A DNA stretch of 64,000 nt from Myxococcaceae bacterium (GTDB lineage: Bacteria; Myxococcota; Myxococcia; Myxococcales; Myxococcaceae): contig JAEUJQ010000059.1 of NCBI GenBank assembly GCA_016793095.1, forward strand, positions 62,001 through 126,000, given 5' to 3'. The position numbers and the translations under genes are program-made. Positions 1 to 64,000 of this stretch are shown here, piece after piece. How positions within the stretch are numbered: the stretch's first letter is position 1; each line of letters starts with the position of its first letter. The notes beneath the pieces are model-generated. The model was not told where the DNA came from. It made no database searches and worked only from the letters and a program-made list of their open reading frames with translations.

Positions 1-71
1 TCGTCGTCACGTCGAAGGAGTTGGTTCAGCTGTCGTTGTCGTGAAGCATCCCCATGAAGAGGAGGTCGTCC

Positions 72-1040
72 ATGTTGCCGTTGCCCGATTTCTACGAGTC
101 GAAGCAGGTCCCCCAGCTGTTCATGGAGCGCGCGGGCCTCGTGGCCGACGCAGGCGAGGCCTTCGCCGAGAAGCACGGCCTCAAGCCCTCGGGCGCCGAC
201 AAGTTCCGCATCGCCGCGTTCGGCATCGACGTGCAGGTCGGCTTCTGCACGCCCGGCGCCTCGCTCTTCGTCCCCGGCGCGGTCGAGGACACGCAGCGCA
301 CCGTCGAGTGGCTCTACCGGAACCTCGACAAGGTGACGTCGCTGTTCTTCTCGCTCGACACGCACCGCATGTTCCAGATCTTCCACCCGGCGTGGTGGGT
401 CGACGCGAAGGGCAAGCACCCCGCGCCGCTCACGCCGATCTTCCACGAGGAGGTGCGGGCCGGGAAATGGACGGCGGTCGCCCACCCGAAGGAGTCGCTC
501 GAGTACGTCAAGCGCCTCGAGGCGAGCGGCAAGTACGTGCTCACCGTCTGGCCGTACCACACGCTGCTCGGCGGCCTGTCGCACGCGCTGGTGCCCGCGA
601 TGATGGAGGCGGCCCTCTTCCACGCCGCGGCCCGCAAGCACCAGACGCACTTCGAGACGAAGGGCACGCACGCGATGACCGAGAACTACTCGGTGCTCTC
701 GCCGGAGGTGACCGAGCTCAACGGCCAGGTCGTCGGCTCGTTCAACACGCCCTTCTTCAAGATGCTGATGGAGCACGATCGCGTCTACGTGTTCGGGCAG
801 GCGAAGAGCCACTGCGTGCTCTCGACGCTCAACGACATCCAGGAGCACGTGCTCAAGAGCGACCCGAAGCTCGCCGAGAAGATCTGGATCCTCGAGGACG
901 CGATGAGCCCGGTGCCTGCGCCGCCGCTCTCTCCGCTGCCCGCGCACCTCGACTTCCCGCACATCGCCACCGAGGCGATCGAGAAGTGGAAGAAGGCCGG
1001 CATGAAGGTCGTGAAGACGACGGACCCCGTGACGATCTGA
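72..1040 (+). CDS. Nicotinamidase/isochorismatase-family cysteine hydrolase
   Basis: Predicted cytoplasmic amidohydrolase of the cysteine hydrolase superfamily, 322 aa. The fold markers are visible: acidic residue Asp53 in GIDVQVGF, a nicotinamidase-like metal-ligand pattern Asp96-x-His98 with His105 (SLDTHRMFQIFHP), WPYH at 160-163, and the nucleophile Cys248 in KSHCV. It is longer than a typical nicotinamidase (about 200 aa) because of insertions around 110-200, so nicotinamide is only one possible substrate. The ATG at 72 is preferred over one 18 bases upstream because GAGGAGG lies just before it. It is followed 69 bp later by the vWA gene on the same strand. Family confident, substrate not. 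Confidence 0.8.
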   Translation: MLPLPDFYESKQVPQLFMERAGLVADAGEAFAEKHGLKPSGADKFRIAAFGIDVQVGFCTPGASLFVPGAVEDTQRTVEWLYRNLDKVTSLFFSLDTHRMFQIFHPAWWVDAKGKHPAPLTPIFHEEVRAGKWTAVAHPKESLEYVKRLEASGKYVLTVWPYHTLLGGLSHALVPAMMEAALFHAAARKHQTHFETKGTHAMTENYSVLSPEVTELNGQVVGSFNTPFFKMLMEHDRVYVFGQAKSHCVLSTLNDIQEHVLKSDPKLAEKIWILEDAMSPVPAPPLSPLPAHLDFPHIATEAIEKWKKAGMKVVKTTDPVTI

Positions 1041-1109
1041 GTTGACCCCACCCTCACAGCCCAACCCCTCACCAACGGCGCGCGCTCGCACGCCGAACAG
1101 GAGACCTCC

Positions 1110-1901
1110 ATGTCCACGAACGACGACGACGTGACGAAGAACCTCACCAGCGCGGTCGCGACGGGTGTCTTGAGCCCGCAGACCTCGACCCTCATCACCG
1201 GCAACCTCGGCTCCATCGTGCTCGCGGGCGCGGCGGGCAAGGCGCTCGAAGACATCACCGCCAGCGACGTGACGCTGGTGACGCTGCTGATCGACGCCAG
1301 CGGCTCGATCGCCGATCGCGGCCTCGAGCAGGCGGTGCGCGACGGGCAGAACTCGCTCCTCGATGCGTTCGGTGGCGCGAAGGAGAAGGACTCGGTGCTG
1401 CTCGCCCTGTGGACGTTCAACGGCGATCAGAAGGTGCTGCACTCCTACGTGCCGGTGGAGGATGCGACGCGGCTCGACGGGAGGAACTACCGCGGCGGTG
1501 GCGCGACGCGGCTCTATGACACCTGGTGCGACGCGCTCGCGGCCAACGTCGCCTACGCCCAGCGCCTGCGCGACGGCGGCACGCCCACCCGCAGCGTCGT
1601 CGTGGTGGTGACGGACGGTGAGGACGTCGGCAGCACCCGCACCAGCCGCGACTGCGCGAAGCTGTCGAAGGATCTGCTGGCCAGCGAGCTCTTCACCCTC
1701 GCCTTCGTCGGCGTGGGGAAGGACACGCAGTTCGAGCTGATCGCCGCCGCCATGGGCATTCCCGCCGGGTGCGTGCACGTGCAGCGCGACGCCACGCCCT
1801 CGGGGCTGCGCAAGACGTTCCAGCTCGTCTCGAGGTCCGCCGTCCGCGCGAGCCAGGGCAAGGTCGCCCCCGGCGCCAACGCGGGGTTCTTCACGCCCTG
1901 A
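1110..1901 (+). CDS. von Willebrand factor A domain protein
   Basis: 263 aa protein made almost wholly of a vWA domain. The metal-ion-dependent adhesion site is complete: DASGS at 62-66, a Thr in GGGATRLYD near residue 140, and an Asp in TDGED near 175. No signal peptide or membrane segment is visible, so it probably binds a partner in the cytoplasm. An AGGAGA ribosome-binding site precedes the ATG. The next gene starts about 25 bp downstream and is probably co-transcribed, which links the vWA protein to a TIGR02996/LRR protein. The partner is unknown. Confidence 0.85.
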   Translation: MSTNDDDVTKNLTSAVATGVLSPQTSTLITGNLGSIVLAGAAGKALEDITASDVTLVTLLIDASGSIADRGLEQAVRDGQNSLLDAFGGAKEKDSVLLALWTFNGDQKVLHSYVPVEDATRLDGRNYRGGGATRLYDTWCDALAANVAYAQRLRDGGTPTRSVVVVVTDGEDVGSTRTSRDCAKLSKDLLASELFTLAFVGVGKDTQFELIAAAMGIPAGCVHVQRDATPSGLRKTFQLVSRSAVRASQGKVAPGANAGFFTP

Positions 1902-1925
1902 CGAACGTGCTTGGCTGGGCAGCCG

Positions 1926-3305
1926 ATGGCGCGGCGGTGCACGTGGAGCGCGGAGGACGAGGCCTGGCTCGAGGCGCGCCTGCGCGAGGTGAACGGGCGT
2001 CGCACGGCCCGCACGCTCGACGTCGCCTCGGTCCAGGACGCCGTCGAGCGGCTGCTCGGGTCCGGAGCGCCGTGGTTGGTCCATCACGGTGGCGACGTCG
2101 ACGACGGGCGCCAGCACACCTCGCTCTGCCTGTGCGCGCGAACGCCCACCGGCGTCGTCGTGGGCCTCGGCGCGTCACGCACGGGACCGGCCTCGCCCGA
2201 CCGCGCCTTCTCCGATCTCGCGGGCTGGGATCTGTGGACGCCGTCGGCGAACGCGGTGCGCACCGAGCGCTGGGCCGCCCGCAGGGCTCCCGACCGCCGC
2301 GCCCTCGTCGTCGCGAGGTCTGGTGGCTCGCTGCTCGACGCGGTGCTCGCGCGGCCCGAGGACGACGCGCCTCGCCGGGTCTACGCCGACTGGCTCGAGG
2401 AGCAGGGCGATCCGCGCGGGGAGTTCATCGCGGTGCAGTGCGAGCTGGCCGCGGGTGGAGTGGAGCCGGCTCGACGGGCGGCGCTCGAGGAGCGGGAGCG
2501 CGCGCTGCTGGACCTGCACCAGGCCGCCTGGCTCGGGGCGCTCTCGACTGACGCGGCGAGCGTGTCGTTCTCTCGTGGCTTCCTCGCCGAGGTGACGGTG
2601 CTCGACGTGGAGGCGGTCGAGGCCGCGCAGGCGACGCTGCTGAAGGAGCCCGTCACCACGCTCGTCTTCGCCACGCGCCGCCGGGTCGAGGTGGCGAGGA
2701 TCCTCTCGTGGCCGTGGCTCGCCACCGTGCGCGACCTCGAGTTCCGCTCGAGCCGCTGGTCTCCGGCTCCGATGGGGCGCGAGGGCCTGGCGACGCTGCT
2801 CTCGACCCGCCGTCTCCGGGCGCTCACGTCACTCGGGCTGTCCGGCCAGTGGATCCGTGACGAGGGCGCGCACCTGCTCGGTGAGACGGACGCGTTCGGG
2901 GCGCTGACCGCGCTCTCGTTGGCCTCCGACTCGTTCACCGCGAGCGGCGTCGAGGCGCTGTCGAAGGCGCCCTGGTTCCCGGGCCTCACCCGGCTCTCGC
3001 TGACCGACGACGAGCTCGGGCCCGACGCCGCCGAGGTGCTCGCGCGCGTGCGCTTCAAGCGGCTCGAGCGGCTCGCGCTGTCGTCGAACCGGCTGGGGAA
3101 CGAAGGCGCCGTGGCGCTGGCGGGCAGCAAACACCTCGGCCGGCTCGAGTCGCTGTGGCTCGCCTCCAACCGCATCGGCGTGTCGGGCGCGGCGGCGCTG
3201 CTCGAAGCGCACCCGTTCGCGAGGACACGGCTCGTGCTCGAGGGGAATCCGATCGGCGCCAGAAACAAGGAGCGACTGGCCGCGCGGGACGGCTCGGAGG
3301 GCTGA
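1926..3305 (+). CDS. TIGR02996 domain protein with C-terminal leucine-rich repeats
   Basis: About 459 aa. Residues 134-178 match the repeat-companion domain TIGR02996, whose signature is an Asp-x-x-x-R-x-x-YADWLEE core followed by GDPRGEFI. From about residue 260 to the end there are regularly spaced Leu-rich segments (LTSLGLSG, LTALSLAS, LTRLSLTD, LERLALSS, LESLWLAS), each about 25-30 residues, consistent with LRRs of the RNI type. The first 130 residues are not recognised. A TTG five codons upstream is an alternative start. TIGR02996 proteins occur in expanded families in myxobacteria and planctomycetes; the function is unknown. Likely co-transcribed with the vWA gene. Confidence 0.75.
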   Translation: MARRCTWSAEDEAWLEARLREVNGRRTARTLDVASVQDAVERLLGSGAPWLVHHGGDVDDGRQHTSLCLCARTPTGVVVGLGASRTGPASPDRAFSDLAGWDLWTPSANAVRTERWAARRAPDRRALVVARSGGSLLDAVLARPEDDAPRRVYADWLEEQGDPRGEFIAVQCELAAGGVEPARRAALEERERALLDLHQAAWLGALSTDAASVSFSRGFLAEVTVLDVEAVEAAQATLLKEPVTTLVFATRRRVEVARILSWPWLATVRDLEFRSSRWSPAPMGREGLATLLSTRRLRALTSLGLSGQWIRDEGAHLLGETDAFGALTALSLASDSFTASGVEALSKAPWFPGLTRLSLTDDELGPDAAEVLARVRFKRLERLALSSNRLGNEGAVALAGSKHLGRLESLWLASNRIGVSGAAALLEAHPFARTRLVLEGNPIGARNKERLAARDGSEG

Positions 3306-3685
3306 CGTGCGGCGCCCTGACGCGCGGTTCGAAGCACAAGGCTCCTCTGGCGTTCCGGCACGAACTCGAGGCCGCGTTCCCTTGCGATCGACCAGGCTGG
3401 GATGCTGCGGTCGAGCTCGGGAGTGACGGCAACCTCATCCTCCAGAACCTGGGCCCGTCGCCGAGCGAGCGGCTGAGGCGCCTCGAGGCGCTGCTCCAGG
3501 AGGTCGACGCGTTGAAGGCCGTCGTGAAGCGGCCCGAGCGGATGAGCGGACCTTCACGCGACGTGGCGAGCTTCAAGACCCTCGACGCACTGACGATCTG
3601 GGCGGGGTGGAGTCCCTCGGCGAGGCGGAGCCACCCGGACCTCTCGCACGGCTCGTCGAGCGCAGGTCGGTGCTGTCATGGCTGC
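3306..3685 (+). other. Intergenic region with a possible gene remnant
   Basis: A 380 bp gap between convergent genes. One forward frame, roughly 3317-3541, reads like protein (a charged helical stretch RLRRLEALLQEVDALKAVV near its end) but has no convincing start, no ribosome-binding site and no stop of its own; the frame only stays open further on because it runs antisense to the antiporter gene. It may be the tail of a decayed gene. No RNA gene or terminator was recognised. Confidence 0.3.
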
Positions 3686-4618
3686 TCAGTGCCCGCCGCC
3701 CTGCCACAGCTGGACGCCGAGGAACGCCGCGTAGCTGAGCAGCAGCGCCACCCCTCGCCAGCGCGTGAGCAGCCCCGTGGACGTCGGCACCGCCAGCAAC
3801 ACCGTCGCGACGCCGAAGGCCAGGCCGAGCTGGGGCCCGAGATCGCCCACAGCGATCGGGTGGATGCTCGCCGCGACGCCGACGATGAAGAGCCCATTGA
3901 AGACGTTGCTGCCCAGCACCGTGCCGAGGCCCACCTCCTCATGGCCCCGCCACCGCGAGATGACGGTGGTGGCCAGCTCGGGCACCGAGGTGCCGATGGC
4001 GACGATGGTCGTGCCCACGACGAAAGGAGAGAGCCCTGCCGCCTCGCCAATCGCCGAGGCCCCGGTCACGATCAGCCGGCCGGCGAGCACCAGCATCGCG
4101 AGCCCGACCACGCTCGTGAGGAGCGCCAGACCGTGCCGTTGCTCTCCCAGAATGCCGACGGCGCTGCGCTCCCGCCACGCGTCGATGACGACGAACGTGA
4201 GCCAGGCGACGAAGACCACCAGCAGCACCGCGCCGTCGAGGCGGGAGAGCTCGCCGTCCAGCAGGAGCAACCCCGTCAGCACCGGCGCGCCGATGGCCGC
4301 AGCGAGGTCCCGGCGAAGGGTGCCGCGATCGACCTTGAGGTCGCCCAGCAGCAGCGCCGCACCCAGGATGAAGGCGATGTTGACGACGTTGCTGCCGATG
4401 GCGTCTCCGAGGCCGATGGAAGGGTTGCCCGCGAGCGCCGAACTGACCGAGACCGACAGCTCGGGGCTCGAGGTCGCGAACGCTGCGACGCTCACCGCGA
4501 CGATGCCCGCAGGCACGCGAGCCCACCGCGCGATGCCCACGACGCCCCGCACGAAGAACTCGCCGCCGACGCCCGCCAGCACCAGGCCACCCAGCAATGA
4601 GAAGACGCTGTCCAGCAT
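3686..4618 (-). CDS. Calcium/sodium antiporter, CaCA family (YrbG-like)
   Basis: 310 aa inner-membrane cation exchanger. Both alpha repeats that form the ion pathway are present: ATSSPEL followed by GDAIGSNVVN in the first half, and GTSVPEL followed by GTVLGSNVFN in the second. About ten hydrophobic segments are visible, normal for the family. The start ATG is supported by GGAGGT seven bases upstream. The family exchanges Na+ or H+ for Ca2+ (some members are K+-dependent); ion preference cannot be read from the sequence. It lies downstream of the DUF2891 gene on the same strand with a gap of about 55 bp. Confidence 0.9.
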   Translation of the reverse strand: MLDSVFSLLGGLVLAGVGGEFFVRGVVGIARWARVPAGIVAVSVAAFATSSPELSVSVSSALAGNPSIGLGDAIGSNVVNIAFILGAALLLGDLKVDRGTLRRDLAAAIGAPVLTGLLLLDGELSRLDGAVLLVVFVAWLTFVVIDAWRERSAVGILGEQRHGLALLTSVVGLAMLVLAGRLIVTGASAIGEAAGLSPFVVGTTIVAIGTSVPELATTVISRWRGHEEVGLGTVLGSNVFNGLFIVGVAASIHPIAVGDLGPQLGLAFGVATVLLAVPTSTGLLTRWRGVALLLSYAAFLGVQLWQGGGH

Positions 4619-4674
4619 CTGACCTCCGAATCCGTCTTCCCCTGTAGCGACCCCGAGCGGCTCACCCCACGCCG

Positions 4675-5751
4675 TCAGGGCTGCACTCCGCGTCGGGTGA
4701 CGAGGTACGTCGCGAAGCTCCCCAGCCAATGGCCGCCCTCGTAGTGCTCGCCCGTCACCGACTCGAGGCCGCTCGTCCGGTGCGCGTTCGCGGTCGCCTC
4801 GAGCACGGCGCGCCGCGGGTCGTTCTCGGGCAGGCCGCTGACGATCCCCTCCAGCATCCACGCGCGGCTCAGGTTGAGGCCGTCGAGGTGCGCGAGCTTC
4901 GGATCGCTCCGGTCCGTCACCACCTCGGGCGTCAGCCACGTGCCCTTCTCGGGAATGCCGGGCAGGAAGTCCTTCAGCCAGGCCGCGAACGGCGCCTTCG
5001 CCTTCACCCGCCGCATGAGATCGGCCTCGGCGAGGCACGGTGAGAGGAAGTCCTGGCCGCCGGGCTCGTAGCCGACAGGGCACGCCCGGTCGGCGCCGTA
5101 GAACGTCTCGAGGCGCGAGGTGAGCAGCGCGATCATCGCCTCGTCCTTCGCCACGCGCGCCCAGTCGAGCACCAGCCCGAAGGCGAACGCCGTCTGATCG
5201 TGCTCGCCGACCCGAATGGGCCGCGACAGCTTCGGCAGCCAGGTCTTCAGGCGCTCGGCCGCCGCCTGCTCGAGCGGCGCGAGGTTCTTCGACCAGCGCT
5301 GGGCCTCCGGCGCGCTCCACTCCCGCAGCTCCGCCGCGAGCTGGAGCAGCCACGCGAGCCCGTACGGCCGCTCGAAGCTCACGCGCCCGGCTCCCGACAG
5401 GTAGGCGACCTCGGCCGCGACGTTCTTCGCGGCCAGGCTCTCCTCGAGCGCCTTCTTCGCGTCGGCAGTGAACGCGGCGTCGGGGAAGGTTCGCGCGAGC
5501 CGGGCCAGCAGCCAGTGCCCGTGCACCGCGGAGTGCCAGTCGTAGCAGCCGTAGAACGCGGGCGTGAGCTTCGCAGGCGTCTTCGCGTCGGCCGGACCGT
5601 TCAGCACGTGCGCGAGCTTGTTCGGGTACTCCTTGTGGACGCAGGCCAGCGCGAGCTTCGCGAAGCGGGCCGCGGTCGCTTCGTCTACGGTGCCGGGAGC
5701 GGCAACGGCAGGGAGCGCGAGGCACAGCGACGCCAGCAGCGAGCGGATCAT
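4675..5751 (-). CDS. DUF2891 family secreted protein
   Basis: 358 aa. An N-terminal signal peptide (MIRSLLASLCLALPAVAA) implies export. The mature part has the DUF2891 features: an early CVHKEYPNKL segment, the GCYDWHSAVHGHW motif near residue 70, and a conserved GLNLSRAWML segment towards the end. The fold is predicted alpha-barrel-like and the Asp/His-rich DWHSAVHGHW segment would be a natural active-site candidate, but no activity is established for the family. A GTG start 12 codons upstream exists; the internal ATG is chosen because it opens the signal peptide. Divergent from glnS. Confidence 0.75.
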   Translation of the reverse strand: MIRSLLASLCLALPAVAAPGTVDEATAARFAKLALACVHKEYPNKLAHVLNGPADAKTPAKLTPAFYGCYDWHSAVHGHWLLARLARTFPDAAFTADAKKALEESLAAKNVAAEVAYLSGAGRVSFERPYGLAWLLQLAAELREWSAPEAQRWSKNLAPLEQAAAERLKTWLPKLSRPIRVGEHDQTAFAFGLVLDWARVAKDEAMIALLTSRLETFYGADRACPVGYEPGGQDFLSPCLAEADLMRRVKAKAPFAAWLKDFLPGIPEKGTWLTPEVVTDRSDPKLAHLDGLNLSRAWMLEGIVSGLPENDPRRAVLEATANAHRTSGLESVTGEHYEGGHWLGSFATYLVTRRGVQP

Positions 5752-5857
5752 GGACGCGGCTTGCCACCTTTCGCGTGGGTCAGCCACCAGCCCGCGCTGC
5801 CGTCCCTCTCGTCATGCCCCTTGTGCGCGTGCGGCCGATCGGTAGGGTGCCCGAATC

Positions 5858-7945
<2,088 letters not shown>

Positions 7946-8013
7946 CCCGCTGATCCCTGGCGGTGATGACGATGAGCCTTGTCACCCGCGCGAGCGACGC
8001 TCACAATGACTCC

Positions 8014-8919
8014 ATGTCGTCGTCGTTGGATGAGCGCCGCCAGCACCCCCGGCACCGTGTCTTCCGCGTCGAGGTGAAGGTCGCGTCTGCCGAGTCATTC
8101 CGCGCCAGCTACCTGCGCGACCTCTCGTCAGGCGGGCTCTTCGTTCGCAGCGCGAAGCCCTTGCCTCCTCAGACGCGCGTCGTGGTCCAGTTGTCGATCG
8201 CCGATGGCCAGCCGCTGTCGCTGCCGGGCCAGGTGGCGCGGGTGGCGGAGGGTGGCTTTGGAGTCCGCTTCGACCCGCTCACGCCGGAGCAGCAGACCGG
8301 CGTCGAGGCCCTCATCGGGTCAGCGAAGAGCCGGCAGGATGGCGATCTCGCAGCCGCGCTCGCCGAGGCGCGAGGGCACATCGAGGCCTACGAGCAGAAC
8401 CTCGCGCTGCTGCGCGAGGCCGAGATGGACGCGAACCAGCGCGCCGAGAACCTCGAGCTCGAGCGCTCGGTGCTCGCGGAGGCCGTCAAGGACCTCACCG
8501 CGCGCCTCGCGGCGGTCGAGACGGACCGGGAGCGCCTGCGGGCGTTGATCGACCGGGCCAACGCCCGGCTCAAGGCCTTCGAGGGAGAGGCGACGCGCTC
8601 CGAGGAGCGACACCGTGCCGAACTCGAGCAGGTCAGCGCGACCGCGGCTCGCGCGACGCAAGAACAAGCAGCGGCCGCGCAGTTGCTCGCGACCCAGTTG
8701 GCGCAGGAACGCGCCGCCACGGGCCAGCTCCGGAAAGAGCTCGAGCGCGAGCTGAACCAGCTCAAGGCCGGGCTCACGTCTGGCGAGAACGAACAGCGGC
8801 TTCGCGCCGAGCTGCAGGAACTCGCGTCCCAGCTCGATGATGAGCGGCTCAAGGCGCTGGCGTTCCAGCGCGCGCTCGAGCGCTTCGTGGCGATGGGCGG
8901 CCTCCAGGGCCCGCCGTAG
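8014..8919 (+). CDS. PilZ domain protein with long coiled coil
   Basis: 301 aa. Residues 8-100 form a PilZ domain: the arginine motif RRQHPRHR and the DLSSGG motif are the two c-di-GMP contact sites, arranged as in the myxobacterial TIGR02266-like PilZ group. From about 110 to 290 the protein is a continuous Glu/Ala/Leu/Arg-rich coiled coil. Likely a cytoplasmic c-di-GMP receptor that uses the coiled coil to dimerise or to reach a partner. The start at 8014 is chosen over upstream GTG/ATG codons because residues before it look non-coding; no strong ribosome-binding site supports any of them. Confidence 0.8.
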   Translation: MSSSLDERRQHPRHRVFRVEVKVASAESFRASYLRDLSSGGLFVRSAKPLPPQTRVVVQLSIADGQPLSLPGQVARVAEGGFGVRFDPLTPEQQTGVEALIGSAKSRQDGDLAAALAEARGHIEAYEQNLALLREAEMDANQRAENLELERSVLAEAVKDLTARLAAVETDRERLRALIDRANARLKAFEGEATRSEERHRAELEQVSATAARATQEQAAAAQLLATQLAQERAATGQLRKELERELNQLKAGLTSGENEQRLRAELQELASQLDDERLKALAFQRALERFVAMGGLQGPP

Positions 8920-8941
8920 AGGTCTGGGTGACGACGCCGCC

Positions 8942-10978
<2,037 letters not shown>

Positions 10979-11038
10979 GCGGTGCGGGCCGTGCTACAGA
11001 GGCGGCAGCGGCCGGCGCAAGGCAGTCCCGGAGTCACC

Positions 11039-11728
11039 ATGTCGCGCGCTCTCGTCGTCGTCCTCGTCTCGCTGGCCGGGTGCCAGTGCCTTCAGCCCGT
11101 CGATGAGCGCATGGACTCCGGCGTTCGGAGCGATGGCGGTCCGGGCGGAGGCGGGGGCCGCGACGGTGGGTCGGACGCGGGCGTCGACGCGGGCGGCTTC
11201 GACGCAGGCACCGACGCCGGGACCGCCGATGCAGGCCCCGTCGCGTGCGTGACGGCGAGCGATTGTCCTTCCACGAACCCGATGCAGCAGTTCTGTGGCC
11301 AGCTCCAGTCGGCGTGCGTGAACGGCTTCTGCCTGCTCGAGTGCCCCACCGGCGCTGACGCTGGCCTCAAGACGTGCACCTCGGCGACCACCGAGTGCCT
11401 GACCTGCAACGGCGCGACCCGCACCTGCGGCAACTGCAACGCGAACGTCTGCACCTTCTCGGCCCAGCCCGTGCGCGGCACGTGCCCGCCGCCGTTCGAC
11501 GACTTCCAGAACTTCGTCGTTCAGCCGTTCAGCGGCCGCTGTGGTGGCGGCATTCTTCGAGACGGCGGGTTCGCGGGCGTGTGGGTCGGCGCGATGATGA
11601 ACGGGCGGATCCTCGTCGACATCCCGGCGCTCGGTGGCGCGTGCCTCGGCAGCGGGCTCGCGACCCAGATCCCCCGCACGCTCATCAGCTGCCCCGCCTG
11701 CACGTTCGTCGCGGAGGGCTGCGAGTAG
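11039..11728 (+). CDS. Cysteine-rich lipoprotein with Asp-Ala-Gly spacer
   Basis: 229 aa. A lipobox (SLAGC) at the end of the signal peptide is followed by a low-complexity Gly/Asp/Ala linker with repeated DAG units (about residues 25-65). The mature domain carries many cysteines in two clusters, including CVTASDCPS and TCNGATRTCGNCNANVC, suggesting several disulfides in a small envelope-exposed domain. This lipoprotein-spacer-Cys-rich layout is common in myxobacterial outer-membrane lipoproteins. No family with a known role was recognised. Confidence 0.75.
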   Translation: MSRALVVVLVSLAGCQCLQPVDERMDSGVRSDGGPGGGGGRDGGSDAGVDAGGFDAGTDAGTADAGPVACVTASDCPSTNPMQQFCGQLQSACVNGFCLLECPTGADAGLKTCTSATTECLTCNGATRTCGNCNANVCTFSAQPVRGTCPPPFDDFQNFVVQPFSGRCGGGILRDGGFAGVWVGAMMNGRILVDIPALGGACLGSGLATQIPRTLISCPACTFVAEGCE

Positions 11729-11837
11729 TCGCTGACCTTCGCCAACACGCGCGAAGAGACTGCTTCTGCTCCTGACTCGTCAGCGGTAGACGGGCGTCAG
11801 CGACCACTGCCGGTCGCGCTCCGAGGGGAAACCACAC

Positions 11838-12506
11838 ATGAAGCGTTTGATCATTGCCGTCGCTGGCTGTGTCTCGTCCATCGCGCTCGCACAGGGTGCA
11901 CCTGCCGCCGCCGGGCAGGCTCCGAAGGCCGAAGCCGCGGCGGCGGCGCCGGGTATGGACATGTCGAAGATGGGCCCATGGTCGCGCAAGCCCGCCGACG
12001 AGAAGAAGACGAAGAAGGAGGTCGAGGACTTCTTCAAGAAGGACGACGAGGCGTCCACGAAGGGCGACATGGAGGGCATGCTGGCGCTCATCGACTTCCC
12101 GGTCTTCATGGCGACCGACGACGCGGCAGGCGCGGTCACCGCGACGCCGACCTCGAAGGAAGACTGGATCGCCGAGATGAAGCCCTTCTTCGAGAACATG
12201 CCGAAAGACTCGAAGACGACGCATAAGCGCAACATCACGATCCTGTCGGACGCGCTCGCGAACGTGTCGGACGAGTACACGATGACGGCCGGCAAGAACA
12301 AGATGGTCGGCCGGAGCATGGGCCTGATCGTGAAGGTGGGCGGAAGCTGGAAGTGGAAGGTGATGGCCGAGGCGGGCTGGGGTGGCATGGGCCCCCCGAA
12401 GGCCGAGGCCAAAGCCGCTGCTGCTCCGGCCGCAGCGCCCGCGCCTGCCGCGAAGGACGCGAAGCCCGCCCCGGCCGCGCCCGCCGCTGCGCCCGGGAAG
12501 AAGTAG
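11838..12506 (+). CDS. Secreted NTF2-like/DUF4440-type protein
   Basis: 222 aa with a signal peptide (cleavage after IALAQG). Residues 50-180 look like an alpha+beta NTF2/SnoaL-type cone: an N-terminal helix (TKKEVEDFFKKDDEAS), a segment GDMEGMLALIDFPVF, and strands ending in GSWKWKVMAEAGW. Proteins of this group bind or turn over small hydrophobic ligands or act as scaffolds; no catalytic residues can be assigned. Ala/Pro/Lys-rich tails flank the domain (20-38 and 185-222). No clear co-transcribed partner. Confidence 0.7.
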   Translation: MKRLIIAVAGCVSSIALAQGAPAAAGQAPKAEAAAAAPGMDMSKMGPWSRKPADEKKTKKEVEDFFKKDDEASTKGDMEGMLALIDFPVFMATDDAAGAVTATPTSKEDWIAEMKPFFENMPKDSKTTHKRNITILSDALANVSDEYTMTAGKNKMVGRSMGLIVKVGGSWKWKVMAEAGWGGMGPPKAEAKAAAAPAAAPAPAAKDAKPAPAAPAAAPGKK

Positions 12507-12535
12507 TCCGCGCCGGTCGCTCCGCACAGTCACGG

Positions 12536-12558
12536 CGCCGGCTCGTTGAAGGCCGGCG
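12536..12558. terminator. Possible weak hairpin terminator
   Basis: A perfect 7-bp inverted repeat (CGCCGGC ... GCCGGCG, 9-base loop) lies 30 bp after the stop of the secreted NTF2-like gene. There is no T-tract. The rest of the 12507-12792 gap (286 bp between convergent genes) holds nothing recognisable. Confidence 0.25.
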
Positions 12559-12792
12559 TCGTCGCTTCAGTCGGCGGCAGCCGTTCGTCGGCGCACTCAC
12601 TCCGCTGCCGGGCTCCGCTGCCGCGAGCTGTTCGGCTCTTCAGCCGGCGGCTTCATCACCGACTTCCCCGTCGGCCGATGTCGTCTTCCCCGACGCGATC
12701 TCGGGCGCGCTCGACCCGTTGCCGCCTGAGCGAGAGCGAGCGCTGCAGAGTCGTCGAGGCCGGCAACTCCGTCGCGGTGCCGACGAACGGCT

Positions 12793-13587
12793 TCAGCGCA
12801 CCCCGAGCTTCGCGAGGCGGGTGTGGATCTCGTCCAGCGTCTTCGCGATGACGGCGTTCTCCTTCGCGGCCGGCAGCGCGCCAAGGCTCGCCTTCGCGGT
12901 CTCGTCTCGCAGCGCGTCTTCGCGCTTGCGCACCTTCGTCGGCAACCCCGAGGTCCCGAAGGTGCAGCCGATCATCTGCGTCAGATCGCGCCCGTACTCG
13001 CCCAGGCTGTTGCGCTGCGCCTGGGACAGCTTCGGGATCAGCTCGCCCGCGATCTGCCAGGCGATCCGAACGTGCAGCGCCTCGTCCTTCAGGGTCTCGT
13101 TCAGCACCAGGCGCGCCGTCGGGTGCCTGGTCGCGCCGTGCCGCGCGCGGATGAGGGCCAGCGACACCGTCTCACTGAAGCAGCCGTTGGCCACCGCCCA
13201 CACCACCACCGGCACGTCGGCCGGCGCCGCCAGGCTGCGGGGCGCGTACTCGATGCCGTCAGGCACCTCTTCGTCGTAGCCGCCGAGCGCCTCGGCCAGC
13301 GCCTGCGACAGCTCGGCGTGCCGCACCTCGTCCTGCGCGATGGTGGTGTACGCGCCGATGGTGCCCAGCCCGGCCCCTTCGCGCACCAGCGCCAGCACCG
13401 CCTGGGAGACCGCTGGCACCGCGGCCAGCTCGCTCCAGGTGCGCCGCGACCAGAAGCGCCGGGCCGCGTCCGAGGTCGGCAGGGCGGGCAGCCCGTCGAT
13501 CGCCTCGGCGCTCTCGCGGGTACGCGCGGACTGCGCGCGGCGCAGCTTCTTCCACAGCGGGTTCGTCGCCGGCAGCTCGACCCTCAT
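12793..13587 (-). CDS. Ferritin-like di-iron domain protein
   Basis: 264 aa all-helical protein. Two ExxH motifs in separate helices (QDEVRHAEL near residue 87, KDEALHVR near 166) together with further Glu residues are the signature of a ferritin-like four-helix bundle with a di-iron site. Length and motif spacing differ from storage ferritins and bacterioferritins, so an oxidase or oxygenase role is as likely as iron handling. Its ATG overlaps the stop of the upstream 72-aa gene by four bases (ATGA), so the two are translationally coupled. Last gene of a three-gene operon. Confidence 0.75.
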   Translation of the reverse strand: MRVELPATNPLWKKLRRAQSARTRESAEAIDGLPALPTSDAARRFWSRRTWSELAAVPAVSQAVLALVREGAGLGTIGAYTTIAQDEVRHAELSQALAEALGGYDEEVPDGIEYAPRSLAAPADVPVVVWAVANGCFSETVSLALIRARHGATRHPTARLVLNETLKDEALHVRIAWQIAGELIPKLSQAQRNSLGEYGRDLTQMIGCTFGTSGLPTKVRKREDALRDETAKASLGALPAAKENAVIAKTLDEIHTRLAKLGVR

Positions 13588-13802
13588 CGCTTCTTCTTTC
13601 CGCCCCAGAGCGCGTCGATCTCGGCCGACGGCGCGCCTCGAGGCCGGGCGTCTCCGTCATCGAGCTTCGCTTCACCCGCTTCGCCGAAGCCGGAGTCGTC
13701 GGGCTCGACGCCCTCGGGCGCCGCGAACGCGCCGAGCAGCTCGTCGACGGCGGCCTTCACGTCGTCGTCCGTCTCGAGCGTCTTCGGCTTCTTCGCTGCC
13801 AC
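13584..13802 (-). CDS. Small acidic protein coupled to the ferritin-like gene
   Basis: 72 aa, GTG start one base after the stop of the upstream gene, and its own stop overlaps the start of the ferritin-like gene. Composition is Asp/Glu/Gly/Ala-rich in the middle with a basic end (LWGGKKKR). No domain is recognised. Tight packing on both sides is the main evidence that it is a real gene, and suggests a small partner of the ferritin-like protein or of the upstream 123-aa protein. Confidence 0.55.
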   Translation of the reverse strand: MAAKKPKTLETDDDVKAAVDELLGAFAAPEGVEPDDSGFGEAGEAKLDDGDARPRGAPSAEIDALWGGKKKR

Positions 13803-13803
13803 T

Positions 13804-14175
13804 TCAACCCACCGGGTGGATCGGCCGCGTCTGGCCGCTGGTGAAGCGCAGGTCGACGCCGAGCTGCTTCGCGAGCTTGTTCAGCTCCGCCGCGCCATCA
13901 CGCGTCAGCGCCACCGTGCCCTTCGACAGCTGGTTCGTGCTCGAGCGCGCGTGGATCTCCTTGAGGATCCGCTTCTGCGCGGCGACGTCGTAGCTCGCGC
14001 CGATGGCCCTCGTCAGCTTCACGGCCTCGGCCTTGCCGAACTTGTACTGCTGCCCGAACAGCGGAGCGGGGAAGCCCGGCCGCGTGCGCCCGTAGGCCCG
14101 GTAGTCGTTCTTCTCGTTGTTGATCGTCTTGTTCGACAGCAGCGTCTCGACGCGCTTCGTGGTGCGGATGGTCAT
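13804..14175 (-). CDS. Hypothetical protein, first gene of the ferritin-like operon
   Basis: 123 aa. Basic and Asn/Thr-rich at the start (TLLSNKTINNEKNDYRAYG) with a mixed alpha/beta remainder (AEAVKLTRAIGASYDVAAQKR). No transmembrane segment or signal peptide. The ATG at 14175 is used because upstream in-frame sequence overlaps the topA promoter region and start. Divergent from topA by 98 bp. Function unknown. Confidence 0.55.
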   Translation of the reverse strand: MTIRTTKRVETLLSNKTINNEKNDYRAYGRTRPGFPAPLFGQQYKFGKAEAVKLTRAIGASYDVAAQKRILKEIHARSSTNQLSKGTVALTRDGAAELNKLAKQLGVDLRFTSGQTRPIHPVG

Positions 14176-14273
14176 GGACCCGAGGCGTAACCGCTTGCGC
14201 TCCGCGCGTCGAGGCCCGAGGGTGCAGAAGACCTTTCTTGACGCAGCGCTACTCCGCACGCTACCGGTACCCA

Positions 14274-17030
14274 ATGGCATCGAAGCCGCTCGTCGTCGTG
14301 GAGTCGCCTGCGAAGGCGAAGACCATCGGTCAGTTCCTCGGCAAGGACTACACGGTGATGGCCTCGGTGGGGCACGTCGTCGACCTGCCCTCGAGCGGCC
14401 TGTGCGTGGACGTCGAGAACGACTTCAAGCTCACCTACGAGGTGACGAAGCGCGACGTCATCGCCTCGCTGAAGACCGCCCTCAAGGACTCGAGCGCCCT
14501 CTTCCTCGCGACGGACGAAGACCGCGAAGGTGAGGCGATCGCCTGGCACCTCAAGGAGCAGCTCAAGCCGAAGGTGCCCACGCGCCGCATGGTGTTCCAC
14601 GAGATCACCCGTAAGGCGATCGAAGAGGCCGTCTCGAACCCCCGCGACATCGACATGGGCCTCGTCGACGCGCAGGAGGCGCGGCGCACGCTCGACCGGC
14701 TCTACGGCTACGAGGTCTCGCCGGTCCTCTGGCGCAAGGTGAAGACGGGGCTGTCGGCCGGGCGGGTGCAGTCGCCGGCGATCCGCCTCATCGTCGAGCG
14801 CGAGCGAGAGCGCATGGCGTTCCGCTCGGCGTCCTACTGGGATCTCGCGGCGAAGCACCCGACCCAGCCCGGCTTCGAGTCGCAGCTGTACTCGCTGCAG
14901 GGCCAGCGCGTCGCCCAGGGGCGTGACTTCGACTCCCTCGGCCAGCCGGTGGGCGCCGTCACCTGGCTCGACGAGGCGAAGGCGAAGGGCCTGCTCGAGC
15001 GGATCACCGGCAAGACGTTCACCGTCGCCTCGACCGAGAAGCGGCCCTACCGCAGCTCGCCGAAGGCGCCCTTCATGACGTCGACCCTGCAGCAGGAGGG
15101 TGGGCGCAAGCTGGGCATGAGCGCCCAGCAGGTGATGCGCGTCGCCCAGGGCCTCTACGAGCGCGGCTACATCACGTACATGCGCACCGACTCGACCAAC
15201 CTGTCCGAGACGGCGGTGAAGGCGGCCCGCGCGCAGGTGAAGGAGCTGTTCGGCGAGCAGTACCTGCCTGAGGCGCCCCGGGTGTACGCGAAGAAGACGA
15301 AGAACGCGCAGGAGGCCCACGAGGCGATCCGGCCGGCGGGCGAGACCTTCCGCCGCACCGACGAGCTGAAGGACGAGCTGAGCGCCGCCGAGCTGCGCCT
15401 GTACGATCTGATCTGGAAGCGCACGCTCGCGTGTCAGATGGCCGACGCCGAGGGCGAGACGGTGTCGCTCAAGCTCGCGGTCACCTCGAGCGCGGGTGAG
15501 CAGGTCGAGTTCAGCGCCTCGGGCCGCACCATCACCTTCAAGGGCTACCTGCAGGAGTACGTCGAGAGCACCGACCAGCAGGACGACAAGCGCGAGGACG
15601 ACGAGGCCCCGCTGCCCGTGCTGAAGGAGGGCGACGTGGTGCCCGTGTCAGCCCTCGAGGCGCTCGGCCACACCACGTCCCCGCCGGCCCGCTTCACCGA
15701 GGCGTCGCTGGTGAAGAAGCTCGAGGAGCTCGGCGTCGGCCGCCCCTCTACCTACGCGAGCATCCTCGGCACGCTGCAGGCGAAGTACGTCTGGAAGAAG
15801 GGCGCGGCGCTGGTGCCCAACTGGGAAGCGTTCGCCGTCGTCAACCTGATGGAGAAGCACTTCCACGATCTCGTCGATCTGCAGTTCACCGCCGAGATGG
15901 AGGAGGACCTCGACAAGGTCGCCGGTGGCGAGCGGGAGAAGACGAGCTACCTGAAGGAGTTCTACTGGGGCGACAAGAAGCACGTCGGGCTCGCGAAGCA
16001 GGTGAAGCAGAACCTCGACCAGATCAACGCCGCCGAGGTGAACTCGATCCCCATCGGGCCCGACCCGAAGAGCGGTGAGCTCATCGTCGTCAAGCCGGGC
16101 AAGTACGGCCCGTACTTGAAGCGTGGTGAAGACACCGCCTCGGTGCCCGACGCGCTCGCGCCCGACGAGATGACGGTCGAGAAGGCGCTGCAGCTGCTCT
16201 CGGCGCCCAAGGGCGACACGCCCGTCGGTCAGGATCCTGCGAGCGGCAAGAACGTGTACGTGAAGACCGGCCGCTTCGGCTCCTACGTCATGCTCGGCGA
16301 GCCGAGCGACGACGAGAAGCCGAAGACGGCGTCGCTCTTCAAGACCATGAAGCCCGAGACGGTGACGCTGGCGCAGGCCCTCGAGCTGCTCACGCTGCCG
16401 CGCACGCTGGGCACGGCGCCCGACGGCGAAGTCGTCACCGCGCAGAACGGCCGCTACGGCCCCTACCTCACGAAGGGCAAGGAGAGCCGCAACCTGGGGG
16501 TCGAGGCTGAGCCGAAGCTCCTCACCATCACGCTCGACGAGGCGCTCGAGATCTTCAAGCAGCCCAAGCAGTTCCGCGGCCGGGGCCAGTCGGCGAAGCC
16601 GTCGATCTCGAAGGGCGTCGATCCGGTGAGCAGCAAGGAGATCCTGCTCAAGGAGGGCCGCTTCGGCTGGTACGTCACCGACGGCGAGACGAACGCCACG
16701 CTGCGGCGCGGCGACACGCCCGAGGAGCTCACCAACGAGCGCGCGGCCGAGCTGCTCCAGGCGCGGCGTGAGTACATGGCTTCGCCCGAGGGCCAGGCCC
16801 GCGCGGCGCAGCGTGGCCAGAAGGCCGCCGCGAAGAAGGCCGCCAAGCAGGTGAAGGCCGCGCAAGCGAAGGCAGAGAAGGCCGCGAAGGCAGGCAAGGC
16901 GCCCGCCGCGAAGCCGGCGAAGGCCGCCGTCAAAGAAAAGGCGAAGCCTGCCGCCAGCGCGAAGGCGAAGAAGAGCGCGCCGAAGAAGGCCACGAAGGCC
17001 GACAAGAAGGCGCCGCGCAAGTCCGTCTGA
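14274..17030 (+). CDS. topA: DNA topoisomerase I
   Basis: 918 aa type IA topoisomerase that relaxes negatively supercoiled DNA. Toprim domain at the N-terminus (VVVESPAKAKTI; acidic triad region LFLATDEDREGEAIAWHL), active-site Tyr302 in YITYMRTDST, and the HEAIRP and GRPSTYASI motifs of the cleavage/strand-passage core. Instead of Cys4 zinc fingers the C-terminus has three or four repeats of the topoisomerase C-terminal type, each containing GRFGSYV, NGRYGPYL or GRFGWYV. It ends in a Lys/Ala-rich tail of about 90 residues resembling the basic tails of actinobacterial TopA, likely for DNA binding or processivity. Followed 16 bp later by the Nudix gene. Confidence 0.97.
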   Translation: MASKPLVVVESPAKAKTIGQFLGKDYTVMASVGHVVDLPSSGLCVDVENDFKLTYEVTKRDVIASLKTALKDSSALFLATDEDREGEAIAWHLKEQLKPKVPTRRMVFHEITRKAIEEAVSNPRDIDMGLVDAQEARRTLDRLYGYEVSPVLWRKVKTGLSAGRVQSPAIRLIVERERERMAFRSASYWDLAAKHPTQPGFESQLYSLQGQRVAQGRDFDSLGQPVGAVTWLDEAKAKGLLERITGKTFTVASTEKRPYRSSPKAPFMTSTLQQEGGRKLGMSAQQVMRVAQGLYERGYITYMRTDSTNLSETAVKAARAQVKELFGEQYLPEAPRVYAKKTKNAQEAHEAIRPAGETFRRTDELKDELSAAELRLYDLIWKRTLACQMADAEGETVSLKLAVTSSAGEQVEFSASGRTITFKGYLQEYVESTDQQDDKREDDEAPLPVLKEGDVVPVSALEALGHTTSPPARFTEASLVKKLEELGVGRPSTYASILGTLQAKYVWKKGAALVPNWEAFAVVNLMEKHFHDLVDLQFTAEMEEDLDKVAGGEREKTSYLKEFYWGDKKHVGLAKQVKQNLDQINAAEVNSIPIGPDPKSGELIVVKPGKYGPYLKRGEDTASVPDALAPDEMTVEKALQLLSAPKGDTPVGQDPASGKNVYVKTGRFGSYVMLGEPSDDEKPKTASLFKTMKPETVTLAQALELLTLPRTLGTAPDGEVVTAQNGRYGPYLTKGKESRNLGVEAEPKLLTITLDEALEIFKQPKQFRGRGQSAKPSISKGVDPVSSKEILLKEGRFGWYVTDGETNATLRRGDTPEELTNERAAELLQARREYMASPEGQARAAQRGQKAAAKKAAKQVKAAQAKAEKAAKAGKAPAAKPAKAAVKEKAKPAASAKAKKSAPKKATKADKKAPRKSV

Positions 17031-17046
17031 TGGCGGGAGCCGCCCG

Positions 17047-17769
17047 ATGAACGACGAGAAGGCGTTCCTCACCAGCTATCGCGCGAAGGACTACCCGCGG
17101 CCGTCGGTGACGGTCGATCTCGTCATCCTCACGATCGTCGACGCCCAGCTGCGGGTGCTGCTGGTGAAGCGCCGCGAGCACCCGTTCAAGGGGCAGTGGG
17201 CGCTGCCGGGCGGCTTCGTGCGCGTGGGAGAGAGCCCCATCGAGCAGGGCGAGGACCTCGACGACGCCGCGCGCCGCGAGCTCAAGGAGGAGACCGGGCT
17301 CGACCCGAGCCGCGTCTACCTCGAGCAGCTCTACACCTTCGGCAGGGCCGGTCGTGATCCCCGGCTCCGCGTCATCACCGTCGCGTACTACGCGTTGGTG
17401 CGCCCCGATCTCGCCCCCTTCGTGAAGGCCGGCGGCGACGCGACCGAGGCCGACTGGTTCGACGTCGCGCAGGTCGCGCGGCTGGGCCTCGCCTTCGATC
17501 ACCAGGAGATCGTCGAGAAGGCGCTCGAGCGCATTCGCGGCAAGCTCGACTACACGAACATCGCGTTCGATCTCGTGCCGGCGACCTTCACCATCCCCGA
17601 GCTGCGGCACGTCCACGGCATCGTGCTGGGCAAGCCGATGGATCCGGGGAACTTCCGGCGCTCGTTCAACCGGTGGCTCGAAGAGGGCCGGCTGGAGCAG
17701 GCGCCCGGCAAGCGCATCACCACCTCGAAGCCGGCCGCCGTGTACCGCTTCAAGCGCGAGCGCGACTGA
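17047..17769 (+). CDS. Nudix domain protein with winged-helix C-terminus (NrtR-like)
   Basis: 240 aa. Residues 20-150 are a Nudix hydrolase domain with the RELKEETGL core of the Nudix box intact. The loop before it is longer than usual: GGFVRVGE is separated from the core by a second GED. Residues 155-240 resemble the NrtR winged helix (FTIPELRHVHGIVLGKPMDPGNFRRSFNRW). NrtR proteins sense ADP-ribose through the Nudix domain and repress NAD genes; some family members keep hydrolase activity. GGAG precedes the ATG. Probably co-transcribed with topA. No obvious NAD operon lies next to it. Confidence 0.8.
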   Translation: MNDEKAFLTSYRAKDYPRPSVTVDLVILTIVDAQLRVLLVKRREHPFKGQWALPGGFVRVGESPIEQGEDLDDAARRELKEETGLDPSRVYLEQLYTFGRAGRDPRLRVITVAYYALVRPDLAPFVKAGGDATEADWFDVAQVARLGLAFDHQEIVEKALERIRGKLDYTNIAFDLVPATFTIPELRHVHGIVLGKPMDPGNFRRSFNRWLEEGRLEQAPGKRITTSKPAAVYRFKRERD

Positions 17770-17775
17770 CGCTGC

Positions 17776-19545
17776 TCACAGCGGGATCTCGCCCTTGATC
17801 ACCGGGTTGTCGCCTTCGACGACGTCGAGCTCGAGCACCGAGCTGCGCTTGCCGTTGAGCTCGAACTGCAGACGGTGACGCCCGGGCGACACCAGCAGCG
17901 GCTCGCGCGGGAGCACCGGAGTCTTCTTGCCGGTGTCCCGTCCGTCGAGGAAGACCCTCGCGCCCGCGGGGTTGGAGGCGATCCTCAGCCGACCGAAGGC
18001 CGGCCCGCTCACCTCGATGCGCCACGTCCGCCGGGTGCCGTCGATGGTCCACACGAGGAGGGTGGTCTGCCCCCGCTCGAGCCCTCTCACCTCGATCGTG
18101 TGGTTTCCCATCGTCGCTACGTCAGCGACCATCGGGTCTCCCACCGCGATCCGGTTGACGCCGGGGATGGTGATGAGGCGCCTCGTCCCCGATTGCACCG
18201 GAATCGTCCCCTCGGGGACGAGCGGCGCGTACGGCAGGGGCAGCTCGTCGAGCCGCGCCCGCGCCTTCACGAAGTCGACGGACCCGGGCTCAGCGAGCGA
18301 GAGCACCTCTTCGAAGGCCGCCCGCGCCTCGTCCGGCGCCGACTCTCGCAGCTGGTAGCCGCGCAGATACAGCTCGCGAATCCGGCCGATCCGCTGAGCG
18401 CGCTCAACCTCGTCGAGGACGTCTCGACGTCGTGCAAGGGGCGCCTCGGCCAGGATCTCCTGAACCCGTGGGCGGCGTTTGTCGTCCGGGCCCGCGACGA
18501 CGAGGAACCGCTCGTAGAGCGCCCGCGCACGCTCGAGATCGTCCAGCCTGTTCGACTCCGAGGCGCGGGTGGCGAGCGTCGAGGCGAGCGTCGCCACGCA
18601 GTCAGCCTGGTCGGGCGAGCGCCTGAGGCAGCTCTCGAGGATCTCGACGGCGTCGTCATACCGGCGCTCTCTGCGCGCCAGCTTCCCGCGCTCGAGCAGG
18701 GCGGCCACCTCGGCGTTCGGCGCCCCCCGCTCTTCGCCCGGGTCCAGCCTCGTGACCTCGGGCGGAGCGACGGGTGATCCGGAGGGAGGCGTCTGTCGCT
18801 TCGCCAGCCGATCGAGCTCCCGCGTGGCCGTGCGCGCGAGCGTCGATGACGGCACCCGCGCGACGACCTGGCCGAACGCCGCCCTGGCCTCGTCAGGCGC
18901 CGTCTCCGACAGGTGCAGCGCGCGCTCGAAGGCCGCGATGGCCTCGTCGATCGTCCGCTCGTCGACGCCCTGCCTGGAGAGCGCGCGCCGCTGCGCCGAC
19001 AGGAAGAGCCCGGGGTTCTTCTCGATGAGCTCGCGGCTCGCGAGGGCGAGCGCGAGGGGCGACTCCTTGCCCGCCGACAGCTCTTCGTCGAGCGCCAGCA
19101 GCGAGCCCGCTTCTGCCTCACCCAGCGAGTCGAGCCTTCCGCGCTGCTGCTGCGCCGTCGCCACTGCCGCCGCGAGCCGCAGGCAGTCGTCGGCGTCACA
19201 GCCCTCGAGCGCCGAGCGCGTCGCCTGGAGGTCGCCGCTCACCCATGCCGCTCGCGCGTGCTCGACGGCCGCGCTCGCCACTGCCGCCCGACGCTCCCTG
19301 AGCCAGTAGCCCACGCCGGCCCCGCCCACCGTCAACGCGAACAGGGCGGCGACCGCGAGGGCCTCGGGAGGCAGCCAGCGGCGAAGGCTCGAGCGGCTGA
19401 ACGAGCTCGGCCGAGTCGCCAGATGCACCTTCAACAGCGCGCGTCCCAGCTCGGCGCTGGTGGGCTCCCCGGTCCTGCGGTGGCGGTCCACGAAGGCGCG
19501 CAGGTCGTCGGGCAGCGGGCCGGGCTCTTCGTCGTGCTCGCTCAT
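17776..19545 (-). CDS. Membrane protein: N-terminal anti-sigma-like region, TM, TPRs, Pil_N domain and PEGA domain
   Basis: 589 aa. Order: a cytoplasmic 60-residue N-terminus, a transmembrane helix (about 61-82), a long helical region with TPR-like repeats (AFERALHLSETAPDEARAAF; ARAAFEEVLSLAEPGS), then about 445-515 a type II/III secretion pilus N-terminal-like domain (TRRLITIPGVNRIAVGDP, then IEVRGLERGQTTLLVW), and a C-terminal PEGA domain (516-589; GRLRIASNPAGARVFLDG). The last two are envelope-surface modules, so the bulk should be periplasmic. Its ATG overlaps the stop of the ECF sigma gene (ATGA). That coupling and the single TM suggest a membrane-bound regulator of that sigma factor, though no zinc-binding anti-sigma motif is seen. 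Confidence 0.8.
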   Translation of the reverse strand: MSEHDEEPGPLPDDLRAFVDRHRRTGEPTSAELGRALLKVHLATRPSSFSRSSLRRWLPPEALAVAALFALTVGGAGVGYWLRERRAAVASAAVEHARAAWVSGDLQATRSALEGCDADDCLRLAAAVATAQQQRGRLDSLGEAEAGSLLALDEELSAGKESPLALALASRELIEKNPGLFLSAQRRALSRQGVDERTIDEAIAAFERALHLSETAPDEARAAFGQVVARVPSSTLARTATRELDRLAKRQTPPSGSPVAPPEVTRLDPGEERGAPNAEVAALLERGKLARRERRYDDAVEILESCLRRSPDQADCVATLASTLATRASESNRLDDLERARALYERFLVVAGPDDKRRPRVQEILAEAPLARRRDVLDEVERAQRIGRIRELYLRGYQLRESAPDEARAAFEEVLSLAEPGSVDFVKARARLDELPLPYAPLVPEGTIPVQSGTRRLITIPGVNRIAVGDPMVADVATMGNHTIEVRGLERGQTTLLVWTIDGTRRTWRIEVSGPAFGRLRIASNPAGARVFLDGRDTGKKTPVLPREPLLVSPGRHRLQFELNGKRSSVLELDVVEGDNPVIKGEIPL

Positions 19546-20051
19546 GATGAGTCCTTCCCCACCTCGGTCAGCGCGCGGGTCAGCGCGGCGCGGCCCAGCC
19601 GCAGGCGTGAGTAGACGGTGTTCACGTTCACCTCGAGGACCTCGGCGACCTCCGGGGCCGTGAGCTGCTCGAGGTCGCACAGCACCACGATCTCCCGTTG
19701 CTCGGGAGGCAGCCGCCGCAGCACGTCCTCCAACTCGTACAGCCGCTGCCGCTGCTCGAGCTCCTCGTCCGGCCCCCGCCCAGGCGCGGCCAGGGCTTCG
19801 ACCAGGGGCACCGTGCCGCGAGACTGCTTCCGGCGGTAGGTCGCGGCCACCTTCACCGCGATGCCGATGAGCCAGGTGCTGGCCGAGGAGCGGCCCGCGA
19901 AGGCGCGCGTCTGCCGGTGGGCGATGAGGAAGACCTCCTGCACCGCGTCCTCGACGTTGGCCGGGGCGACGCCGAGGCGCACCGCCATCCGCCAGACCTG
20001 CCGCGCGTGGCTCTCATACAAGGCCGTGAGATCGAGGGCTTGGGCCGGCAT
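19542..20051 (-). CDS. ECF-type RNA polymerase sigma factor
   Basis: 169 aa, normal size for the group. Region 2 is seen in LYESHARQVWRMAVRLG and VEDAVQEVFLIAHR, region 4 in LRRLPPEQREIVVLCDLEQLTAPEVAEVL followed by the VNTVYSRLRLGRAAL recognition helix. It directs RNA polymerase to a small regulon, probably in response to a signal relayed by the coupled membrane protein. ATG 20051 is used; GTG 20072 in frame is an alternative, and neither has a clear ribosome-binding site. Divergent from the NadM-like/methyltransferase gene by 108 bp. Confidence 0.9.
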   Translation of the reverse strand: MPAQALDLTALYESHARQVWRMAVRLGVAPANVEDAVQEVFLIAHRQTRAFAGRSSASTWLIGIAVKVAATYRRKQSRGTVPLVEALAAPGRGPDEELEQRQRLYELEDVLRRLPPEQREIVVLCDLEQLTAPEVAEVLEVNVNTVYSRLRLGRAALTRALTEVGKDSS

Positions 20052-20159
20052 GAGGCGAACGATCGCGGTCACGGGGCAGTGAGTGTCGCGACCGGTGGAT
20101 TCCGTCACTTCTGCGATCCCGTTTCCAGCTTCATGCGTCTTTTGCGACGCTGCGCGCTC

Positions 20160-21545
20160 ATGCACGCGCTCCTGGTGGGACGGTTTCACGCGGTGACGAA
20201 GGCGCAGGCGGCGTGGCTCGAGGGCCTGGCGAAGGAGCCGATCGATCGGGTCGTCTGCGTCGTCACCAGCGCCGACCACGCGGCGACGCGCCGAAACCCG
20301 CTGGAGCTCGTTGCCCGGGAGGCCATGCTCCGGCCCGCGCTCGAGCGAACCGGGAAGCCCTTCGATCTGATCCGCGTGCACGACATCCCCGACTCGGAGG
20401 CGTGGGTCTCGTACCTCGTCGAGCAGGTGAAGCAGCAGGCGGGCCGGGAGCTCTCGCCCCGGACGACGCAGGTGTACTCGGCGAACCGTGACGTGGACGC
20501 GTTGTTCGAAGCGGCCGGCTTCCCGGTGGTGGCGCAGGAGGTGAAGGGCCTCACGCCGCACGAGCTGGTCCAGCGCATCGTGGACGGGCGCGAGTGGAAG
20601 GCCGAGGCGTCGCCCGAGACGGTCACGGTCTACGAGCGCCCGGGCGTCATCGATCGGGTGCGGGCGATCTTCCACCAACGGCTGCTCAACGACGACGGCG
20701 AGCTGGGGCACCTGCGCGACTTCGCGAGCTACGGCGCGCAGATGGACGCGTCGCTGCGCCAGAAGCTCGAGGACCTCGTTCGCTGGGTGAAGCCGGGCAC
20801 CATCGTGGACAAGGGGTGCGGCACCGGGAAGCTGCTGGTCGAGCTGTCGAAGCTGTTCCCAGACTCGCGCTTCGCGGGCGTCGATCTCTCACGCGAGTTC
20901 CTGCGCCTGTGCGACGAGAACACCTACGCGACGGACGAGGTGACGCTCGTGTACGGGAACGTCATCGACGTGTGCCTGCCGCCGGGCTCGGCGAGCACCG
21001 TGATCTTCTCGTCGGTGATGCACGAGGTGCACTCGTACAACGGCTACCGCACGTCGGAGATCGACCGCGCGCTGGTGAGCGCCTGCACGGAGCTCGCGCA
21101 GGGTGGGCACGTGCTGATCCGCGACGGCGTCAGCCCCCCACCAGCAACGTGGCGGCTCGAGCTGCTCACGCCGCAGACGAAGGACACCTTCGAGCGCTTC
21201 GCGAAGGAGTTCCGGCAGGGGCAGGGGGTGCGCTTCACGCGGGTGTCGGACGGCGTCGTCGAGCTGTCGTCGCACGACGCGAACGAGTTCATCTGCAAGA
21301 AGGACTACCTGAAGAACTGGCACCTCGAGGTGAACGAGGAGTTCGGCCCGTTGACGCTGGCGGGGTGGCGCGAAGCGCTCAGCCAGGCAGGCTTCGAGCC
21401 TCTGCACCTCGAGGAGACCGTCAACCCGTGGATCGTGAGGAACCGCTACGAGGGCGCCGTGCGGGTGACCGACGCCGCGGGGAAGCCGCTGCCGTGGCCG
21501 GCGACCAACTTCGTGGCGGTCGGTCGAAAGCCGAAGCGCCCGTGA
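20160..21545 (+). CDS. NadM-like nucleotidyltransferase domain fused to a class I SAM methyltransferase
   Basis: 461 aa two-domain protein. Residues 1-160 follow the archaeal-type NMN adenylyltransferase layout: MHALLVGRFHAVTKAQ at the start, VVCVVTSADHAATRRNPL, and the late LTPHELVQRIVDGREW. The catalytic HxGH position reads TKAQ, so nucleotidyl transfer is doubtful. Residues 205-340 are a Rossmann methyltransferase with motif I VDKGCGTGKLL, FAGVDLS and a motif IV-like VIFSSVMHEVHSY. The C-terminal 120 residues may bind the acceptor. Either the N-terminal half binds a dinucleotide as a sensor or it shapes the acceptor site; the methyl acceptor is unknown. Confidence 0.75.
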   Translation: MHALLVGRFHAVTKAQAAWLEGLAKEPIDRVVCVVTSADHAATRRNPLELVAREAMLRPALERTGKPFDLIRVHDIPDSEAWVSYLVEQVKQQAGRELSPRTTQVYSANRDVDALFEAAGFPVVAQEVKGLTPHELVQRIVDGREWKAEASPETVTVYERPGVIDRVRAIFHQRLLNDDGELGHLRDFASYGAQMDASLRQKLEDLVRWVKPGTIVDKGCGTGKLLVELSKLFPDSRFAGVDLSREFLRLCDENTYATDEVTLVYGNVIDVCLPPGSASTVIFSSVMHEVHSYNGYRTSEIDRALVSACTELAQGGHVLIRDGVSPPPATWRLELLTPQTKDTFERFAKEFRQGQGVRFTRVSDGVVELSSHDANEFICKKDYLKNWHLEVNEEFGPLTLAGWREALSQAGFEPLHLEETVNPWIVRNRYEGAVRVTDAAGKPLPWPATNFVAVGRKPKRP

Positions 21546-21580
21546 GACGAAGGCGGGAGTGAGGGCGGAGTCGAGGAGGC

Positions 21581-21614
21581 GACGTCACTGCGCGCCCTGA
21601 TGTGAGGTGACGTC
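21581..21614. terminator. Bidirectional hairpin between convergent genes
   Basis: An 8-bp perfect inverted repeat (GACGTCAC ... GTGACGTC) with an 18-base loop sits in the gap between two convergent genes and overlaps the stop codon of the right-hand one. There is no T-tract, so it is at best a weak intrinsic terminator. Confidence 0.3.
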
Positions 21615-22893
21615 AGAAGTTCAGCGTCGCGGTGACCTGAATCCGCCAGACGAGCTGCTCCTGCATGCGGAAGCGGCGCCCCACGCGATCGACCCTGAAG
21701 TCGTAGTTCGGGTTGATCTCCTGCGGGGCCGACGTGATGTCGATGGTGCCGTTGCCGTTGATGTCCTTCCCGATGTTCTCCATCGTGAGGTAGCGCTCGG
21801 TCTGGTACGCCATCGAGCCGTAGGCGCGCAGCATCACGAACTCGGCGGCCTGCCCGACGAAGCCCAGCTGCAGGCCCATGGTGCCGTAGTCCGAGTTGTA
21901 GAGCATCTTGCCCATGAGGTCGGACAGCTCGTTGTAGTAGCGCCCCTCGGACGTGTACTGCCACCACCCGCGCAGATCGACGACGACGCGCTGGAACCGA
22001 TCGGGCCGCTCGAACGCGATGATCTCGTTGCCAAAGGTGACCACGCCCACGTGCGCCGGGCGGATGCCGGTCTCGTTGCGGTTGAAGGGGCCGGTGCTGC
22101 AGTTCTCGGCGCGGGCCATGCGCGTGTCGGAGCGGTTGTCGCAGTTCGAATAGAAGCCCGGGCCCTGCCAGGGCAGCGTGTAGCTCACCATCAGGTACGG
22201 CTCGAACACGTCGATGATGCGCTTCGAGACCGCCGTCGAGAACGTGTACCGGTGGATCTTCTCGCCGATGCCTCCGCGCATCTCCGACGTGGTGGCGATC
22301 GACGGGTTCAGCATGGCCGCGGTCGGCGCGGTGTACTCGAAGCGCAGCGTCCAGGTCGGCTTGGTGTCGTCCTTCTTCTGGTTGAAGACGTTCCAGCCGA
22401 GCCCGAACGAGAAGTCGCCGAGCCCGCCGCGGTAGGAGTTCTGACCGTTCGCGCCCACCTCGAAGAGGCGGCCGTCACCGGAGCCCGCCGTGGGGCAGGG
22501 CACTCCGCGAGCGTCGCCACAGTTCCGGTAGATGGTGGTGTTGTTCTCGTTGGTGTCCTTCGCGAAGGTCCACCGCCGGTCCTGCTGAAAGACGATCGGC
22601 ACGCCGACGTGCAGCTCGACGTCACGGAAGATGCCGATCGAGGTGTCGATGCCGAGGCGGGTCTCGTCGCGGAAGTACCGCAGCTCGCTCACGTCCTCGA
22701 GGGCGCCCTGCTGGTACCACTCCCGGGCGATCTTCCCGCGGTCGAAGATGCGGTCGAAGGTGAAGTCGAAGTACATGCCGAAGGGGTCCTTCTCCTCGAA
22801 CGAGGAGGCGACCCGGGTCACCTCGGCAGCGTCGGCGAACGACGCCAGCACGAAAGCGGCGGCTGCGATGGCCCCGAAGCGACGCATCTTCAT
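21613..22893 (-). CDS. Outer-membrane beta-barrel-like protein
   Basis: 426 aa with a signal peptide (ending ASFADA). The mature part has alternating hydrophobic/polar strands with aromatic girdles throughout (for example GLGDFSFGLGWNVF, TWTLRFEYTAP, VFEPYLMVSYTLPW, MGLQLGFVGQAAEFVML) and ends in IQVTATLNF, with the C-terminal Phe that barrel proteins use for BAM-dependent insertion. An internal short Cys-containing loop (CGDARGVPCP) may be disulfide-bonded. No specific porin family was recognised. The initiator may be GTG one codon earlier. Confidence 0.75.
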   Translation of the reverse strand: MKMRRFGAIAAAAFVLASFADAAEVTRVASSFEEKDPFGMYFDFTFDRIFDRGKIAREWYQQGALEDVSELRYFRDETRLGIDTSIGIFRDVELHVGVPIVFQQDRRWTFAKDTNENNTTIYRNCGDARGVPCPTAGSGDGRLFEVGANGQNSYRGGLGDFSFGLGWNVFNQKKDDTKPTWTLRFEYTAPTAAMLNPSIATTSEMRGGIGEKIHRYTFSTAVSKRIIDVFEPYLMVSYTLPWQGPGFYSNCDNRSDTRMARAENCSTGPFNRNETGIRPAHVGVVTFGNEIIAFERPDRFQRVVVDLRGWWQYTSEGRYYNELSDLMGKMLYNSDYGTMGLQLGFVGQAAEFVMLRAYGSMAYQTERYLTMENIGKDINGNGTIDITSAPQEINPNYDFRVDRVGRRFRMQEQLVWRIQVTATLNF

Positions 22894-22961
22894 CACGGCC
22901 AGAGGGTAGGCGTCAGCGCCTCGCGTGACAAGAAACCTCTCGGGCCGAACACGGTCGCCCG

Positions 22962-24068
22962 TCAGTTCCCCGCGATCGTCTCGGCAGGCATGAGGGCCTT
23001 GAGCTTCGCCACCTGCGCGTCGAAGTCGGCGCGGTCGGCCGGCGGCAGGGTGTCGCGGCGGGTCTTGTGGCTCTCGAACGGGTCCACCACGGTCGCCCCC
23101 TTCATGAGCTGGTAGTGCAGATGGGGCGCGAAGGAGCGGCCGGTGTTGCCCGACTTCGCGAGCACCTGGCCGCGCTTCACCTTGTCGCCCGGCTGCACGG
23201 ACCTGGGGATCTCGGAGAGGTGGAGGAAGAGCGCGGTGCGGCCCTGACCGCCGGACTCCTCGATCTCGAGGGAGTTGCCGTTGCCGCGGAAGTTCCAGTT
23301 CTTCCGGGCGATGACGCCGTCGAAGGTGGCCCGCACCGGCGTGCCGACCGGCGCCTTGAAGTCGACGCCCTTGTGGCGGCGGCCGTCGCGCAGCAGCGAG
23401 GTGATCTGCTCGTAGTCGTCGATGGGCGGATCGACGAGCTGCTCCTCGAGCGTCGTGCCGTCGAGCTGGATGAAGCGCGCGTGCGCGTCGCCCTTCGCCT
23501 GGAACCGGAAGGCCTCGAAGGTCTTGCCGAACTTCCGGCTGGTGAACCGCACGGCGTGAACCATCGGCTCCTGCCCGTCGCGCTCCTCATAGACGGCGGT
23601 GAGCGTGTCGCCCTTGAGCAGATCGCCCGGCACCTTGAACCACCACACGAGCGAGCGGGTGACGACCTGCGTGAGCGGTCCGCCCACGTCGCGGCCCACC
23701 TGAGCGACGACCGCCGTCTCGAGGGGCCCGGCGATGGTGGCGGTGAAGGCCTTGAGGCCTGACTTGTCCTTCTTCACCGCGAGGGGAGCCAGCGCAGGTG
23801 CGGGCGGCGCGGACGCAGGCGCGGGCGCGGCAGCGATCGGCGCGGGCGCTCCGGTCGGGGCGAGCTCGGCTGGCGGCGGCGCGGGGGCCTCGGCAGCCCG
23901 GGGCGGCGTGGCGGCGGCGGTGGGCTCGGCCGGGGCGGCGTCGGGGGGCCGGTGCGTCACCCACCACGCGAAGCCGGACACGGTGCCGACGACGGCAGCG
24001 ATGATGGCGACCTGCGCGACAGGGGGCTGCTTCTTCTCGGGTGATCCCAGGGTGGGCATCTCGGGCAT
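22962..24068 (-). CDS. Membrane-anchored M23 (LytM-type) peptidase
   Basis: 368 aa. TM anchor at about residues 18-38, then an Ala/Pro-rich flexible linker of about 70 residues, a middle domain (120-245) like the spacer domain of MepM-type proteins, and a C-terminal M23 domain. Zinc-site motifs are present: GRRHKGVDF (His and Asp ligands) and HLHYQL. Members cut peptidoglycan cross-links in the periplasm; some act only as amidase activators, but the intact HxH and HxxxD argue for activity. The start at 24068 has GAGGAG seven bases upstream, better than a GTG 60 bases earlier. Confidence 0.9.
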   Translation of the reverse strand: MPEMPTLGSPEKKQPPVAQVAIIAAVVGTVSGFAWWVTHRPPDAAPAEPTAAATPPRAAEAPAPPPAELAPTGAPAPIAAAPAPASAPPAPALAPLAVKKDKSGLKAFTATIAGPLETAVVAQVGRDVGGPLTQVVTRSLVWWFKVPGDLLKGDTLTAVYEERDGQEPMVHAVRFTSRKFGKTFEAFRFQAKGDAHARFIQLDGTTLEEQLVDPPIDDYEQITSLLRDGRRHKGVDFKAPVGTPVRATFDGVIARKNWNFRGNGNSLEIEESGGQGRTALFLHLSEIPRSVQPGDKVKRGQVLAKSGNTGRSFAPHLHYQLMKGATVVDPFESHKTRRDTLPPADRADFDAQVAKLKALMPAETIAGN

Positions 24069-24172
24069 GCGGGCTCCTCGGAGGACCGACCGTACCGGTG
24101 GTGGAGGAATGTGGAAGTTTTTCGCCACAGGCCTGTGCCTGCTGCAACAGGGGGCCCGGCGAGGCGATTCCG

Positions 24173-25567
<1,395 letters not shown>

Positions 25568-25659
25568 GACGAGGTGTTTGGCCCCCGGGCCTCGATGCGT
25601 CAAGCTTTGGCGGAACGGCGGCTGGCCGGGTGACGTCTCACGGGACTGGAGGCTTCTTC

Positions 25660-25962
25660 ATGACGCGCGCATTGACGCTCGGGGCGCTGCTCTTCTCGCT
25701 GGTGGCGCTGGCCCGGGAGCCCTCGAAGGCGGCGCTCGAGGCGGCGACGCGGTCTGGCAAGTACGCCCAGCTGCAGAAGGTGCTCGAGGTGCCGGAGGAC
25801 CTGAAGACCTACGGCGAGGTGCACGACTGGGGCTGGTGGGACGGCACCGACTGGGCGGGCCACCAGGTGCCGCCGGGCTATTGGGTCTACATCTACCCGC
25901 ACTGGTTCGTCTTCAAGGTGCAGCTCAAGAAGACGCCGCCGCCCAGCCCGCGTCCGTGGTGA
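25660..25962 (+). CDS. Small secreted aromatic-rich protein
   Basis: 100 aa with a signal peptide (ALTLGALLFSLVALA). The mature part is Trp/Tyr/Gly/His-rich (DWGWWDGTDWAGHQ, PPGYWVYIYPHWFVF), suggesting a small beta-structured envelope protein. GGAGG lies upstream of the ATG at 25660; an upstream in-frame ATG would add ten residues. No known family. Confidence 0.6.
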   Translation: MTRALTLGALLFSLVALAREPSKAALEAATRSGKYAQLQKVLEVPEDLKTYGEVHDWGWWDGTDWAGHQVPPGYWVYIYPHWFVFKVQLKKTPPPSPRPW

Positions 25963-26004
25963 GGAATACTTCCGGGGCACGCGCCTCGCAGTAGAAGCAG
26001 CCTC

Positions 26005-27678
26005 GTGCCGGAGCAGCGGTCACACAGTGGGCGGGCCGCCGCGCTGGTCGCGCTCGGCATTCTGCTGTCGCGGCTCGCCGGCCTCGTGCGGCAGAAGCTC
26101 TTCGCGCACTTCCTCGGCAGTGGCCTGGAGGCCGCGGCGTTCTCGGCAGCGACGCGCATCCCCAACGTCCTGCAGAACCTGCTGGGAGAGGGCGTGCTCT
26201 CGGCGTCCTTCATCCCCGTGTACGCGGGGCTGCGCGCGAAGGGGCAGGGTGACGAGGCGCGGCGCATGGCGGGCGCGGTCTTCGGGCTGCTCTCGCTGCT
26301 GGTCGGCGCGATCGTGGGCGTCGGGCTGCTCGCCGCGCCGTGGCTCGTGACGGTCATCGCGCCCGGCTACCAGGGCGAGGCGTTCGAGCTGACGGTGACG
26401 CTCGTGCGCATCATCTTCCCCGGCACGGGGGTGCTGGTGCTGTCGGCGTGGTGCCTCGGAATCTTGAACAGCCACAAGCAGTTCTTCCTCTCGTACGTGG
26501 CGCCGGTGGTGTGGAACGGCGCTGTCATCGTCGCCCTGGTGCTGTTTCGAGGCGAGCCTGGCCACGAGCTCATCGCGTGGGTGGCCTGGGCGACGGTGGC
26601 GGGGAGCGTCTTTCAGTTCGTCGTGCAGTTGCCGAACGTGCTCGGGCTGCTCGGGCGGTTCGATCCCCGGCCGTCGGTGAGCCTGCCGTCGGTGCGCGAG
26701 GTGCTCTCTGGTTTCGGGCCGGCGGTCGCGGCGCGCGGCGTCGTGCAGGTGAGCGCGTACGTCGATCTCGCGCTGGCCTCGCTCGTCTCGGCGCGGGCGG
26801 TGTCGGTGCTGACGTACGCGCAGACGATCGCGCTCTTGCCCATCAGCCTGTTCGGCATGTCGATCTCGGCCGCCGAGCTGCCTGAGCTGTCGGCCGACGC
26901 GGTGAAGTCGCACGAGGAGCGCACGACGGCCATTCAGGAGCGCCTGCGCGCGGGGCTCGAGCGCATGGCCTTCTTCGTGGTGCCGTCGGCGGTGGCGTTC
27001 CTGCTGCTGGGCGACCTGCTCTGCGGCGTGCTGCTCGAGTCGGGGCGCTTCTCTCCGAAGGACTCACGGCTGGGCTGGTACGTGCTGCTCGGCTCGGGCC
27101 TCGCGCTGCTGGCGCAGACGAGCGGCCGGCTGTTCTCCTCGACGCTCTACGCGCTGAAGGACACGAAGACGCCGCTCAGGTTCGCGGCGGTGCGGGTGAC
27201 GCTCGGGGTGACGCTCGGGTTCGTGACGGTGCGGTGGGCGGCCGGAGCGCTGGGCCTGCCGACGGATCTCGCGGTCGTCTTCCTGACGGCGACGACGAGC
27301 GTGACGGCGTGGCTCGAGATGGCGCTGCTGAGGCGCGCGGTGGCGAAGCAGCTCGGGTCGGTGCCCACCATCACGGCCCGCCTCGTCCGGCTCTGGGGGG
27401 CAGCGTTCCTCTCGGCCGCTGTGGCCATCGCCCTCAAGGTCGCGCTGGTGGCGCAGGTCGGCGCGCGCGCGCTGGCGACGCAGGAGTGGGCGGGCGGAAT
27501 CCTGCCGTTCCCCGACGTGCCGGCGATGAGAGTGTGGCGGTTCGACGTGTCGACGCTCGTCACCTCGACGGCGCTCATCGGCGTGTACGGCGTCGTATAC
27601 TTCGCGGTGACAGGGCTCATGGGCGTTCCGCAGGCGAGCGCGGTGCTGCGGCGGGTGCTGCGGCGCCGCGGCAGCTGA
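26005..27678 (+). CDS. murJ: Lipid II flippase MurJ
   Basis: 557 aa polytopic protein of the MurJ/MviN group in the MOP superfamily, with about 14 hydrophobic helices. The N-terminal signature LVALGILLSRLAGLVRQ followed by NVLQNLLGEGVLSASFIPVY is diagnostic, and charged cavity residues are present in TM1 and TM2 (Arg in SRLAGLVR). It moves lipid II across the inner membrane for peptidoglycan synthesis. GTG start. Downstream, 27679-27914 holds no recognisable gene. Confidence 0.95.
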   Translation: MPEQRSHSGRAAALVALGILLSRLAGLVRQKLFAHFLGSGLEAAAFSAATRIPNVLQNLLGEGVLSASFIPVYAGLRAKGQGDEARRMAGAVFGLLSLLVGAIVGVGLLAAPWLVTVIAPGYQGEAFELTVTLVRIIFPGTGVLVLSAWCLGILNSHKQFFLSYVAPVVWNGAVIVALVLFRGEPGHELIAWVAWATVAGSVFQFVVQLPNVLGLLGRFDPRPSVSLPSVREVLSGFGPAVAARGVVQVSAYVDLALASLVSARAVSVLTYAQTIALLPISLFGMSISAAELPELSADAVKSHEERTTAIQERLRAGLERMAFFVVPSAVAFLLLGDLLCGVLLESGRFSPKDSRLGWYVLLGSGLALLAQTSGRLFSSTLYALKDTKTPLRFAAVRVTLGVTLGFVTVRWAAGALGLPTDLAVVFLTATTSVTAWLEMALLRRAVAKQLGSVPTITARLVRLWGAAFLSAAVAIALKVALVAQVGARALATQEWAGGILPFPDVPAMRVWRFDVSTLVTSTALIGVYGVVYFAVTGLMGVPQASAVLRRVLRRRGS

Positions 27679-27914
27679 ACCGGGGAAGCGATCTTCGAGA
27701 CCGGGTCGGTTTCGTCGAGCGCAACGGCCTTTGACCAGACCCTGGCGTCGGCCACGATCAACGCCTGGCAGAGAACTCACCCACCGCTTCCGACGACCGG
27801 CTCATGGGGACCGGCCTCTGGACTCTGGAGGCCGTGATGAGCGCCGACGCCAGTCACGCCAGGGGACGGGAGCGCACGCTCGAGCTCGCGCCAGGGACCG
27901 CGAGCGGGTGCGGC

Positions 27915-28532
27915 TCACCGGTCGCGGCGATCGCCGATCACGCGCGCCGGGACGCCGCCGACGATCGCCCACGCCGGCACGGCGCTCGTCACCACGGCGC
28001 CCATGCCGATGACCGCGTGATCGCCCACCGTCACCCCATCGGTGATGCCCGCGTTCGCGCCGACCCACACGTCGATCCCCAGCGTGATGCCGCGGGAGGT
28101 GACCGGCTGCTCGCGGATGAGACGGTCAGGTGCGACCTGGTGATCGAACGCGTAGAGCGTGGCGCCGCTCGCGATGCGGCAGCCGTCGCCGATGGTGATG
28201 CCCACCGCGCCGCCGTCGAGGCTCGCGCGGGCGTTGATGCTGACGTCGGCGCCGATGCTGAGCGGCCCGTGAAGGAACGCGTGGGCGGCCACCGTGGAGC
28301 GCGCGCCGATGCGAATCGGGCGCCCCAGCTGCGCGAAGATGCCGGCCTCGGGCGCGATGAAGCAGTCTTCGGCGAGCGTGACCGTCTCCTCGCGCATGAG
28401 CCGCGCCTGCACCTCCTGCTGCCACGGGCGCGCCCACACGAGGTGCTTCTCCTTCAGCGAGGCGTAGAGCCACGGCATCCACGAGAGGCGGCGCTTGTGC
28501 TGCTCGCGGAACTCGGCCGGAGACTCGTTCAT
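27915..28532 (-). CDS. Hexapeptide-repeat acyltransferase (left-handed beta-helix)
   Basis: 205 aa. Residues 60-200 show hexapeptide repeats [LIV]-G-x-x-x-x (IRIGARSTV, LSIGADVSI, GITIGDGCRI, GITLGIDVWVGANAGI, VTVGDHAVIGMGAVV), with a His in LYAFDHQVAP in the position of the catalytic His of O-acetyltransferases, and the usual VGGVPARVIG end. Likely an acetyl-CoA-dependent O-acetyltransferase on a sugar, cytoplasmic. Its ATG overlaps the stop of the upstream retropepsin-like gene (TGATG). Confidence 0.85.
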   Translation of the reverse strand: MNESPAEFREQHKRRLSWMPWLYASLKEKHLVWARPWQQEVQARLMREETVTLAEDCFIAPEAGIFAQLGRPIRIGARSTVAAHAFLHGPLSIGADVSINARASLDGGAVGITIGDGCRIASGATLYAFDHQVAPDRLIREQPVTSRGITLGIDVWVGANAGITDGVTVGDHAVIGMGAVVTSAVPAWAIVGGVPARVIGDRRDR

Positions 28533-28915
28533 CACCGGGACCGGCCGCGGAAGCCCTTGAGCGGGACCGCGTGGAGCCGCTCGAGCGCCTTCCTCCGCGA
28601 GTCGACGGCGAACCCGGTGTTCTCCAGAGGGACGACGCCCAACAGGGGCTCGGCGTCATCAGGCGCGAAGATCGCGTGGCAGACCGTCTCCTGGCCCATG
28701 AACTTCGCGCTGACGAAGCGGTGGTCGAAGACCTCGACGCGCCCGTCAGCCAGCTCGCAGTCGAACTTCCCCTCGAGCGCCACGCCTGGCTTCCTGAGCG
28801 CCTTGCCCGGCACGAAGCAGTGCAGCGCGCCGGTGTCGACGAGGAAGAGGCTCTCGAAGGACTTCTTCCCCTTCGTGAGTGGCTTGATCTCGTCAGTGAC
28901 GTGCGTCTGGCCCAC
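28532..28915 (-). CDS. Clan AA retropepsin-like aspartic protease
   Basis: 127 aa, the size of one retropepsin monomer. The catalytic motif is FLVDTGALHCFVP and the second conserved element is LLGVVPLENTGFAVDS, as in bacterial single-domain clan AA proteins; it should work as a homodimer. The role of these short proteins is not known. Coupled by a one-base stop/start overlap to the acyltransferase gene. A TM segment or signal peptide is absent, so it is cytoplasmic. Confidence 0.75.
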   Translation of the reverse strand: MGQTHVTDEIKPLTKGKKSFESLFLVDTGALHCFVPGKALRKPGVALEGKFDCELADGRVEVFDHRFVSAKFMGQETVCHAIFAPDDAEPLLGVVPLENTGFAVDSRRKALERLHAVPLKGFRGRSR

Positions 28916-28936
28916 GAGAGGTCTCCTCCAACGTCT

Positions 28937-29872
28937 CTAGCACGAGCCGGCGAGTCGCTTCACGAAGGCCACGGCCGCGTCGAACGCCGCCCGCGCGTTC
29001 GGGTGCAGCCCTTCGAACAGCAGCGGGTTGTGAGGCATGTCGTCGGCGACGTGCTGCGTCACCTCGACGCCTGCGGCGCGCAGGCGGGCAGCGAACGCGA
29101 CGATGTCGTCGTGAGGAACCTCCGCGCCTCCGACCGAGACGAAGGTGGGCGGCAGCCCGGCCAGCGGCAGCCGCGAGAGGGCGAGGTCGGCGAGCGGCGT
29201 CGCGCCAGCCACCGCGCGCGCGTGCGTCGTGAGCACCTCGCGCGTGCCGAAGTCGAAGCGATCGTTCGTGGTGAACGACGCGCCCGGCATCTCGAGATCA
29301 ACCCAGGGCGAGAGCAGCACCAGCGCCAGAGGGCGGTGCGTGAGCGCGGTGAACGTGGCGAGGTGCCCGCCAGCGGAGTCCCCCGCGAGCACCACCGGGC
29401 CCTCGAGCGCCGCGCAGACCGCCTTCGCGTCGTCGAGCTGGGCGGGCCAGACGTGCTCGGGCGCCAGCCGGTACTCGACGCCCACCACCTCACAGCCGCT
29501 GGCCAGCGCCAGGTGCGCGCACAGCTCGGCGTGGGAGTGCCGCGTCGAGCCGTAGATGTACGAGCCGCCGTGGAAGAAGACGACGCGCAGCTTCGCGGGC
29601 GAGGCCGGCGTGAAGCGGCGCACCTCGACGCCGCCGAGGCGCTCGTCCGTCACCGCCACCTTGCCGACGTGGGGCCGGGGCGCCGGGCGCTCGGCGGTCA
29701 GCTGCCGCACCCGGGTCAGCGGCCACGACGCCGTCTCGTCCCAGTCCCGGCGCAGCATGCGAATCGACCACTCGAAGGCGAAGCCCCACGACGGCCGCGC
29801 CGGCCCGCCCCGCAGCCGCGACCGCAGCGTCGGCAGGAACGTCACGAGGAAGAGCCTCAGCGCGCGGAGCAT
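28937..29872 (-). CDS. Alpha/beta hydrolase, HSL (GDXG) family esterase
   Basis: 311 aa. The hormone-sensitive-lipase group motifs are present: oxyanion-hole HGGSYIYG (the family consensus is HGGG), the nucleophile elbow GDSAGG, and the catalytic His in DMPHNP near the end. The expected substrates are short- or medium-chain acyl esters. The first 35 residues of a longer reading frame are rejected because they overlap the M48 gene. It starts four bases after the stop of the M48/RNase gene, so the two form an operon. Confidence 0.88.
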   Translation of the reverse strand: MLRALRLFLVTFLPTLRSRLRGGPARPSWGFAFEWSIRMLRRDWDETASWPLTRVRQLTAERPAPRPHVGKVAVTDERLGGVEVRRFTPASPAKLRVVFFHGGSYIYGSTRHSHAELCAHLALASGCEVVGVEYRLAPEHVWPAQLDDAKAVCAALEGPVVLAGDSAGGHLATFTALTHRPLALVLLSPWVDLEMPGASFTTNDRFDFGTREVLTTHARAVAGATPLADLALSRLPLAGLPPTFVSVGGAEVPHDDIVAFAARLRAAGVEVTQHVADDMPHNPLLFEGLHPNARAAFDAAVAFVKRLAGSC

Positions 29873-29876
29873 GGCC

Positions 29877-31076
29877 TCAGGGCACGACGCGCGAGAACGA
29901 GGCGTAGTGATCGTCGGACCAGTAGCGCTCGCCGTTCGCGCCGGTGACGATGCGGCGGGCTCCGCGCGTGCGCTCATTCGGAGTCACCACCGTGTACTCG
30001 CGGTAGTAGCCGCCGGGCCGGTAGGGCAGCCGACCCTCGCGGTTCTTGAACTCGATGCCGTCTCGCTCGAACGGGAACGGCCCCTTCGCGTCGATGAGGC
30101 GCAACGTCTCATGCGCTTCGGGCGGCAGCTCGGAGAGGCGGATCGTCGCCTCGGCGGTGTCCTTTGCGCGCGGCGGCAGCGGGGCCTCGGTCTCCTTCGG
30201 GGTCTCCGCTGGCTCCTCGGGAGCCGTGCGCCCGAGCACCGCGGCGCGGAACCTGTCCTCTCCCAGCTCGCCGCCCGTGGGGAGGCCCTGGAGCTCGGCG
30301 GCGATGCGCTCGAGGCGGTTGTCCGGGTCCGGGTGCGTCGAGAAGAACTCGGGCGTGCGGCCGCCCCCCGCGGCCTTGAGCACCCGCATCACCTCGCCCA
30401 TCTGTCGGGCGTCGTAGCCGGCCTCGTGCATGAACCGCACGCCCAGCTTGTCGGACTCGAGCTCGTCGTCGCGCCCGAACTTCATGGTGATGAGCTGTGC
30501 CGCCGCCGCCGCGAGCGCCGCGTTCGCGCGCGCGTTTCCCGGCCGGTCCGGATCCGACGTGGCCACCACCGTCGCGCCCACCAGCCCGGCCGTGAGATCG
30601 GCCTTCGCGAGGCGCTCGGCGCCGTGCCGCGCGACGACGTGCGCCACCTCGTGCCCGAGCACCCCCGCGAGCTGCGCCTCGTTCTGCATGCGGCCGAGCA
30701 GCGCCTCGGTGATGAAGATCGGCCCGCCCGGCAGCGCGAAGGCGTTGACGGTGCGCCGATCGGCCAGCACGGTGAACTTGAACGGGTACTTCGTGCGTGC
30801 CGCGGCGCTCTTCGAGGCGACGCGCAGACCGACCTGCTCGACGTAGCGGGCGAGCGCGTCGTCCTTCGTCGCGCCCCCGAACTGCCGCGTGAGCTGCGGG
30901 GCGGTGGCCAGGCCGAGCGACACCTCCTGCTGCTCGGTCAACTTCACGTACTGCGTCTCGCCGGTGAGCTCGTTCGTCGTGCGTCGCGAGAGGTAGGTCG
31001 CGACCGACACGCCCGCGATGATGAGTCCGATGACGAGCCGCGCGCCGCTGCTCCGCTGTCGCTGTTGCCAGGCCAT
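29877..31076 (-). CDS. Membrane-anchored M48 metalloprotease fused to an RNase Sa/T1-like ribonuclease domain
   Basis: 399 aa. N-terminal TM anchor (about 13-29), then an M48 zinc protease domain with HEVAH at 142-146, the third ligand region DELESDKLG (205-211), and a GRTPEFFSTHPDP segment. A linker follows (about 278-308). Residues 309-399 align closely in motif order with Streptomyces RNase Sa: LSELPPEA, GPFPFERDGIEFKNRE, GGYYREYTV, RTRGARRIVTG, DDHYASF. By that alignment the catalytic residues are Glu360, Arg371, Arg375 and His390, all conserved. The anchor suggests a periplasmic location. No barstar-like inhibitor gene is adjacent. The RNase part spans about 29880-30152. Confidence 0.88.
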   Translation of the reverse strand: MAWQQRQRSSGARLVIGLIIAGVSVATYLSRRTTNELTGETQYVKLTEQQEVSLGLATAPQLTRQFGGATKDDALARYVEQVGLRVASKSAAARTKYPFKFTVLADRRTVNAFALPGGPIFITEALLGRMQNEAQLAGVLGHEVAHVVARHGAERLAKADLTAGLVGATVVATSDPDRPGNARANAALAAAAAQLITMKFGRDDELESDKLGVRFMHEAGYDARQMGEVMRVLKAAGGGRTPEFFSTHPDPDNRLERIAAELQGLPTGGELGEDRFRAAVLGRTAPEEPAETPKETEAPLPPRAKDTAEATIRLSELPPEAHETLRLIDAKGPFPFERDGIEFKNREGRLPYRPGGYYREYTVVTPNERTRGARRIVTGANGERYWSDDHYASFSRVVP

Positions 31077-31137
31077 GGCCCCGCTTATTCCACAGCGCCC
31101 GGCAGTCGACTCAACTCCCGCTGACCGACGACGGCGG

Positions 31138-31536
31138 TCACCGCTGGGCGTGCGGCAGCTGGCGCATGGACCACGCCAGGGTGAGCCAACCGCCGAGCTG
31201 GGCGAGGCCGCCGAAGGGGGTGAGCGCGCCGAGCCCGCGCACGCCAGTGACGCCCATCACGTAGAGGCTGCCTGAGAAGACGACGATGCCGGCGAGGAAC
31301 AGCCCGGCGGCCACGCGGGGCCCTCTCGTCGGCACGTGGTGGGCGACGATGGCTGTGAGGCCGAGCGCGAGCGCGTGGACGAGGTGGTAGCGCGCTCCGG
31401 TTTCCCACCAGCGCAGCCGGTCTGCCGCGTCCGCGAGGCCCTCGACGGCGTTCTTGAGCGCGTGCGCGCCGAGGGCGCCGAGGGCGACTCCGAAGAAGGC
31501 GCTGGCAGCGCTCAGCATGCCGATGGTGCGGTGCAT
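31138..31536 (-). CDS. DUF423 membrane protein (YgdD/TMEM256-like)
   Basis: 132 aa, four predicted TM helices. The DUF423 signature is clear: FGVALGALGAHALK near the start, the YHLVHALAL helix, FSGSLYVM and TPFGGLAQLGGW. Small inner-membrane protein of unknown role. It lies 61 bp upstream of the M48/RNase gene on the same strand and could be co-transcribed. Confidence 0.9.
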   Translation of the reverse strand: MHRTIGMLSAASAFFGVALGALGAHALKNAVEGLADAADRLRWWETGARYHLVHALALGLTAIVAHHVPTRGPRVAAGLFLAGIVVFSGSLYVMGVTGVRGLGALTPFGGLAQLGGWLTLAWSMRQLPHAQR

Positions 31537-31567
31537 GGGGGCCCTCTATGCCACGGCGACCGCGGTC

Positions 31568-31731
31568 TGGTCGTGCGGGAAGACGTCACCGCGCGACGAC
31601 TCACGGCGCTGGGCGTGCGGGATTGCGCGGCTCGCGCTGGTCGTGCGGGGAGACGTCACCGCGCGACGACTCACGAGGCCGGGCGTGCGCGATTGCGCGG
31701 CTCGCGAGGTCTGGTCGTGCGGGATCCAGAG
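31568..31731. repeat. Imperfect tandem repeat, unit 70-74 bp, about 2.2 copies
   Basis: Two nearly identical units starting TGGTCGTGCGGG at 31568 and 31638 and a third partial unit from 31712. Each full unit contains GACGTCACCGCGCGACGACT and later GATTGCGCGGCTCGCG. It fills the gap between the DUF423 start and the next gene's stop. No coding frame or known element was recognised. Confidence 0.8.
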
Positions 31732-31753
31732 CCCGGCGTTTCAGAGAGAACGC

Positions 31754-32500
31754 TCAGCCCTTCACGACAGGGCAGCCCCAGCCGTCGTAGCTGCCCTCGA
31801 GCGCCAGGATGACGTCGAGCACCTCGGCGACGAAGGCGTCCGCCTGGCCGTCGGCGAGGGCGTCGTCGCGGTGGAACTGCAGGCCCACCCGACCGTCTTC
31901 GCGGGCCTCGGGCTCGTCGGTGTCGAAGCCGGCGGCCTTCAGCCGCGTCGCCGCTTCCTGTGCCTGGCCGGTGGTCTCGAAGAAGGCGAGGTGATCGACC
32001 GTGCGGGCCACCGTCAGCACGTCGCCGGCCTGCTGCAGTTGCTCGAGCAGCGAGCGGTTCGCGATGGCCTGGTACGAATACGGGTCCGGGTAGAGGAACT
32101 CCGTGTACATGCCCCAGTCGGGGTCGTCGGCCGCGAGGTACTCGAGCGTGTACTCGCCGAGGTCGCCGACGAGCCCCTTCAGGTCGTCCAGCTTCGGGCC
32201 GCTCTCGCGGGGCAGGTAGAAGAAGAACTCGGTCGCGCCGCGCGTCACCAACCGCCCTACGAACAGCGCGTCGGTCCTGGCCGTCAGCGCGTCGACGAGC
32301 CGGTCTTCGAGAGCGCCCATGGCCTCCAGCTCGGACGCGTCTCGCAGTCCGTCTGGCCGGGGCGTGAGCAGCGGCACCCGCAGCTGCAGCCTCAGCGGGT
32401 GCGATGCGGCCGGCTCGGCGTTCAGGTCCACGACGAACGAGGCGGGGTGCTCATCGAGGTTCGTCAGGTAGAAGCCGAAGTTCGGTTGCCAGCGGGACAT
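31754..32500 (-). CDS. DUF695 domain protein with RraB-like C-terminal domain
   Basis: 248 aa. Residues 1-125 have the DUF695 pattern (WQPNFGFYLTNLDEHPASF; late FFFYLPRESG). Residues 130-248 resemble RraB/DUF1260, the RNase E regulator fold: TVDHLAFFETTGQAQEAATR, AAGFDTDEPE, then VGLQFHRDD. This pairing is seen in other bacteria. If the RraB-like half is functional it would modulate RNase E-type mRNA decay; that is inference from fold. ATG 32500 has no good ribosome-binding site; GTG 32509 is an alternative. Confidence 0.7.
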   Translation of the reverse strand: MSRWQPNFGFYLTNLDEHPASFVVDLNAEPAASHPLRLQLRVPLLTPRPDGLRDASELEAMGALEDRLVDALTARTDALFVGRLVTRGATEFFFYLPRESGPKLDDLKGLVGDLGEYTLEYLAADDPDWGMYTEFLYPDPYSYQAIANRSLLEQLQQAGDVLTVARTVDHLAFFETTGQAQEAATRLKAAGFDTDEPEAREDGRVGLQFHRDDALADGQADAFVAEVLDVILALEGSYDGWGCPVVKG

Positions 32501-32649
32501 GGGGCTCACCGTACCGCAGCGGGCTGTCGCGCGGGCTTTCGTCTCGGGGCGCCTGTCACGCGAGACCGTCGGTGCGAGGTCACTGCCGGGCTTGCCTCAC
32601 CTGCCGTTGGCGTCGCCCCGTCAGTCCGACTACCCTCGACGAGGGGCTC

Positions 32650-34056
32650 ATGAGCGACTCACCACGGTCACCTGGACTTCGTGCAGAAGAGCTGGCGATC
32701 CTCGCGCTCTGCATCGCTGGCGTGCTCGTGGCGGGGCTGGTGCAGCACATCGTCGTGCTGGGAGTGTCCCCAAGCCCTCTCCGGCTCCTGATGCCGCTCA
32801 TCGTCGGCGCCACGTTCGGCACGTTGCTGATCGCGGTGCGCCGCGTTCGCGCGCGGGAGCGCAAGGCCCGCGAGCTGGTGGAGCAGCAGGCGGCCCAGAT
32901 TCGTGCGCTGAACGAGCGGCTCTCCGACGCGGTGCGCTCGCAGGGGCGCGAGCTGAAGAGCGCGGGGGACATGCTGGTCGAGTCGAACCGGCTGAACGGC
33001 GCCGGCTTGCTCGCCAGCGGAGTCGCGCACGACTTCAACAACCTGCTCACCATCGTGCTCTCGGGCGCCAGCTTCCTGCAGGAACACGTCAAGGGCGCCG
33101 AAGACGCCGAGGTCGTCGAGTCGCTGCTGTCGGCAGGGGAGCGCGGGGCGAACCTGACCCGTCAGTTGTTGGCGTTCGCGAGGCCCTGGAAGGCCAGCCG
33201 CGAGGTGCGTTGCCTCAACCGCACGACGGACGAGCTGACGCCCCTCTTGAGGCGGGTGCTGGGCCGCGAGGTCGAGGTGCGGGTGTCGCTCGCGCAGGGC
33301 GAGCTGCCCGTGTCGGCCGGGCGGGGACCGATCGAGCAGGTGCTGCTGAACCTCGCGATGAACGCCCGTGACGCCATGCCGGGGCGAGGCTCGTTCTCGA
33401 TCACGACCAGTCGCGACGGGGCCGAGGCCATCCTCGAGGTCTCGGACTCGGGTGTGGGGATGTCGCCCGAGGTGCAAGCGAGGATCTTCGAGACGTTCTT
33501 CTCGACGAAGGGCGAAGGGCGCGGCTCGGGCATCGGCCTCGCGGTGGTGCAGTCCATCGTTCAGCACGCCGGAGGGTCGATCGGAGTCCAGTCTGCGCTC
33601 GGGTCGGGCACGACGTTTCGGCTGCGCTTCCCGCTCGCTCAGGAGTCCGCGCCCGTTCAGAGCACCCCATCGGGCGGCGTGGTGTCGCTGTCGAGCGGCG
33701 TGGTGGTGCTCGCGGACGACGACGCGCAGGTTCGGGCCGCGGCCAGCACCGTGCTCGCCCGGCTTGGCCTGTCGGGGCGTGCGGTGGCCGGCCAGCGCGA
33801 GGCGGTCGAGGCGCTCCAGTCGATCGACCCGGACCAGGTCCGCGCGCTGGTGACGGATCTGCTCCTCGCCGATGGCGACGGGCTCTCGCTCGCGGTCCAG
33901 GTGCGTGCGACGCATCCGCGGCTGCCCATCGTCCTCACCTCGGCCTCAGACGCCTCGCTCACCGACTCCGCGATCGTGGGGCTCGCGAAGCCGTACGGGT
34001 TCGCGCAACTGCAAGAGGCGCTGAGTCGAGCGGCGAAGCTCGTCGCTCCGAGGTGA
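32650..34056 (+). CDS. Hybrid histidine kinase with C-terminal receiver domain
   Basis: 468 aa. Two TM helices (about 14-36 and 44-62) with almost no periplasmic loop, a coiled-coil linker, then HisKA with phospho-acceptor His127 in SGVAHDFNNLL. HATPase_c follows (N box NLAMNARDAM, G1 DSGVGM, G2 GSGIGLAVV), and a receiver domain from about 345 (VVLADDDAQ, phospho-acceptor region VTDLLLADG, Lys in LAKPYG). With no sensor loop it probably senses a membrane or cytoplasmic cue. GAGGGG precedes the ATG. No response regulator is adjacent. Confidence 0.9.
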   Translation: MSDSPRSPGLRAEELAILALCIAGVLVAGLVQHIVVLGVSPSPLRLLMPLIVGATFGTLLIAVRRVRARERKARELVEQQAAQIRALNERLSDAVRSQGRELKSAGDMLVESNRLNGAGLLASGVAHDFNNLLTIVLSGASFLQEHVKGAEDAEVVESLLSAGERGANLTRQLLAFARPWKASREVRCLNRTTDELTPLLRRVLGREVEVRVSLAQGELPVSAGRGPIEQVLLNLAMNARDAMPGRGSFSITTSRDGAEAILEVSDSGVGMSPEVQARIFETFFSTKGEGRGSGIGLAVVQSIVQHAGGSIGVQSALGSGTTFRLRFPLAQESAPVQSTPSGGVVSLSSGVVVLADDDAQVRAAASTVLARLGLSGRAVAGQREAVEALQSIDPDQVRALVTDLLLADGDGLSLAVQVRATHPRLPIVLTSASDASLTDSAIVGLAKPYGFAQLQEALSRAAKLVAPR

Positions 34057-34111
34057 GTGTTCGCGGTCGCTTTCAGTTGCATTGCGCTCCGTGGCGCGGA
34101 AGAGCGCGCTC

Positions 34112-34738
34112 ATGCCGATTCGCCGTGGAGCGCTCTCGTTCGCCCGCTTCCGTCTCGACGGGAGCCTTCCCCGCGACACCCGCCGCTGGCTGCTGAAGGC
34201 GCTCGAGGCGCGAGCCTTCGAGGGCATCGATCCGAAGGGCGAGGAGGACCGCGCGTCGGGCTTCGTCTCGCTCGAGCAGCCCGAGGTGGCCGAGTTCGGC
34301 GCTGGCGAGGTGTTTCGCGGCATGAGCGCCCTCTTCGCGTGGCGCGTCGAGAAGCTGCGCGTCCCCTCGCAGGTGATCCGCACGCAGCTGGCCGAGTGGG
34401 CGCAGGCGTTCGAGCAGAAGAACGGCCGCGCTCCGGGCCGGCGCGAGAAGACCGAGCAGAAGGACGCCATTCGGCGCGCGCTGCGCAGCAAGACCGAGCC
34501 AGGCGTGAAGGTGTTCGACGTCAGCCTCGACCTCGCGGCGAAGGAGCTGCAGATCTGGGCGACCACGCGGTCCGTCGTCGAGGAGGTGACCGAGGCGCTC
34601 GAGAGCGGCCTCGAGGTGAGGCTGGTGCCGTGCGTGCCCGCTTCGCAGGTGGACGCCGAGACGCTCGATCGGCTGGCGCCCACGACCGAGCTGTTCGGCG
34701 ATGAGCTCGCCACCCGGCGGCCCGAAGGAGGTGCGTGA
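34112..34738 (+). CDS. RdgC-like protein
   Basis: 208 aa. Order and spacing of elements resemble RdgC, the ring-shaped DNA-binding recombination protein: an FRGMSALFAWRVEKLRVPSQ core, a basic helix GRAPGRREKTEQKDAIRR, and an IWATTRSVVEEVTEAL segment near the end. It is shorter than E. coli RdgC (303 aa), so the ring-closing C-terminus differs. Assignment is by pattern only. Its stop overlaps the start of the next gene (TGATG), an operon partner of unknown function. Confidence 0.6.
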   Translation: MPIRRGALSFARFRLDGSLPRDTRRWLLKALEARAFEGIDPKGEEDRASGFVSLEQPEVAEFGAGEVFRGMSALFAWRVEKLRVPSQVIRTQLAEWAQAFEQKNGRAPGRREKTEQKDAIRRALRSKTEPGVKVFDVSLDLAAKELQIWATTRSVVEEVTEALESGLEVRLVPCVPASQVDAETLDRLAPTTELFGDELATRRPEGGA

Positions 34739-35361
34739 TGGCGGCGCGCAAGGCAGCGACGGCCGAGACGAAGTTCATGCGCGGCGACACCGGCGTCGAT
34801 GGCGCGGCCACGAAGGAGCAGGCCGATCCCGTCGAGGCCGAGCAGGCGAAGGCGCGCGAGGCGCTCTACCGCGGGCGCACGTGGCTCGGCCGAGAGTGCC
34901 TGACGTGGATTCTGTTCAGGAGCAACGACACCAACCCCATCGCCACCCTCGACGACGAGCCGGTGAGGGTGCTCTTCAACGGCCGCCTCACCCTGCGCGC
35001 GGCCGCGGGCGACATCACCGAGGTCGCGGTGAAGGGCGTCAACGCGCCGTACGCGAAGCTGATCCGCCAGGCGGCCGATCGGGGCTTGCTGGTGCACTCG
35101 GCGCGGCTCACCTTCACCTGGCAGGAGCGCAGCTACGACTTCACCCTCGACGCCGAGCACTTCGACGTGCGGGGGGGCAAGACGCCCGAGCTGATGAAGG
35201 AGGAGGAAGACGAGAAGGTGACCGAGCGGCTCGAGCACGTCGCGACCCTGGGGCGGCTGATCGACGCCACGGTGACGCGCTTCATGGCGCTCCGGTCTTC
35301 GCCCCAGTGGAAGAAGACGATCGTGCCCGAGCTGAAGGCATGGATGCGGGAGAACGGCTGA
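34738..35361 (+). CDS. Hypothetical partner of the RdgC-like protein
   Basis: 207 aa, coupled to the RdgC-like gene by a one-base stop/start overlap. N-terminal 45 residues are polar and likely disordered. The middle has beta structure (CLTWILFRSNDTNPIATL, EPVRVLFNGRLTL) and the end is helical (KVTERLEHVATLGRLIDATVTRFMAL). The segment from about 100 to 150 (LLVHSARLTFTWQERSYDFTL) resembles the corresponding part of RdgC-type proteins only loosely. No known family assigned. Confidence 0.7.
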   Translation: MAARKAATAETKFMRGDTGVDGAATKEQADPVEAEQAKAREALYRGRTWLGRECLTWILFRSNDTNPIATLDDEPVRVLFNGRLTLRAAAGDITEVAVKGVNAPYAKLIRQAADRGLLVHSARLTFTWQERSYDFTLDAEHFDVRGGKTPELMKEEEDEKVTERLEHVATLGRLIDATVTRFMALRSSPQWKKTIVPELKAWMRENG

Positions 35362-35499
35362 TCAGGAACTCCGAGGGGTTCGAGGGCTTGACCCGTGGGA
35401 GCGCATGACATAGACGCGGCAGCCTTTCCGGCGTCTGCTGTCAAGCCCGACCGGAACTCGCTTCGCAAGAACGAGCTGAACGAAAACGAGGACATCACG

Positions 35500-35808
35500 A
35501 TGTACGCCGTCATCCGGACTGGTGGAAAGCAGTATCGCGTGGCCGAAGGGGACGTCATTCGCATCGAGAAGATCGCGGGTGACTCCGGGGCCGAGGTGAA
35601 GTTCGACGAAGTGCTGATGGTCGGTGGCAGCGACTCCCCGAAGGTGGGGCGTCCGACGGTGTCGGGCGCGAAGGTGACCGGCAAGATCGTGCGTCAGACG
35701 AAGGCCCGCCGCGTCATCCACTTCCGCAAGGAGAAGGAAGGCTGGACCCGCATGCGCGGTCACCGGCAGCCCTTCACCGAGGTCAAGATCACGGGCGTCA
35801 CGGCCTGA
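35500..35808 (+). CDS. rplU: 50S ribosomal protein L21
   Basis: 102 aa, normal length. [14 protein letters not shown] at the N-terminus and [20 protein letters not shown] near the end are L21 signatures; the latter contacts 23S rRNA. First gene of the classic rplU-rpmA-obgE cluster. The 138 bp between the previous gene and this start is a likely promoter/leader region, but no defined element was recognised in it. Confidence 0.98.
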
Positions 35809-35844
35809 TCGTTCACCACTTCACCGAAGAAGGACTCGACTTCC

Positions 35845-36108
35845 ATGGCACACAAAAAAGGGCAGGGCTCCTCCCGCAACGGTCGTGATTCGAACTCGCA
35901 GCGCCGCGGCATGAAGGTGTCGGGCGGGCAGCTCGTTCAGGCCGGTTCGATCATCATCCGCCAGCTGGGCACGAAGCTGCACCCCGGCAACAACGTTCGC
36001 GCGGGTCGCGATCACACGCTGTTCGCGCTGATCGACGGCGTCGTCACCTTCGAGCGCAAGGACAAGAAGCGCAAGCAGGTGTCGGTGTACGCGCCGAAGA
36101 CGGCCTGA
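35845..36108 (+). CDS. rpmA: 50S ribosomal protein L27
   Basis: 87 aa. [20 protein letters not shown] and [21 protein letters not shown] are L27 signatures; the N-terminal tail reaches the peptidyl-transferase centre. There is no N-terminal cleavage extension of the Firmicutes type. It starts 36 bp after rplU. Confidence 0.98.
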
Positions 36109-36191
36109 GCGGGCGTCGGTTGGCTCACGTGAGCGGGTCGTGTTCCGCGCCCAGTCCGGGGTGGAGCCGGCCCGCTTCGTATTCAGGGGCG

Positions 36192-36337
36192 ACTTCGCGA
36201 GCGACGCCTGAGCGCAGGCGGAATCGAGCTGAGGAACCGCGAGATGAAGCCGGAGACGAAGGCGGGAGCGAAGCGATCCACCCTGACCGCGCTCACTTCG
36301 CGAGCGACGCCTGAGCGCAGGCGGAATCGAGCTGAGG
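36192..36337. repeat. Perfect 43-bp direct repeat in the obgE leader
   Basis: The same 43 bases (starting ACTTCGCGAGCGACGCCTGA, ending GAGCTGAGG) occur at 36192-36234 and 36295-36337. The second copy ends three bases before the obgE ATG and supplies its GAGG ribosome-binding site. The first copy is followed 8 bases later by GATGAAG, similar to the start of obgE, as if the leader and start had been duplicated. The rpmA-obgE gap (36109-36340) otherwise contains only a 12-bp palindrome at 36123-36134. Confidence 0.85.
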
Positions 36338-36340
36338 GAC

Positions 36341-37510
36341 ATGAAGTTCGTCGATGAGGTGCGCATCAAGGTGAAGGCCGGAGACGGCGGCAACGGCGCC
36401 GTCGCGTTCCGTCGCGAGAAGTACGTCGACAAGGGCGGCCCGTCGGGCGGTGACGGCGGCAACGGGGGCTCTGTCGTGCTGAAGGCGACCGAGCAGCTCA
36501 CCACGTTGCTCGACTTCCGATACCAGCAGCACTACCGCGCGAAGAACGGCCAGCACGGCATGGGCAGCGACATGAACGGCGCGGGCTCCGACGACCTGGT
36601 GCTCGAGGCCCCGGTGGGAACGGTGGTGCGCGACGCCGCCACCGGTGAGGAGCTGGTCGATCTCTCGGTACCCGGCCAGACGTTCGTGGTGGCGAAGGGC
36701 GGCCGGGGCGGGCTGGGCAACATCAACTTCGCGACCTCGACGCGACAGACGCCGCGCTTCGCGCAGGACGGCACGCCGGGCGAGGAGCGGGAGCTGCTGC
36801 TCGAGCTCAAGCTGCTCGCCGACGTCGGCATCGTCGGCTTTCCGAACGCGGGCAAGTCGACGCTGATCAGCCGGGTCTCGCGGGCGAAGCCGAAGGTGGC
36901 CGACTACCCGTTCACCACGCTGGTGCCGAACCTGGGCGTGGTGCCCTACAAGGACCGGCGCTCCTTCGTGATGGCCGACATCCCCGGCCTCATCGAGGGC
37001 GCGAGCGAGGGCGCGGGGCTGGGCCACCAGTTCCTGCGGCACGTCGAGCGCTGCCGCGTGCTGGTGCACCTCGTCGATCTGTCGGGCGTGGTCGAGGGGC
37101 GCGACCCGGTGAAGGACTTCGACGCCATCAACACCGAGCTGAAGAAGTACAGCGCGGCGCTGGCCCAGAAGCCGATGATCGTGGTGGCGAACAAGCTCGA
37201 TCTGCCGGACGCGCGCGAGGCGCTGCCGAAGTTCCTCTCGGCGATGGCGAAGCGCCGCATCGGGTTGCTCGAGCTCTCCGGGGCGACGGGACAGGGACTC
37301 GACGGGCTGCTCGACGCCTGCGCGCGGGTGCTGTTCTCGCAGGCCTCGCTCAAGACCCGCGCGCGCACCGCCGACGCGCCGCGCACCATCGTCACCGCCG
37401 AGACGGCCTTCCGGGCGCCGAGACCTGCCGAGGCGTCGAAGCCCGCTCGCAAGCCGGCCGCGAAGGCGAAGGCGAAGGCGAAGGGGAAGGGCGTGAGGGC
37501 CCGGGCGTGA
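36341..37510 (+). CDS. obgE: Obg family GTPase (CgtA)
   Basis: 389 aa essential GTPase of 50S assembly. Obg fold at 1-158 with its Gly-rich loops (GDGGNGAVAFRREKYV, GGPSGGDGGNGGSV), G1 GFPNAGKST, G2/switch I DYPFTTLVPNLG, G3 DIPGLIEGA, G4 NKLD. The C-terminus lacks an OCT domain and is a Lys/Ala/Arg-rich tail. The translation start uses GAGG within a 43-bp repeat. Its stop overlaps the GTG of the TrmH-type gene by four bases. Confidence 0.97.
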   Translation: MKFVDEVRIKVKAGDGGNGAVAFRREKYVDKGGPSGGDGGNGGSVVLKATEQLTTLLDFRYQQHYRAKNGQHGMGSDMNGAGSDDLVLEAPVGTVVRDAATGEELVDLSVPGQTFVVAKGGRGGLGNINFATSTRQTPRFAQDGTPGEERELLLELKLLADVGIVGFPNAGKSTLISRVSRAKPKVADYPFTTLVPNLGVVPYKDRRSFVMADIPGLIEGASEGAGLGHQFLRHVERCRVLVHLVDLSGVVEGRDPVKDFDAINTELKKYSAALAQKPMIVVANKLDLPDAREALPKFLSAMAKRRIGLLELSGATGQGLDGLLDACARVLFSQASLKTRARTADAPRTIVTAETAFRAPRPAEASKPARKPAAKAKAKAKGKGVRARA

Positions 37511-38190
37511 GCGGGGGCGGGCCGAAGTACGAGGTGCACGAGGGCGCGCCGCTGCCTGACGAGCTGCTGCTGCCGCCGCGCAAGGAGCGCATCGAGCAGG
37601 TGATCGCCAACCGCACCCGCAACCTCGTGGTGGTGCTCGATCGGCTCGAAGACAGCTTCAACATGGCGGCGGTGCTGCGCACCTGCGAGGCCATGGGCGT
37701 GCAGGAGGTCCACGTCATCCGCAACAAGGACGTGCCGTGGTCGCCCAACACGAAGGTGACGCAGGGCTGCGACAAGTGGCTCGAGCTCACCCGGTACGAC
37801 GACTTCACCGCCTGCCACCGGGCGCTGAAGGAGCGCGGCTTCTCGATTCAGGTGTCGGCGGTGCGCGACGGCGCGAGGAGCCTCTTCGAGCTGAAGTTCG
37901 ATCAGAAGGTCGCGCTGGTGTTCGGCAACGAGCGCTTCGGGGTGTCCGACGAGGTGCTGTCGCTGGCCGACGGCGTCTTCTGGCTGCCGATGCTGGGCTT
38001 CACGCAGAGCCTCAACATCTCGGCGGCGGCGAGCGCCTGCATCACCCGCGCGGTGGCGTGGCGGCTCGAGCACCTGGGGCGGCACGGCGATCTGCCCGAG
38101 GGCGACGCAGCGGTGCTGCGCGAGCGCTTCAAGCTCCTGTCGGTCAAGCAGCGGGGGCGGCTGTACGGGGCGCACGTGAAGAGGGGCTGA
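37507..38190 (+). CDS. trmH: tRNA (guanosine-2'-O-)-methyltransferase, TrmH/SpoU family
   Basis: 227 aa SPOUT methyltransferase. Motif 1 SFNMAAVLRTCEAMGV (Arg in the catalytic position), motif 2 ALVFGNERFGVSDEVL and motif 3 LGFTQSLNISAAASA form the trefoil knot that binds SAM. Size and the NTKVTQGCDKWL segment agree with TrmH (Gm18) rather than RlmB. It acts on tRNA in the cytoplasm. GTG start overlapping the obgE stop. Confidence 0.9.
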   Translation: MSGGGPKYEVHEGAPLPDELLLPPRKERIEQVIANRTRNLVVVLDRLEDSFNMAAVLRTCEAMGVQEVHVIRNKDVPWSPNTKVTQGCDKWLELTRYDDFTACHRALKERGFSIQVSAVRDGARSLFELKFDQKVALVFGNERFGVSDEVLSLADGVFWLPMLGFTQSLNISAAASACITRAVAWRLEHLGRHGDLPEGDAAVLRERFKLLSVKQRGRLYGAHVKRG

Positions 38191-38247
38191 GGGGGCGCGT
38201 CGAAGCCCACGACAGCCGTTTTCCGAACGAATAGGAGGCCTTCCACC

Positions 38248-39081
38248 ATGCTCGCCCACGCGTTCCTCGCGCTGCTCGTGACCCAGGTGCCCGACGGCAA
38301 CCCGATCGCCCTGAGCGCGAAGAAGGCGACCGCGGCTCGTGACGCGGGGACACCCGCGGGCGTGGCGGTGAAGGGCAAGGCCGACGCGGGCGTGGTGGGG
38401 GTGATGGACGCCGGCGTGGCGGGCCTGGCCGACGCGGGCCCGCCGATGGCGCCCGAGGTGAAGGCGCTCGTCGATCGCATGCAGGCCTTCTACGAGACGA
38501 CGTCGGACTTCTCGGCCGACTTCCGGCAGGACTACTTCTACAAGCTGAGCAAGCGCACGCAGACGTCGACGGGCACGGTCATCTTCCGCAAGCCGGGGCT
38601 CATGCGCTGGGACTACGCGAAGCCGTCGCCGAAGACGTTCGTGCTGGCAGGCGTGAAGGTCTACATGCACGACCCCGAGGCGAAGCTGCTCACCGTCGCG
38701 AGCATCGGCACCAGCAAGCTGTCGGCGTCGGTCACCTTCCTCTTCGGGCAGGGCAAGCTCGCCGACGAGTTCGCCATCTCGAAGAAGGACTGCGGGAAGT
38801 GCACGGGCACCCTGCTGCAGCTCGACCCGCTGGTGCCCGACACGCGCTTCACGCGCATCCTGCTCGAGGTCGATCCAAAGACGGCGCAGGTGCTCAAGAG
38901 CACCGTGGTGGATCCCGACGGCAGTGAGAACGCCATCGCCTTCCTCAACCTGAAGACGAACACCGGCCCCGCGTTCGATGGCGGCGTCGGCAGCGTGGAT
39001 CCGCGCTTCAAGCTGACGCCCCCGCCCGACACCCAGGTGCAGGACTTCACCCTCGGCGTCGGCGCGCAGCCGAAGCCCTGA
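38248..39081 (+). CDS. lolA: LolA-like outer-membrane lipoprotein carrier
   Basis: 277 aa, longer than usual LolA (about 200). The LolA core starts near residue 75: RMQAFYETTSDFSADFRQDY, then GTVIFRKPGLMRWDYAKP, the classic carrier signature for the convex beta-sheet. A short N-terminal signal-like segment is followed by an Ala/Gly/Asp insertion with DAG repeats (about 30-65). It should carry lipoproteins through the periplasm. AGGAGG lies upstream of the ATG. Confidence 0.88.
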   Translation: MLAHAFLALLVTQVPDGNPIALSAKKATAARDAGTPAGVAVKGKADAGVVGVMDAGVAGLADAGPPMAPEVKALVDRMQAFYETTSDFSADFRQDYFYKLSKRTQTSTGTVIFRKPGLMRWDYAKPSPKTFVLAGVKVYMHDPEAKLLTVASIGTSKLSASVTFLFGQGKLADEFAISKKDCGKCTGTLLQLDPLVPDTRFTRILLEVDPKTAQVLKSTVVDPDGSENAIAFLNLKTNTGPAFDGGVGSVDPRFKLTPPPDTQVQDFTLGVGAQPKP

Positions 39082-39358
39082 GACAGGCCACGAACGTCCT
39101 GGTTGCGAAGCCAGTGCGGGGTGGGCGCGCGGTCGATTCGGTGTCCGGTGTTCGGCGTGAGTGACCGCACCGTCTCCTTCGTCGCGCGTGCGCTGAGGAG
39201 CAACACTCGTGGCTCGTCGAGGATGTCCCAGCCCTCGCGAAGTCCACCAGCGCTGGTGATGACCCGCGCGGCGGCTGGTTTTCTCACGGAACGAGAGGCT
39301 GTGCGTACCAGTTGGGAGACACGCACGCGCTCCAGCGACTCGGCTATGGGACGGCGCC

Positions 39359-40507
39359 ATGGTTCGACTCCCTGCGCTCGTGGTCGTCCTTGTACTCTCG
39401 TCCTGCCAGTGCGGTCCGGGCGGGGTCAGTGTCACTGAGCCGAGACGAGGCGGAGGTGTGGCGGGTGGCTCCGTGGCGGGTGGCTCCGTGGCGGGTGGCT
39501 CCGTGGCGGGTGGCTCTGCGGCGGGTGGCTCCGCGGCGGGTGGCTCTGTCGCTGGTGGCTTCGTGGCAGGCGGCTCCGCGGCAGGTGGCTCGGTCGCTGG
39601 TGGCTTCGTGGCAGGCGGCTCCGCGGCGGGTGGCTCCGCGGCAGGTGGCTCGTCGGCGGGTGGCTCGTCGGCGGGTGGCTCCGCAGGTGGCTCGTCGGCG
39701 GGTGGATCTTCGGCGGGTGGCGCCACGGCGGGTGGCTCGGTCGCTGGGGGCTCCGCGGCCGGTGGGACTGGCGACGCCGGCTTCGTCGAGGTGGTCTACG
39801 GCCACAGCGCCGACACCCTCTACGCGCTCGATCCGGTGACGAAGGCAGTGCGTCGGGTCGGCTCCTTCAGCTGCGCGTTCGACATCACGGACCTCGCCAT
39901 CGACGGCCAGGGCAACGCCTTCATCGTGGGCTTCTCCGGCTTCTATCGGCTCGATCTCACCAACGCCGCCTGCACGGCGATCAACACGGTGCTCACGTAC
40001 CCGAACTCGCTCTCCTTCGTGCCGAAGGGAACGCTCGACCCGAACGTCGAGGTGCTCGTCGCGTACTCGGGGCGCTTCTACAACCGCATCAACACCACCA
40101 CCGGCGCGATGCAGCAGATCGGCTCTGGGCTGCCGAGCGGCTTCGAGTCGTCGGGTGACATCGTCTCGGTGCAGGACGGCGGCACGTTCCTCACGGTGAA
40201 GAACATGTTCTCGAACCCGATGTGCGACGACTGCCTGCTCCAGGTGAACCCCGTCACCGGCGGGCTGATCCGCAACTACGGCCCCATTCCGTACACGAAC
40301 GTCTACGGCATCGCCTACTGGGGTGGAGCGGTCTACGGCTTCACCCAGGCCGGGCAGTTGTTCGAGATCGGCCCCAACGGCACGGGCATCATCACCCGAC
40401 CGATCACCATCCCGAACGCCCCGCCGGGGTTGAGCTTCAACGGCGCTGGCTCGAGCACCGCGGTGCCGGTCTTCTCGCGGGACGGCGGCGGCATCAGCAT
40501 CGACTGA
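39359..40507 (+). CDS. Lipoprotein with (GGSxA)n spacer and beta-propeller-like domain
   Basis: 382 aa. Lipobox VLSSC, then about 105 residues of a Gly-Gly-Ser-x-Ala repeat that acts as a long flexible stalk. The C-terminal 240 residues contain repeated beta-strand motifs (DTLYALDPVTKAVRRVG, GNAFIVGFSGFYRLDLTN, RFYNRINTTTGAMQQIG, LLQVNPVTGGLI), typical of a beta-propeller of the outer surface. Preceded by 277 bp (39082-39358) with no recognisable gene. Confidence 0.75.
   Translation: MVRLPALVVVLVLSSCQCGPGGVSVTEPRRGGGVAGGSVAGGSVAGGSVAGGSAAGGSAAGGSVAGGFVAGGSAAGGSVAGGFVAGGSAAGGSAAGGSSAGGSSAGGSAGGSSAGGSSAGGATAGGSVAGGSAAGGTGDAGFVEVVYGHSADTLYALDPVTKAVRRVGSFSCAFDITDLAIDGQGNAFIVGFSGFYRLDLTNAACTAINTVLTYPNSLSFVPKGTLDPNVEVLVAYSGRFYNRINTTTGAMQQIGSGLPSGFESSGDIVSVQDGGTFLTVKNMFSNPMCDDCLLQVNPVTGGLIRNYGPIPYTNVYGIAYWGGAVYGFTQAGQLFEIGPNGTGIITRPITIPNAPPGLSFNGAGSSTAVPVFSRDGGGISID
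39456..39768. repeat. 15-bp coding minisatellite encoding (GGSxA)n
   Basis: About 20 imperfect tandem copies of a 15-base unit of the type GCGGGTGGCTCCGTG inside the lipoprotein gene. Substitutions keep the Gly-Gly-Ser-x-Ala reading and unit length, with one shorter unit. Such arrays can expand or contract in frame, changing stalk length. Confidence 0.9.
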
Positions 40508-40534
40508 TCGCACGCACGGGCTACGCTCACGACC

Positions 40535-41959
40535 GTGCGCTCCTGGCCGTGCTTCATGGTGCTGCTCTGTGCGTGTCCGCGCGCGAGCGGCCCGCCAGCG
40601 CGAGACACCTTGATCGGGCTCGAGGCGCCGCTCATCCCCGGGCCCGGGCTTCGCGTGTCGGTCGCCGGGCAGGTGTTCGAGCGTCCGGCGGAGATCATCC
40701 TCGACATCGCCGCCACCATGACGCTGGTAACGAAGGGGTGCGTCGAGGACCCGATGGTGAGCGGCACGACGGTGAAGGTGATCGACCCGATGGGCGGCGC
40801 CGACTCGTACCGGGTGACCCGACTCGCGGGGCTCACCGTCTCGGGCAGACGGCTCGTGCCGGCAGAGGCAGGCCTCGCCGATGGGGACGGGTGCTCGGTG
40901 GTGGTGGGCACCGATCTGCTGTCGAACACCGCCTTGCAGATCGATCCCGCGAGGCGCCTCGTCCGCTTCCTCCCGTCGAAGCCTCGCGCGGAATGGCTCG
41001 CCGACGCGGAGCAGCTCGGCGGTGAGGTGCAGGTGCTCGAGCTGACCCGCGAGCCCCGCCACGACTGGCCGATGCTGGCGGTGCGGCTGGGTCAGCGCGA
41101 CACGAGCTTCACAGGCGCGTTCCTGTTCTCGACGCGCGACCGCGTGAGCCGCGTCTTCGAAGCGCCCGCGCGACAGGCCGGCTTCACCACCACCGCCGAT
41201 CTCCTGCAGAAGCTCGAGCTGCCGAAGGAGGTGCAGCTCCCGATGGACCTGTCGGCATTCAAGGGCATGGTGATGGACAAGGTCGAGCTGGCGCCCGGGG
41301 TGGGCGCGCAGGGGGTGTCCTTCGCGGTGCTGAGTGGTGGGCCTCCGCTCGGGGTCGACGGCGTGCTCGCGGCCGATGCCTGGGGACGGTTCGAGCTCAC
41401 CGTGGACGTCAGCTCGGGCGTGCTGATGCTGCACCGACCTCGCGTGCTTGGCTCGGGCCAGCGCTACCAGTGTGCTCGCGGCCAGCGGTCGCCGTCGGAG
41501 GACGCCTGCTTCGAGCTTGCCCAGGTGTCAGCCGGCCGGGGCGTGGCGGTGACCGCGACGGTCTGGAGGCCGCTGCCAGACGGGGGCCGCCTCTACCTCG
41601 ACTTCCCCGGGCTCTCGCCGGCCTGCCGCGTGGGCTTCACCTTCGACGCCGGCGATCGCGGCCGCAACACGCAGCACGTCGTGCCGTGGCCCCGGTTGTT
41701 CGAGTCGATGAAGCCCTGCGCCGAGACCCTCGCAGGTGTCACGCAGGTGTCGCTCGCCCTCTTCGAAGACTCGCCGCTCAAGGAGTGTCCCGGCGTCTGC
41801 GCGTTCGCGCAGGATCTCCGGACCGGCCGGGTGAGCTGCGAGTGCCAGCCCGGCCCGACTGGCCTGTCAGCAGAGGCAGAGCGGGTGTTGCTCGAGAAGC
41901 TGCGGGGCCTGCTGCAGAGGCGCGACGCCCGTCCCACGGAACCAGCCGATCCGCCGTGA
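40535..41959 (+). CDS. Lipoprotein with degenerate retropepsin-like domains
   Basis: 474 aa, GTG start 28 bp after the previous gene. Signal peptide ends in LLCACP, an acceptable lipobox. Residues 30-150 follow the order of a retropepsin half: a strand then ILDIAATMTLV where DTGA would be expected, and VVGTDLLSNTALQIDPARRLVRF in place of the LLGxDxL element. A second such element (VDGVLAADAWGRFELTVD) lies near 275. The catalytic Asp-Thr-Gly is not intact (DIAA), so proteolysis is unlikely. The last third is Cys-containing and unassigned. Confidence 0.55.
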   Translation: MRSWPCFMVLLCACPRASGPPARDTLIGLEAPLIPGPGLRVSVAGQVFERPAEIILDIAATMTLVTKGCVEDPMVSGTTVKVIDPMGGADSYRVTRLAGLTVSGRRLVPAEAGLADGDGCSVVVGTDLLSNTALQIDPARRLVRFLPSKPRAEWLADAEQLGGEVQVLELTREPRHDWPMLAVRLGQRDTSFTGAFLFSTRDRVSRVFEAPARQAGFTTTADLLQKLELPKEVQLPMDLSAFKGMVMDKVELAPGVGAQGVSFAVLSGGPPLGVDGVLAADAWGRFELTVDVSSGVLMLHRPRVLGSGQRYQCARGQRSPSEDACFELAQVSAGRGVAVTATVWRPLPDGGRLYLDFPGLSPACRVGFTFDAGDRGRNTQHVVPWPRLFESMKPCAETLAGVTQVSLALFEDSPLKECPGVCAFAQDLRTGRVSCECQPGPTGLSAEAERVLLEKLRGLLQRRDARPTEPADPP

Positions 41960-42075
41960 ATACGCGGCCGTCTGGTTCCGGAGTGCCTCCAGAACGGGGC
42001 GCTGCGCAGTGAGCTACTCCGGGGTGTCACGATCCGGTAGGTTTCTCCTCACTCAACCTTCCAGCGAGGCCCTCG

Positions 42076-43167
42076 ATGCCGCAGGTCACTTCCGTTCGCA
42101 CCAACCCCATTCAGTCGCAGCCCGGCTCGTCGAATCCGCCGACCGTGACCGTGAACGCAGGTGACTCCCTGGGGAAGATCGCGCAGCGGCTCGGCGTGAC
42201 GACGCAGGCGCTCGTCCAGGCGAACCTGAGCAAGTACCCGTCGCTCGCCAGCAACCCGAACGCCATCAAGGTCGGCTGGCAGTTGAGCGTGCCTGGCGCG
42301 GGGCAGACGCAGACGGCCCCTTCGACGCAGGGCACACAGGGCACGCAGGCGACCCAGGGCTGGGGCCCCACCCCGACGGGGGACCCCTCGGTGCGCCAGA
42401 CGCAGCAGACCGGGACCACCCAGCGGCCCAATGACTTCGGCAACAAGCTGGCCGCCGGCGGCGCGCAGTCGATCGAGCTGCGCATGAAGCAGCACCTCGA
42501 CGCGATCGAGAAGACGGGCGTGGGCGTCTACTACGGCGATCACTCGTCGATGAAGACCATGACGCCGCAGCAGCGGAAGGAGTGGGCGACTCAGAACGCG
42601 AAGCCGGGCACCACGCCGAACGCGAACTTCAAGGAGTCCTCGTGCATCGGCTGGGCGTTCGAGAACGTGGGCGCCGCCTACGCGGCCGCGGGCAAGAGCG
42701 AGCGGTGGGGCGAGATCATGCGCATCGTCACCTCGAAGGGCTCCAAGGGCATCGATCTGGCGAAGGAGCTCCAGAAGGACGGCTGGCAGGCGATCTACTG
42801 GAACCCTGACGCGAAGAACCCGAACGACGGCAACGCCGAGCACTCGTTCTCGGCCCTGCAGGTGAAGCGCGGCAACGGGTACTACGGCGTCAAGGTGACC
42901 GACTCGGTGCTCGACTACCGTCCGACGGACCCCGCGAAGACGAAGGAGAACAACGCGGGCATCGACAAGCTGAAGAAGGTGCCGTTCTTCTTCGGCATGG
43001 CCAAGGGCGGCATGCACACCTTCGTGGGCCGCAATGGCAACGTGAACGAGTTCCACTGGAACCACCTGCCGGACTCGAAGACGGCCATCGAAGAGAAGCC
43101 GCTGAAGGACTGGGGCTGGAACTCGGGGCTCATCATGGTGCCGCCGGGGACCTGGCCGACCGAGTAG
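42076..43167 (+). CDS. LysM protein with a Cys/His-containing C-terminal domain
   Basis: 363 aa. No signal peptide. LysM module at about 20-72 (TVNAGDSLGKIAQRLGV ... ALVQANLSKYPSL ... IKVGWQLSVP), which binds glycan. A Gln/Thr-rich linker follows (75-120). The C-terminal domain (about 125-363) contains ESSCIGWAFENVGAAYAAAG and, 130 residues later, GGMHTFVGRNGNVNEFHW, a Cys-then-His order as in papain-like or NlpC/P60 folds. Activity is inferred only from that order. A leaderless LysM-hydrolase could be exported by a type VI-like or phage-derived route. Confidence 0.6.
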   Translation: MPQVTSVRTNPIQSQPGSSNPPTVTVNAGDSLGKIAQRLGVTTQALVQANLSKYPSLASNPNAIKVGWQLSVPGAGQTQTAPSTQGTQGTQATQGWGPTPTGDPSVRQTQQTGTTQRPNDFGNKLAAGGAQSIELRMKQHLDAIEKTGVGVYYGDHSSMKTMTPQQRKEWATQNAKPGTTPNANFKESSCIGWAFENVGAAYAAAGKSERWGEIMRIVTSKGSKGIDLAKELQKDGWQAIYWNPDAKNPNDGNAEHSFSALQVKRGNGYYGVKVTDSVLDYRPTDPAKTKENNAGIDKLKKVPFFFGMAKGGMHTFVGRNGNVNEFHWNHLPDSKTAIEEKPLKDWGWNSGLIMVPPGTWPTE

Positions 43168-43178
43168 CCGTCAGCCGA

Positions 43179-44555
43179 TCAGGGCGTGACCCAGATCGCG
43201 TTCGTCATCACCCATGGCCGCTCGGCGCGGATGAAGTCCGATCGTTTGCCGATGTGCGCCTTGAGGTGTGACGGCACCATGCGCACCTCGACGCGGAAGA
43301 CGCCGGGCGCGGTGGGCGTGTAGCGCAGCGTGGGTTCGCTGGTGCTGCCGACCTCGTCCCAGCCGCCTTCGCGCGCGCGGAAGAGCTTCGTGACGATGGT
43401 GGGCGGTGGCGTCGCCGGATCGAGCTCGCGCACGCGGGGAGTCTTCACCTCGAGGCTGACTCCCGCGGCGAGGCTCACCGAGTCGCCCAGCTCTTTCGTC
43501 TGCGCCCCCTCGGTGGCGAAGAAGTCGAAGCCCTCGGGCGTGCCGAGGAAGTCGAAGGTGCCGTAGACGCGCCGCGCTCGGAGCGCCTCCTTCAGCGCGC
43601 GATCGTCCACCTCGCCGTCGCGGACGAGCAGGTGGTTGGAGAACATGATCATCATGCGCCGGTAGCTGTCGATGCGCTCTCCGTCCTGCAGCTTGTCGCG
43701 GAAGGTGTTGCGGTGGCAGTCGGTGCCCATCGTGGTGACGCGCTTGACGCCGCGCGCGAACACGGTGCCCCACGTCGCCAGGTAGGTCGGGTCGTCGAGG
43801 TTGAAGGCGGTGAAGAAGGCGTCGGGGTGCGGCAGCCCCTCGAAGTCGCCCATCGACACCTTCCCCACCACGAGCTCCGCGGCGATGCCGATGTTCTTCA
43901 GGCTGTTGCGGTGGAGGTTGAACATCTCGAAGCCGTCGAGGGGCATCGAGATGAGCTCCTCGGGCGTGTAGTCCTCGGTGTGGGCCACCAGCGCGAGGCC
44001 GCCGGCGTCCCTGGCCGCATGCAGGGCGACGTCGTCGCGGCCGTAGAAGGCGCGGCGGGTGGACAGCGTGCCGGGGTGTCGCTCGAGGCCGACCGGCATC
44101 GCGCCGCCGGTCTCCGAGCCCGCCATCACCAGCACCGACCTGTCACCGGAACAGGCGAGGCGGTTGGCGGTGGGGGCGCCGTCGTGCGTGACGAGCGTGT
44201 CGCCCTCGCCGGGGCGGTACAGCAGGACGTCGGGGAACTCGTGCTCGAGGAAGCTGTCGCCGTGATCGGTGAGGAAGACGAAGTCGTGCTTTGCCGTGCA
44301 GAGGTCGCGGCGGAAGTCCGCGAGGCAGTCGGCGTCGTAGATGCCCGCGTCGTTCTTCGGCTGCCCGTCGCACGCGTCGTGCGAGTAGATGCTGTGCGCG
44401 TGCACCAGGCCCTTGCGGTCGAGGAAGCCGCGTGCGCTGGGGCCCCGCTCGGTCGGGTAGACGACGCCCGGCGTCCACACGGGGGCGGGCGGCGTCGGCT
44501 TCATCGGTGACGAGCAGGCGAGGGCGGTGAGGGCGAGCAGCGGCAGACGGCGCAT
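43179..44555 (-). CDS. PHP-like metallohydrolase lipoprotein (DUF3604-type)
   Basis: 458 aa with lipobox LTALAC. PHP-type metal-binding motifs are visible: GLVHAHSIYSHDACDG, FVFLTDHGDS, VAHTEDY and MGTDCHRN. The C-terminal 120 residues look beta-sandwich-like. PHP proteins hydrolyse phosphoesters or act as amidohydrolase-like enzymes; substrate here unknown. Downstream of the Cys-cluster gene by 32 bp on the same strand. The ATG at 44555 opens the signal peptide. Confidence 0.75.
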   Translation of the reverse strand: MRRLPLLALTALACSSPMKPTPPAPVWTPGVVYPTERGPSARGFLDRKGLVHAHSIYSHDACDGQPKNDAGIYDADCLADFRRDLCTAKHDFVFLTDHGDSFLEHEFPDVLLYRPGEGDTLVTHDGAPTANRLACSGDRSVLVMAGSETGGAMPVGLERHPGTLSTRRAFYGRDDVALHAARDAGGLALVAHTEDYTPEELISMPLDGFEMFNLHRNSLKNIGIAAELVVGKVSMGDFEGLPHPDAFFTAFNLDDPTYLATWGTVFARGVKRVTTMGTDCHRNTFRDKLQDGERIDSYRRMMIMFSNHLLVRDGEVDDRALKEALRARRVYGTFDFLGTPEGFDFFATEGAQTKELGDSVSLAAGVSLEVKTPRVRELDPATPPPTIVTKLFRAREGGWDEVGSTSEPTLRYTPTAPGVFRVEVRMVPSHLKAHIGKRSDFIRAERPWVMTNAIWVTP

Positions 44556-44587
44556 GGCCCGCGGAAGACCACGACGAGGCGCGCGCT

Positions 44588-45070
44588 TCAACCCCCCGTC
44601 CCCGGCGCTGCCGCGGCGTGCCAGTCAGGGAGCGGCTTCGCCTCCGCGTCGTCGCGCCACGCGAGGTTCGCCCCAGCCAGCTGCGCCAGCAGATCGTTGG
44701 TCGCGCGGGTCGGCTGCTGCGCCGGGCCCTTCACCCGATGGCAGAAGAAGGTGCGGCAGCCGAACGGGCGCACCTCGTAGATGGTGCAGCGCGCGCCCGC
44801 CTCGTCGAGGAAGGGGCAGCCCCCGTCAGCGCGCCGCGGGGGCAGGGGGCGCCGCGCGCGGTGGAGGTGCTCGGTGATCAGCGCCCACTCACTCGGCCAC
44901 AGCCATGGAGGACGGCCCGTCGTCGCGAGCTGGCAGCACTCGGCCGTCGACGGGCACGACCAGCGCGCGTACGCCTCGGAGGCGGCCCGCAGCACCTCGC
45001 GCGTCTCGGCCAGCACGCGCTTGCGCTTCACCGGCTCGGGCAGCTCGTGCTCGTCCTCGTCATGCCGCAT
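44588..45070 (-). CDS. YkgJ-family cysteine cluster protein
   Basis: 160 aa. The cysteine pattern of the YkgJ/FliB-like metal cluster family is present: CPSTAECCQL, then CPFLDEAGARCTIYEVRPFGCRTFFC. These proteins are thought to bind zinc or an Fe-S cluster; a few modify flagellin, most are unassigned. ATG 45070 is chosen because the 40 residues before it in a longer frame look non-coding. Divergent from the zinc-finger membrane protein by 110 bp. Confidence 0.75.
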   Translation of the reverse strand: MRHDEDEHELPEPVKRKRVLAETREVLRAASEAYARWSCPSTAECCQLATTGRPPWLWPSEWALITEHLHRARRPLPPRRADGGCPFLDEAGARCTIYEVRPFGCRTFFCHRVKGPAQQPTRATNDLLAQLAGANLAWRDDAEAKPLPDWHAAAAPGTGG

Positions 45071-45180
45071 CGGCGCGATGCTCGTCAGCCACCGGCCCCG
45101 ACGCAAGCACGCAGGCGCGCCGGAGATCATCGCAACGGCGCCGGAGGGTAGTAGCGTGCGCAGCGGGAGGAGACCCACCG

Positions 45181-46197
45181 ATGCTCTCACCGCAGCCTGC
45201 TCCAGCCGGAGCGATGTGCGCTGTTCACACCGACGTCGCCGCCGACTCCGTCTGCTCGCGCTGTGGCAACTTCATGTGCGCGACGTGCTCCGATCGACGC
45301 ACGGGCACGCTGTGCCCGACCTGCCGGCAGGCGCTCGGCACCTTCCCGTTCAACCGCCAGAACTACGACTTCTCGGGCGTCTGGAACTACGTCTTCGAGG
45401 CGTGGCGGCGCGACCTGGTGATGCTGGGCGTCGGAGGCGGGGTGATGATGGGGCTCGGCTTCATCGGCAACGTCGTGATGCAGGTCTTCCAGCTCGTGGG
45501 CCAGGCGGTGCTGGTCGGCGGCGGCCGCGACAAGCTCGTCGCCGGCGGCATCGTGATGGGCATCGGCATGCTCGCGGGCCTCGGGGTGACGATCCTGGTG
45601 CAGGGCATCGGCATCATGGGGCTGATCCGCCTCTGCATCGACTCGCTCCACGGGCGGAAGGTCGAGATCCCCCGCATGTTCACCCAGGCGAAGAAGGTGT
45701 GGCGCTACGCGGTGGTGCAGTTGGCGATCATGTTCACGGTGACGGTGCCGCTGCTGCTGGGGGGCGGCTTGATCTTCGCGCTCGCGGTCCTGGTCGGAGG
45801 CGGGGGCTTCTCGGCTGGCGGCATCAAGGAGGCCTTCTCGGGCCCGGCGGCGATCGGCGTCGTCCTGGTCGGCTCGGCGGGGCTCACCTTCGCCCTGGTC
45901 TGGCTGGTGCTGCCGCTCACCTTCGCGCAGTTCGAGATCGTCTACGGGGGCTGCGAGGCGATCGAGGCGATCCGTCGTGGGTGGATCCTCGGCACCGATC
46001 ACCGGCTCCCGACGCTCGGCTACTCGTTGGTGGCGATGGCGGCGGTGATGGCGCTCAGCATCGCGGGCCTGCTCGCGCTCTGCGTCGGGGTGATGATCGC
46101 GGTGCCGATCGGCTACGCGCTCTTCTTCATGCTGCAGGCCGGGCTGTACCTCTCGCTGCGCAACGGCTCTGAGCTGCCGAGGCCCGTCGAGAGCTGA
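45181..46197 (+). CDS. B-box-type zinc finger protein with C-terminal polytopic membrane domain
   Basis: 338 aa. N-terminal treble-clef-like zinc site with eight Cys/His ligands (CAVHTDVAADSVCSRCGNF, CATCSDRRTGTLCPTC). Then six or so TM helices from about 75 to 325 arranged like DUF975/glycerophosphoryl-diester-type integral membrane proteins. GGAGGAG seven bases upstream of the ATG. The cytoplasmic zinc finger probably mediates protein contact. Followed 81 bp later by the Coa1-like gene. Confidence 0.75.
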   Translation: MLSPQPAPAGAMCAVHTDVAADSVCSRCGNFMCATCSDRRTGTLCPTCRQALGTFPFNRQNYDFSGVWNYVFEAWRRDLVMLGVGGGVMMGLGFIGNVVMQVFQLVGQAVLVGGGRDKLVAGGIVMGIGMLAGLGVTILVQGIGIMGLIRLCIDSLHGRKVEIPRMFTQAKKVWRYAVVQLAIMFTVTVPLLLGGGLIFALAVLVGGGGFSAGGIKEAFSGPAAIGVVLVGSAGLTFALVWLVLPLTFAQFEIVYGGCEAIEAIRRGWILGTDHRLPTLGYSLVAMAAVMALSIAGLLALCVGVMIAVPIGYALFFMLQAGLYLSLRNGSELPRPVES

Positions 46198-46278
46198 GCG
46201 CGATCAACGGTTCGTCACCTTTGGGCGTGTGTCGCGAAGCGACCAGTGCTCAAACGGCGTCAACCAGGGAGGAAGACC

Positions 46279-46890
46279 ATGACGCCCAACCCGCAGATGC
46301 CCCAGCAGCCGATGCCCCAGCAGAAAGGCTGGTTCGGAAGGAACTGGTTCTGGGTGGTGCCGGTCGGCTGTCTGGTGCCGATGCTGTGCTGTGGTGTCTT
46401 CGCCGGCGTCACCTACTTCGGCGCGACGAAGGCCATGAAGTCGTCCGCCGTGTACGCCGAAGGGGTCGCGCGGGCGCTGTCCAGCCCTGAGGTGCGCGCG
46501 GCGCTGGGCGAGCCGGTGACTCCCGGCTTCGCGATGCAGGGCTCGGTCAGCGACAAGGAGGCCGACATTCAGGTGCCGCTCGAGGGCAAGAAGGCGAAGG
46601 GCACCCTGTACGTCGTCGGCAAGAAGGTGGCCGGCAAGTGGCAGTACGAGCGCATGGAGGTGGACGTCGGCGGCAAGCGCATCGACCTGCTCGGCGGCGG
46701 GCTCGGCGGGCTGGAGGGGAAGGACGTCGAGAAGGAGCTGCAGGACCTCGAGAAGGTCTTCAAAGACATCGCCCCGGACGAGGTGCAGCCGCCGGACGAC
46801 AAGGCCCCGCTCGACGAGCCGAACGTGGTGCCGGGCGAAGGCGACAAGGCTCCGCTCAAGGACGAAGGCGATCAGGGCGGCGCGAACTGA
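46279..46890 (+). CDS. Coa1/Tim21-like single-span membrane protein
   Basis: 203 aa. Gln/Pro-rich N-terminus, one TM helix (about 25-50), then a Coa1-like domain: VYAEGVARALSSPEVRAALGEPV, GFAMQGSVSDKEADIQVPLEGKKAKGTLYV split into recognisable strands, and WQYERMEVDVGGKRIDL. This pattern of PEV-x-ALG, a polar strand, then GTLYV is the hallmark of the Coa1 family. Acidic tail (165-203). Role in bacteria unknown. GGGAGGA upstream. Confidence 0.75.
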   Translation: MTPNPQMPQQPMPQQKGWFGRNWFWVVPVGCLVPMLCCGVFAGVTYFGATKAMKSSAVYAEGVARALSSPEVRAALGEPVTPGFAMQGSVSDKEADIQVPLEGKKAKGTLYVVGKKVAGKWQYERMEVDVGGKRIDLLGGGLGGLEGKDVEKELQDLEKVFKDIAPDEVQPPDDKAPLDEPNVVPGEGDKAPLKDEGDQGGAN

Positions 46891-46891
46891 T

Positions 46892-47059
46892 CAGCACTTC
46901 CAGCCGCGGATCGAGCACGTCCTGGTCGCGGCGTCGCAGAGCGGCTCGCGCTCGCCATCTTCTGCAGGGGCGGAACGACCGCGGCTTCTTCTTCGTGGGC
47001 TTCGCGCTGACGGCGTGGACCACCGGCGCCGCTCCCGGAAGAGCCCGCGAACCAGCCCG
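46892..47059 (-). pseudogene. Frameshifted duplicate of the Cys-rich gene's 3' end
   Basis: Reading the minus strand up to the stop at 46892 gives ATRTCSIRGWKC, matching the end of the neighbouring Cys-rich protein (TKTCLIRGWEC). Upstream, AKPTKKKPRSFRPC matches its KATKKRLRPFRPC, but the two blocks are in different frames: about one extra base lies after the TGC codon of FRPC. There is no start. It is a decayed tandem copy directly downstream of the intact gene. Confidence 0.75.
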
Positions 47060-47449
47060 TCAGCACTCCCAGCCGCGGATCAGGCAGGTCTTCGTGCGCC
47101 GATCGCACACGGCCTCGTGTTCGCCGTCCTTGCACGGTCGGAACGGACGCAGCCGCTTCTTCGTCGCCTTCACGGGGTACAACACGGGCTCGGTGGCGAG
47201 CGCGCAGTCCGAGTTCTTCGTGCAGGCCACCGGCTCGATCCACACGTAGTGGCACACGCCGCGCACACAGCCGCAGGCGGGCCCTGTCTTCGGCGCGGGC
47301 CAGGACGAGACGCCGCCGTCGGTGGAGCACGTGGTGCCGTCGAGCACCTTGCAGTCGTCAGGCCCGGTGCAGCTCGTGCCCGCGACCGGGCCGTTGGCGC
47401 CGCGCGCCGGCTCGGCGGTGAGGCACAACACGACGATGACGGACATCAT
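47060..47449 (-). CDS. Small Cys-rich secreted protein coupled to the RlmI-like gene
   Basis: 129 aa with a signal peptide (MMSVIVVLCLTAEPARG). Ten cysteines in the mature part (SCTGPDDCKVLDG, ACGCVRGVC, CTKNSDCALA, FRPCKDGEHEAVCD, TKTCLIRGWEC), suggesting five disulfides in an exported protein. The ATG overlaps the stop of the methyltransferase gene (TGATG). A broken copy of its 3' half lies next door. Confidence 0.7.
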   Translation of the reverse strand: MMSVIVVLCLTAEPARGANGPVAGTSCTGPDDCKVLDGTTCSTDGGVSSWPAPKTGPACGCVRGVCHYVWIEPVACTKNSDCALATEPVLYPVKATKKRLRPFRPCKDGEHEAVCDRRTKTCLIRGWEC

Positions 47450-48618
47450 CAAAGCACCCGCAGGACGAAGCACTTGAGGTAGCGCGTCTCGCGCAGGCCG
47501 AGCAGCACCGGGTGATCGCGCCCGGCGCCGCGCTTCTCGACGATCTGCACGCGGCGCTTCGAGTCGGCGGCGGCGCTGTCGAGCATCTCCTCGAAGCGCG
47601 TCTCGTCGATGTGGTGCGTGCAGCTCGCGGTGATCAACGTGCCGCCGGGGTTGAGCAGCTGCATCGCGCGCAGGTTGATCTCCTTGTACCCGCGGGCGGC
47701 GGCGGCGATGTCGTCCTTCTTTTTCGCGAAGGACGGCGGGTCGAGCACGATGGTGTCGAAGCGGCGGCCCTCGTCGAGCGTGTCGCGCAGGTAGTCGAAG
47801 ACGTTCGCGCAGACGGTCTCGACGTTGGGGAGCCTGTTGCGCTCGGCGTTCTTCTTGATCTGCGCGCAGGCCGGCTCGCTGATCTCGACCGCCGTCACCC
47901 GCTTCGCCTTGAGCGCGAGCTGCAGCGCGAAGCCGCCCGCGTAGCTGAAGCAGTCGAGCGCCTCGCCGACGCCGTAGTCCGCCGCGCGCACGTGGTTGTC
48001 GCGCTGATCGAGGAAGGCGCCGGTCTTCTGCCCGTGCAGCAGCTCGACCTCGATCACCACGTGGCCTTCCCGGTAGGTGACGACGGGCGGCAGCTCGCCG
48101 AAGAGCACGCCCTTCTCGGGCTCGAGGCCCTCGAGGTTCCGAACGTGCGCGTCGGAGCGGTTCACGATCGCCTTCGGCTTGAAGTGCTTCACGAGCAGGT
48201 CGACGAAGAGCTGCTTCTTGCGCTCGGTGCCCGCGTGGAGGAACTGCACCGACAGGTAGTCGCCGAACCGATCGACGACGAGGCCCGGGAGCTGATCGGC
48301 CTCGCCATGCACCACCCGGTACGCGGTCTCGTCGGGGTACTCCCGGCGGCGCAGCGCGTCGGCGGCCTCGAGGCGCGCGCGGAGCACCGCCTCGTCGATG
48401 GGCGTGTCGTCCCACGCGAGCCAGCGCAGGGAGATCTTCGACGCCTTCGAGTACAGCGCCTGGCCGAGGAACCAGCCGCGGGTGTCTTCCACGCGCACGA
48501 CGTCGCCGGCCTGCACGTCGTCGCCGACGCTCTCGACGTCGGCGGCGTAGATCCACGGGTGGCCGTTCTTCCAGCGCTCGACGCCCTTCTTCGTGATGCA
48601 GGCAGTGCCACGCTTCAT
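47449..48618 (-). CDS. rlmI: RlmI-type class I SAM rRNA methyltransferase with PUA domain
   Basis: 389 aa, the RlmI size. PUA domain at 1-75 (GHPWIYAADVESV, GQALYSKASKISLRWL), a middle domain with QLPGLVVDRFGDYLSVQFL, and a C-terminal Rossmann fold: motif I ALDCFSYAGGFAL, VTAVEISEPA, and motif IV LDPPSFAKKK. RlmI makes m5C1962 in 23S rRNA, and the position of the catalytic Cys is consistent with ITASCTHH. Exact base is inferred from the family. Confidence 0.88.
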   Translation of the reverse strand: MKRGTACITKKGVERWKNGHPWIYAADVESVGDDVQAGDVVRVEDTRGWFLGQALYSKASKISLRWLAWDDTPIDEAVLRARLEAADALRRREYPDETAYRVVHGEADQLPGLVVDRFGDYLSVQFLHAGTERKKQLFVDLLVKHFKPKAIVNRSDAHVRNLEGLEPEKGVLFGELPPVVTYREGHVVIEVELLHGQKTGAFLDQRDNHVRAADYGVGEALDCFSYAGGFALQLALKAKRVTAVEISEPACAQIKKNAERNRLPNVETVCANVFDYLRDTLDEGRRFDTIVLDPPSFAKKKDDIAAAARGYKEINLRAMQLLNPGGTLITASCTHHIDETRFEEMLDSAAADSKRRVQIVEKRGAGRDHPVLLGLRETRYLKCFVLRVL

Positions 48619-48628
48619 GGGGCGTCCC

Positions 48629-49483
48629 TCACAGCGTCACGACCCGATCGACGACCACGTGCCCGTGCCCGTCGTCCTTCACGGTGCACACCGCGACCGA
48701 CGGATCGTGCTCGAGGAACAGGTACCAGCCCTCCTCGACCGCCTGCGCGAGGAGCTGCTTCTTCTCTTCGATCACCGTGAGCGGGTAGAGATCGTACGCG
48801 GCGACCCAGGCCGGCTTGAGGTGCGCGGTCGTGGGGATGAGATCGCCGCAGAACACGAGCGTGTGATCGCCGGCCTCGAGGCGCACGAGCTGCAGCCCGA
48901 CGGTGTGCCCCTCTGACACGAAGAGCGTGATGCCCGGGTACAGCTCGGTGCCGCCCTCGAGCAGGTGGAGCTGGCCGCTCTTCTCGAGCAGCGCGAAGTC
49001 CTCGGGGCGGAAGCTGCCGCGATCCTTGTCGGTGGCCTGGTGGGCCCATTTCCAGTGGCGCCGCTGCAGGTGGTAGGTGGCGTTCGGGAAGCCGAGCTTG
49101 AGCTGACCAGCCTCGTCGCGCACGGTGCCGCCAGCGTGATCGAAGTGCAGGTGGGTCAGCACCACGTCGGTGATGTCGTCGCGGGTCAGGCCGGCGCGGC
49201 GCAGCTCCGAGTCGAGGCCCAGGTTGCCTTCGTGCGAGATGCCGTAGAGATCGCGGTGTCGCCCGTCCCAGCGGGCGCCGGCGCCGTCATCGACGAGGAT
49301 GCGGCGCTTGCCATCCAGCACGAGCATGCAGCGCATCGCGAGGTGCACGCGGTTGCGGGCGTCGGGCGCGAGGAGCCGTTCCCAGAGCGGCCGCGGCACC
49401 ACCCCGAACATCGCACCGCCGTCGAGGGCGATGCTGCCGTCACGCACCTCGTGGACCGTCAGGTGTCCCAGCTCGAAGGGCAT
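48629..49483 (-). CDS. MBL-fold metallo-hydrolase
   Basis: 284 aa. Metallo-beta-lactamase motifs: LTHLHFDHAGG (two zinc sites), a His in SEGHTVGLQLV, the Asp in VFCGDLIPTTAHL and a late His in FLEHDPS. The residues around the site and the length match the lactonase/quorum-quenching-like and general hydrolase MBL groups; substrate cannot be given. 10 bp upstream of the rlmI start on the same strand, likely an operon. Confidence 0.85.
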   Translation of the reverse strand: MPFELGHLTVHEVRDGSIALDGGAMFGVVPRPLWERLLAPDARNRVHLAMRCMLVLDGKRRILVDDGAGARWDGRHRDLYGISHEGNLGLDSELRRAGLTRDDITDVVLTHLHFDHAGGTVRDEAGQLKLGFPNATYHLQRRHWKWAHQATDKDRGSFRPEDFALLEKSGQLHLLEGGTELYPGITLFVSEGHTVGLQLVRLEAGDHTLVFCGDLIPTTAHLKPAWVAAYDLYPLTVIEEKKQLLAQAVEEGWYLFLEHDPSVAVCTVKDDGHGHVVVDRVVTL

Positions 49484-49553
49484 TGCCCGAGTCTGTCACG
49501 AAGGTGCGCGCGCGGGTGACGCTCTTTGGGGCGCGGCGTGAGAGAGTGTCGGC

Positions 49554-50066
49554 ATGCAGACGTCGTACGATCTCGTCATTCAGGCCGAGCCGGGGGCGCC
49601 CTTCGATCCCGCGCCGGTCGAGGCCGCGATCCGCGAGCGTGGTGGCAGCTCGCGTGGTGACGGGGCGCTCGTGTGGCGGTTCGCGGTGGGCGACGTGGTG
49701 ACGCTGCCGCTGCGGGAGGCGGGCGCGGTGACGGGCGTGGAGCTGAAGATCCCTTTCTCCGACCGCCTCGAGCTGCTCAACGCGGTGGTGCCGGCGGCGG
49801 TGGAGCTCGCGCGAACGCTCAACCTGCGCGTCGTCGATCCGCAGCTCGCGCGCACCGTCCTCGACCCCGACGTGGGCGCGGTGAGCGACGAGTTCCTGCG
49901 CATCGCCCGGTACGCGGGCCAGTACTACGGCATCGGCGACGCGCTGCCGATGGCCGCGGTCGGTCCCGCCGAGGAGGGCATGTCGCCAGCGGTGAAGGGC
50001 CTCCTGGCGCTGCTGGTGTTCGCGGTGGCGGCGGCGGCGGCCTACCAGTACTTCTCGCCGGACTGA
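49554..50066 (+). CDS. Hypothetical tail-anchored membrane protein
   Basis: 170 aa. N-terminal 140 residues are an alpha/beta domain (YDLVIQAEPGAPFDPAPVEAAI; LELLNAVVPAAVELARTLNL; VVDPQLARTVLDPD), and the last 22 form one TM helix (GLLALLVFAVAAAAAYQYF) with a short tail. A C-tail anchor puts the domain in the cytoplasm. No family recognised. Confidence 0.65.
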   Translation: MQTSYDLVIQAEPGAPFDPAPVEAAIRERGGSSRGDGALVWRFAVGDVVTLPLREAGAVTGVELKIPFSDRLELLNAVVPAAVELARTLNLRVVDPQLARTVLDPDVGAVSDEFLRIARYAGQYYGIGDALPMAAVGPAEEGMSPAVKGLLALLVFAVAAAAAYQYFSPD

Positions 50067-50074
50067 CTGGTCGC

Positions 50075-50989
50075 TCACTTCACGAAGCGCCAGCACCGGT
50101 GCAGCGCGCGGCGGAAGTCGGCGGGCACCTTCGTCAGCTCCTCGGCGGGGGACAGCGCGTCGTCGAGCTCGAACTCGAGGAAGTTGTTCGAGAAGTAGAG
50201 CGTGCCTCCGGGCGCGAGGCGATCGAGGCAGCGCCCGACGAGCCAGGCGTGATCGCGCTGCACCTCGAAGCGGCGCCCCATCTTCTTCGAGGTGGAGAAG
50301 GACGGCGGGTCGGCGACGATGAGGTCGTACGTGCCGCGCTCGTGCTCGAGCCAGGCCAGCACGTCGTCGCGCACGACGCGGTGCTGCGGGCCGGTGGTGA
50401 AGCCGTTGAGCGCGAAGTTGCGCTCGGCCCAGGCACAGTAGGTGTTGCTCAAGTCCACCGTAGTGGTGGCCGCGGCGCCGCCGGCGAGCGCGTGCACGGT
50501 GAAGGCGCCGGTGTACGCGAAGAGGTTCAAGAAGCGCGTGCCGCGGGCCTCCTCGCCGACGCGCCGGCGGGTGAGGCGGTGATCGAGGAAGAGCCCGGTG
50601 TCGAGGAAGTCGGTCAGGTTGCACTCGAAGGCCCGGCCGTACTCCTCGACGGTGACGACGCGTGACTGGCCGCCGGCGCGCTCGAAGCGCTGCTCGCCCC
50701 AGGCCTTCGGCTCGTGGATCTTCACGATGACGTCGGCGGGCGCGACCTCGAGCCCCGTGACGCACGCCGCGCGCAGCTCGCTCACCAGCCCGTCGACCCC
50801 GGCCTTGAGCTGCTTCTTCCGTGGGTACGCGATGACGTGAATGATGCCGCCGTACCAGTCGATGGAGACCGGCCACTCGGGCATGTCGAGATCGTAGAGG
50901 CGGAACGCCGTGACGCCCTCGCGACGCGCCCAGGCCCGGCGCGGCTTGAGGTTCTTCGCGAGGCGGTTGGCGAGGGCGTCGGCTGACAC
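50075..50989 (-). CDS. RlmK-like 23S rRNA methyltransferase
   Basis: 304 aa class I SAM methyltransferase that corresponds to the C-terminal (RlmK) half of E. coli RlmKL, without the THUMP/RlmL half. Start region SADALANRLAKNLKPRRAWA, then REGVTAFRLYDLDMPEWPV, the FECNLTDFLDTGLFLDHR loop, motif I FLNLFAYTGAFTV and motif IV ADPPSFSTSKKM. RlmK makes m7G2069 in 23S rRNA; that exact site is inferred. GTG start with GGAG seven bases upstream. Confidence 0.85.
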   Translation of the reverse strand: MSADALANRLAKNLKPRRAWARREGVTAFRLYDLDMPEWPVSIDWYGGIIHVIAYPRKKQLKAGVDGLVSELRAACVTGLEVAPADVIVKIHEPKAWGEQRFERAGGQSRVVTVEEYGRAFECNLTDFLDTGLFLDHRLTRRRVGEEARGTRFLNLFAYTGAFTVHALAGGAAATTTVDLSNTYCAWAERNFALNGFTTGPQHRVVRDDVLAWLEHERGTYDLIVADPPSFSTSKKMGRRFEVQRDHAWLVGRCLDRLAPGGTLYFSNNFLEFELDDALSPAEELTKVPADFRRALHRCWRFVK

Positions 50990-51122
50990 ATGCGGCTCCA
51001 GGTTCAGCGGGACTGAAATCAGGTCAGGCTCGGGGCTGCGATACAAGGCAATCCGGGTTTTTCGCGCCCCTGCGGGTGCCCGGAGTAGAGTCGTGCGCGC
51101 GCAGGCCAACGCCCGCACCCAC

Positions 51123-51638
51123 ATGATCCGACAGCTTCGCAACGGGCGCTTCGAGAAGTCGATCGCTCCTGACTGGGACCTCGCCAAGCACCTGTTCGAC
51201 GAAAGCAGGCACTTCTTCCGCGAGCACGGCCTCGACGCGGACGAGGCGTACGCGATGGCGATGACGACATCTGAGCTGCTGGAGAACGCCGTGAAGTACG
51301 GCGACTGGAAGCGCGCCCCGGACGAGCTGATCGGGTACGTCGCGGAGGTCGAAGGTCGCGCGGTGGTGGTCGAGGTGCAGAGCCCCGTCGCCGACGATCC
51401 CGGCGCCCTGCGCAAGCTGGACGATCAGATTCAGTGGATTCGTGGCTTCCAGAGCCCGTTCGAGGCGTACGTCGAGCGGCTGAAGATCCTCTCGTCCATG
51501 GGGACCCGCGACGGGACGAGCGGGCTGGGCCTCATCCGCATCGCCTACGAGGCGAGGGCGCTGGTGGATTTCTACGTCACTCCGTCGCGGCGCCTGGCGA
51601 TGTCGGCGGTGTACCAGCCAGCGGGGCTGCTGACATGA
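51123..51638 (+). CDS. HATPase-type regulatory kinase (slr1658/RsbW-like)
   Basis: 171 aa GHKL ATPase of the anti-sigma kinase type. N box TTSELLENAVKYG and G box DGTSGLGLIR are present; no HisKA domain. By analogy with RsbW or SpoIIAB and with slr1658-type regulators, it should bind and phosphorylate an antagonist protein. It is the first gene of a three-gene operon; its stop overlaps the next start by four bases (ATGA). The slr1659-like proteins downstream are the likely substrates. Confidence 0.8.
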   Translation: MIRQLRNGRFEKSIAPDWDLAKHLFDESRHFFREHGLDADEAYAMAMTTSELLENAVKYGDWKRAPDELIGYVAEVEGRAVVVEVQSPVADDPGALRKLDDQIQWIRGFQSPFEAYVERLKILSSMGTRDGTSGLGLIRIAYEARALVDFYVTPSRRLAMSAVYQPAGLLT

Positions 51639-53014
51639 AGGCCCCGGTCTCCAGGCTGAGTGCGTCGCTCGAGATCGATGGGCGACGCGTCGAGGTCGAG
51701 CTCTTCCCGCGCACGCATCTGTCGCTCGGCGTGCGACTGCCGCCAACGACCTCGTTCCCCGTCGGCACGACCTTCTCGCGCCTCGTCGTTCCCCAGCCGG
51801 GGGGCGAGGTCACGCTGACGCGCACGCAGCTGGCGGTCGCGCCCACTGCCGACGAGCCGGGAGGTCTCGTCTTCCTCGACGACGTCTACGACTGCGACGC
51901 GCTCTTGAACGAGGGGCGGGCGAAGAACCTGCTCGGGTTTCTCAGCGAGCTGCCGCTGGTGCTGGGGCTTCGGGATCAGATCGGCCCCGAGTTCCGCGCC
52001 TGGGTCGCCGACCTCAACTACGATCTCACCGTCTACAAGAAGTTCTTCGACCAGCAGGACCGGCTCTTCCAGCTCGAGCCTCCTGAGGTGGCCCACGCGG
52101 CGCAGCAGGCGCTGCTCGCGCACGCCCGACGGGACTTCTTCGGCTACCTCGACGGCACGCTCGCCCGGCTCAGCGAGCTCGTGCATTCCTTCACCCCCGA
52201 AGAGCACGAGCGGCACGGCTACTACTTCAGGCAGCAGTTGTGGCCCTTCATCATGGGCTCGGCATTCATGCGGCGCACCAACCTGAAGCCGCGGGGGTAC
52301 GCCGGCGACGCCGTGATGATGGACATGATCTACGACGACGCCTTCGAGGGCGAGTGGGTCTTCAACAAGCTGCTGCACAAGCACCCCATCGAGCACCCCG
52401 GCGCCCAGGCGGTGCGGAACCGCCGGGTGAAGGTGCCGGAGCTGCTGCACGAGGTGCGGGTGGCGCGGGCCGGAGGCCTGAAGGTGTTGTCCGTCGCGTG
52501 CGGTCCTGCGCGCGAGCTCGACGACGTCTTCCGTACCCAGGCCGACTGCCGCGCGGTGTCGATCACCCTGCTCGATCAAGACGAAGAGGCGCTGCACGCC
52601 GCCCAGGCCACCGTGAAGCGGGTCGAAGCGAAGCTGGGCGCGAGCATCGACGCGCGGCTGGTGAACCAGTCAGTGCGCACGCTGCTGCGTGACGCCGAGC
52701 TGCCGTCCCGACTGGGGCGCTTCGGGTTCATCTACACGATGGGCATGTTCGACTACCTGACGCCGCCGGTCGCGCGGGCCGTGCTCGAACGCCTCTACGC
52801 CCTGCTCGAGCCGGGGGGCGTGATCGTCGTCGGGAACTACCACGTCAGCAACGCCAGCCGGTACTACATGGCGTACTGGCTCGACTGGATTCTGTACTAC
52901 CGCACCGAAGGCGAGATGCTCGAGATGGCCGGGCGGCTCGGGGACGCCCGGGCTTCGGTGTCGTTCGACGACTCGCGGTGCCAGATGTTCCTGAGGGTGG
53001 AGAAGCCGGCGTGA
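51635..53014 (+). CDS. SAM methyltransferase resembling EF 3-hydroxypalmitate methyl ester synthase (PhcB-like)
   Basis: 459 aa. Residues 1-75 look PilZ-like (LEIDGRRVEVELFPRTHLSLG), then a helical insert, and a methyltransferase domain in the last 270 residues. The PhcB-type features are LKPRGYAGDAVMMDMIYDD, the SAM motif VLSVACGPARELDDVF, and GVIVVGNYHVSNASRYYMAYWL. PhcB makes a fatty acid methyl ester signal in Ralstonia. Here it lies between a kinase and a SpoIIE phosphatase, each overlapping it (ATGA before, GTGA after), so it should be co-regulated with them. The product is unproven. Confidence 0.75.
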   Translation: MKAPVSRLSASLEIDGRRVEVELFPRTHLSLGVRLPPTTSFPVGTTFSRLVVPQPGGEVTLTRTQLAVAPTADEPGGLVFLDDVYDCDALLNEGRAKNLLGFLSELPLVLGLRDQIGPEFRAWVADLNYDLTVYKKFFDQQDRLFQLEPPEVAHAAQQALLAHARRDFFGYLDGTLARLSELVHSFTPEEHERHGYYFRQQLWPFIMGSAFMRRTNLKPRGYAGDAVMMDMIYDDAFEGEWVFNKLLHKHPIEHPGAQAVRNRRVKVPELLHEVRVARAGGLKVLSVACGPARELDDVFRTQADCRAVSITLLDQDEEALHAAQATVKRVEAKLGASIDARLVNQSVRTLLRDAELPSRLGRFGFIYTMGMFDYLTPPVARAVLERLYALLEPGGVIVVGNYHVSNASRYYMAYWLDWILYYRTEGEMLEMAGRLGDARASVSFDDSRCQMFLRVEKPA

Positions 53015-54414
53015 GCGACGTGGCGGCGAGCGGAGCGGGTCGTCTGGAGCCGGAGCTCGGCACCGAGCGCTTCGTCAGCTACCGCGACGGGCTGGTCCAC
53101 GACTGGATGAAGATCCTCGCGGTGCTGGGGGTCGTGCTGGTGCCCCTGTTCCTGCTGCTCGACTACGTCACCATGCCCGGCGAGCTGTTGAGCCGCTTCG
53201 CGGTGTACCGCGGCGTCGCGACGTTGAGCTCGGTGACCCAGCTCGGGCTGCTGCGGGTGACGAAGCCGTCGCGCTTCTCCTTCGTCCACGGCTACGTCTT
53301 CAGCTTCATCGTGTGCGGCATGGTCACGCTGATGACGGTGGACCTCGGGGGCTTCAGCTCGGGCTACTACGTCGGCCTGATGCTCGTGATCTTCCCGGTG
53401 AACGTGCTGCTGCCCTGGCGCTCCTACCACGCGGCGGCGAACGGCATCCTCGCGGTGGGCTCGTACGTGCTGGCGAACCTCGTCTTCGGGGGCGAGTTCA
53501 CCGCGGGCATGATGGTGAACAACCTCTACTTCCTGCTCTCGTCCGTCGTGCTGGTGGTGGCGATGAGCGAGACCCGCTACCGCCTCATCCAGCGTGAGTT
53601 CGGGGTGCGCGCCGAGCTCGAGGACACCAACGCGGTGCTGGAGAAGTCTCGGGCTGATCTCAAGCAGGCGCGGGACCGGCTGTGGAGCGAGATGGAGGTC
53701 GCCCAGCGCATCCAGACCGCGCTGCTGCCACGCAACCGCACGCTGGGCGGCTGGGAGATCGAGGCCACGATGCGGCCCGCGGAGGAGGTCGGCGGCGACT
53801 ACTACGACTTCCTCGAGACCCGTCACGGCGAACGGTGGCTGGCGATCGGCGACGTCTCTGGGCACGGCGTCGAGTCGGGGCTGGTGATGATGATGACCCA
53901 GACCGCCGTGGCGACGCTGGTGAACGATCGCGCGGGGCGCACGCCGAGCGACGTCTTCGTGCACACCAACCAGGTGATCCGCGAGAACGTGTCGCGCCTC
54001 GGCGGCCACCGCTACATGACGCTCAACATCATCCGGCTCGAGGCCAGCCGCCTCGTGGTGGCCGGGAAGCACCAGGATCTGCTGGTGTGGCGCGCGGCCA
54101 CGGGCGCCCTCGAGATCGTGAGCAACCAGGGGCCGTGGATCGGCGTCGTCGATGACGTGCGGCACGCCGTCGAGGACCAGGCGCTCGAGGTGGGGGTGGG
54201 TGACTGGGTGCTGCTCTACTCCGACGGGCTCACCGAGGCGACGGACGCGCAGGGCCGGCTGTTCGGGGAAGACAGGCTGCGCGACGCCTTCGGCGCGGTG
54301 GCGGGCAAGCTGTCACTGCAGGACGCCGTCTCCTCGGTGATCGAGCGCGTGCGCGCCTATCAGCAGCGGCAGGATGACGATCTGACGCTCGTGCTGCTGC
54401 GACGCGCGAGCTGA
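53011..54414 (+). CDS. Membrane-bound SpoIIE-type PP2C phosphatase
   Basis: 467 aa. Six or so TM helices (about 35-195), then a coiled-coil linker (LEDTNAVLEKSRADLKQARDRL), then a SpoIIE/RsbU domain: the AQRIQTALLPRN entry helix, MRPAEEVGGDYYD (metal-binding Asp), DVSGHGV, and LLYSDGLTEATD. It dephosphorylates an anti-sigma antagonist or related phosphoprotein. GTG start overlaps the stop of the methyltransferase (GTGA). Its 3' end lies five bases from the convergent slr1659-like gene. Confidence 0.88.
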   Translation: MSDVAASGAGRLEPELGTERFVSYRDGLVHDWMKILAVLGVVLVPLFLLLDYVTMPGELLSRFAVYRGVATLSSVTQLGLLRVTKPSRFSFVHGYVFSFIVCGMVTLMTVDLGGFSSGYYVGLMLVIFPVNVLLPWRSYHAAANGILAVGSYVLANLVFGGEFTAGMMVNNLYFLLSSVVLVVAMSETRYRLIQREFGVRAELEDTNAVLEKSRADLKQARDRLWSEMEVAQRIQTALLPRNRTLGGWEIEATMRPAEEVGGDYYDFLETRHGERWLAIGDVSGHGVESGLVMMMTQTAVATLVNDRAGRTPSDVFVHTNQVIRENVSRLGGHRYMTLNIIRLEASRLVVAGKHQDLLVWRAATGALEIVSNQGPWIGVVDDVRHAVEDQALEVGVGDWVLLYSDGLTEATDAQGRLFGEDRLRDAFGAVAGKLSLQDAVSSVIERVRAYQQRQDDDLTLVLLRRAS

Positions 54415-54419
54415 GCGCC

Positions 54420-54794
54420 TCAGCCGCCCACGAAGTGAACCCCGGCTGACCCGTCGAAGGGTCGAAGGGCGCGCTTGAGGGCGTCGAACGACAGCGTCTG
54501 CCACTTGCGCTTCGCGTCGTAGCGGAGGGTCAGTTTGATGCTGCGCTCCTGGGCCGAGTTGATGAGCTGGATGAGCACGGCGACGGTGGACGAGTTGAAG
54601 TGCTCGAGCTTGTCGAAGCGCATCTCGAGGGCCGCGCCCTTCTCGCGCACGTAGCTGAAGAGCTGGTCAAACCACGGGTGGAGGACGGCGCCGGGCGATC
54701 GATCGGTGCTGCGGCCGGTCCACGCCAGGCAGATGAGGCCTGGCGTGCGTTCATCGACGTCGATGGTGAGATCGCCTGCGTGGAGGTTGGTCAT
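54420..54794 (-). CDS. slr1659-like regulator (STAS-like fold), copy A
   Basis: 124 aa. The core FDKLEHFNSSTVAVLIQLINSAQ matches the slr1659 superfamily, which is STAS-like: the conserved Ser-Ser-Thr pair marks the phosphorylation site of antagonist proteins in partner switching. It shares the N-terminal AGDLTIDVDERTPGLI pattern with copy B 120 bp away. Opposite in strand to the kinase/phosphatase operon, converging on the phosphatase gene with a 5-bp gap. Confidence 0.75.
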   Translation of the reverse strand: MTNLHAGDLTIDVDERTPGLICLAWTGRSTDRSPGAVLHPWFDQLFSYVREKGAALEMRFDKLEHFNSSTVAVLIQLINSAQERSIKLTLRYDAKRKWQTLSFDALKRALRPFDGSAGVHFVGG

Positions 54795-54916
54795 TGCGCC
54801 CCGAGCAGATCATGGGGTCCCCGTGTCGCCAAGCAGGTGTCTGGGGGCCGAGGTAGGTGAATCGCCTCCACTGCGCCGCGCCCGGCTGGGGTATGCTGAT
54901 TCCCAAGGAGGCGAGG

Positions 54917-55315
54917 ATGCACGGAATCGTCGCGGGCGACTTGATCGTCGACACGGTGACTCACGCCGAGCTGATTGAGGTCTTCTGGAGCGGGGCCAGC
55001 AACAGCCGCGACCCGGCGACCACGCTCAGGCCCTTCTTCACCCTGCTGATGGCCGAGGCGAAGACGCGGAAGGCCCGGCTCGAGATGCACTTCGAGAAGC
55101 TCACGCACATCAACTCGTCGACGGTGTCGGCGCTCATCCGGTTCGTCCAGGAAGCGGCGAAGGAGTCGGTGCCGGTGGTGCTCTTCTACGACGGCTCGCT
55201 GCGGTGGCAGGACCACAACTTCAGGACGATCTCGCTGCTCCACGGCGCGAAGCCGGGGCTCGAGGTGCACCGGCTCGAGGGCGGCGTGCCGCCCGAGAAG
55301 ATTCAGCACGCCTGA
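54917..55315 (+). CDS. slr1659-like regulator (STAS-like fold), copy B
   Basis: 132 aa paralogue of copy A: FEKLTHINSSTVSALIRFVQEAA is the same core, and AGDLIVDTVTHAELIEVFWSG aligns with copy A's start. AAGGAGG lies 6 bases before the ATG. It starts 122 bp from the divergent copy A, so the two may share a regulatory region. Likely substrates of the HATPase kinase and the SpoIIE phosphatase upstream, by analogy with partner switching. Confidence 0.75.
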   Translation: MHGIVAGDLIVDTVTHAELIEVFWSGASNSRDPATTLRPFFTLLMAEAKTRKARLEMHFEKLTHINSSTVSALIRFVQEAAKESVPVVLFYDGSLRWQDHNFRTISLLHGAKPGLEVHRLEGGVPPEKIQHA

Positions 55316-55342
55316 AGCGCGGGGCGGGTAGAAACCGCCGTC

Positions 55343-57487
55343 ATGCACAGACTCCCGCTGGTCCTCGTGATGTTGGCGCAGGTGTGCCTGGCCGCCGAAG
55401 GCAAGTGGACTCCGCAGCAGGTGCTCGAGCTCGGGCCCGGCTGGGTGAAGCAGCAGGGCTTCTCGCTGCCGCTGTCGAAGCTGTGGGACGAGAAGAAGGG
55501 CGGCGGGCTGCTGGCGAACGCGGTGCAGTTGCCGGGGTGCTCGGGCAGCTTCGTCTCGGCCGACGGGCTGCTCATCACCAACCACCACTGCATCGTGGGC
55601 ATCCTGCAGGAGCACTCCACGCCGCAGGCGAACCTGGTGAAGGAGGGCTTTCTCGCGAAGACGCGCGACGAGGAGAAGCCGGCGAAGGCGTACCGCATTC
55701 AGGTGCCGCGGCGCTTCGTGGACGTGACGAAGGAGGTGCTCGCGGCGGTGCCGGAGGGCGCGGACGATCTGACGCGCTTCAAGGCGGTGGAGGCGACGCA
55801 GAAGGCGCTGGTGGCGAAGTGCGAGGCGCGGCCGGGCACGCGGTGCACCTTCGCGGCCTTCGACGGCGGGCTGTTCTTCACGCTGACCGAGTTCGAGGAG
55901 CTGTCCGACGTGCGGCTCGTCTACGCGCCGCCCGAGATGGTGGGGAACTACGGGGGCGAGACGGACAACTGGAGCTGGCCGCGGCACACAGGCGATTTCT
56001 CCCTCGTGCGCGTGTACAAGGATGGGAAGCCGTACCAGCCGCTGTACTGGTTTCCGGTGTCGACGAAGGGCGTGAAGCCGGGCGACGCGGTGGCGGTGCT
56101 GGGGTACCCGGGCACGAGCTACCGCGCGTGGCTGGCGGACGAGATGGCCGAGCGGCGCGAGCTGTACTTCCCGCGGGCGAAGGCGCTGTCGGCGGAGTGG
56201 CTGCGCATCATGCAGGAGGAGGGCGCGAAGAGCGCGGAGGCGGCGATCGCGACGTCGGATGATCTGCGCTCGTTGCTCAACCGGCGGAAGAACGCCGAGG
56301 GGCAGCTGGCCGGGCTCGCGCGGGGGCGGGTGCTCGAGAAGCAGAAGGTGGCCGAGGAGGCGGTGCGCTCGTGGGCGCTCAAGCGGGCCGATCAGAAGGC
56401 GGCGCTCGACGCGTACGAGGGGCTCGCGGGGCTGATGACCGAGAAACGGGCGACCTGGGAGCGCGACTTCCTGCTCGACGCGATCTCGTGGGGGCCGCGG
56501 ACGCTCTCGTGGCCGGTGACGCTGGTCCGGCGGTCGACCGAGGCGGTGAAGCCTGACGCCGAGCGGGAGCCGGGGTACCAGCAGCGGGATCTCGCGCGGC
56601 TGAAGGATCGCCTGGAGCGTGATCAGAAGCGGTATTCGGCGCCGGTCGACCTGCGGGTCGCCGAGGCGTGGGTGGCGCGTGTGCTGGAATTGCCTGTGGG
56701 GCAGCGGTCGGCGGCGGTGGAGGCGATGTTCGGCAAGCACCGGGGCGATGGTGGGGTGGGGCGGGACGCGGTGCGGGCGCAGCTGCAGAAGGCGATCGCG
56801 GGCTCGAAGGTGTTCGACCTGGCCGAGCGGGTGAAGATGTTCGACGAGACGCCGGAGCAGCTCAAGGCGCGGAAGGACCCGTTGCTCGAGCTCGGCTTCG
56901 CGCTGGACGCCGAGCGGCGGGAGCTGAAGGACCGGCGCGATCGCTGGGCGGGAGCGACGCTGCGGCTGCGGCCGGCGTGGCGGCGGGCGGTGATCGCGCA
57001 GGCGGGCAAGCCGGTGGCGCCCGACGCGAACAGCACGCTGCGGGTGACGTTCGGGAAGGTGGGCGGGTACTCCCCGAGGGACGGGCTGACGGCGAGCGCG
57101 CAGACGACGCTGAGCGGGGTGATCGAGAAGCACCAGGGCGAGGGCGACTTCGACGCGCCGGCGAAGGTGCGGGAGGCGCACGCGGCGAAGAAGCTGGGGC
57201 GGTGGGTGGACCCGGCGCTCAAGGACGTTCCGGTCGATTTCTTGTCAGACTGCGACACGACGGGCGGCAACTCGGGCAGCCCGACGATCGACGGGAGTGG
57301 ACGGCTGGTGGGCGTGAACTTCGATCGCGTGTGGGAGAACGTGGCGAATGACTTTGGCTACAACCCGGCGGTGGCGAGGAACGTGAACGCGGACGTGCGG
57401 TATCTGTTGTGGCTGCTCGAGGAGGTCGAGGGGGCGGGTGAGTTGCTGCGCGAGCTGAGCACTCCGAGAGCGCCATCAAAGCCCTGA
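55343..57487 (+). CDS. S46 family dipeptidyl peptidase, DPP11-like
   Basis: 714 aa, exported (MHRLPLVLVMLAQVCLA). Trypsin-like catalytic residues: His in LITNHHC at 79-83, Asp in the RHTGDFSLVR segment, and Ser644 in TTGGNSGSPT. Residue 662 is Arg in VGVNFDRVWENVANDF; in S46 peptidases an Arg here selects Asp/Glu at P1 (DPP11) and a Gly selects hydrophobic residues (DPP7), a family rule from Porphyromonas enzymes. So it should release acidic dipeptides from peptides in the periplasm. Starts 28 bp after copy B. Confidence 0.9.
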   Translation: MHRLPLVLVMLAQVCLAAEGKWTPQQVLELGPGWVKQQGFSLPLSKLWDEKKGGGLLANAVQLPGCSGSFVSADGLLITNHHCIVGILQEHSTPQANLVKEGFLAKTRDEEKPAKAYRIQVPRRFVDVTKEVLAAVPEGADDLTRFKAVEATQKALVAKCEARPGTRCTFAAFDGGLFFTLTEFEELSDVRLVYAPPEMVGNYGGETDNWSWPRHTGDFSLVRVYKDGKPYQPLYWFPVSTKGVKPGDAVAVLGYPGTSYRAWLADEMAERRELYFPRAKALSAEWLRIMQEEGAKSAEAAIATSDDLRSLLNRRKNAEGQLAGLARGRVLEKQKVAEEAVRSWALKRADQKAALDAYEGLAGLMTEKRATWERDFLLDAISWGPRTLSWPVTLVRRSTEAVKPDAEREPGYQQRDLARLKDRLERDQKRYSAPVDLRVAEAWVARVLELPVGQRSAAVEAMFGKHRGDGGVGRDAVRAQLQKAIAGSKVFDLAERVKMFDETPEQLKARKDPLLELGFALDAERRELKDRRDRWAGATLRLRPAWRRAVIAQAGKPVAPDANSTLRVTFGKVGGYSPRDGLTASAQTTLSGVIEKHQGEGDFDAPAKVREAHAAKKLGRWVDPALKDVPVDFLSDCDTTGGNSGSPTIDGSGRLVGVNFDRVWENVANDFGYNPAVARNVNADVRYLLWLLEEVEGAGELLRELSTPRAPSKP

Positions 57488-57547
57488 CGCCCTGGTCGAG
57501 CAGAGGGAGCAGGTTCGTGGGATCACCTTTGGCTGGAGCCCATCACC

Positions 57548-57991
57548 ATGAATGCGAGTCTGCTTGTTGTGCTCGTCCTATCGGGTCAAATCGCTGATGC
57601 TGGCGGCGACGATATCTGCAACGTCGTGGAGACCGCGCTGGCGGCGAAGACATTTGCGAGGGGCGTGGAGAGGGAGGTCGCGCTCATTGAGTCAAACGTG
57701 AGAGACGTTTGGCCTGAAGGGCGTCAGGTGCCCGTTGTTGTTGGAACAGGCAATGTACCGAGCCGGTGCAGTTCGAAGCGGTACGTGTTCGTGCATTCGA
57801 AGCCGAAGGGGCTGTACCTGGGGCTTGATGTCCGCTTTTCCGAGGGGCGTTGGTGGGTGGCAGCGCAGGTTCGGTCCGCGAAGGCGGCGAACCTCATGTA
57901 TGGGATGTACTGCGTCTCGATGGATCGGCTCGGCGTCGCCTTTCGTGGCGAGTACAGCGATGCGGGCTGTGGCGGGATGTTGCGCTGGTGA
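57548..57991 (+). CDS. Small secreted protein
   Basis: 147 aa with a signal peptide (MNASLLVVLVLSGQIADA) and six cysteines in the mature part (DDICNVV, SRCSSKR, MYCVS, DAGCGG). No known family. Codon use is less GC3-biased than in the preceding genes. First gene of the right-hand island; starts 60 bp after the S46 peptidase. Confidence 0.6.
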   Translation: MNASLLVVLVLSGQIADAGGDDICNVVETALAAKTFARGVEREVALIESNVRDVWPEGRQVPVVVGTGNVPSRCSSKRYVFVHSKPKGLYLGLDVRFSEGRWWVAAQVRSAKAANLMYGMYCVSMDRLGVAFRGEYSDAGCGGMLRW

Positions 57992-58102
57992 CGTTCCACT
58001 CGATGGCAAGGGGTGCTCGAGGCCGTAGCTGCTCCTGGAGATGCGTTGATGCGCGGGCGTGACTCCGGCCAGGGCTCGTGGCGAAGCGGAACGAGCGTGT
58101 TC

Positions 58103-58372
58103 ATGGGCCTGCGGTCGCACGGCACTGTTGCGCTTCTGCTGGTCGCCGGATTGTCGTGCGGTCAGGGCGGTTCGCTCGTGAGCGTGGGTGGTGACGGAGC
58201 CGGTGAGGTCCGCGGCCGGAAGAGCTCGGGGCGTGCTTGTCGAAGAGTGTGCTTCGCCGTACTTCGAGTCAGACGGGTGAGACGACAAAGTCGTTTGGAT
58301 CTGGCATGTCATGCAAAGGGGTCTCGACGTATGCGATTCAGAGCGCCAGGCAAGCGATCGAGGAGGAGAGCG
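58103..58372 (+). pseudogene. Decayed lipoprotein gene
   Basis: Part of the 381-bp gap between 57991 and the next supported start. An ATG at 58103 opens a lipoprotein signal (MGLRSHGTVALLLVAGLSCG) that then runs into a basic, Arg-rich stretch. A different frame reads protein-like in 58220-58400 (LVEECASPYFESDG, then a stop; and MSCKGVSTYAIQSARQAIEE). This looks like a lipoprotein gene broken by one or more frameshifts; the frame remains open through to 58684. Confidence 0.45.
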
Positions 58373-58684
58373 GTGATCCGCAAGACCGAGGTCTCGGCGA
58401 CGGCGCGGGAAGGGACTCCTGCGCTTCGGATGCGGCTGTTCGAGAGCCGTGGGTTTCGCGACAAGGGAAAGATGGACGCTGCGAGACGTGAACTCGCATT
58501 TCACGTGGCTGAGATCGTGGTCGACGTGCAGGAGTTTCTCGACAATCGAAACATCGGTGAAGGCTGGCGGCGTTTGTGTAGTCAGATCGAAATTCACTGG
58601 CCCTATCATGAGAAGAGGGCTCGCTCGCTGCTGCGGCGAATTTCGAGGCGTGGCTTGAGAGGCAAGGGGCGGAACGAGTTCTGA
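58373..58684 (+). CDS. Hypothetical small protein
   Basis: 103 aa from a GTG with AGGAGGAG six bases upstream, which is why this start is preferred over the longer frame. Charged helical protein (MRLFESRGFRDKGKMDAARR, ELAFHVAEIVVDVQEFLDNR) with a basic tail. The stop lies 10 bp before the next gene. No family recognised; immunity-protein-like in size and setting. Confidence 0.5.
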   Translation: MIRKTEVSATAREGTPALRMRLFESRGFRDKGKMDAARRELAFHVAEIVVDVQEFLDNRNIGEGWRRLCSQIEIHWPYHEKRARSLLRRISRRGLRGKGRNEF

Positions 58685-58694
58685 GGGTGCCGAG

Positions 58695-59096
58695 ATGAAG
58701 CCCAACGAAAGCAGATGGCTTGTGCCGTTGCTTCAGACAATCCGGGGGCGGCCGGGCTTGTTCCTGGGTGGGGCTGACGAGACTCAGCCCGGCGTCTTCG
58801 GCGGTGGGTGCTTTGACGTTGCGACGTTGGCGCTCTACCTGGCGGCCTATGCCGCTGGCCGCGAGAGCATCGAAGGACAGCAGAAGGACGCCGAGTTCGA
58901 GATCCTGTCGAACGACTTTGCTGACTGGCTCATTTCAAGCGGGCAACTTGATCTATCGAGCGCTCCATCTCACATGCGCCTTCTCGGATGGGTAACGCTT
59001 ACCAAGCGCGTGGCGGAGGCCCGAGGCGAAGTCGATTCGTTGGGCGTCTTCTACCGGCTCTTCGACCGGTTCGTTGAGGGCGCAATCTGGGGATAG
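58695..59096 (+). CDS. RP-MYL-motif small protein, copy 1
   Basis: 133 aa. Begins NESRWLVPLLQTIRGRPGLFLG, aligning with the 124-aa protein at 62600 (NEGWLIPLLETVRRRPAMYL). Both continue with DVATLALYLAAYAAGR or DVNVLALYCHSYGQGR, then DFADWLI/EFVDWLT, MRLLGWV, and an end with FYRLFDRF/FFLLFDEF. Cytoplasmic, no TM. GAGGGTG upstream. Family function unknown; setting suggests immunity. Confidence 0.65.
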   Translation: MKPNESRWLVPLLQTIRGRPGLFLGGADETQPGVFGGGCFDVATLALYLAAYAAGRESIEGQQKDAEFEILSNDFADWLISSGQLDLSSAPSHMRLLGWVTLTKRVAEARGEVDSLGVFYRLFDRFVEGAIWG

Positions 59097-59150
59097 GGTC
59101 TATCAGAGGACCGATCATGTCATGCATGGCCATCAGGAAGGGAGAGCGCG

Positions 59151-59927
59151 ATGAGGGGCTGTCTCGTGTGGCTGCAGTTTCTGGTCTGGACGGGCTGCGC
59201 TCACGGAGGCGCCGCGGAGTTGTGTGTCGGACCGGGCCATGTCACGAGCGGGGCCAAGAGCCCACGCGGAGGATGCCCCCCTCCCGAGCAGGGGTACACC
59301 GCCATTCTTCCGGATGATCAACTCGAGAACGACAGGGCAAGCGCTGCCCAGGTGCTTTGCGCCGAGCGCTTTGTAGGCGGTCGGGTGCTTGATACTCCGA
59401 ATGGGCTTGTCGTCGAGAGTCGAACCCTCGAAGACGGGCGTCGCGCGTATGAGCTGGTGCTCGCTCGTCTTCCGCCCGGGCGCTTGCTCACCTTTGGCGC
59501 GCCTGCCGATGTCGCTGACGCGGCTCGTGGGTTTCGGGGTGGCGTACTTCGGAAGTTCCAGCTCATCGTTGATGGCAAGCAAGGGGTGTTGGGCTGGGTG
59601 TGGCTTGGTCAGGAGGGGGCCCTGCCATCCAGGGCTCAGTTGGAGACGGCCGGGCTCGATGCCGTCCAGTTCTACGGTGTTCTCTTGCCGGCAACGGGTG
59701 CGAGAGATCGACTTCTTGAGTTCAAACAGCTTGTGATTGGTCGCGCTGCGGAGCCTGGGTCGTGTTTCCTGGCGCGCTCTACCGTCGAGGCGTGGTTGTA
59801 TGGTGGAGGGAGGGAGCCGGTGGAAGTTCTTGCCTGCGGATCCGGTGTGCCACTGTTAGAGCTTGAGCCTGAGGTGGTCCGTGCCGTCGCCCAGGCTCTT
59901 GGTGTGCCTCTCCCAGGTATTCAATGA
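59151..59927 (+). CDS. Lipoprotein, island gene
   Basis: 258 aa. Lipobox WTGC after a short signal (MRGCLVWLQFLVWTGC). The mature domain is alpha/beta with a Cys pair near the start and a Cys (VLCAER) later; segments include DGRRAYELVLARLPPGR and LDAVQFYGVLLPATGARDRL. No family recognised. Lies between members of the small paralogue group, as lipoproteins often lie in toxin/immunity arrays of myxobacteria. Confidence 0.65.
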   Translation: MRGCLVWLQFLVWTGCAHGGAAELCVGPGHVTSGAKSPRGGCPPPEQGYTAILPDDQLENDRASAAQVLCAERFVGGRVLDTPNGLVVESRTLEDGRRAYELVLARLPPGRLLTFGAPADVADAARGFRGGVLRKFQLIVDGKQGVLGWVWLGQEGALPSRAQLETAGLDAVQFYGVLLPATGARDRLLEFKQLVIGRAAEPGSCFLARSTVEAWLYGGGREPVEVLACGSGVPLLELEPEVVRAVAQALGVPLPGIQ

Positions 59928-59999
59928 AGACCATGGTTGGGTGGGTCGAGGTGCTCGGGTCCTGCTTCCAGAGGTCGAGGGCCCTTTCAGGAGGTGAAC

Positions 60000-60335
60000 G
60001 TGGCGAGCGACATTCACAAGGGCATCACGATCGTGCTGGCTGCAACTGAACGTCCGCACATGTACGTGATCAAGTCATTCCACGCGTATGTGCAGTTTCT
60101 GTCTGGGGTGGATGTTGGGCTTCAAGGTCGGCTCCTGCCAGGACTGAAGGAGTGGCTGGTTCTTCGTGGCGCGTTGTCGAACGAGCCGTGGCCCGCCTAC
60201 CTCGAGCGCGCGGTGCCTCGGCCCGCTCCGCTGGTAGCGAAGCTCCACTGGGCGAGGCGCGTCCTCGAAGAGTACTTCGCTGAAGTGCACCGGAGCTCCC
60301 GTAGAAGTCCGCGCCGGGGCTCGTCGCGCGGGTAG
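60000..60335 (+). CDS. RP-MYL-motif small protein, distant copy 2
   Basis: 111 aa from a GTG with AGGAGGTGAAC directly upstream. The N-terminus (DIHKGITIVLAATERPHMYV, then FHAYVQFLSGVDVG, LKEWLVLR) follows the same order as the proteins at 58695 and 62600: a short amphipathic start, RPxMY, and a helix with a Gly. Beyond that, similarity is not convincing. Cytoplasmic, no TM. C-terminus is basic (RRSPRRGSSRG) and may be a decayed end. Confidence 0.55.
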   Translation: MASDIHKGITIVLAATERPHMYVIKSFHAYVQFLSGVDVGLQGRLLPGLKEWLVLRGALSNEPWPAYLERAVPRPAPLVAKLHWARRVLEEYFAEVHRSSRRSPRRGSSRG

Positions 60336-60352
60336 GTGGCTCTGGAGGCTCG

Positions 60353-60895
60353 ATGGTCTACGTACAGGCAGGTTCACCGGCCTCGCGCGCCGTGTTCGAT
60401 TCCACGGACGAGTCGCTCTGCGACGCGATCCAGACGGTATTCGAAACCGACACTGAGGCGGCGGTGCTCTTCTGGGACGCGGTGCCGATGGTCCTCTCGT
60501 ACAAGGACACGCTGAGCTTCCTGGTTGAGGACCTGATCGGGCTCCTCGAGCGATTGGCGTCGACGAGTGCCGGCGAGCTCACCATCGCCTGGCCATCGAA
60601 CGGCTTCCGGTCTGACTGGTCCGTGACCTGGCACTCCGGTCGCCTCGTCATCACGGCCACCTGGCACGACCTCGCGCACGGCATCGAGCGACTCGAGCCA
60701 GCGACGCTCCAGGAGCTCTCGATCGCGGACTTCACGGCGGAGTGGCAGCGGCCGCTGAAGCACATTCTGGCCGCGCTCGAGGCTGCGGGATACCGAGCGC
60801 TGCCTGGAACGAAGGGGCTCCGGGGTGTCATCGCGGGTCCCGAAGGGAGACTGTATCGCCACCACCACGCCCCTGCCGCCGGGTCCGTGGTGTGA
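60353..60895 (+). CDS. Hypothetical immunity-like protein
   Basis: 180 aa, TGGAGG seven bases before the ATG. Alpha/beta, acidic (ESLCDAIQTVFETDTEAAVLF; SFLVEDLIGLLERLASTSAG), with a Trp-rich middle (LTIAWPSNGF, WSVTWHSGRLVITATWHDLA) and a C-terminus LKHILAALEAAGYRALPG. No TM or signal. Layout is similar to the 185-aa protein at 61895 but no direct identity was shown. Overlaps the next GTG (GTGA). Confidence 0.55.
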   Translation: MVYVQAGSPASRAVFDSTDESLCDAIQTVFETDTEAAVLFWDAVPMVLSYKDTLSFLVEDLIGLLERLASTSAGELTIAWPSNGFRSDWSVTWHSGRLVITATWHDLAHGIERLEPATLQELSIADFTAEWQRPLKHILAALEAAGYRALPGTKGLRGVIAGPEGRLYRHHHAPAAGSVV

Positions 60896-61695
60896 CGGTC
60901 TTCGGGTGCTCCTGTCAGGGGAGGGCGGCGAAGTTCGACCACGAGCGAGTGATGCGCGCGAGCCACCTGTTTCGCCTCTCGAAGCGCGTTGAGCGCCGAG
61001 GCATCGGCCCGTCGATCGGGGAGATCTGGCTCAGTTGGGGGCGGGAGGCCTTTCCGCTTCGCGGCTGGACCGACTTTGTCTTCGTTCTTCTCTGCTGGTG
61101 GGTTCACAGCTTCCGACAGGTCATCGCCGGTTCCGGCTCGGAGCGCGTGAGCTTCATGGAAGGCCCTCATGAGGTCGAGCTCGTGCTCGCCACCCCCGGT
61201 TGGATCCACCTGATCGCTCGAGAACGACGCATCGCCCGTCGCGTCACGCGCGCGCGATGCCGCATGCCGACCAGCCGCTTCGCGCACGAGCTTCTGCGCG
61301 CGGTCGAGCTCGCGGTGGATGCGGGCCGGGCGGCCGGCGACCGCTCGCGCGAGTTCAGGTGGCTCGAACGCGAGGTGGCTGTCCTCCGACTCGAGGCCCG
61401 CTCCGTGCGCCCGGATCGACGAGCCCTGGTGAACGCGCGAGAGCCGAAAGGGGCAGCCGATGAAGTCCGTAGACGTGTTCGCGGAGTACCAACACGGCTC
61501 CGACGGCGTCGTCGAGGAGCTGAGCCTTCAGCCTGGCCGGGAAGAGGCGAAGCTCAGCGCCTTCGTCGTGGTGAGGGTCGTGCGGGTTGTCGAGGGCGTC
61601 GAACACTGGTTCCGCGTCCGCGCCCGGTTCTCCGAGGTCGAGAAGGCGCAGCTGGGAGAGGACTGGCTCCGCGGCGGCGGTGCGGTGCTCTATGA
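60892..61695 (+). CDS. Hypothetical island protein; 3' end uncertain
   Basis: GTG overlapping the previous stop (GTGA). Protein-like from the start through about 61454: VSFMEGPHEVELVLATPGW, RFAHELLRAVELAVDAGRA and LEREVAVLRLEARSVRP. The frame then runs on to 61695, but from 61460 it is antiphase to the next gene. Another frame ends in TGA at 61461-61463, overlapping the next ATG by three bases as the other genes here do. A frameshift near the 3' end is likely, giving about 190 aa. Confidence 0.45.
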   Translation: MTVFGCSCQGRAAKFDHERVMRASHLFRLSKRVERRGIGPSIGEIWLSWGREAFPLRGWTDFVFVLLCWWVHSFRQVIAGSGSERVSFMEGPHEVELVLATPGWIHLIARERRIARRVTRARCRMPTSRFAHELLRAVELAVDAGRAAGDRSREFRWLEREVAVLRLEARSVRPDRRALVNAREPKGAADEVRRRVRGVPTRLRRRRRGAEPSAWPGRGEAQRLRRGEGRAGCRGRRTLVPRPRPVLRGREGAAGRGLAPRRRCGAL

Positions 61696-61858
61696 CGGCG
61701 CGAAGCTCGACTGGGACGAGGCGAGCCGCAGAGGGCGACTCAACCTCGATCCCGGCGTCGCGTGGGCGGCAGGGCAGCCCGCAAAGCCTGACCCCGAGTC
61801 GAGCGCTCTCATCGCCGGCGTGTGTGACGTCGCAATCGAGCCGCTCGATGGAAGATGA
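61460..61858 (+). CDS. Hypothetical island protein
   Basis: 132 aa, ATG with AAAGGGG upstream. Mainly beta-strand composition (AKLSAFVVVRVVRVV, HWFRVRARFSEVEKAQL, LYDGAKLDWDEASRRGR). No family recognised. Its stop overlaps a short open frame of 20 codons (61855-61917; IWCQVILG) that resembles the start of a DUF4288-like protein and may be a remnant. Confidence 0.5.
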   Translation: MKSVDVFAEYQHGSDGVVEELSLQPGREEAKLSAFVVVRVVRVVEGVEHWFRVRARFSEVEKAQLGEDWLRGGGAVLYDGAKLDWDEASRRGRLNLDPGVAWAAGQPAKPDPESSALIAGVCDVAIEPLDGR

Positions 61859-61894
61859 TTTGGTGCCAGGTGATTCTCGGCCACGAGGCGGGTC

Positions 61895-62452
61895 ATGTTC
61901 ACACTGTCGTTGAATGAGCCACGGCAGCGCACGGGAGCGGATCTCAGCCCGCCGTCCGCTGAGACGCCCGAAGACCTGGTGTCAGTGCTCGTCGAGATCT
62001 GCTCGCGCCTTCAGGAACTCGGATACGAGTTCAACGTCCAGATCTGCTCGGTGCGCGAATGGCCGGTCGACGTCCGAACGGACCTTGCGGTCATCGTCGA
62101 ACAGCTGCCTGATGCGCTCGATGCCCTTGCGGACGGGCGCGAGGCCCGGCTCGAGTTCTATGAACAGGGCGTCGAGCGGGTCGTCGCACTCCGCAACCGG
62201 TCCGATGGCGTACTGGTGGCGTGGTGGCGCCTGACGGACTCGACAGCTTCGCCGATGGAATCCGCGGTCGTTCCTCGCTCGCTGGTCGCGGAGGCGCTGG
62301 GTGGTCTCGGTCGTGAGTTCCTTTCGGCCGCGACCACACGATGTGGCCGGCTGGCGCAGGAGCCGACGTTCATTCAGTATTCGAACTGCTTGCAAGGCAG
62401 TCTGGACCGGATGATGCGGTGGACGACGGAGGCCGGTGAGCGATGGCCGTGA
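61895..62452 (+). CDS. Hypothetical immunity-like protein, partly duplicated downstream
   Basis: 185 aa. Acidic alpha/beta protein (SAETPEDLVSVLVEICSRLQ; TDLAVIVEQLPDALDALADG; RVVALRNRSDGVLVAWWRL). The C-terminal part (GRLAQEPTFIQYSN) recurs in a broken copy at 63121-63160. The stop overlaps the start of the truncated gene at 62443. No family recognised. Confidence 0.55.
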   Translation: MFTLSLNEPRQRTGADLSPPSAETPEDLVSVLVEICSRLQELGYEFNVQICSVREWPVDVRTDLAVIVEQLPDALDALADGREARLEFYEQGVERVVALRNRSDGVLVAWWRLTDSTASPMESAVVPRSLVAEALGGLGREFLSAATTRCGRLAQEPTFIQYSNCLQGSLDRMMRWTTEAGERWP

Positions 62453-62592
62453 GACTGACGGTGGCATGGTGTGACACCAACGAGAGGCTCGTCGTCGAGG
62501 TCGAGACGGGTGCCGATCGCGTTCTCTCGCTGTGCCGCGTCAGCAAGGAACAGGGCGCTGTTATGGCGTGCGCTGGTGGACAGGGCTTCTGA
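62443..62592 (+). pseudogene. Truncated paralogue of the 63207 gene
   Basis: 49 codons, ATG to TGA. Codons 3-41 (VRLTVA ... RVLSLCRVSKEQGAVM) are nearly identical to the start of the 77-aa protein at 63207, then the sequence diverges after the ATG of codon 41 and stops. So the 3' half of this copy has been replaced, at the point where the repeat ends, by sequence leading into the 62600 gene. Confidence 0.8.
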
Positions 62593-62599
62593 GGAACAA

Positions 62600-62974
62600 A
62601 TGGAAGAGAATGAGGGCTGGCTCATCCCGTTGCTGGAGACCGTTCGGAGGCGTCCTGCGATGTATCTGGCGGGGTCGTCAGATGTAAATGTGCTTGCGCT
62701 CTATTGTCATTCTTATGGGCAAGGCAGAGATAGCGTTGATCAGGAGAAGTCTGGCGCCAAAGAGCTTCGAGTTCTCACCGAGGAGTTCGTAGACTGGCTA
62801 ACTCCGCAGGATAAGCCTCGCATGCGGTTGCTAGGCTGGGTGGGGCTCGTCGAGAGGAAGGCGGAAGAACGCGGCGAGTCCGACTCTGTTGGCGTCTTTT
62901 TTCTGCTGTTTGACGAGTTCTTGCGGAGCCGCTCCCTCGACAAGCGCAGAGTCAAACACGAAGAGGCCGAGTAG
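62600..62974 (+). CDS. RP-MYL-motif small protein, copy 3
   Basis: 124 aa, GAGGAAC upstream, 7 bp after the truncated gene. Paralogue of the 58695 protein: NEGWLIPLLETVRRRPAMYL, DVNVLALYCHSYGQGRD, EFVDWLT, MRLLGWVGLVERKAEERGE, VFFLLFDEFL. Contains lower-GC codons (AAT, TAT, TTT) than the core genome genes here, supporting recent acquisition. Inserted between the two copies of the repeat. Confidence 0.65.
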   Translation: MEENEGWLIPLLETVRRRPAMYLAGSSDVNVLALYCHSYGQGRDSVDQEKSGAKELRVLTEEFVDWLTPQDKPRMRLLGWVGLVERKAEERGESDSVGVFFLLFDEFLRSRSLDKRRVKHEEAE

Positions 62975-62980
62975 CTTGCG

Positions 62981-63160
62981 GTGCAAGATGAGGTTCGCGC
63001 CAGGTGGTTCTCGGCCATCCTGGAGTTCGAGTCGAACATTGACGGCGTTGTCCACGCCGGTGCCCTGCGCGAGAACTCGGTTCGCCTCCTACGCGCCAGG
63101 TCGGTCGATGAGGCGCGACGTGGCCGGCTGGCGCAGGAGCCGACGTTCATTCAGTCTTGA
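62981..63160 (+). pseudogene. DUF4288-like gene truncated by fusion to a repeat copy
   Basis: 59 codons from a GTG. Codons 8-45 (RWFSAILEFESNIDGVV ... NSVRLLRARSVDEARR) have the order seen in DUF4288 proteins (W-[FY]-x-A-x-L-x-F-x, then an xLxRAxSxxEAR helix). The last 14 codons (GRLAQEPTFIQS) are the duplicated end of the 61895 gene, with an early stop caused by the 10-base deletion. Family match is from memory of the pattern. Confidence 0.55.
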
Positions 63161-63206
63161 AAGGCAGTCAGGACCAGATGATGCGGTGAACGGAGGCGGG
63201 CGATCG

Positions 63207-63440
63207 ATGGATGTGAGACTGACCGTGGCATCATGTGACACCCACGAGAGGCTCGTCGTCGAGGTCGAGACGGGTGCCGATCGCGTTCTCTCGCTGTGCC
63301 GGGTCAGCAAGGAACAGGGCGCGGTCATGGTGGAGTTCGATCTGAGGTGGCAGGGCGGGGGGGGCGTCAGCGTGCCGTTGGAGGCCGTCACCGACGCGCT
63401 CCAGAACGCGAAGGCCGAACTGGACCTGACGTATCCGTGA
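63207..63440 (+). CDS. Hypothetical island protein, intact paralogue
   Basis: 77 aa. VRLTVASCDTHERLVVEVET opens a mainly beta protein, followed by VMVEFDLRWQGGG and a C-terminal helix (VTDALQNAKAELDL). The truncated gene at 62443 is its paralogue. Its stop overlaps the GTG of the next truncated gene (GTGA). Confidence 0.6.
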   Translation: MDVRLTVASCDTHERLVVEVETGADRVLSLCRVSKEQGAVMVEFDLRWQGGGGVSVPLEAVTDALQNAKAELDLTYP

Positions 63441-63598
63441 ACGAGAACACCACCCCGATGACTCCTGACTGCAAGGTGACTGTCGCTGAAGATGTCTTCG
63501 TCACCAACGACGCATTCGTCCTTTCACGCGAGCAATACTCCAGTGCAGGCCCGATCGCCGGGGCCGTGCTCGCCGAGCAGAATCGCTTCGACGCTGGA
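63437..63598 (+). pseudogene. 5' fragment of an unknown gene, cut at a junction
   Basis: GTG overlapping the preceding stop. About 54 codons look coding (CKVTVAEDVFVTNDAFVLSR; GAVLAEQNRFDAGE). Near 63598 the coding signal jumps to another frame that belongs to a histidine kinase. The frame itself runs on to 63922 as an Ala/Ser/Arg-rich shadow. The gene therefore appears truncated by a recombination junction. Confidence 0.5.
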
Positions 63599-64000
63599 GA
63601 GTCGTTCGCCCCGACGGCTCGGAGCGGTGGATCCTCGCGATGGGCCGCACCGTCACGAACGCCGGCCGCCCGGTCAGGATCGTCGGTGGCCTGCTCGACC
63701 TCACCCAGCAACGGCAGCTCGAGGAGCAGCTGTACCGCTCGGAGCGGCTCAACGCGATCGGCACCCTCACCGCCGGCGTCGCGCACAACTTCAACAACCT
63801 GCTCATGGTCGCGCTGCCGAACCTCGAGCTGCTCGGCCGCGACGTGCCCGCGAAGCACGCCCAGTCCGTCGCCGACTGCATCGACGCCGCCCAGCGCGCC
63901 GCCGACCTTGTCCGCAAGCTGATGACCTACGCGGGAAAGCGCCCGCGCCGGCGCGCCTCGCCTGCGACGTGGGATCACTTGTCGCGCGGCTCCTCTCGAT
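63590..64000 (+). pseudogene. Histidine kinase fragment lacking its 5' end (runs off the window)
   Basis: In the frame of codon 63604 the sequence reads RRWRVVRPDGSERWIL, the end of a PAS/PAC domain, then IVGGLLDLTQQRQLEEQL and a HisKA domain with the phospho-acceptor in TLTAGVAHNFNNLL. No start codon or PAS start is in view; the frame is open upstream but not coding-like. The 3' end continues beyond position 64000. It may be a broken kinase cut by the island, or a kinase starting at an internal ATG (63640), which is less likely. Confidence 0.65.

Follow-up and report, generated by a model that had tools for sequence, protein, structure and literature searches.

The window, which comprises 64,000 nucleotides of DNA from a member of the Myxococcaceae, harbors on its + strand a gene at 20160..21545 that runs from ATG to stop and codes for a protein of 461 aa, in agreement with the coordinates of the original prediction. 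The gene product is a fusion of a NadM-like domain and a class I methyltransferase. Residues 1-171 (20160..20672) make up a NadM-fold domain, a linker of low model confidence follows at about residues 172-193 (20673..20738), and the remainder (20739..21542) corresponds to a predicted class I SAM-dependent methyltransferase domain. A gene for an NrtR-like regulator, combining a Nudix and a winged helix domain, is located upstream on the same strand (17047..17769). A structure model of the fusion protein, built from 20 aligned sequences (the window protein and 19 relatives), had a mean pLDDT of 81.8 and a pTM of 0.69; linker residues 174-193 were modeled with pLDDT <50, so that the model leaves the relative placement of the two domains unfixed.

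All Pfam matches of the fusion protein are confined to its methyltransferase half. Residues 1-160 match the NadM profile NF002243 with an E value of 1.6e-13 and 50.6 bits, which is short of the curated cut-off of 127 bits, and the NadM profile TIGR01527 is matched with an E value of 9.6e-9 and 35 bits (curated cut-off, 181.2 bits). In a search against PDB sequences, the N-terminal half matched 1f9a (MJ0541) with an E value of 1.8e-7. In the fold comparison of the model, residues 1-171 superposed on MtNadM (1m8f) with a Z score of 20.2 and an rmsd of 1.8 Å over 161 residues. The layout of an NMN adenylyltransferase, which had been proposed for this half, is thus recovered both by sequence (NF002243, 1f9a) and by fold (Z 20.2), and the predicted structure is that of NadM and not the different fold that had been considered as an alternative. 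As judged from profile matches and modeled fold, the N-terminal domain descends from a NadM-type NMN adenylyltransferase.

The catalytic motifs of this domain were counted in 22 full-length rows of the alignment, comprising the window protein, L003-L022, and L024; excluded from the count were L002, whose frame ends at 113 aa and contains one internal stop, the partial L023, and both PDB rows. The stretch GRFHAVTKAQ (residues 7-16, 20178..20207), the letters of which had been read correctly from the beginning, occupies the site of GRFxPFHxGH and has Gln in the place of MtNadM His19. Thr13 and Gln16 are invariant in 22/22 rows, converting HxGH to TxxQ, and both also occur in 15/15 rows of a set that takes in the most divergent members, G017 and G006; this invariance argues that the motif change is neither chance nor a sequencing slip. 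In PMC1249556, the adenylyltransferase superfamily motif is given as T/HxGH, so that a Thr in the first place of TKAQ is ordinary, and the telling changes are the replacement of Gly by Ala and of the second His by Gln. The claim of an altered HxGH motif is thus confirmed for its last residue, which is fixed as Gln, with the refinement that Thr in the first place is unremarkable.

The damage extends further than the HxGH motif alone, since SGTxxR, whose loss had been overlooked in the original prediction, is represented by TPHELV (residues 132-137, 20553..20570). MtNadM Thr133 is replaced by His in 20/22 rows (H134 in the window protein) and by Ser or Val in the other two, while MtNadM Arg136 is replaced by Val or Leu in all 22 (position 137 of the window protein); the aligned SxTxxR columns hold Thr in 0/22 and Arg in 0/22 rows. 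At the site of Gx(D/N), the protein has SAN (residues 107-109, 20478..20486). The Gly of this motif is mostly Ala in the rows counted, and Asn109, equivalent to MtNadM Asn105, is retained in 21/22 rows. Several other pocket positions are also kept, namely the equivalents of MtNadM Arg11 (22/22) and of Arg47, Asp80, and Trp87 (21/22 each). In MtNadM, D80, W87, and N105 have roles in nicotinamide binding. The divergent member G017 lacks the equivalents of Arg47, Asp80, Trp87, and Asn105, and G006 lacks those of Trp87 and Asn105, indicating that the kept pocket is not universal.

Since TxxQ is fixed, SGTxxR is lost, and a NadD scoring above its curated cut-off is encoded on another contig of the same genome, the N-terminal domain is likely a pseudo-adenylyltransferase that has lost its activity. 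With respect to ligand binding, changes in the HxGH motif of an FMN adenylyltransferase were found to cost mainly kcat and hardly to affect the affinity for FMN (PMC3509593). Alternatively, the domain could still act as an adenylyltransferase, with TxxQ taking the part of HxGH and with NMN or another phosphate ester as substrate. The normal Thr in the first place, the retention of R11 and R47, and the remark in PMC1249556 that simple positioning of the substrates may suffice for archaeal NMNAT would all be compatible with activity; however, all 22 rows lack the second His as well as both Thr and Arg in the second motif, the H19A variant of E. coli NadD, in which the second His of the motif is changed, keeps 0.62% of activity (PMC1249556), and the separate NadD also speaks against it. 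We consider retained adenylyltransferase activity quite improbable.

Selection on the two domains was estimated with a Nei-Gojobori script from 10 sequences, using nine of the 45 pairs (those with methyltransferase identity >0.80, or a named pair). The dN/dS values were 0.15-0.51 for the N-terminal domain and 0.12-0.28 for the methyltransferase domain in the same nine pairs. In most pairs, the N-terminal domain is the faster evolving and less constrained of the two, and its identity is lower; nevertheless, it is under purifying selection and is no decaying relic.

The methyltransferase half scores above five Pfam cut-offs, among them that of Methyltransf_25 (E 1.5e-9, 38.8 bits, cut-off 27), and in the model it matches class I methyltransferase folds with Z scores of about 17. 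The SAM-binding motif I, VDKGCGTG (residues 216-223, 20805..20828), which had been described as intact, is indeed preserved and is invariant in the alignment of the relatives. Family profile and motif I thus point to a class I SAM-dependent methyltransferase with predicted methyl transfer activity. The best NCBIfam match is PRK06922/NF005379 (E 9.3e-20), a profile of 677 positions, but the score of 70.6 bits contrasts with a cut-off of 602, and the first 394 positions are unmatched. Mouse nicotinamide N-methyltransferase (5yji) is found among the fold matches at rank 50.

In a survey of 195 Myxococcota genomes, including that of the window, the close form of the fusion protein (at least 57% identity) was present in 23 genomes, again counting the window's own, and the NadM-like N-terminal domain in 25 when the divergent G017 and G006 are included, each time in the same gene as the methyltransferase. 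In G108 the fusion gene is split over two contigs, and G151 carries a copy with an internal stop. The profile of the methyltransferase identified one gene each in 38 of the 195 genomes, always fused, with 25 NadM-like partners and 13 partners consisting of C-terminal stretches (Nudix-type). Neither an unfused copy of this NadM-like domain, which with the same TKAQ and full activity would have spoken against the original interpretation, nor a stand-alone methyltransferase of this family, nor a genome with both architectures was found among these 195 genomes. On a tree of the methyltransferase domains, comprising 24 of the 25 NadM-type rows (G151 was left out), the 13 Nudix-type rows, and one from Bacillus, the NadM-type and Nudix-type sequences separate with full support, so the fusion partner differs by clade. 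As the NadM-type row G152 is a rough extraction only 24% filled and the Bacillus branch is very long, the tree was read for the separation of NadM-type from Nudix-type sequences alone.

Beyond the survey, a scan of contigs with peptide patterns, which were specific and would miss distant relatives, retrieved 21 loci, all titled myxobacterial. A stand-alone relative of the methyltransferase with 27% identity occurs in three Bacillus velezensis plasmid records, within a segment that is conserved among large plasmids (L111:6007-6831, L112:5968-6792), and a search started from the Bacillus protein gave a partial match from Streptomyces. A plasmid origin was rejected, as the search of plasmids yielded nothing beyond these matches. 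A viral origin was likewise dismissed, there being no relative among viral contigs or phages, as was a role as a defense system, since the PADLOC matches were to generic methyltransferases only. A NadM-like protein of G186 was also discarded as a relative, because it keeps HRGH and is a different protein; in this protein of 327 aa (L151:2804-3784), the NadM-like domain, with HRGH intact, forms the second half and is preceded by an uncharacterized first half.

All 13 Nudix-type proteins continue beyond the methyltransferase with a stretch that bears hallmarks of an ADP-ribose-pyrophosphatase-like Nudix, namely SPGG and an RxLxER where REUxEE would be expected, and then with a second C-terminal stretch matching no recognized fold. 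The first stretch had no Pfam match. A profile of four such stretches had its best PDB match at an E value of 0.024, and the ten matches listed were seven ADP-ribose pyrophosphatases, one NudK, and two phycocyanins, which tentatively suggests a resemblance to a degenerate ADP-ribose pyrophosphatase. One of the 13 proteins, that of G189 (1044 aa, L108:7057-10191), comprises an extra N-terminal Nudix domain above the Pfam cut-off, the methyltransferase, and the degenerate Nudix-like stretch; the extra domain is related to NUDT9 and TRPM2 (4e-18 and 6e-20, respectively), and its Nudix box is intact by reading. At the loci of Nudix-type genes that were inspected, no NAD-metabolism neighbors were seen by eye.

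The pairing of the methyltransferase with a NAD/ADP-ribose-enzyme-like partner in 38/38 Myxococcota members could also mean that the partner is a substrate holder, in which case NMN, NAD, or ADP-ribose would be bound by the N-terminal domain and would itself receive the methyl group from the methyltransferase. Two different partner types would suggest a shared ligand, and the fold match to nicotinamide N-methyltransferase would be in keeping with such a substrate; yet many unrelated methyltransferases outrank 5yji, and class I folds match one another broadly. We know of no methylated nucleotide of the NMN, NAD, or ADP-ribose kind, which counts against this explanation, and we regard it as unlikely.

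The product of the gene at 17047..17769 exceeds the Pfam cut-offs for both NUDIX (79.4 bits, cut-off 21.1) and NrtR_WHD (46.6 bits, cut-off 27), and matches PDB 3gz5, NrtR of S. oneidensis, with an E value of 1e-37. It also matches NF050029 (E 1.2e-54), with 185.4 bits as compared to a curated cut-off of 400 bits. Of the 23 close relatives, 20 have an NrtR-like gene on the same strand at most 3 kb upstream of the fusion gene, and the gap between the two is 5-21 bp in G107, G110, G072, and G070. The distance is 10 kb in G109, and in G148 and G018 nrtR is found on another contig. In the window, two opposite-strand genes, coding for an ECF sigma factor and a TPR/PEGA protein, lie between nrtR and the fusion gene; in G067 the intervening gene codes for a protein of 225 aa, a lipoprotein by eye, which has no Pfam match. 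Related nrtR genes are situated near nicotinate phosphoribosyltransferase-like genes in G060 and G094, and near genes for nicotinamidase and ribose-phosphate diphosphokinase in G018, indicating that this type of NrtR-like regulator is tied to NAD metabolism. A similar set of genes beside nrtR was seen in two genomes, at L148:2561-6984 and L147:3036-7436, consisting of a gene for a VWA protein and one for a protein called cysteine-hydrolase-like by eye (no Pfam match); the L148 set adds a kinase-like protein, which is below cut-off, and the outer gene is PP2C-like by eye only.

In the window, nrtR directly follows topA (14238-17030), and topA precedes nrtR in many relatives, so that the adjacency of nrtR and the fusion gene largely reflects one inherited block rather than 20 independent events. 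The link to NrtR and NAD might then be a chance of gene order, and the N-terminal domain a ligand-free structural or dimerization module surviving from an old fusion, to which its lower identity compared with the methyltransferase would correspond. Such a module is difficult to reconcile with the fixation of the motif changes, the retention of pocket positions, the purifying selection, and the separate Nudix-type partner of the sister clade, and we consider it the least probable of the explanations weighed here.

Both architectures carry domains of NAD/ADP-ribose enzymes, the main ones with ruined motifs, which, together with the precedent of NrtR, leads us to favor a gating role for the N-terminal domain. 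In the proposed mechanism, the class I methyltransferase would be one of a small family with ties to the metabolism of NAD and ADP-ribose. The N-terminal domain, which no longer has the motifs for ATP handling and catalysis (T/HxGH, SGTxxR) but retains the fold and some of the pocket, may bind a nucleotide of the pyridine or ADP-ribose type that it does not adenylylate; binding would then turn the methyltransferase on or off through coupling of the domains. That a nucleotide-binding pseudo-enzyme domain gates a NAD/ADP-ribose-linked methyltransferase in this way is a reading for and against which we see the chances as evenly balanced. The broader idea that a single methyltransferase core has recruited interchangeable sensors from two unrelated dead folds, one NadM-like and one ADP-ribose-pyrophosphatase-like, with methylation of some component of the cell answering to NAD or ADP-ribose levels alongside NrtR, is more tentative, and we would sooner expect it to fail than to hold. 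The fold, the fusion, and a nucleotide-related role, as originally suggested, are supported, and the link to NAD is strengthened by the NrtR-like neighbor and by the sister methyltransferases with their Nudix-type fusions. The original remark that no such protein was known as described agrees with the literature, as neither a NadM-methyltransferase nor a NUDT9-methyltransferase fusion was found described in searches of open-license publications.

If gating applies, the cellular NAD or ADP-ribose status would be linked directly to methylation in a single polypeptide, and NadM would join Nudix as a second NAD-enzyme fold that has been turned to sensing. With one methyltransferase family always paired, and with two kinds of partner, the question of the ligand can be tested directly.

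Among known proteins, NadM itself (MtNadM, 1ej2; MJ0541, 1f9a) resembles the N-terminal domain in its fold over 161 residues, in sequence, and at many pocket positions. Unlike NadM, the fusion protein has TxxQ for HxGH and TPHxxV for SGTxxR, scores below both curated NadM cut-offs, and is joined to a methyltransferase; on account of the two catalytic motifs and the two cut-offs, it is not a member of the NadM family. The bifunctional NadM-Nudix protein 2qjo (fold match, Z 16.6) likewise has a NadM domain joined to a second domain, whereas in the fusion protein the catalytic motifs are lost and the partner is a methyltransferase; Nudix domains are found here in a neighboring gene or in the sister clade, as opposed to the same protein in 2qjo. 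In TRPM2, the Nudix domain NUDT9H has been turned into an ADP-ribose sensor. NrtR, as described in PMC6800001, has a Nudix domain with undetectable hydrolase activity that answers to ADP-ribose. Should our interpretation be correct, the fusion protein would work like these other dead-enzyme sensors, in which an attached effector is steered by an NAD/ADP-ribose enzyme domain whose own activity is weak or gone, with the difference that its domain is NadM-like and its effector is a methyltransferase.

What the first reader, a model, noticed from the sequence alone, without database searches (positions are those of the whole stretch)
29877..31076. Membrane-anchored M48 protease fused to an RNase Sa/T1-like nuclease domain
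The sequence shows HEVAH plus a TM anchor, and a C-terminal block whose motif order matches Streptomyces RNase Sa with its Glu, two Arg and His catalytic residues all in place (Glu360, Arg371, Arg375, His390). RNase Sa-type enzymes are secreted guanyl-specific RNases normally countered by barstar; I see no barstar-like gene nearby. A periplasm-facing RNase tied to a protease could be a cell-kill, predation or RNA-scavenging enzyme, or a toxin released by the M48 domain.
Basis: partly seen in the sequence, partly recalled or inferred. Interest (0 to 1): 0.78.

Follow-up and report, generated by a model that had tools for sequence, protein, structure and literature searches.

The report
Membrane protease fused to barstar-matched RNase
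A myxobacterial membrane protein really does join an envelope-type M48 protease to an intact RNase Sa-type ribonuclease in one chain, and all seven relatives whose ribonuclease domain looks intact also carry a barstar-family inhibitor gene while the one relative with a broken ribonuclease has none, so it looks like a new kind of tethered RNase from which the cell must protect its own cytoplasm.

Summary
Confirmed. The ORF at 29877-31076 (minus strand, 399 aa) is one chain: signal anchor, Peptidase_M48 (E 5.8e-38), short linker, PF00545 ribonuclease (E 2.9e-21). E360, R371, R375 and H390 are as stated. The RNase domain models as RNase Sa2 (TM 0.93). It is not an assembly accident: the fusion occurs in all seven held genomes of its genus and in one genome of another genus. 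The eight M48 domains form one clade (100/100), sister to exported M48 lipoproteins. No such fusion was found in the 56 RNase-bearing genomes sampled from two other phyla. Two relatives have precisely lost the native barstar gene; one of them has also lost RNase catalytic residues, the other has an unrelated barstar. Every genome with an intact RNase domain has a barstar. Best reading: an inner-membrane-anchored, periplasm-facing protease/RNase, restrained in the cytoplasm by barstar. The physiological role (RNA clearance, scavenging or damage response) is inferred. A polymorphic-toxin reading is disfavoured, because the tip does not vary and the locus is stable. New variant of a known kind.

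The parts
29877..31076 (-). M48 metalloprotease-RNase Sa fusion gene, 399 aa
   Evidence: open frame ATG to stop; both domains by Pfam; conserved as a fusion in seven genomes of the genus and in G126
30987..31046 (-). hydrophobic signal anchor, about residues 11-30, no lipobox Cys and no Cys in the whole protein
   Evidence: hydropathy; Cys count 0 in all seven full-length fusions
30297..30849 (-). M48 domain (residues 76-260): HEVAH 142-146, predicted third zinc ligand E205, HP plug H248-P249 with R254
   Evidence: Pfam E 5.8e-38; 3c37 E 1.3e-30 and BepA 6sar E 6e-24 in PDB; positions; plug described for BepA in PMC7950410
30153..30227 (-). variable Pro/Glu-rich linker (residues 284-308)
   Evidence: identity 38-58% among the well-aligned genus members versus 79-88% in the flanking domains; absent in G126
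29880..30152 (-). RNase Sa-type domain (residues 309-399), catalytic E360, R371, R375, H390; guanine-recognition stretch FKNRE 343-347
   Evidence: Pfam E 2.9e-21; PDB RNase Sa E 6e-31; model pLDDT about 73-94 over the domain, Foldseek 1pyl TM 0.93
31138..31536 (-). upstream gene, DUF423 membrane protein, 61 bp before the fusion; conserved partner of the locus
   Evidence: Pfam DUF423 E 5.4e-26; same order in L012, L013, L014, L015, L108
27915..28535 (-). hexapeptide acyltransferase, next conserved gene downstream of the fusion in the genus (two extra genes intervene here)
   Evidence: Pfam Hexapep; directly after the fusion in L012-L016 and L108

Best explanation
A single-pass membrane protein of the cell envelope that carries two enzymes. 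The N-terminal signal anchor is predicted to hold it in the inner membrane with the rest of the chain in the periplasm. The first domain is a BepA/LoiP-type M48 metalloprotease with the conserved HP plug. The C-terminal domain is a catalytically complete guanyl-preferring RNase of the Sa/barnase kind. A barstar made in the cytoplasm from another locus binds any chain that folds before export, so that only the exported RNase is active. The most likely job is to destroy RNA that appears in the periplasm (from lysed neighbours or prey, from phage, or leaking from the cell itself), next to a protease that clears damaged envelope proteins. Shown: the fusion, the fold, intact catalytic residues, conservation, and the co-distribution with barstar. 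Inferred: topology, RNase activity, binding to barstar, and the physiological role.
For: Domains and residues; model. Fusion in G000-G006 and G126; M48 domains monophyletic 100/100. Purifying selection: dN/dS roughly 0.2 in the RNase domain, like the M48 domain. Sister M48 proteins carry lipoprotein signals (LALAACARNPVTGKR) directly before the same start of the mature domain, so the domain is extracytoplasmic. Barstar: one in the own genome; an orthologous family in G000, G003, G004, G005, G006, G007 at 59-71% that keeps the DxxxD motif. In G126 an ortholog (46%, E 1.7e-29) starts next to the fusion. In G002 the barstar is cut out between its two neighbours and the RNase has lost the R371 and H390 equivalents; in G001 it is cut out as well but another barstar is present. 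By Pfam, barstar is present in 10 of 12 RNase-bearing and 17 of 183 other Myxococcota genomes, Fisher p 2.7e-8, not corrected for kinship. RNase and barstar also co-occur in 10 of 11 genomes of other taxa.
Against: No activity, localisation or binding was measured. The barstar gene is unlinked in the genus. G007 keeps this barstar family with an RNase that is not fused, so the barstar predates or is independent of the fusion. G001 relies on a barstar of another subfamily that could be immunity to something else. Positive charge on both sides of the anchor leaves topology less than certain. The RNase tree does not unite the G126 RNase with the genus, so the RNase could have been joined twice.
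Confidence: 0.68

Rival explanations
1. Protease-gated release: the M48 domain, when its plug opens under envelope stress or on cell damage, cuts the linker of its own chain and frees the RNase as a diffusible effector against neighbours or the damaged cell.
For: The linker is variable and open in sequence. BepA with the H246N plug mutation loses its C-terminal tag, apparently by autoproteolysis (PMC7950410), and the plug His is conserved here as H248. Metallopeptidases that release C-terminal toxin domains are known in polymorphic toxins (PMC3482391).
Against: G126 has almost no linker. No conserved cut site in all members. The releasing peptidase of polymorphic toxins is another zincin family. 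No delivery module is seen.
Confidence: 0.13
2. A toxin of the polymorphic or contact-dependent kind, used to kill competitors or prey, with barstar as immunity protein.
For: PF00545 occurs as the tip of an RHS-type protein next to a barstar in the relative G007 (L011, L063) and in G133. Barstar is the usual immunity protein of such toxins (PMC3482391). Adjacent barstar in G126.
Against: The RNase tip is the same in all genus members and evolves at the rate of the M48 domain. The locus is stable, between DUF423 and an acyltransferase gene. No RHS, secretion or adhesion module; barstar unlinked in the genus.
Confidence: 0.1
3. The C-terminus faces the cytoplasm, and the protein is a membrane-bound cytoplasmic RNase kept in check by barstar, with the protease destroying barstar on a signal.
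For: Barstar is cytoplasmic and is conserved with the intact RNase. Arg pairs follow the anchor.
Against: Closest M48 relatives are exported lipoproteins. N-terminal tails carry 2-4 positive charges, and G126 has three before the anchor and one after it.
Confidence: 0.06
4. The RNase domain is only an RNA- or protein-binding appendage without catalytic function.
For: G002 keeps the domain without two catalytic residues.
Against: All other members keep all four catalytic residues and the guanine-recognition stretch. In G002 the domain evolves about twice as fast and the barstar gene is gone, as expected if activity was lost.
Confidence: 0.03

Closest known systems
RNase Sa / Sa2 / Sa3 of Streptomyces (PF00545)
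   Same: Fold (TM 0.93 to Sa2), about 53-57% identity, the four catalytic residues and the guanine-recognition stretch
   Different: Those are free secreted enzymes of about 96 residues with a disulfide; this is the C-terminal domain of a membrane-anchored protease and has no Cys
Membrane-anchored or secreted RNase-barstar pairs of other bacteria (L008, L017, L019, L128 and others)
   Same: Anchor or signal, linker and RNase domain, with a barstar in the genome in 10 of 11 cases examined
   Different: None has a protease domain between anchor and RNase; in some the barstar lies beside the RNase gene
BepA / LoiP / YcaL M48 proteases of E. coli
   Same: M48 catalytic domain, HExxH, HP plug, predicted extracytoplasmic place
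   Different: BepA has a C-terminal TPR domain and LoiP and YcaL are lipoproteins without an extra domain; here an RNase domain takes that place
Polymorphic toxins with barnase-like tips and barstar immunity (PMC3482391)
   Same: RNase at the C-terminus, barstar partner, a metallopeptidase upstream in the chain
   Different: No delivery module, constant tip, stable locus, different metallopeptidase family

Membership tests
PF00545 ribonuclease, RNase Sa group | sequence profile above gathering score | tested here: met
   76.3 bits against 24
PF00545 ribonuclease, RNase Sa group | catalytic Glu, two Arg and His in place | tested here: met
   E360, R371, R375, H390; not met in the relative G002
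PF00545 ribonuclease, RNase Sa group | RNase Sa fold | tested here: met
   Foldseek 1pyl TM 0.93, rmsd 1.2 A
PF00545 ribonuclease, RNase Sa group | guanyl-specific RNase activity | not testable with these tools
   needs an assay; recognition stretch FKNRE is present
PF00545 ribonuclease, RNase Sa group | barstar-type inhibitor in the producer | tested here: met
   one PF01337 gene in the genome; orthologs in the genus and beside the fusion in G126
Peptidase family M48 | profile above gathering score, HExxH, third zinc ligand | tested here: met
   131 bits against 20.3; H142, E143, H146 and E205
BepA (equivalog) | NCBIfam equivalog cut-off and TPR domain | tested here: not met
   128 bits against 570; match covers only the protease part of the model
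LoiP/YcaL M48 lipoproteins | lipobox cysteine | tested here: not met
   no Cys in the fusion; LoiP model 44.9 bits against 365
Polymorphic toxin system | variable C-terminal tip and N-terminal delivery module | tested here: not met
   tip conserved at 78-93% among intact genus members; stable locus; no delivery domain
Polymorphic toxin system | immunity gene directly next to the toxin gene | tested here: inconclusive
   unlinked in the genus, adjacent in G126
Barstar (PF01337), for L001 | profile match and DxxxD interface motif | tested here: met
   40.4 bits against 23.4; motif kept in the alignment

The most novel reading that the evidence does not exclude
A stress- or damage-triggered envelope device in which the M48 protease senses misfolded or damaged envelope protein and, by unplugging, cuts its own chain and releases an active RNase, with barstar setting which cells survive.
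Probability: 0.12. Interest if true: 0.85.

Novelty: new variant of a known kind. Interest (0 to 1): 0.52.

Why it matters
Both domains are textbook families, but no paper in the searched library describes them in one chain. The fusion ties RNA degradation to envelope proteolysis in a predatory lineage. It also offers a natural experiment: two separate losses of the native barstar gene, one with loss of the RNase active site and one with another barstar present, make the claim that the exported RNase endangers its owner directly testable. It shows, too, that lack of a neighbouring barstar does not mean lack of an antidote.

Tried and rejected
Chance or artefact: rejected, because the fusion recurs in eight genomes. 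Fusion by frameshift or assembly error: rejected for the same reason; only G004 is split over two contigs, whose overlapping ends differ slightly, so that genome is treated with care. No antidote: rejected. First count of barstars by Pfam said that G126 lacks one; reading the contig showed a divergent ortholog that scores only E 0.019 in Pfam, so Pfam counts are lower bounds. Wider spread of the fusion: 398 Pseudomonadota and 396 Actinomycetota genomes gave 35 and 21 with PF00545; no M48 match was found in any RNase locus that was fetched, and the RNase ORFs not fetched are at most 284 aa. Plasmids gave M48-only matches, none covering 80% of the fusion; viral contigs gave none. Known defence systems: no PADLOC match. 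RNase tree for the origin of the domain: too few columns to resolve. The full-length model is poor over the protease (pLDDT about 40-75, alignment too thin there), so no statement is made on the contact between the two domains. Literature searches for M48-RNase fusions and for barstar in myxobacteria found nothing.

Full report
What is there. The minus-strand ORF 29877-31076 encodes 399 residues. It has a hydrophobic anchor near residues 11-30, a Peptidase_M48 domain at 76-260 (E 5.8e-38), a short Pro/Glu-rich linker and a PF00545 ribonuclease domain at 307-397 (E 2.9e-21). By sequence the last 91 residues match RNase Sa and Sa2 at E 6e-31. The RNase part of the AlphaFold2 model is confident (block means mostly 80-94), and Foldseek puts RNase Sa2 first (TM 0.93, 1.2 A); the protease part, modelled at low confidence, still points to 3c37 and BepA.

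The fusion is real and inherited. All six other held genomes of the genus carry it at 67-81% identity; in G004 it is broken over two contigs. A genome of another genus in the family, G126, carries it too (L080). The M48 domains of the eight fusions form one clade with 100/100 support, and their sister group is a set of M48 lipoproteins of about 500 residues that carry another C-terminal region. Among well-aligned genus members dN is about 0.03-0.18 and dS 0.27-1.12 in the RNase domain, close to the M48 domain, while the linker varies freely. The order DUF423, fusion, acyltransferase is conserved in the genus. In 398 Pseudomonadota and 396 Actinomycetota genomes PF00545 occurs in 35 and 21, and no fusion to M48 was found.

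Place in the cell. The sister proteins have lipoprotein signals that end just before the conserved start of the mature domain, so this M48 type is exported. In the fusions the lipobox is gone, there is no cysteine at all, and the hydrophobic stretch looks like an uncleaved anchor. A periplasm-facing, inner-membrane-anchored protein is the best inference; it was not tested by experiment. The HP plug that gates the BepA active site (PMC7950410) is present as H248-P249, with R254.

The antidote. The own genome has one PF00545 gene, this one, and one barstar gene, on contig C47. A blast search finds orthologs of that barstar in G003, G004, G005, G006 and in the sister genus G007, but not in G001 or G002. 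In G126 the gene directly beside the fusion, on the opposite strand, is an ortholog at 46% identity, E 1.7e-29. In the genus the barstar gene follows a fatty-acid-desaturase-like gene. In G002 and in G001 that desaturase gene is present with the usual next gene, only about 36 and 26 bp away, and the barstar is missing from between them. G002 is the one genome whose RNase domain has lost the equivalents of R371 and H390 and evolves about twice as fast. Its closest relative by the M48 tree, G004, has an intact RNase domain and the barstar. G001 has an intact RNase domain and a barstar of another subfamily, L058. So seven of seven genomes with an intact fusion have a barstar, and the one with a broken RNase has none. 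Over 195 Myxococcota genomes, Pfam barstars occur in 10 of 12 genomes with PF00545 and in 17 of 183 without (Fisher p 2.7e-8, not corrected for kinship).

How it probably works. Barstar in the cytoplasm covers the RNase of chains that fold before export; the exported chain, held at the membrane, is an active RNase beside an envelope protease. In the sister genus G007 the RNase is a small anchored protein without a protease (L008), and similar anchored forms occur elsewhere, so the fusion can be seen as an anchored RNase that shares a chain with a protease. What RNA it meets is not known. Clearance or scavenging of RNA in the periplasm of a likely predatory, lytic lifestyle is the plainest reading. 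Release of the RNase by the protease is possible, since BepA with an altered plug seems to trim its own C-terminus, but G126 does almost without a linker.

Compared with what is known. The RNase domain is a member of the RNase Sa group by every feature that could be tested. The protease is an M48 peptidase but not BepA (TPR domain and equivalog cut-off not met) and not a LoiP-type lipoprotein (no lipobox). It is not a polymorphic toxin by the defining features tested. Zhang et al. 2012 (PMC3482391) describe barnase-like tips, barstar immunity and another metallopeptidase as releasing peptidase, and do not mention M48. No paper on an M48-RNase fusion was found in the library; papers outside it were not searched.

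Limits. Most of these genomes are metagenome-assembled, so absence of a gene is weaker evidence than presence; the two barstar losses rest on gap-free gene order within contigs, but a barstar elsewhere in an unassembled part of G002 cannot be excluded (listed completeness 100%). The RNase tree cannot say whether the G126 RNase and that of the genus were joined once or twice.

Noticed in passing
window 31754-32509 (-): Two genes upstream of the fusion lies a DUF695 plus RraB protein (RraB is named for an inhibitor of RNase E). It is also next to the locus in L014; whether it has to do with the RNase is unknown.
   Followed up: partly
window 28532-28915 (-): Small protein with a weak match to a retropepsin-like aspartyl protease (E 1.6e-4, below the cut-off), inserted with an alpha/beta hydrolase gene between the fusion and the acyltransferase gene that directly follows it in other genus members.
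   Followed up: no
L178 1461-1498 and L180 2541-2568: Two clean losses of the native barstar gene between conserved neighbours, in G002 and G001, with different outcomes for the RNase.
   Followed up: yes
L011 and L063 (G007:C159): RHS-type protein with a C-terminal PF00545 RNase and an adjacent barstar: a probable polymorphic toxin and immunity pair in the sister genus; a similar pair is in G133 (L082, L085).
   Followed up: partly
L106:1156-1515 (-): Barstar ortholog that Pfam's barstar model misses (E 0.019); barstar counts made with Pfam alone are too low.
   Followed up: yes
L034 and L007 (G004 contigs C402 and C351): The two contig ends that split the fusion overlap but differ in sequence, which suggests mixed strains or two copies in that assembly.
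   Followed up: no
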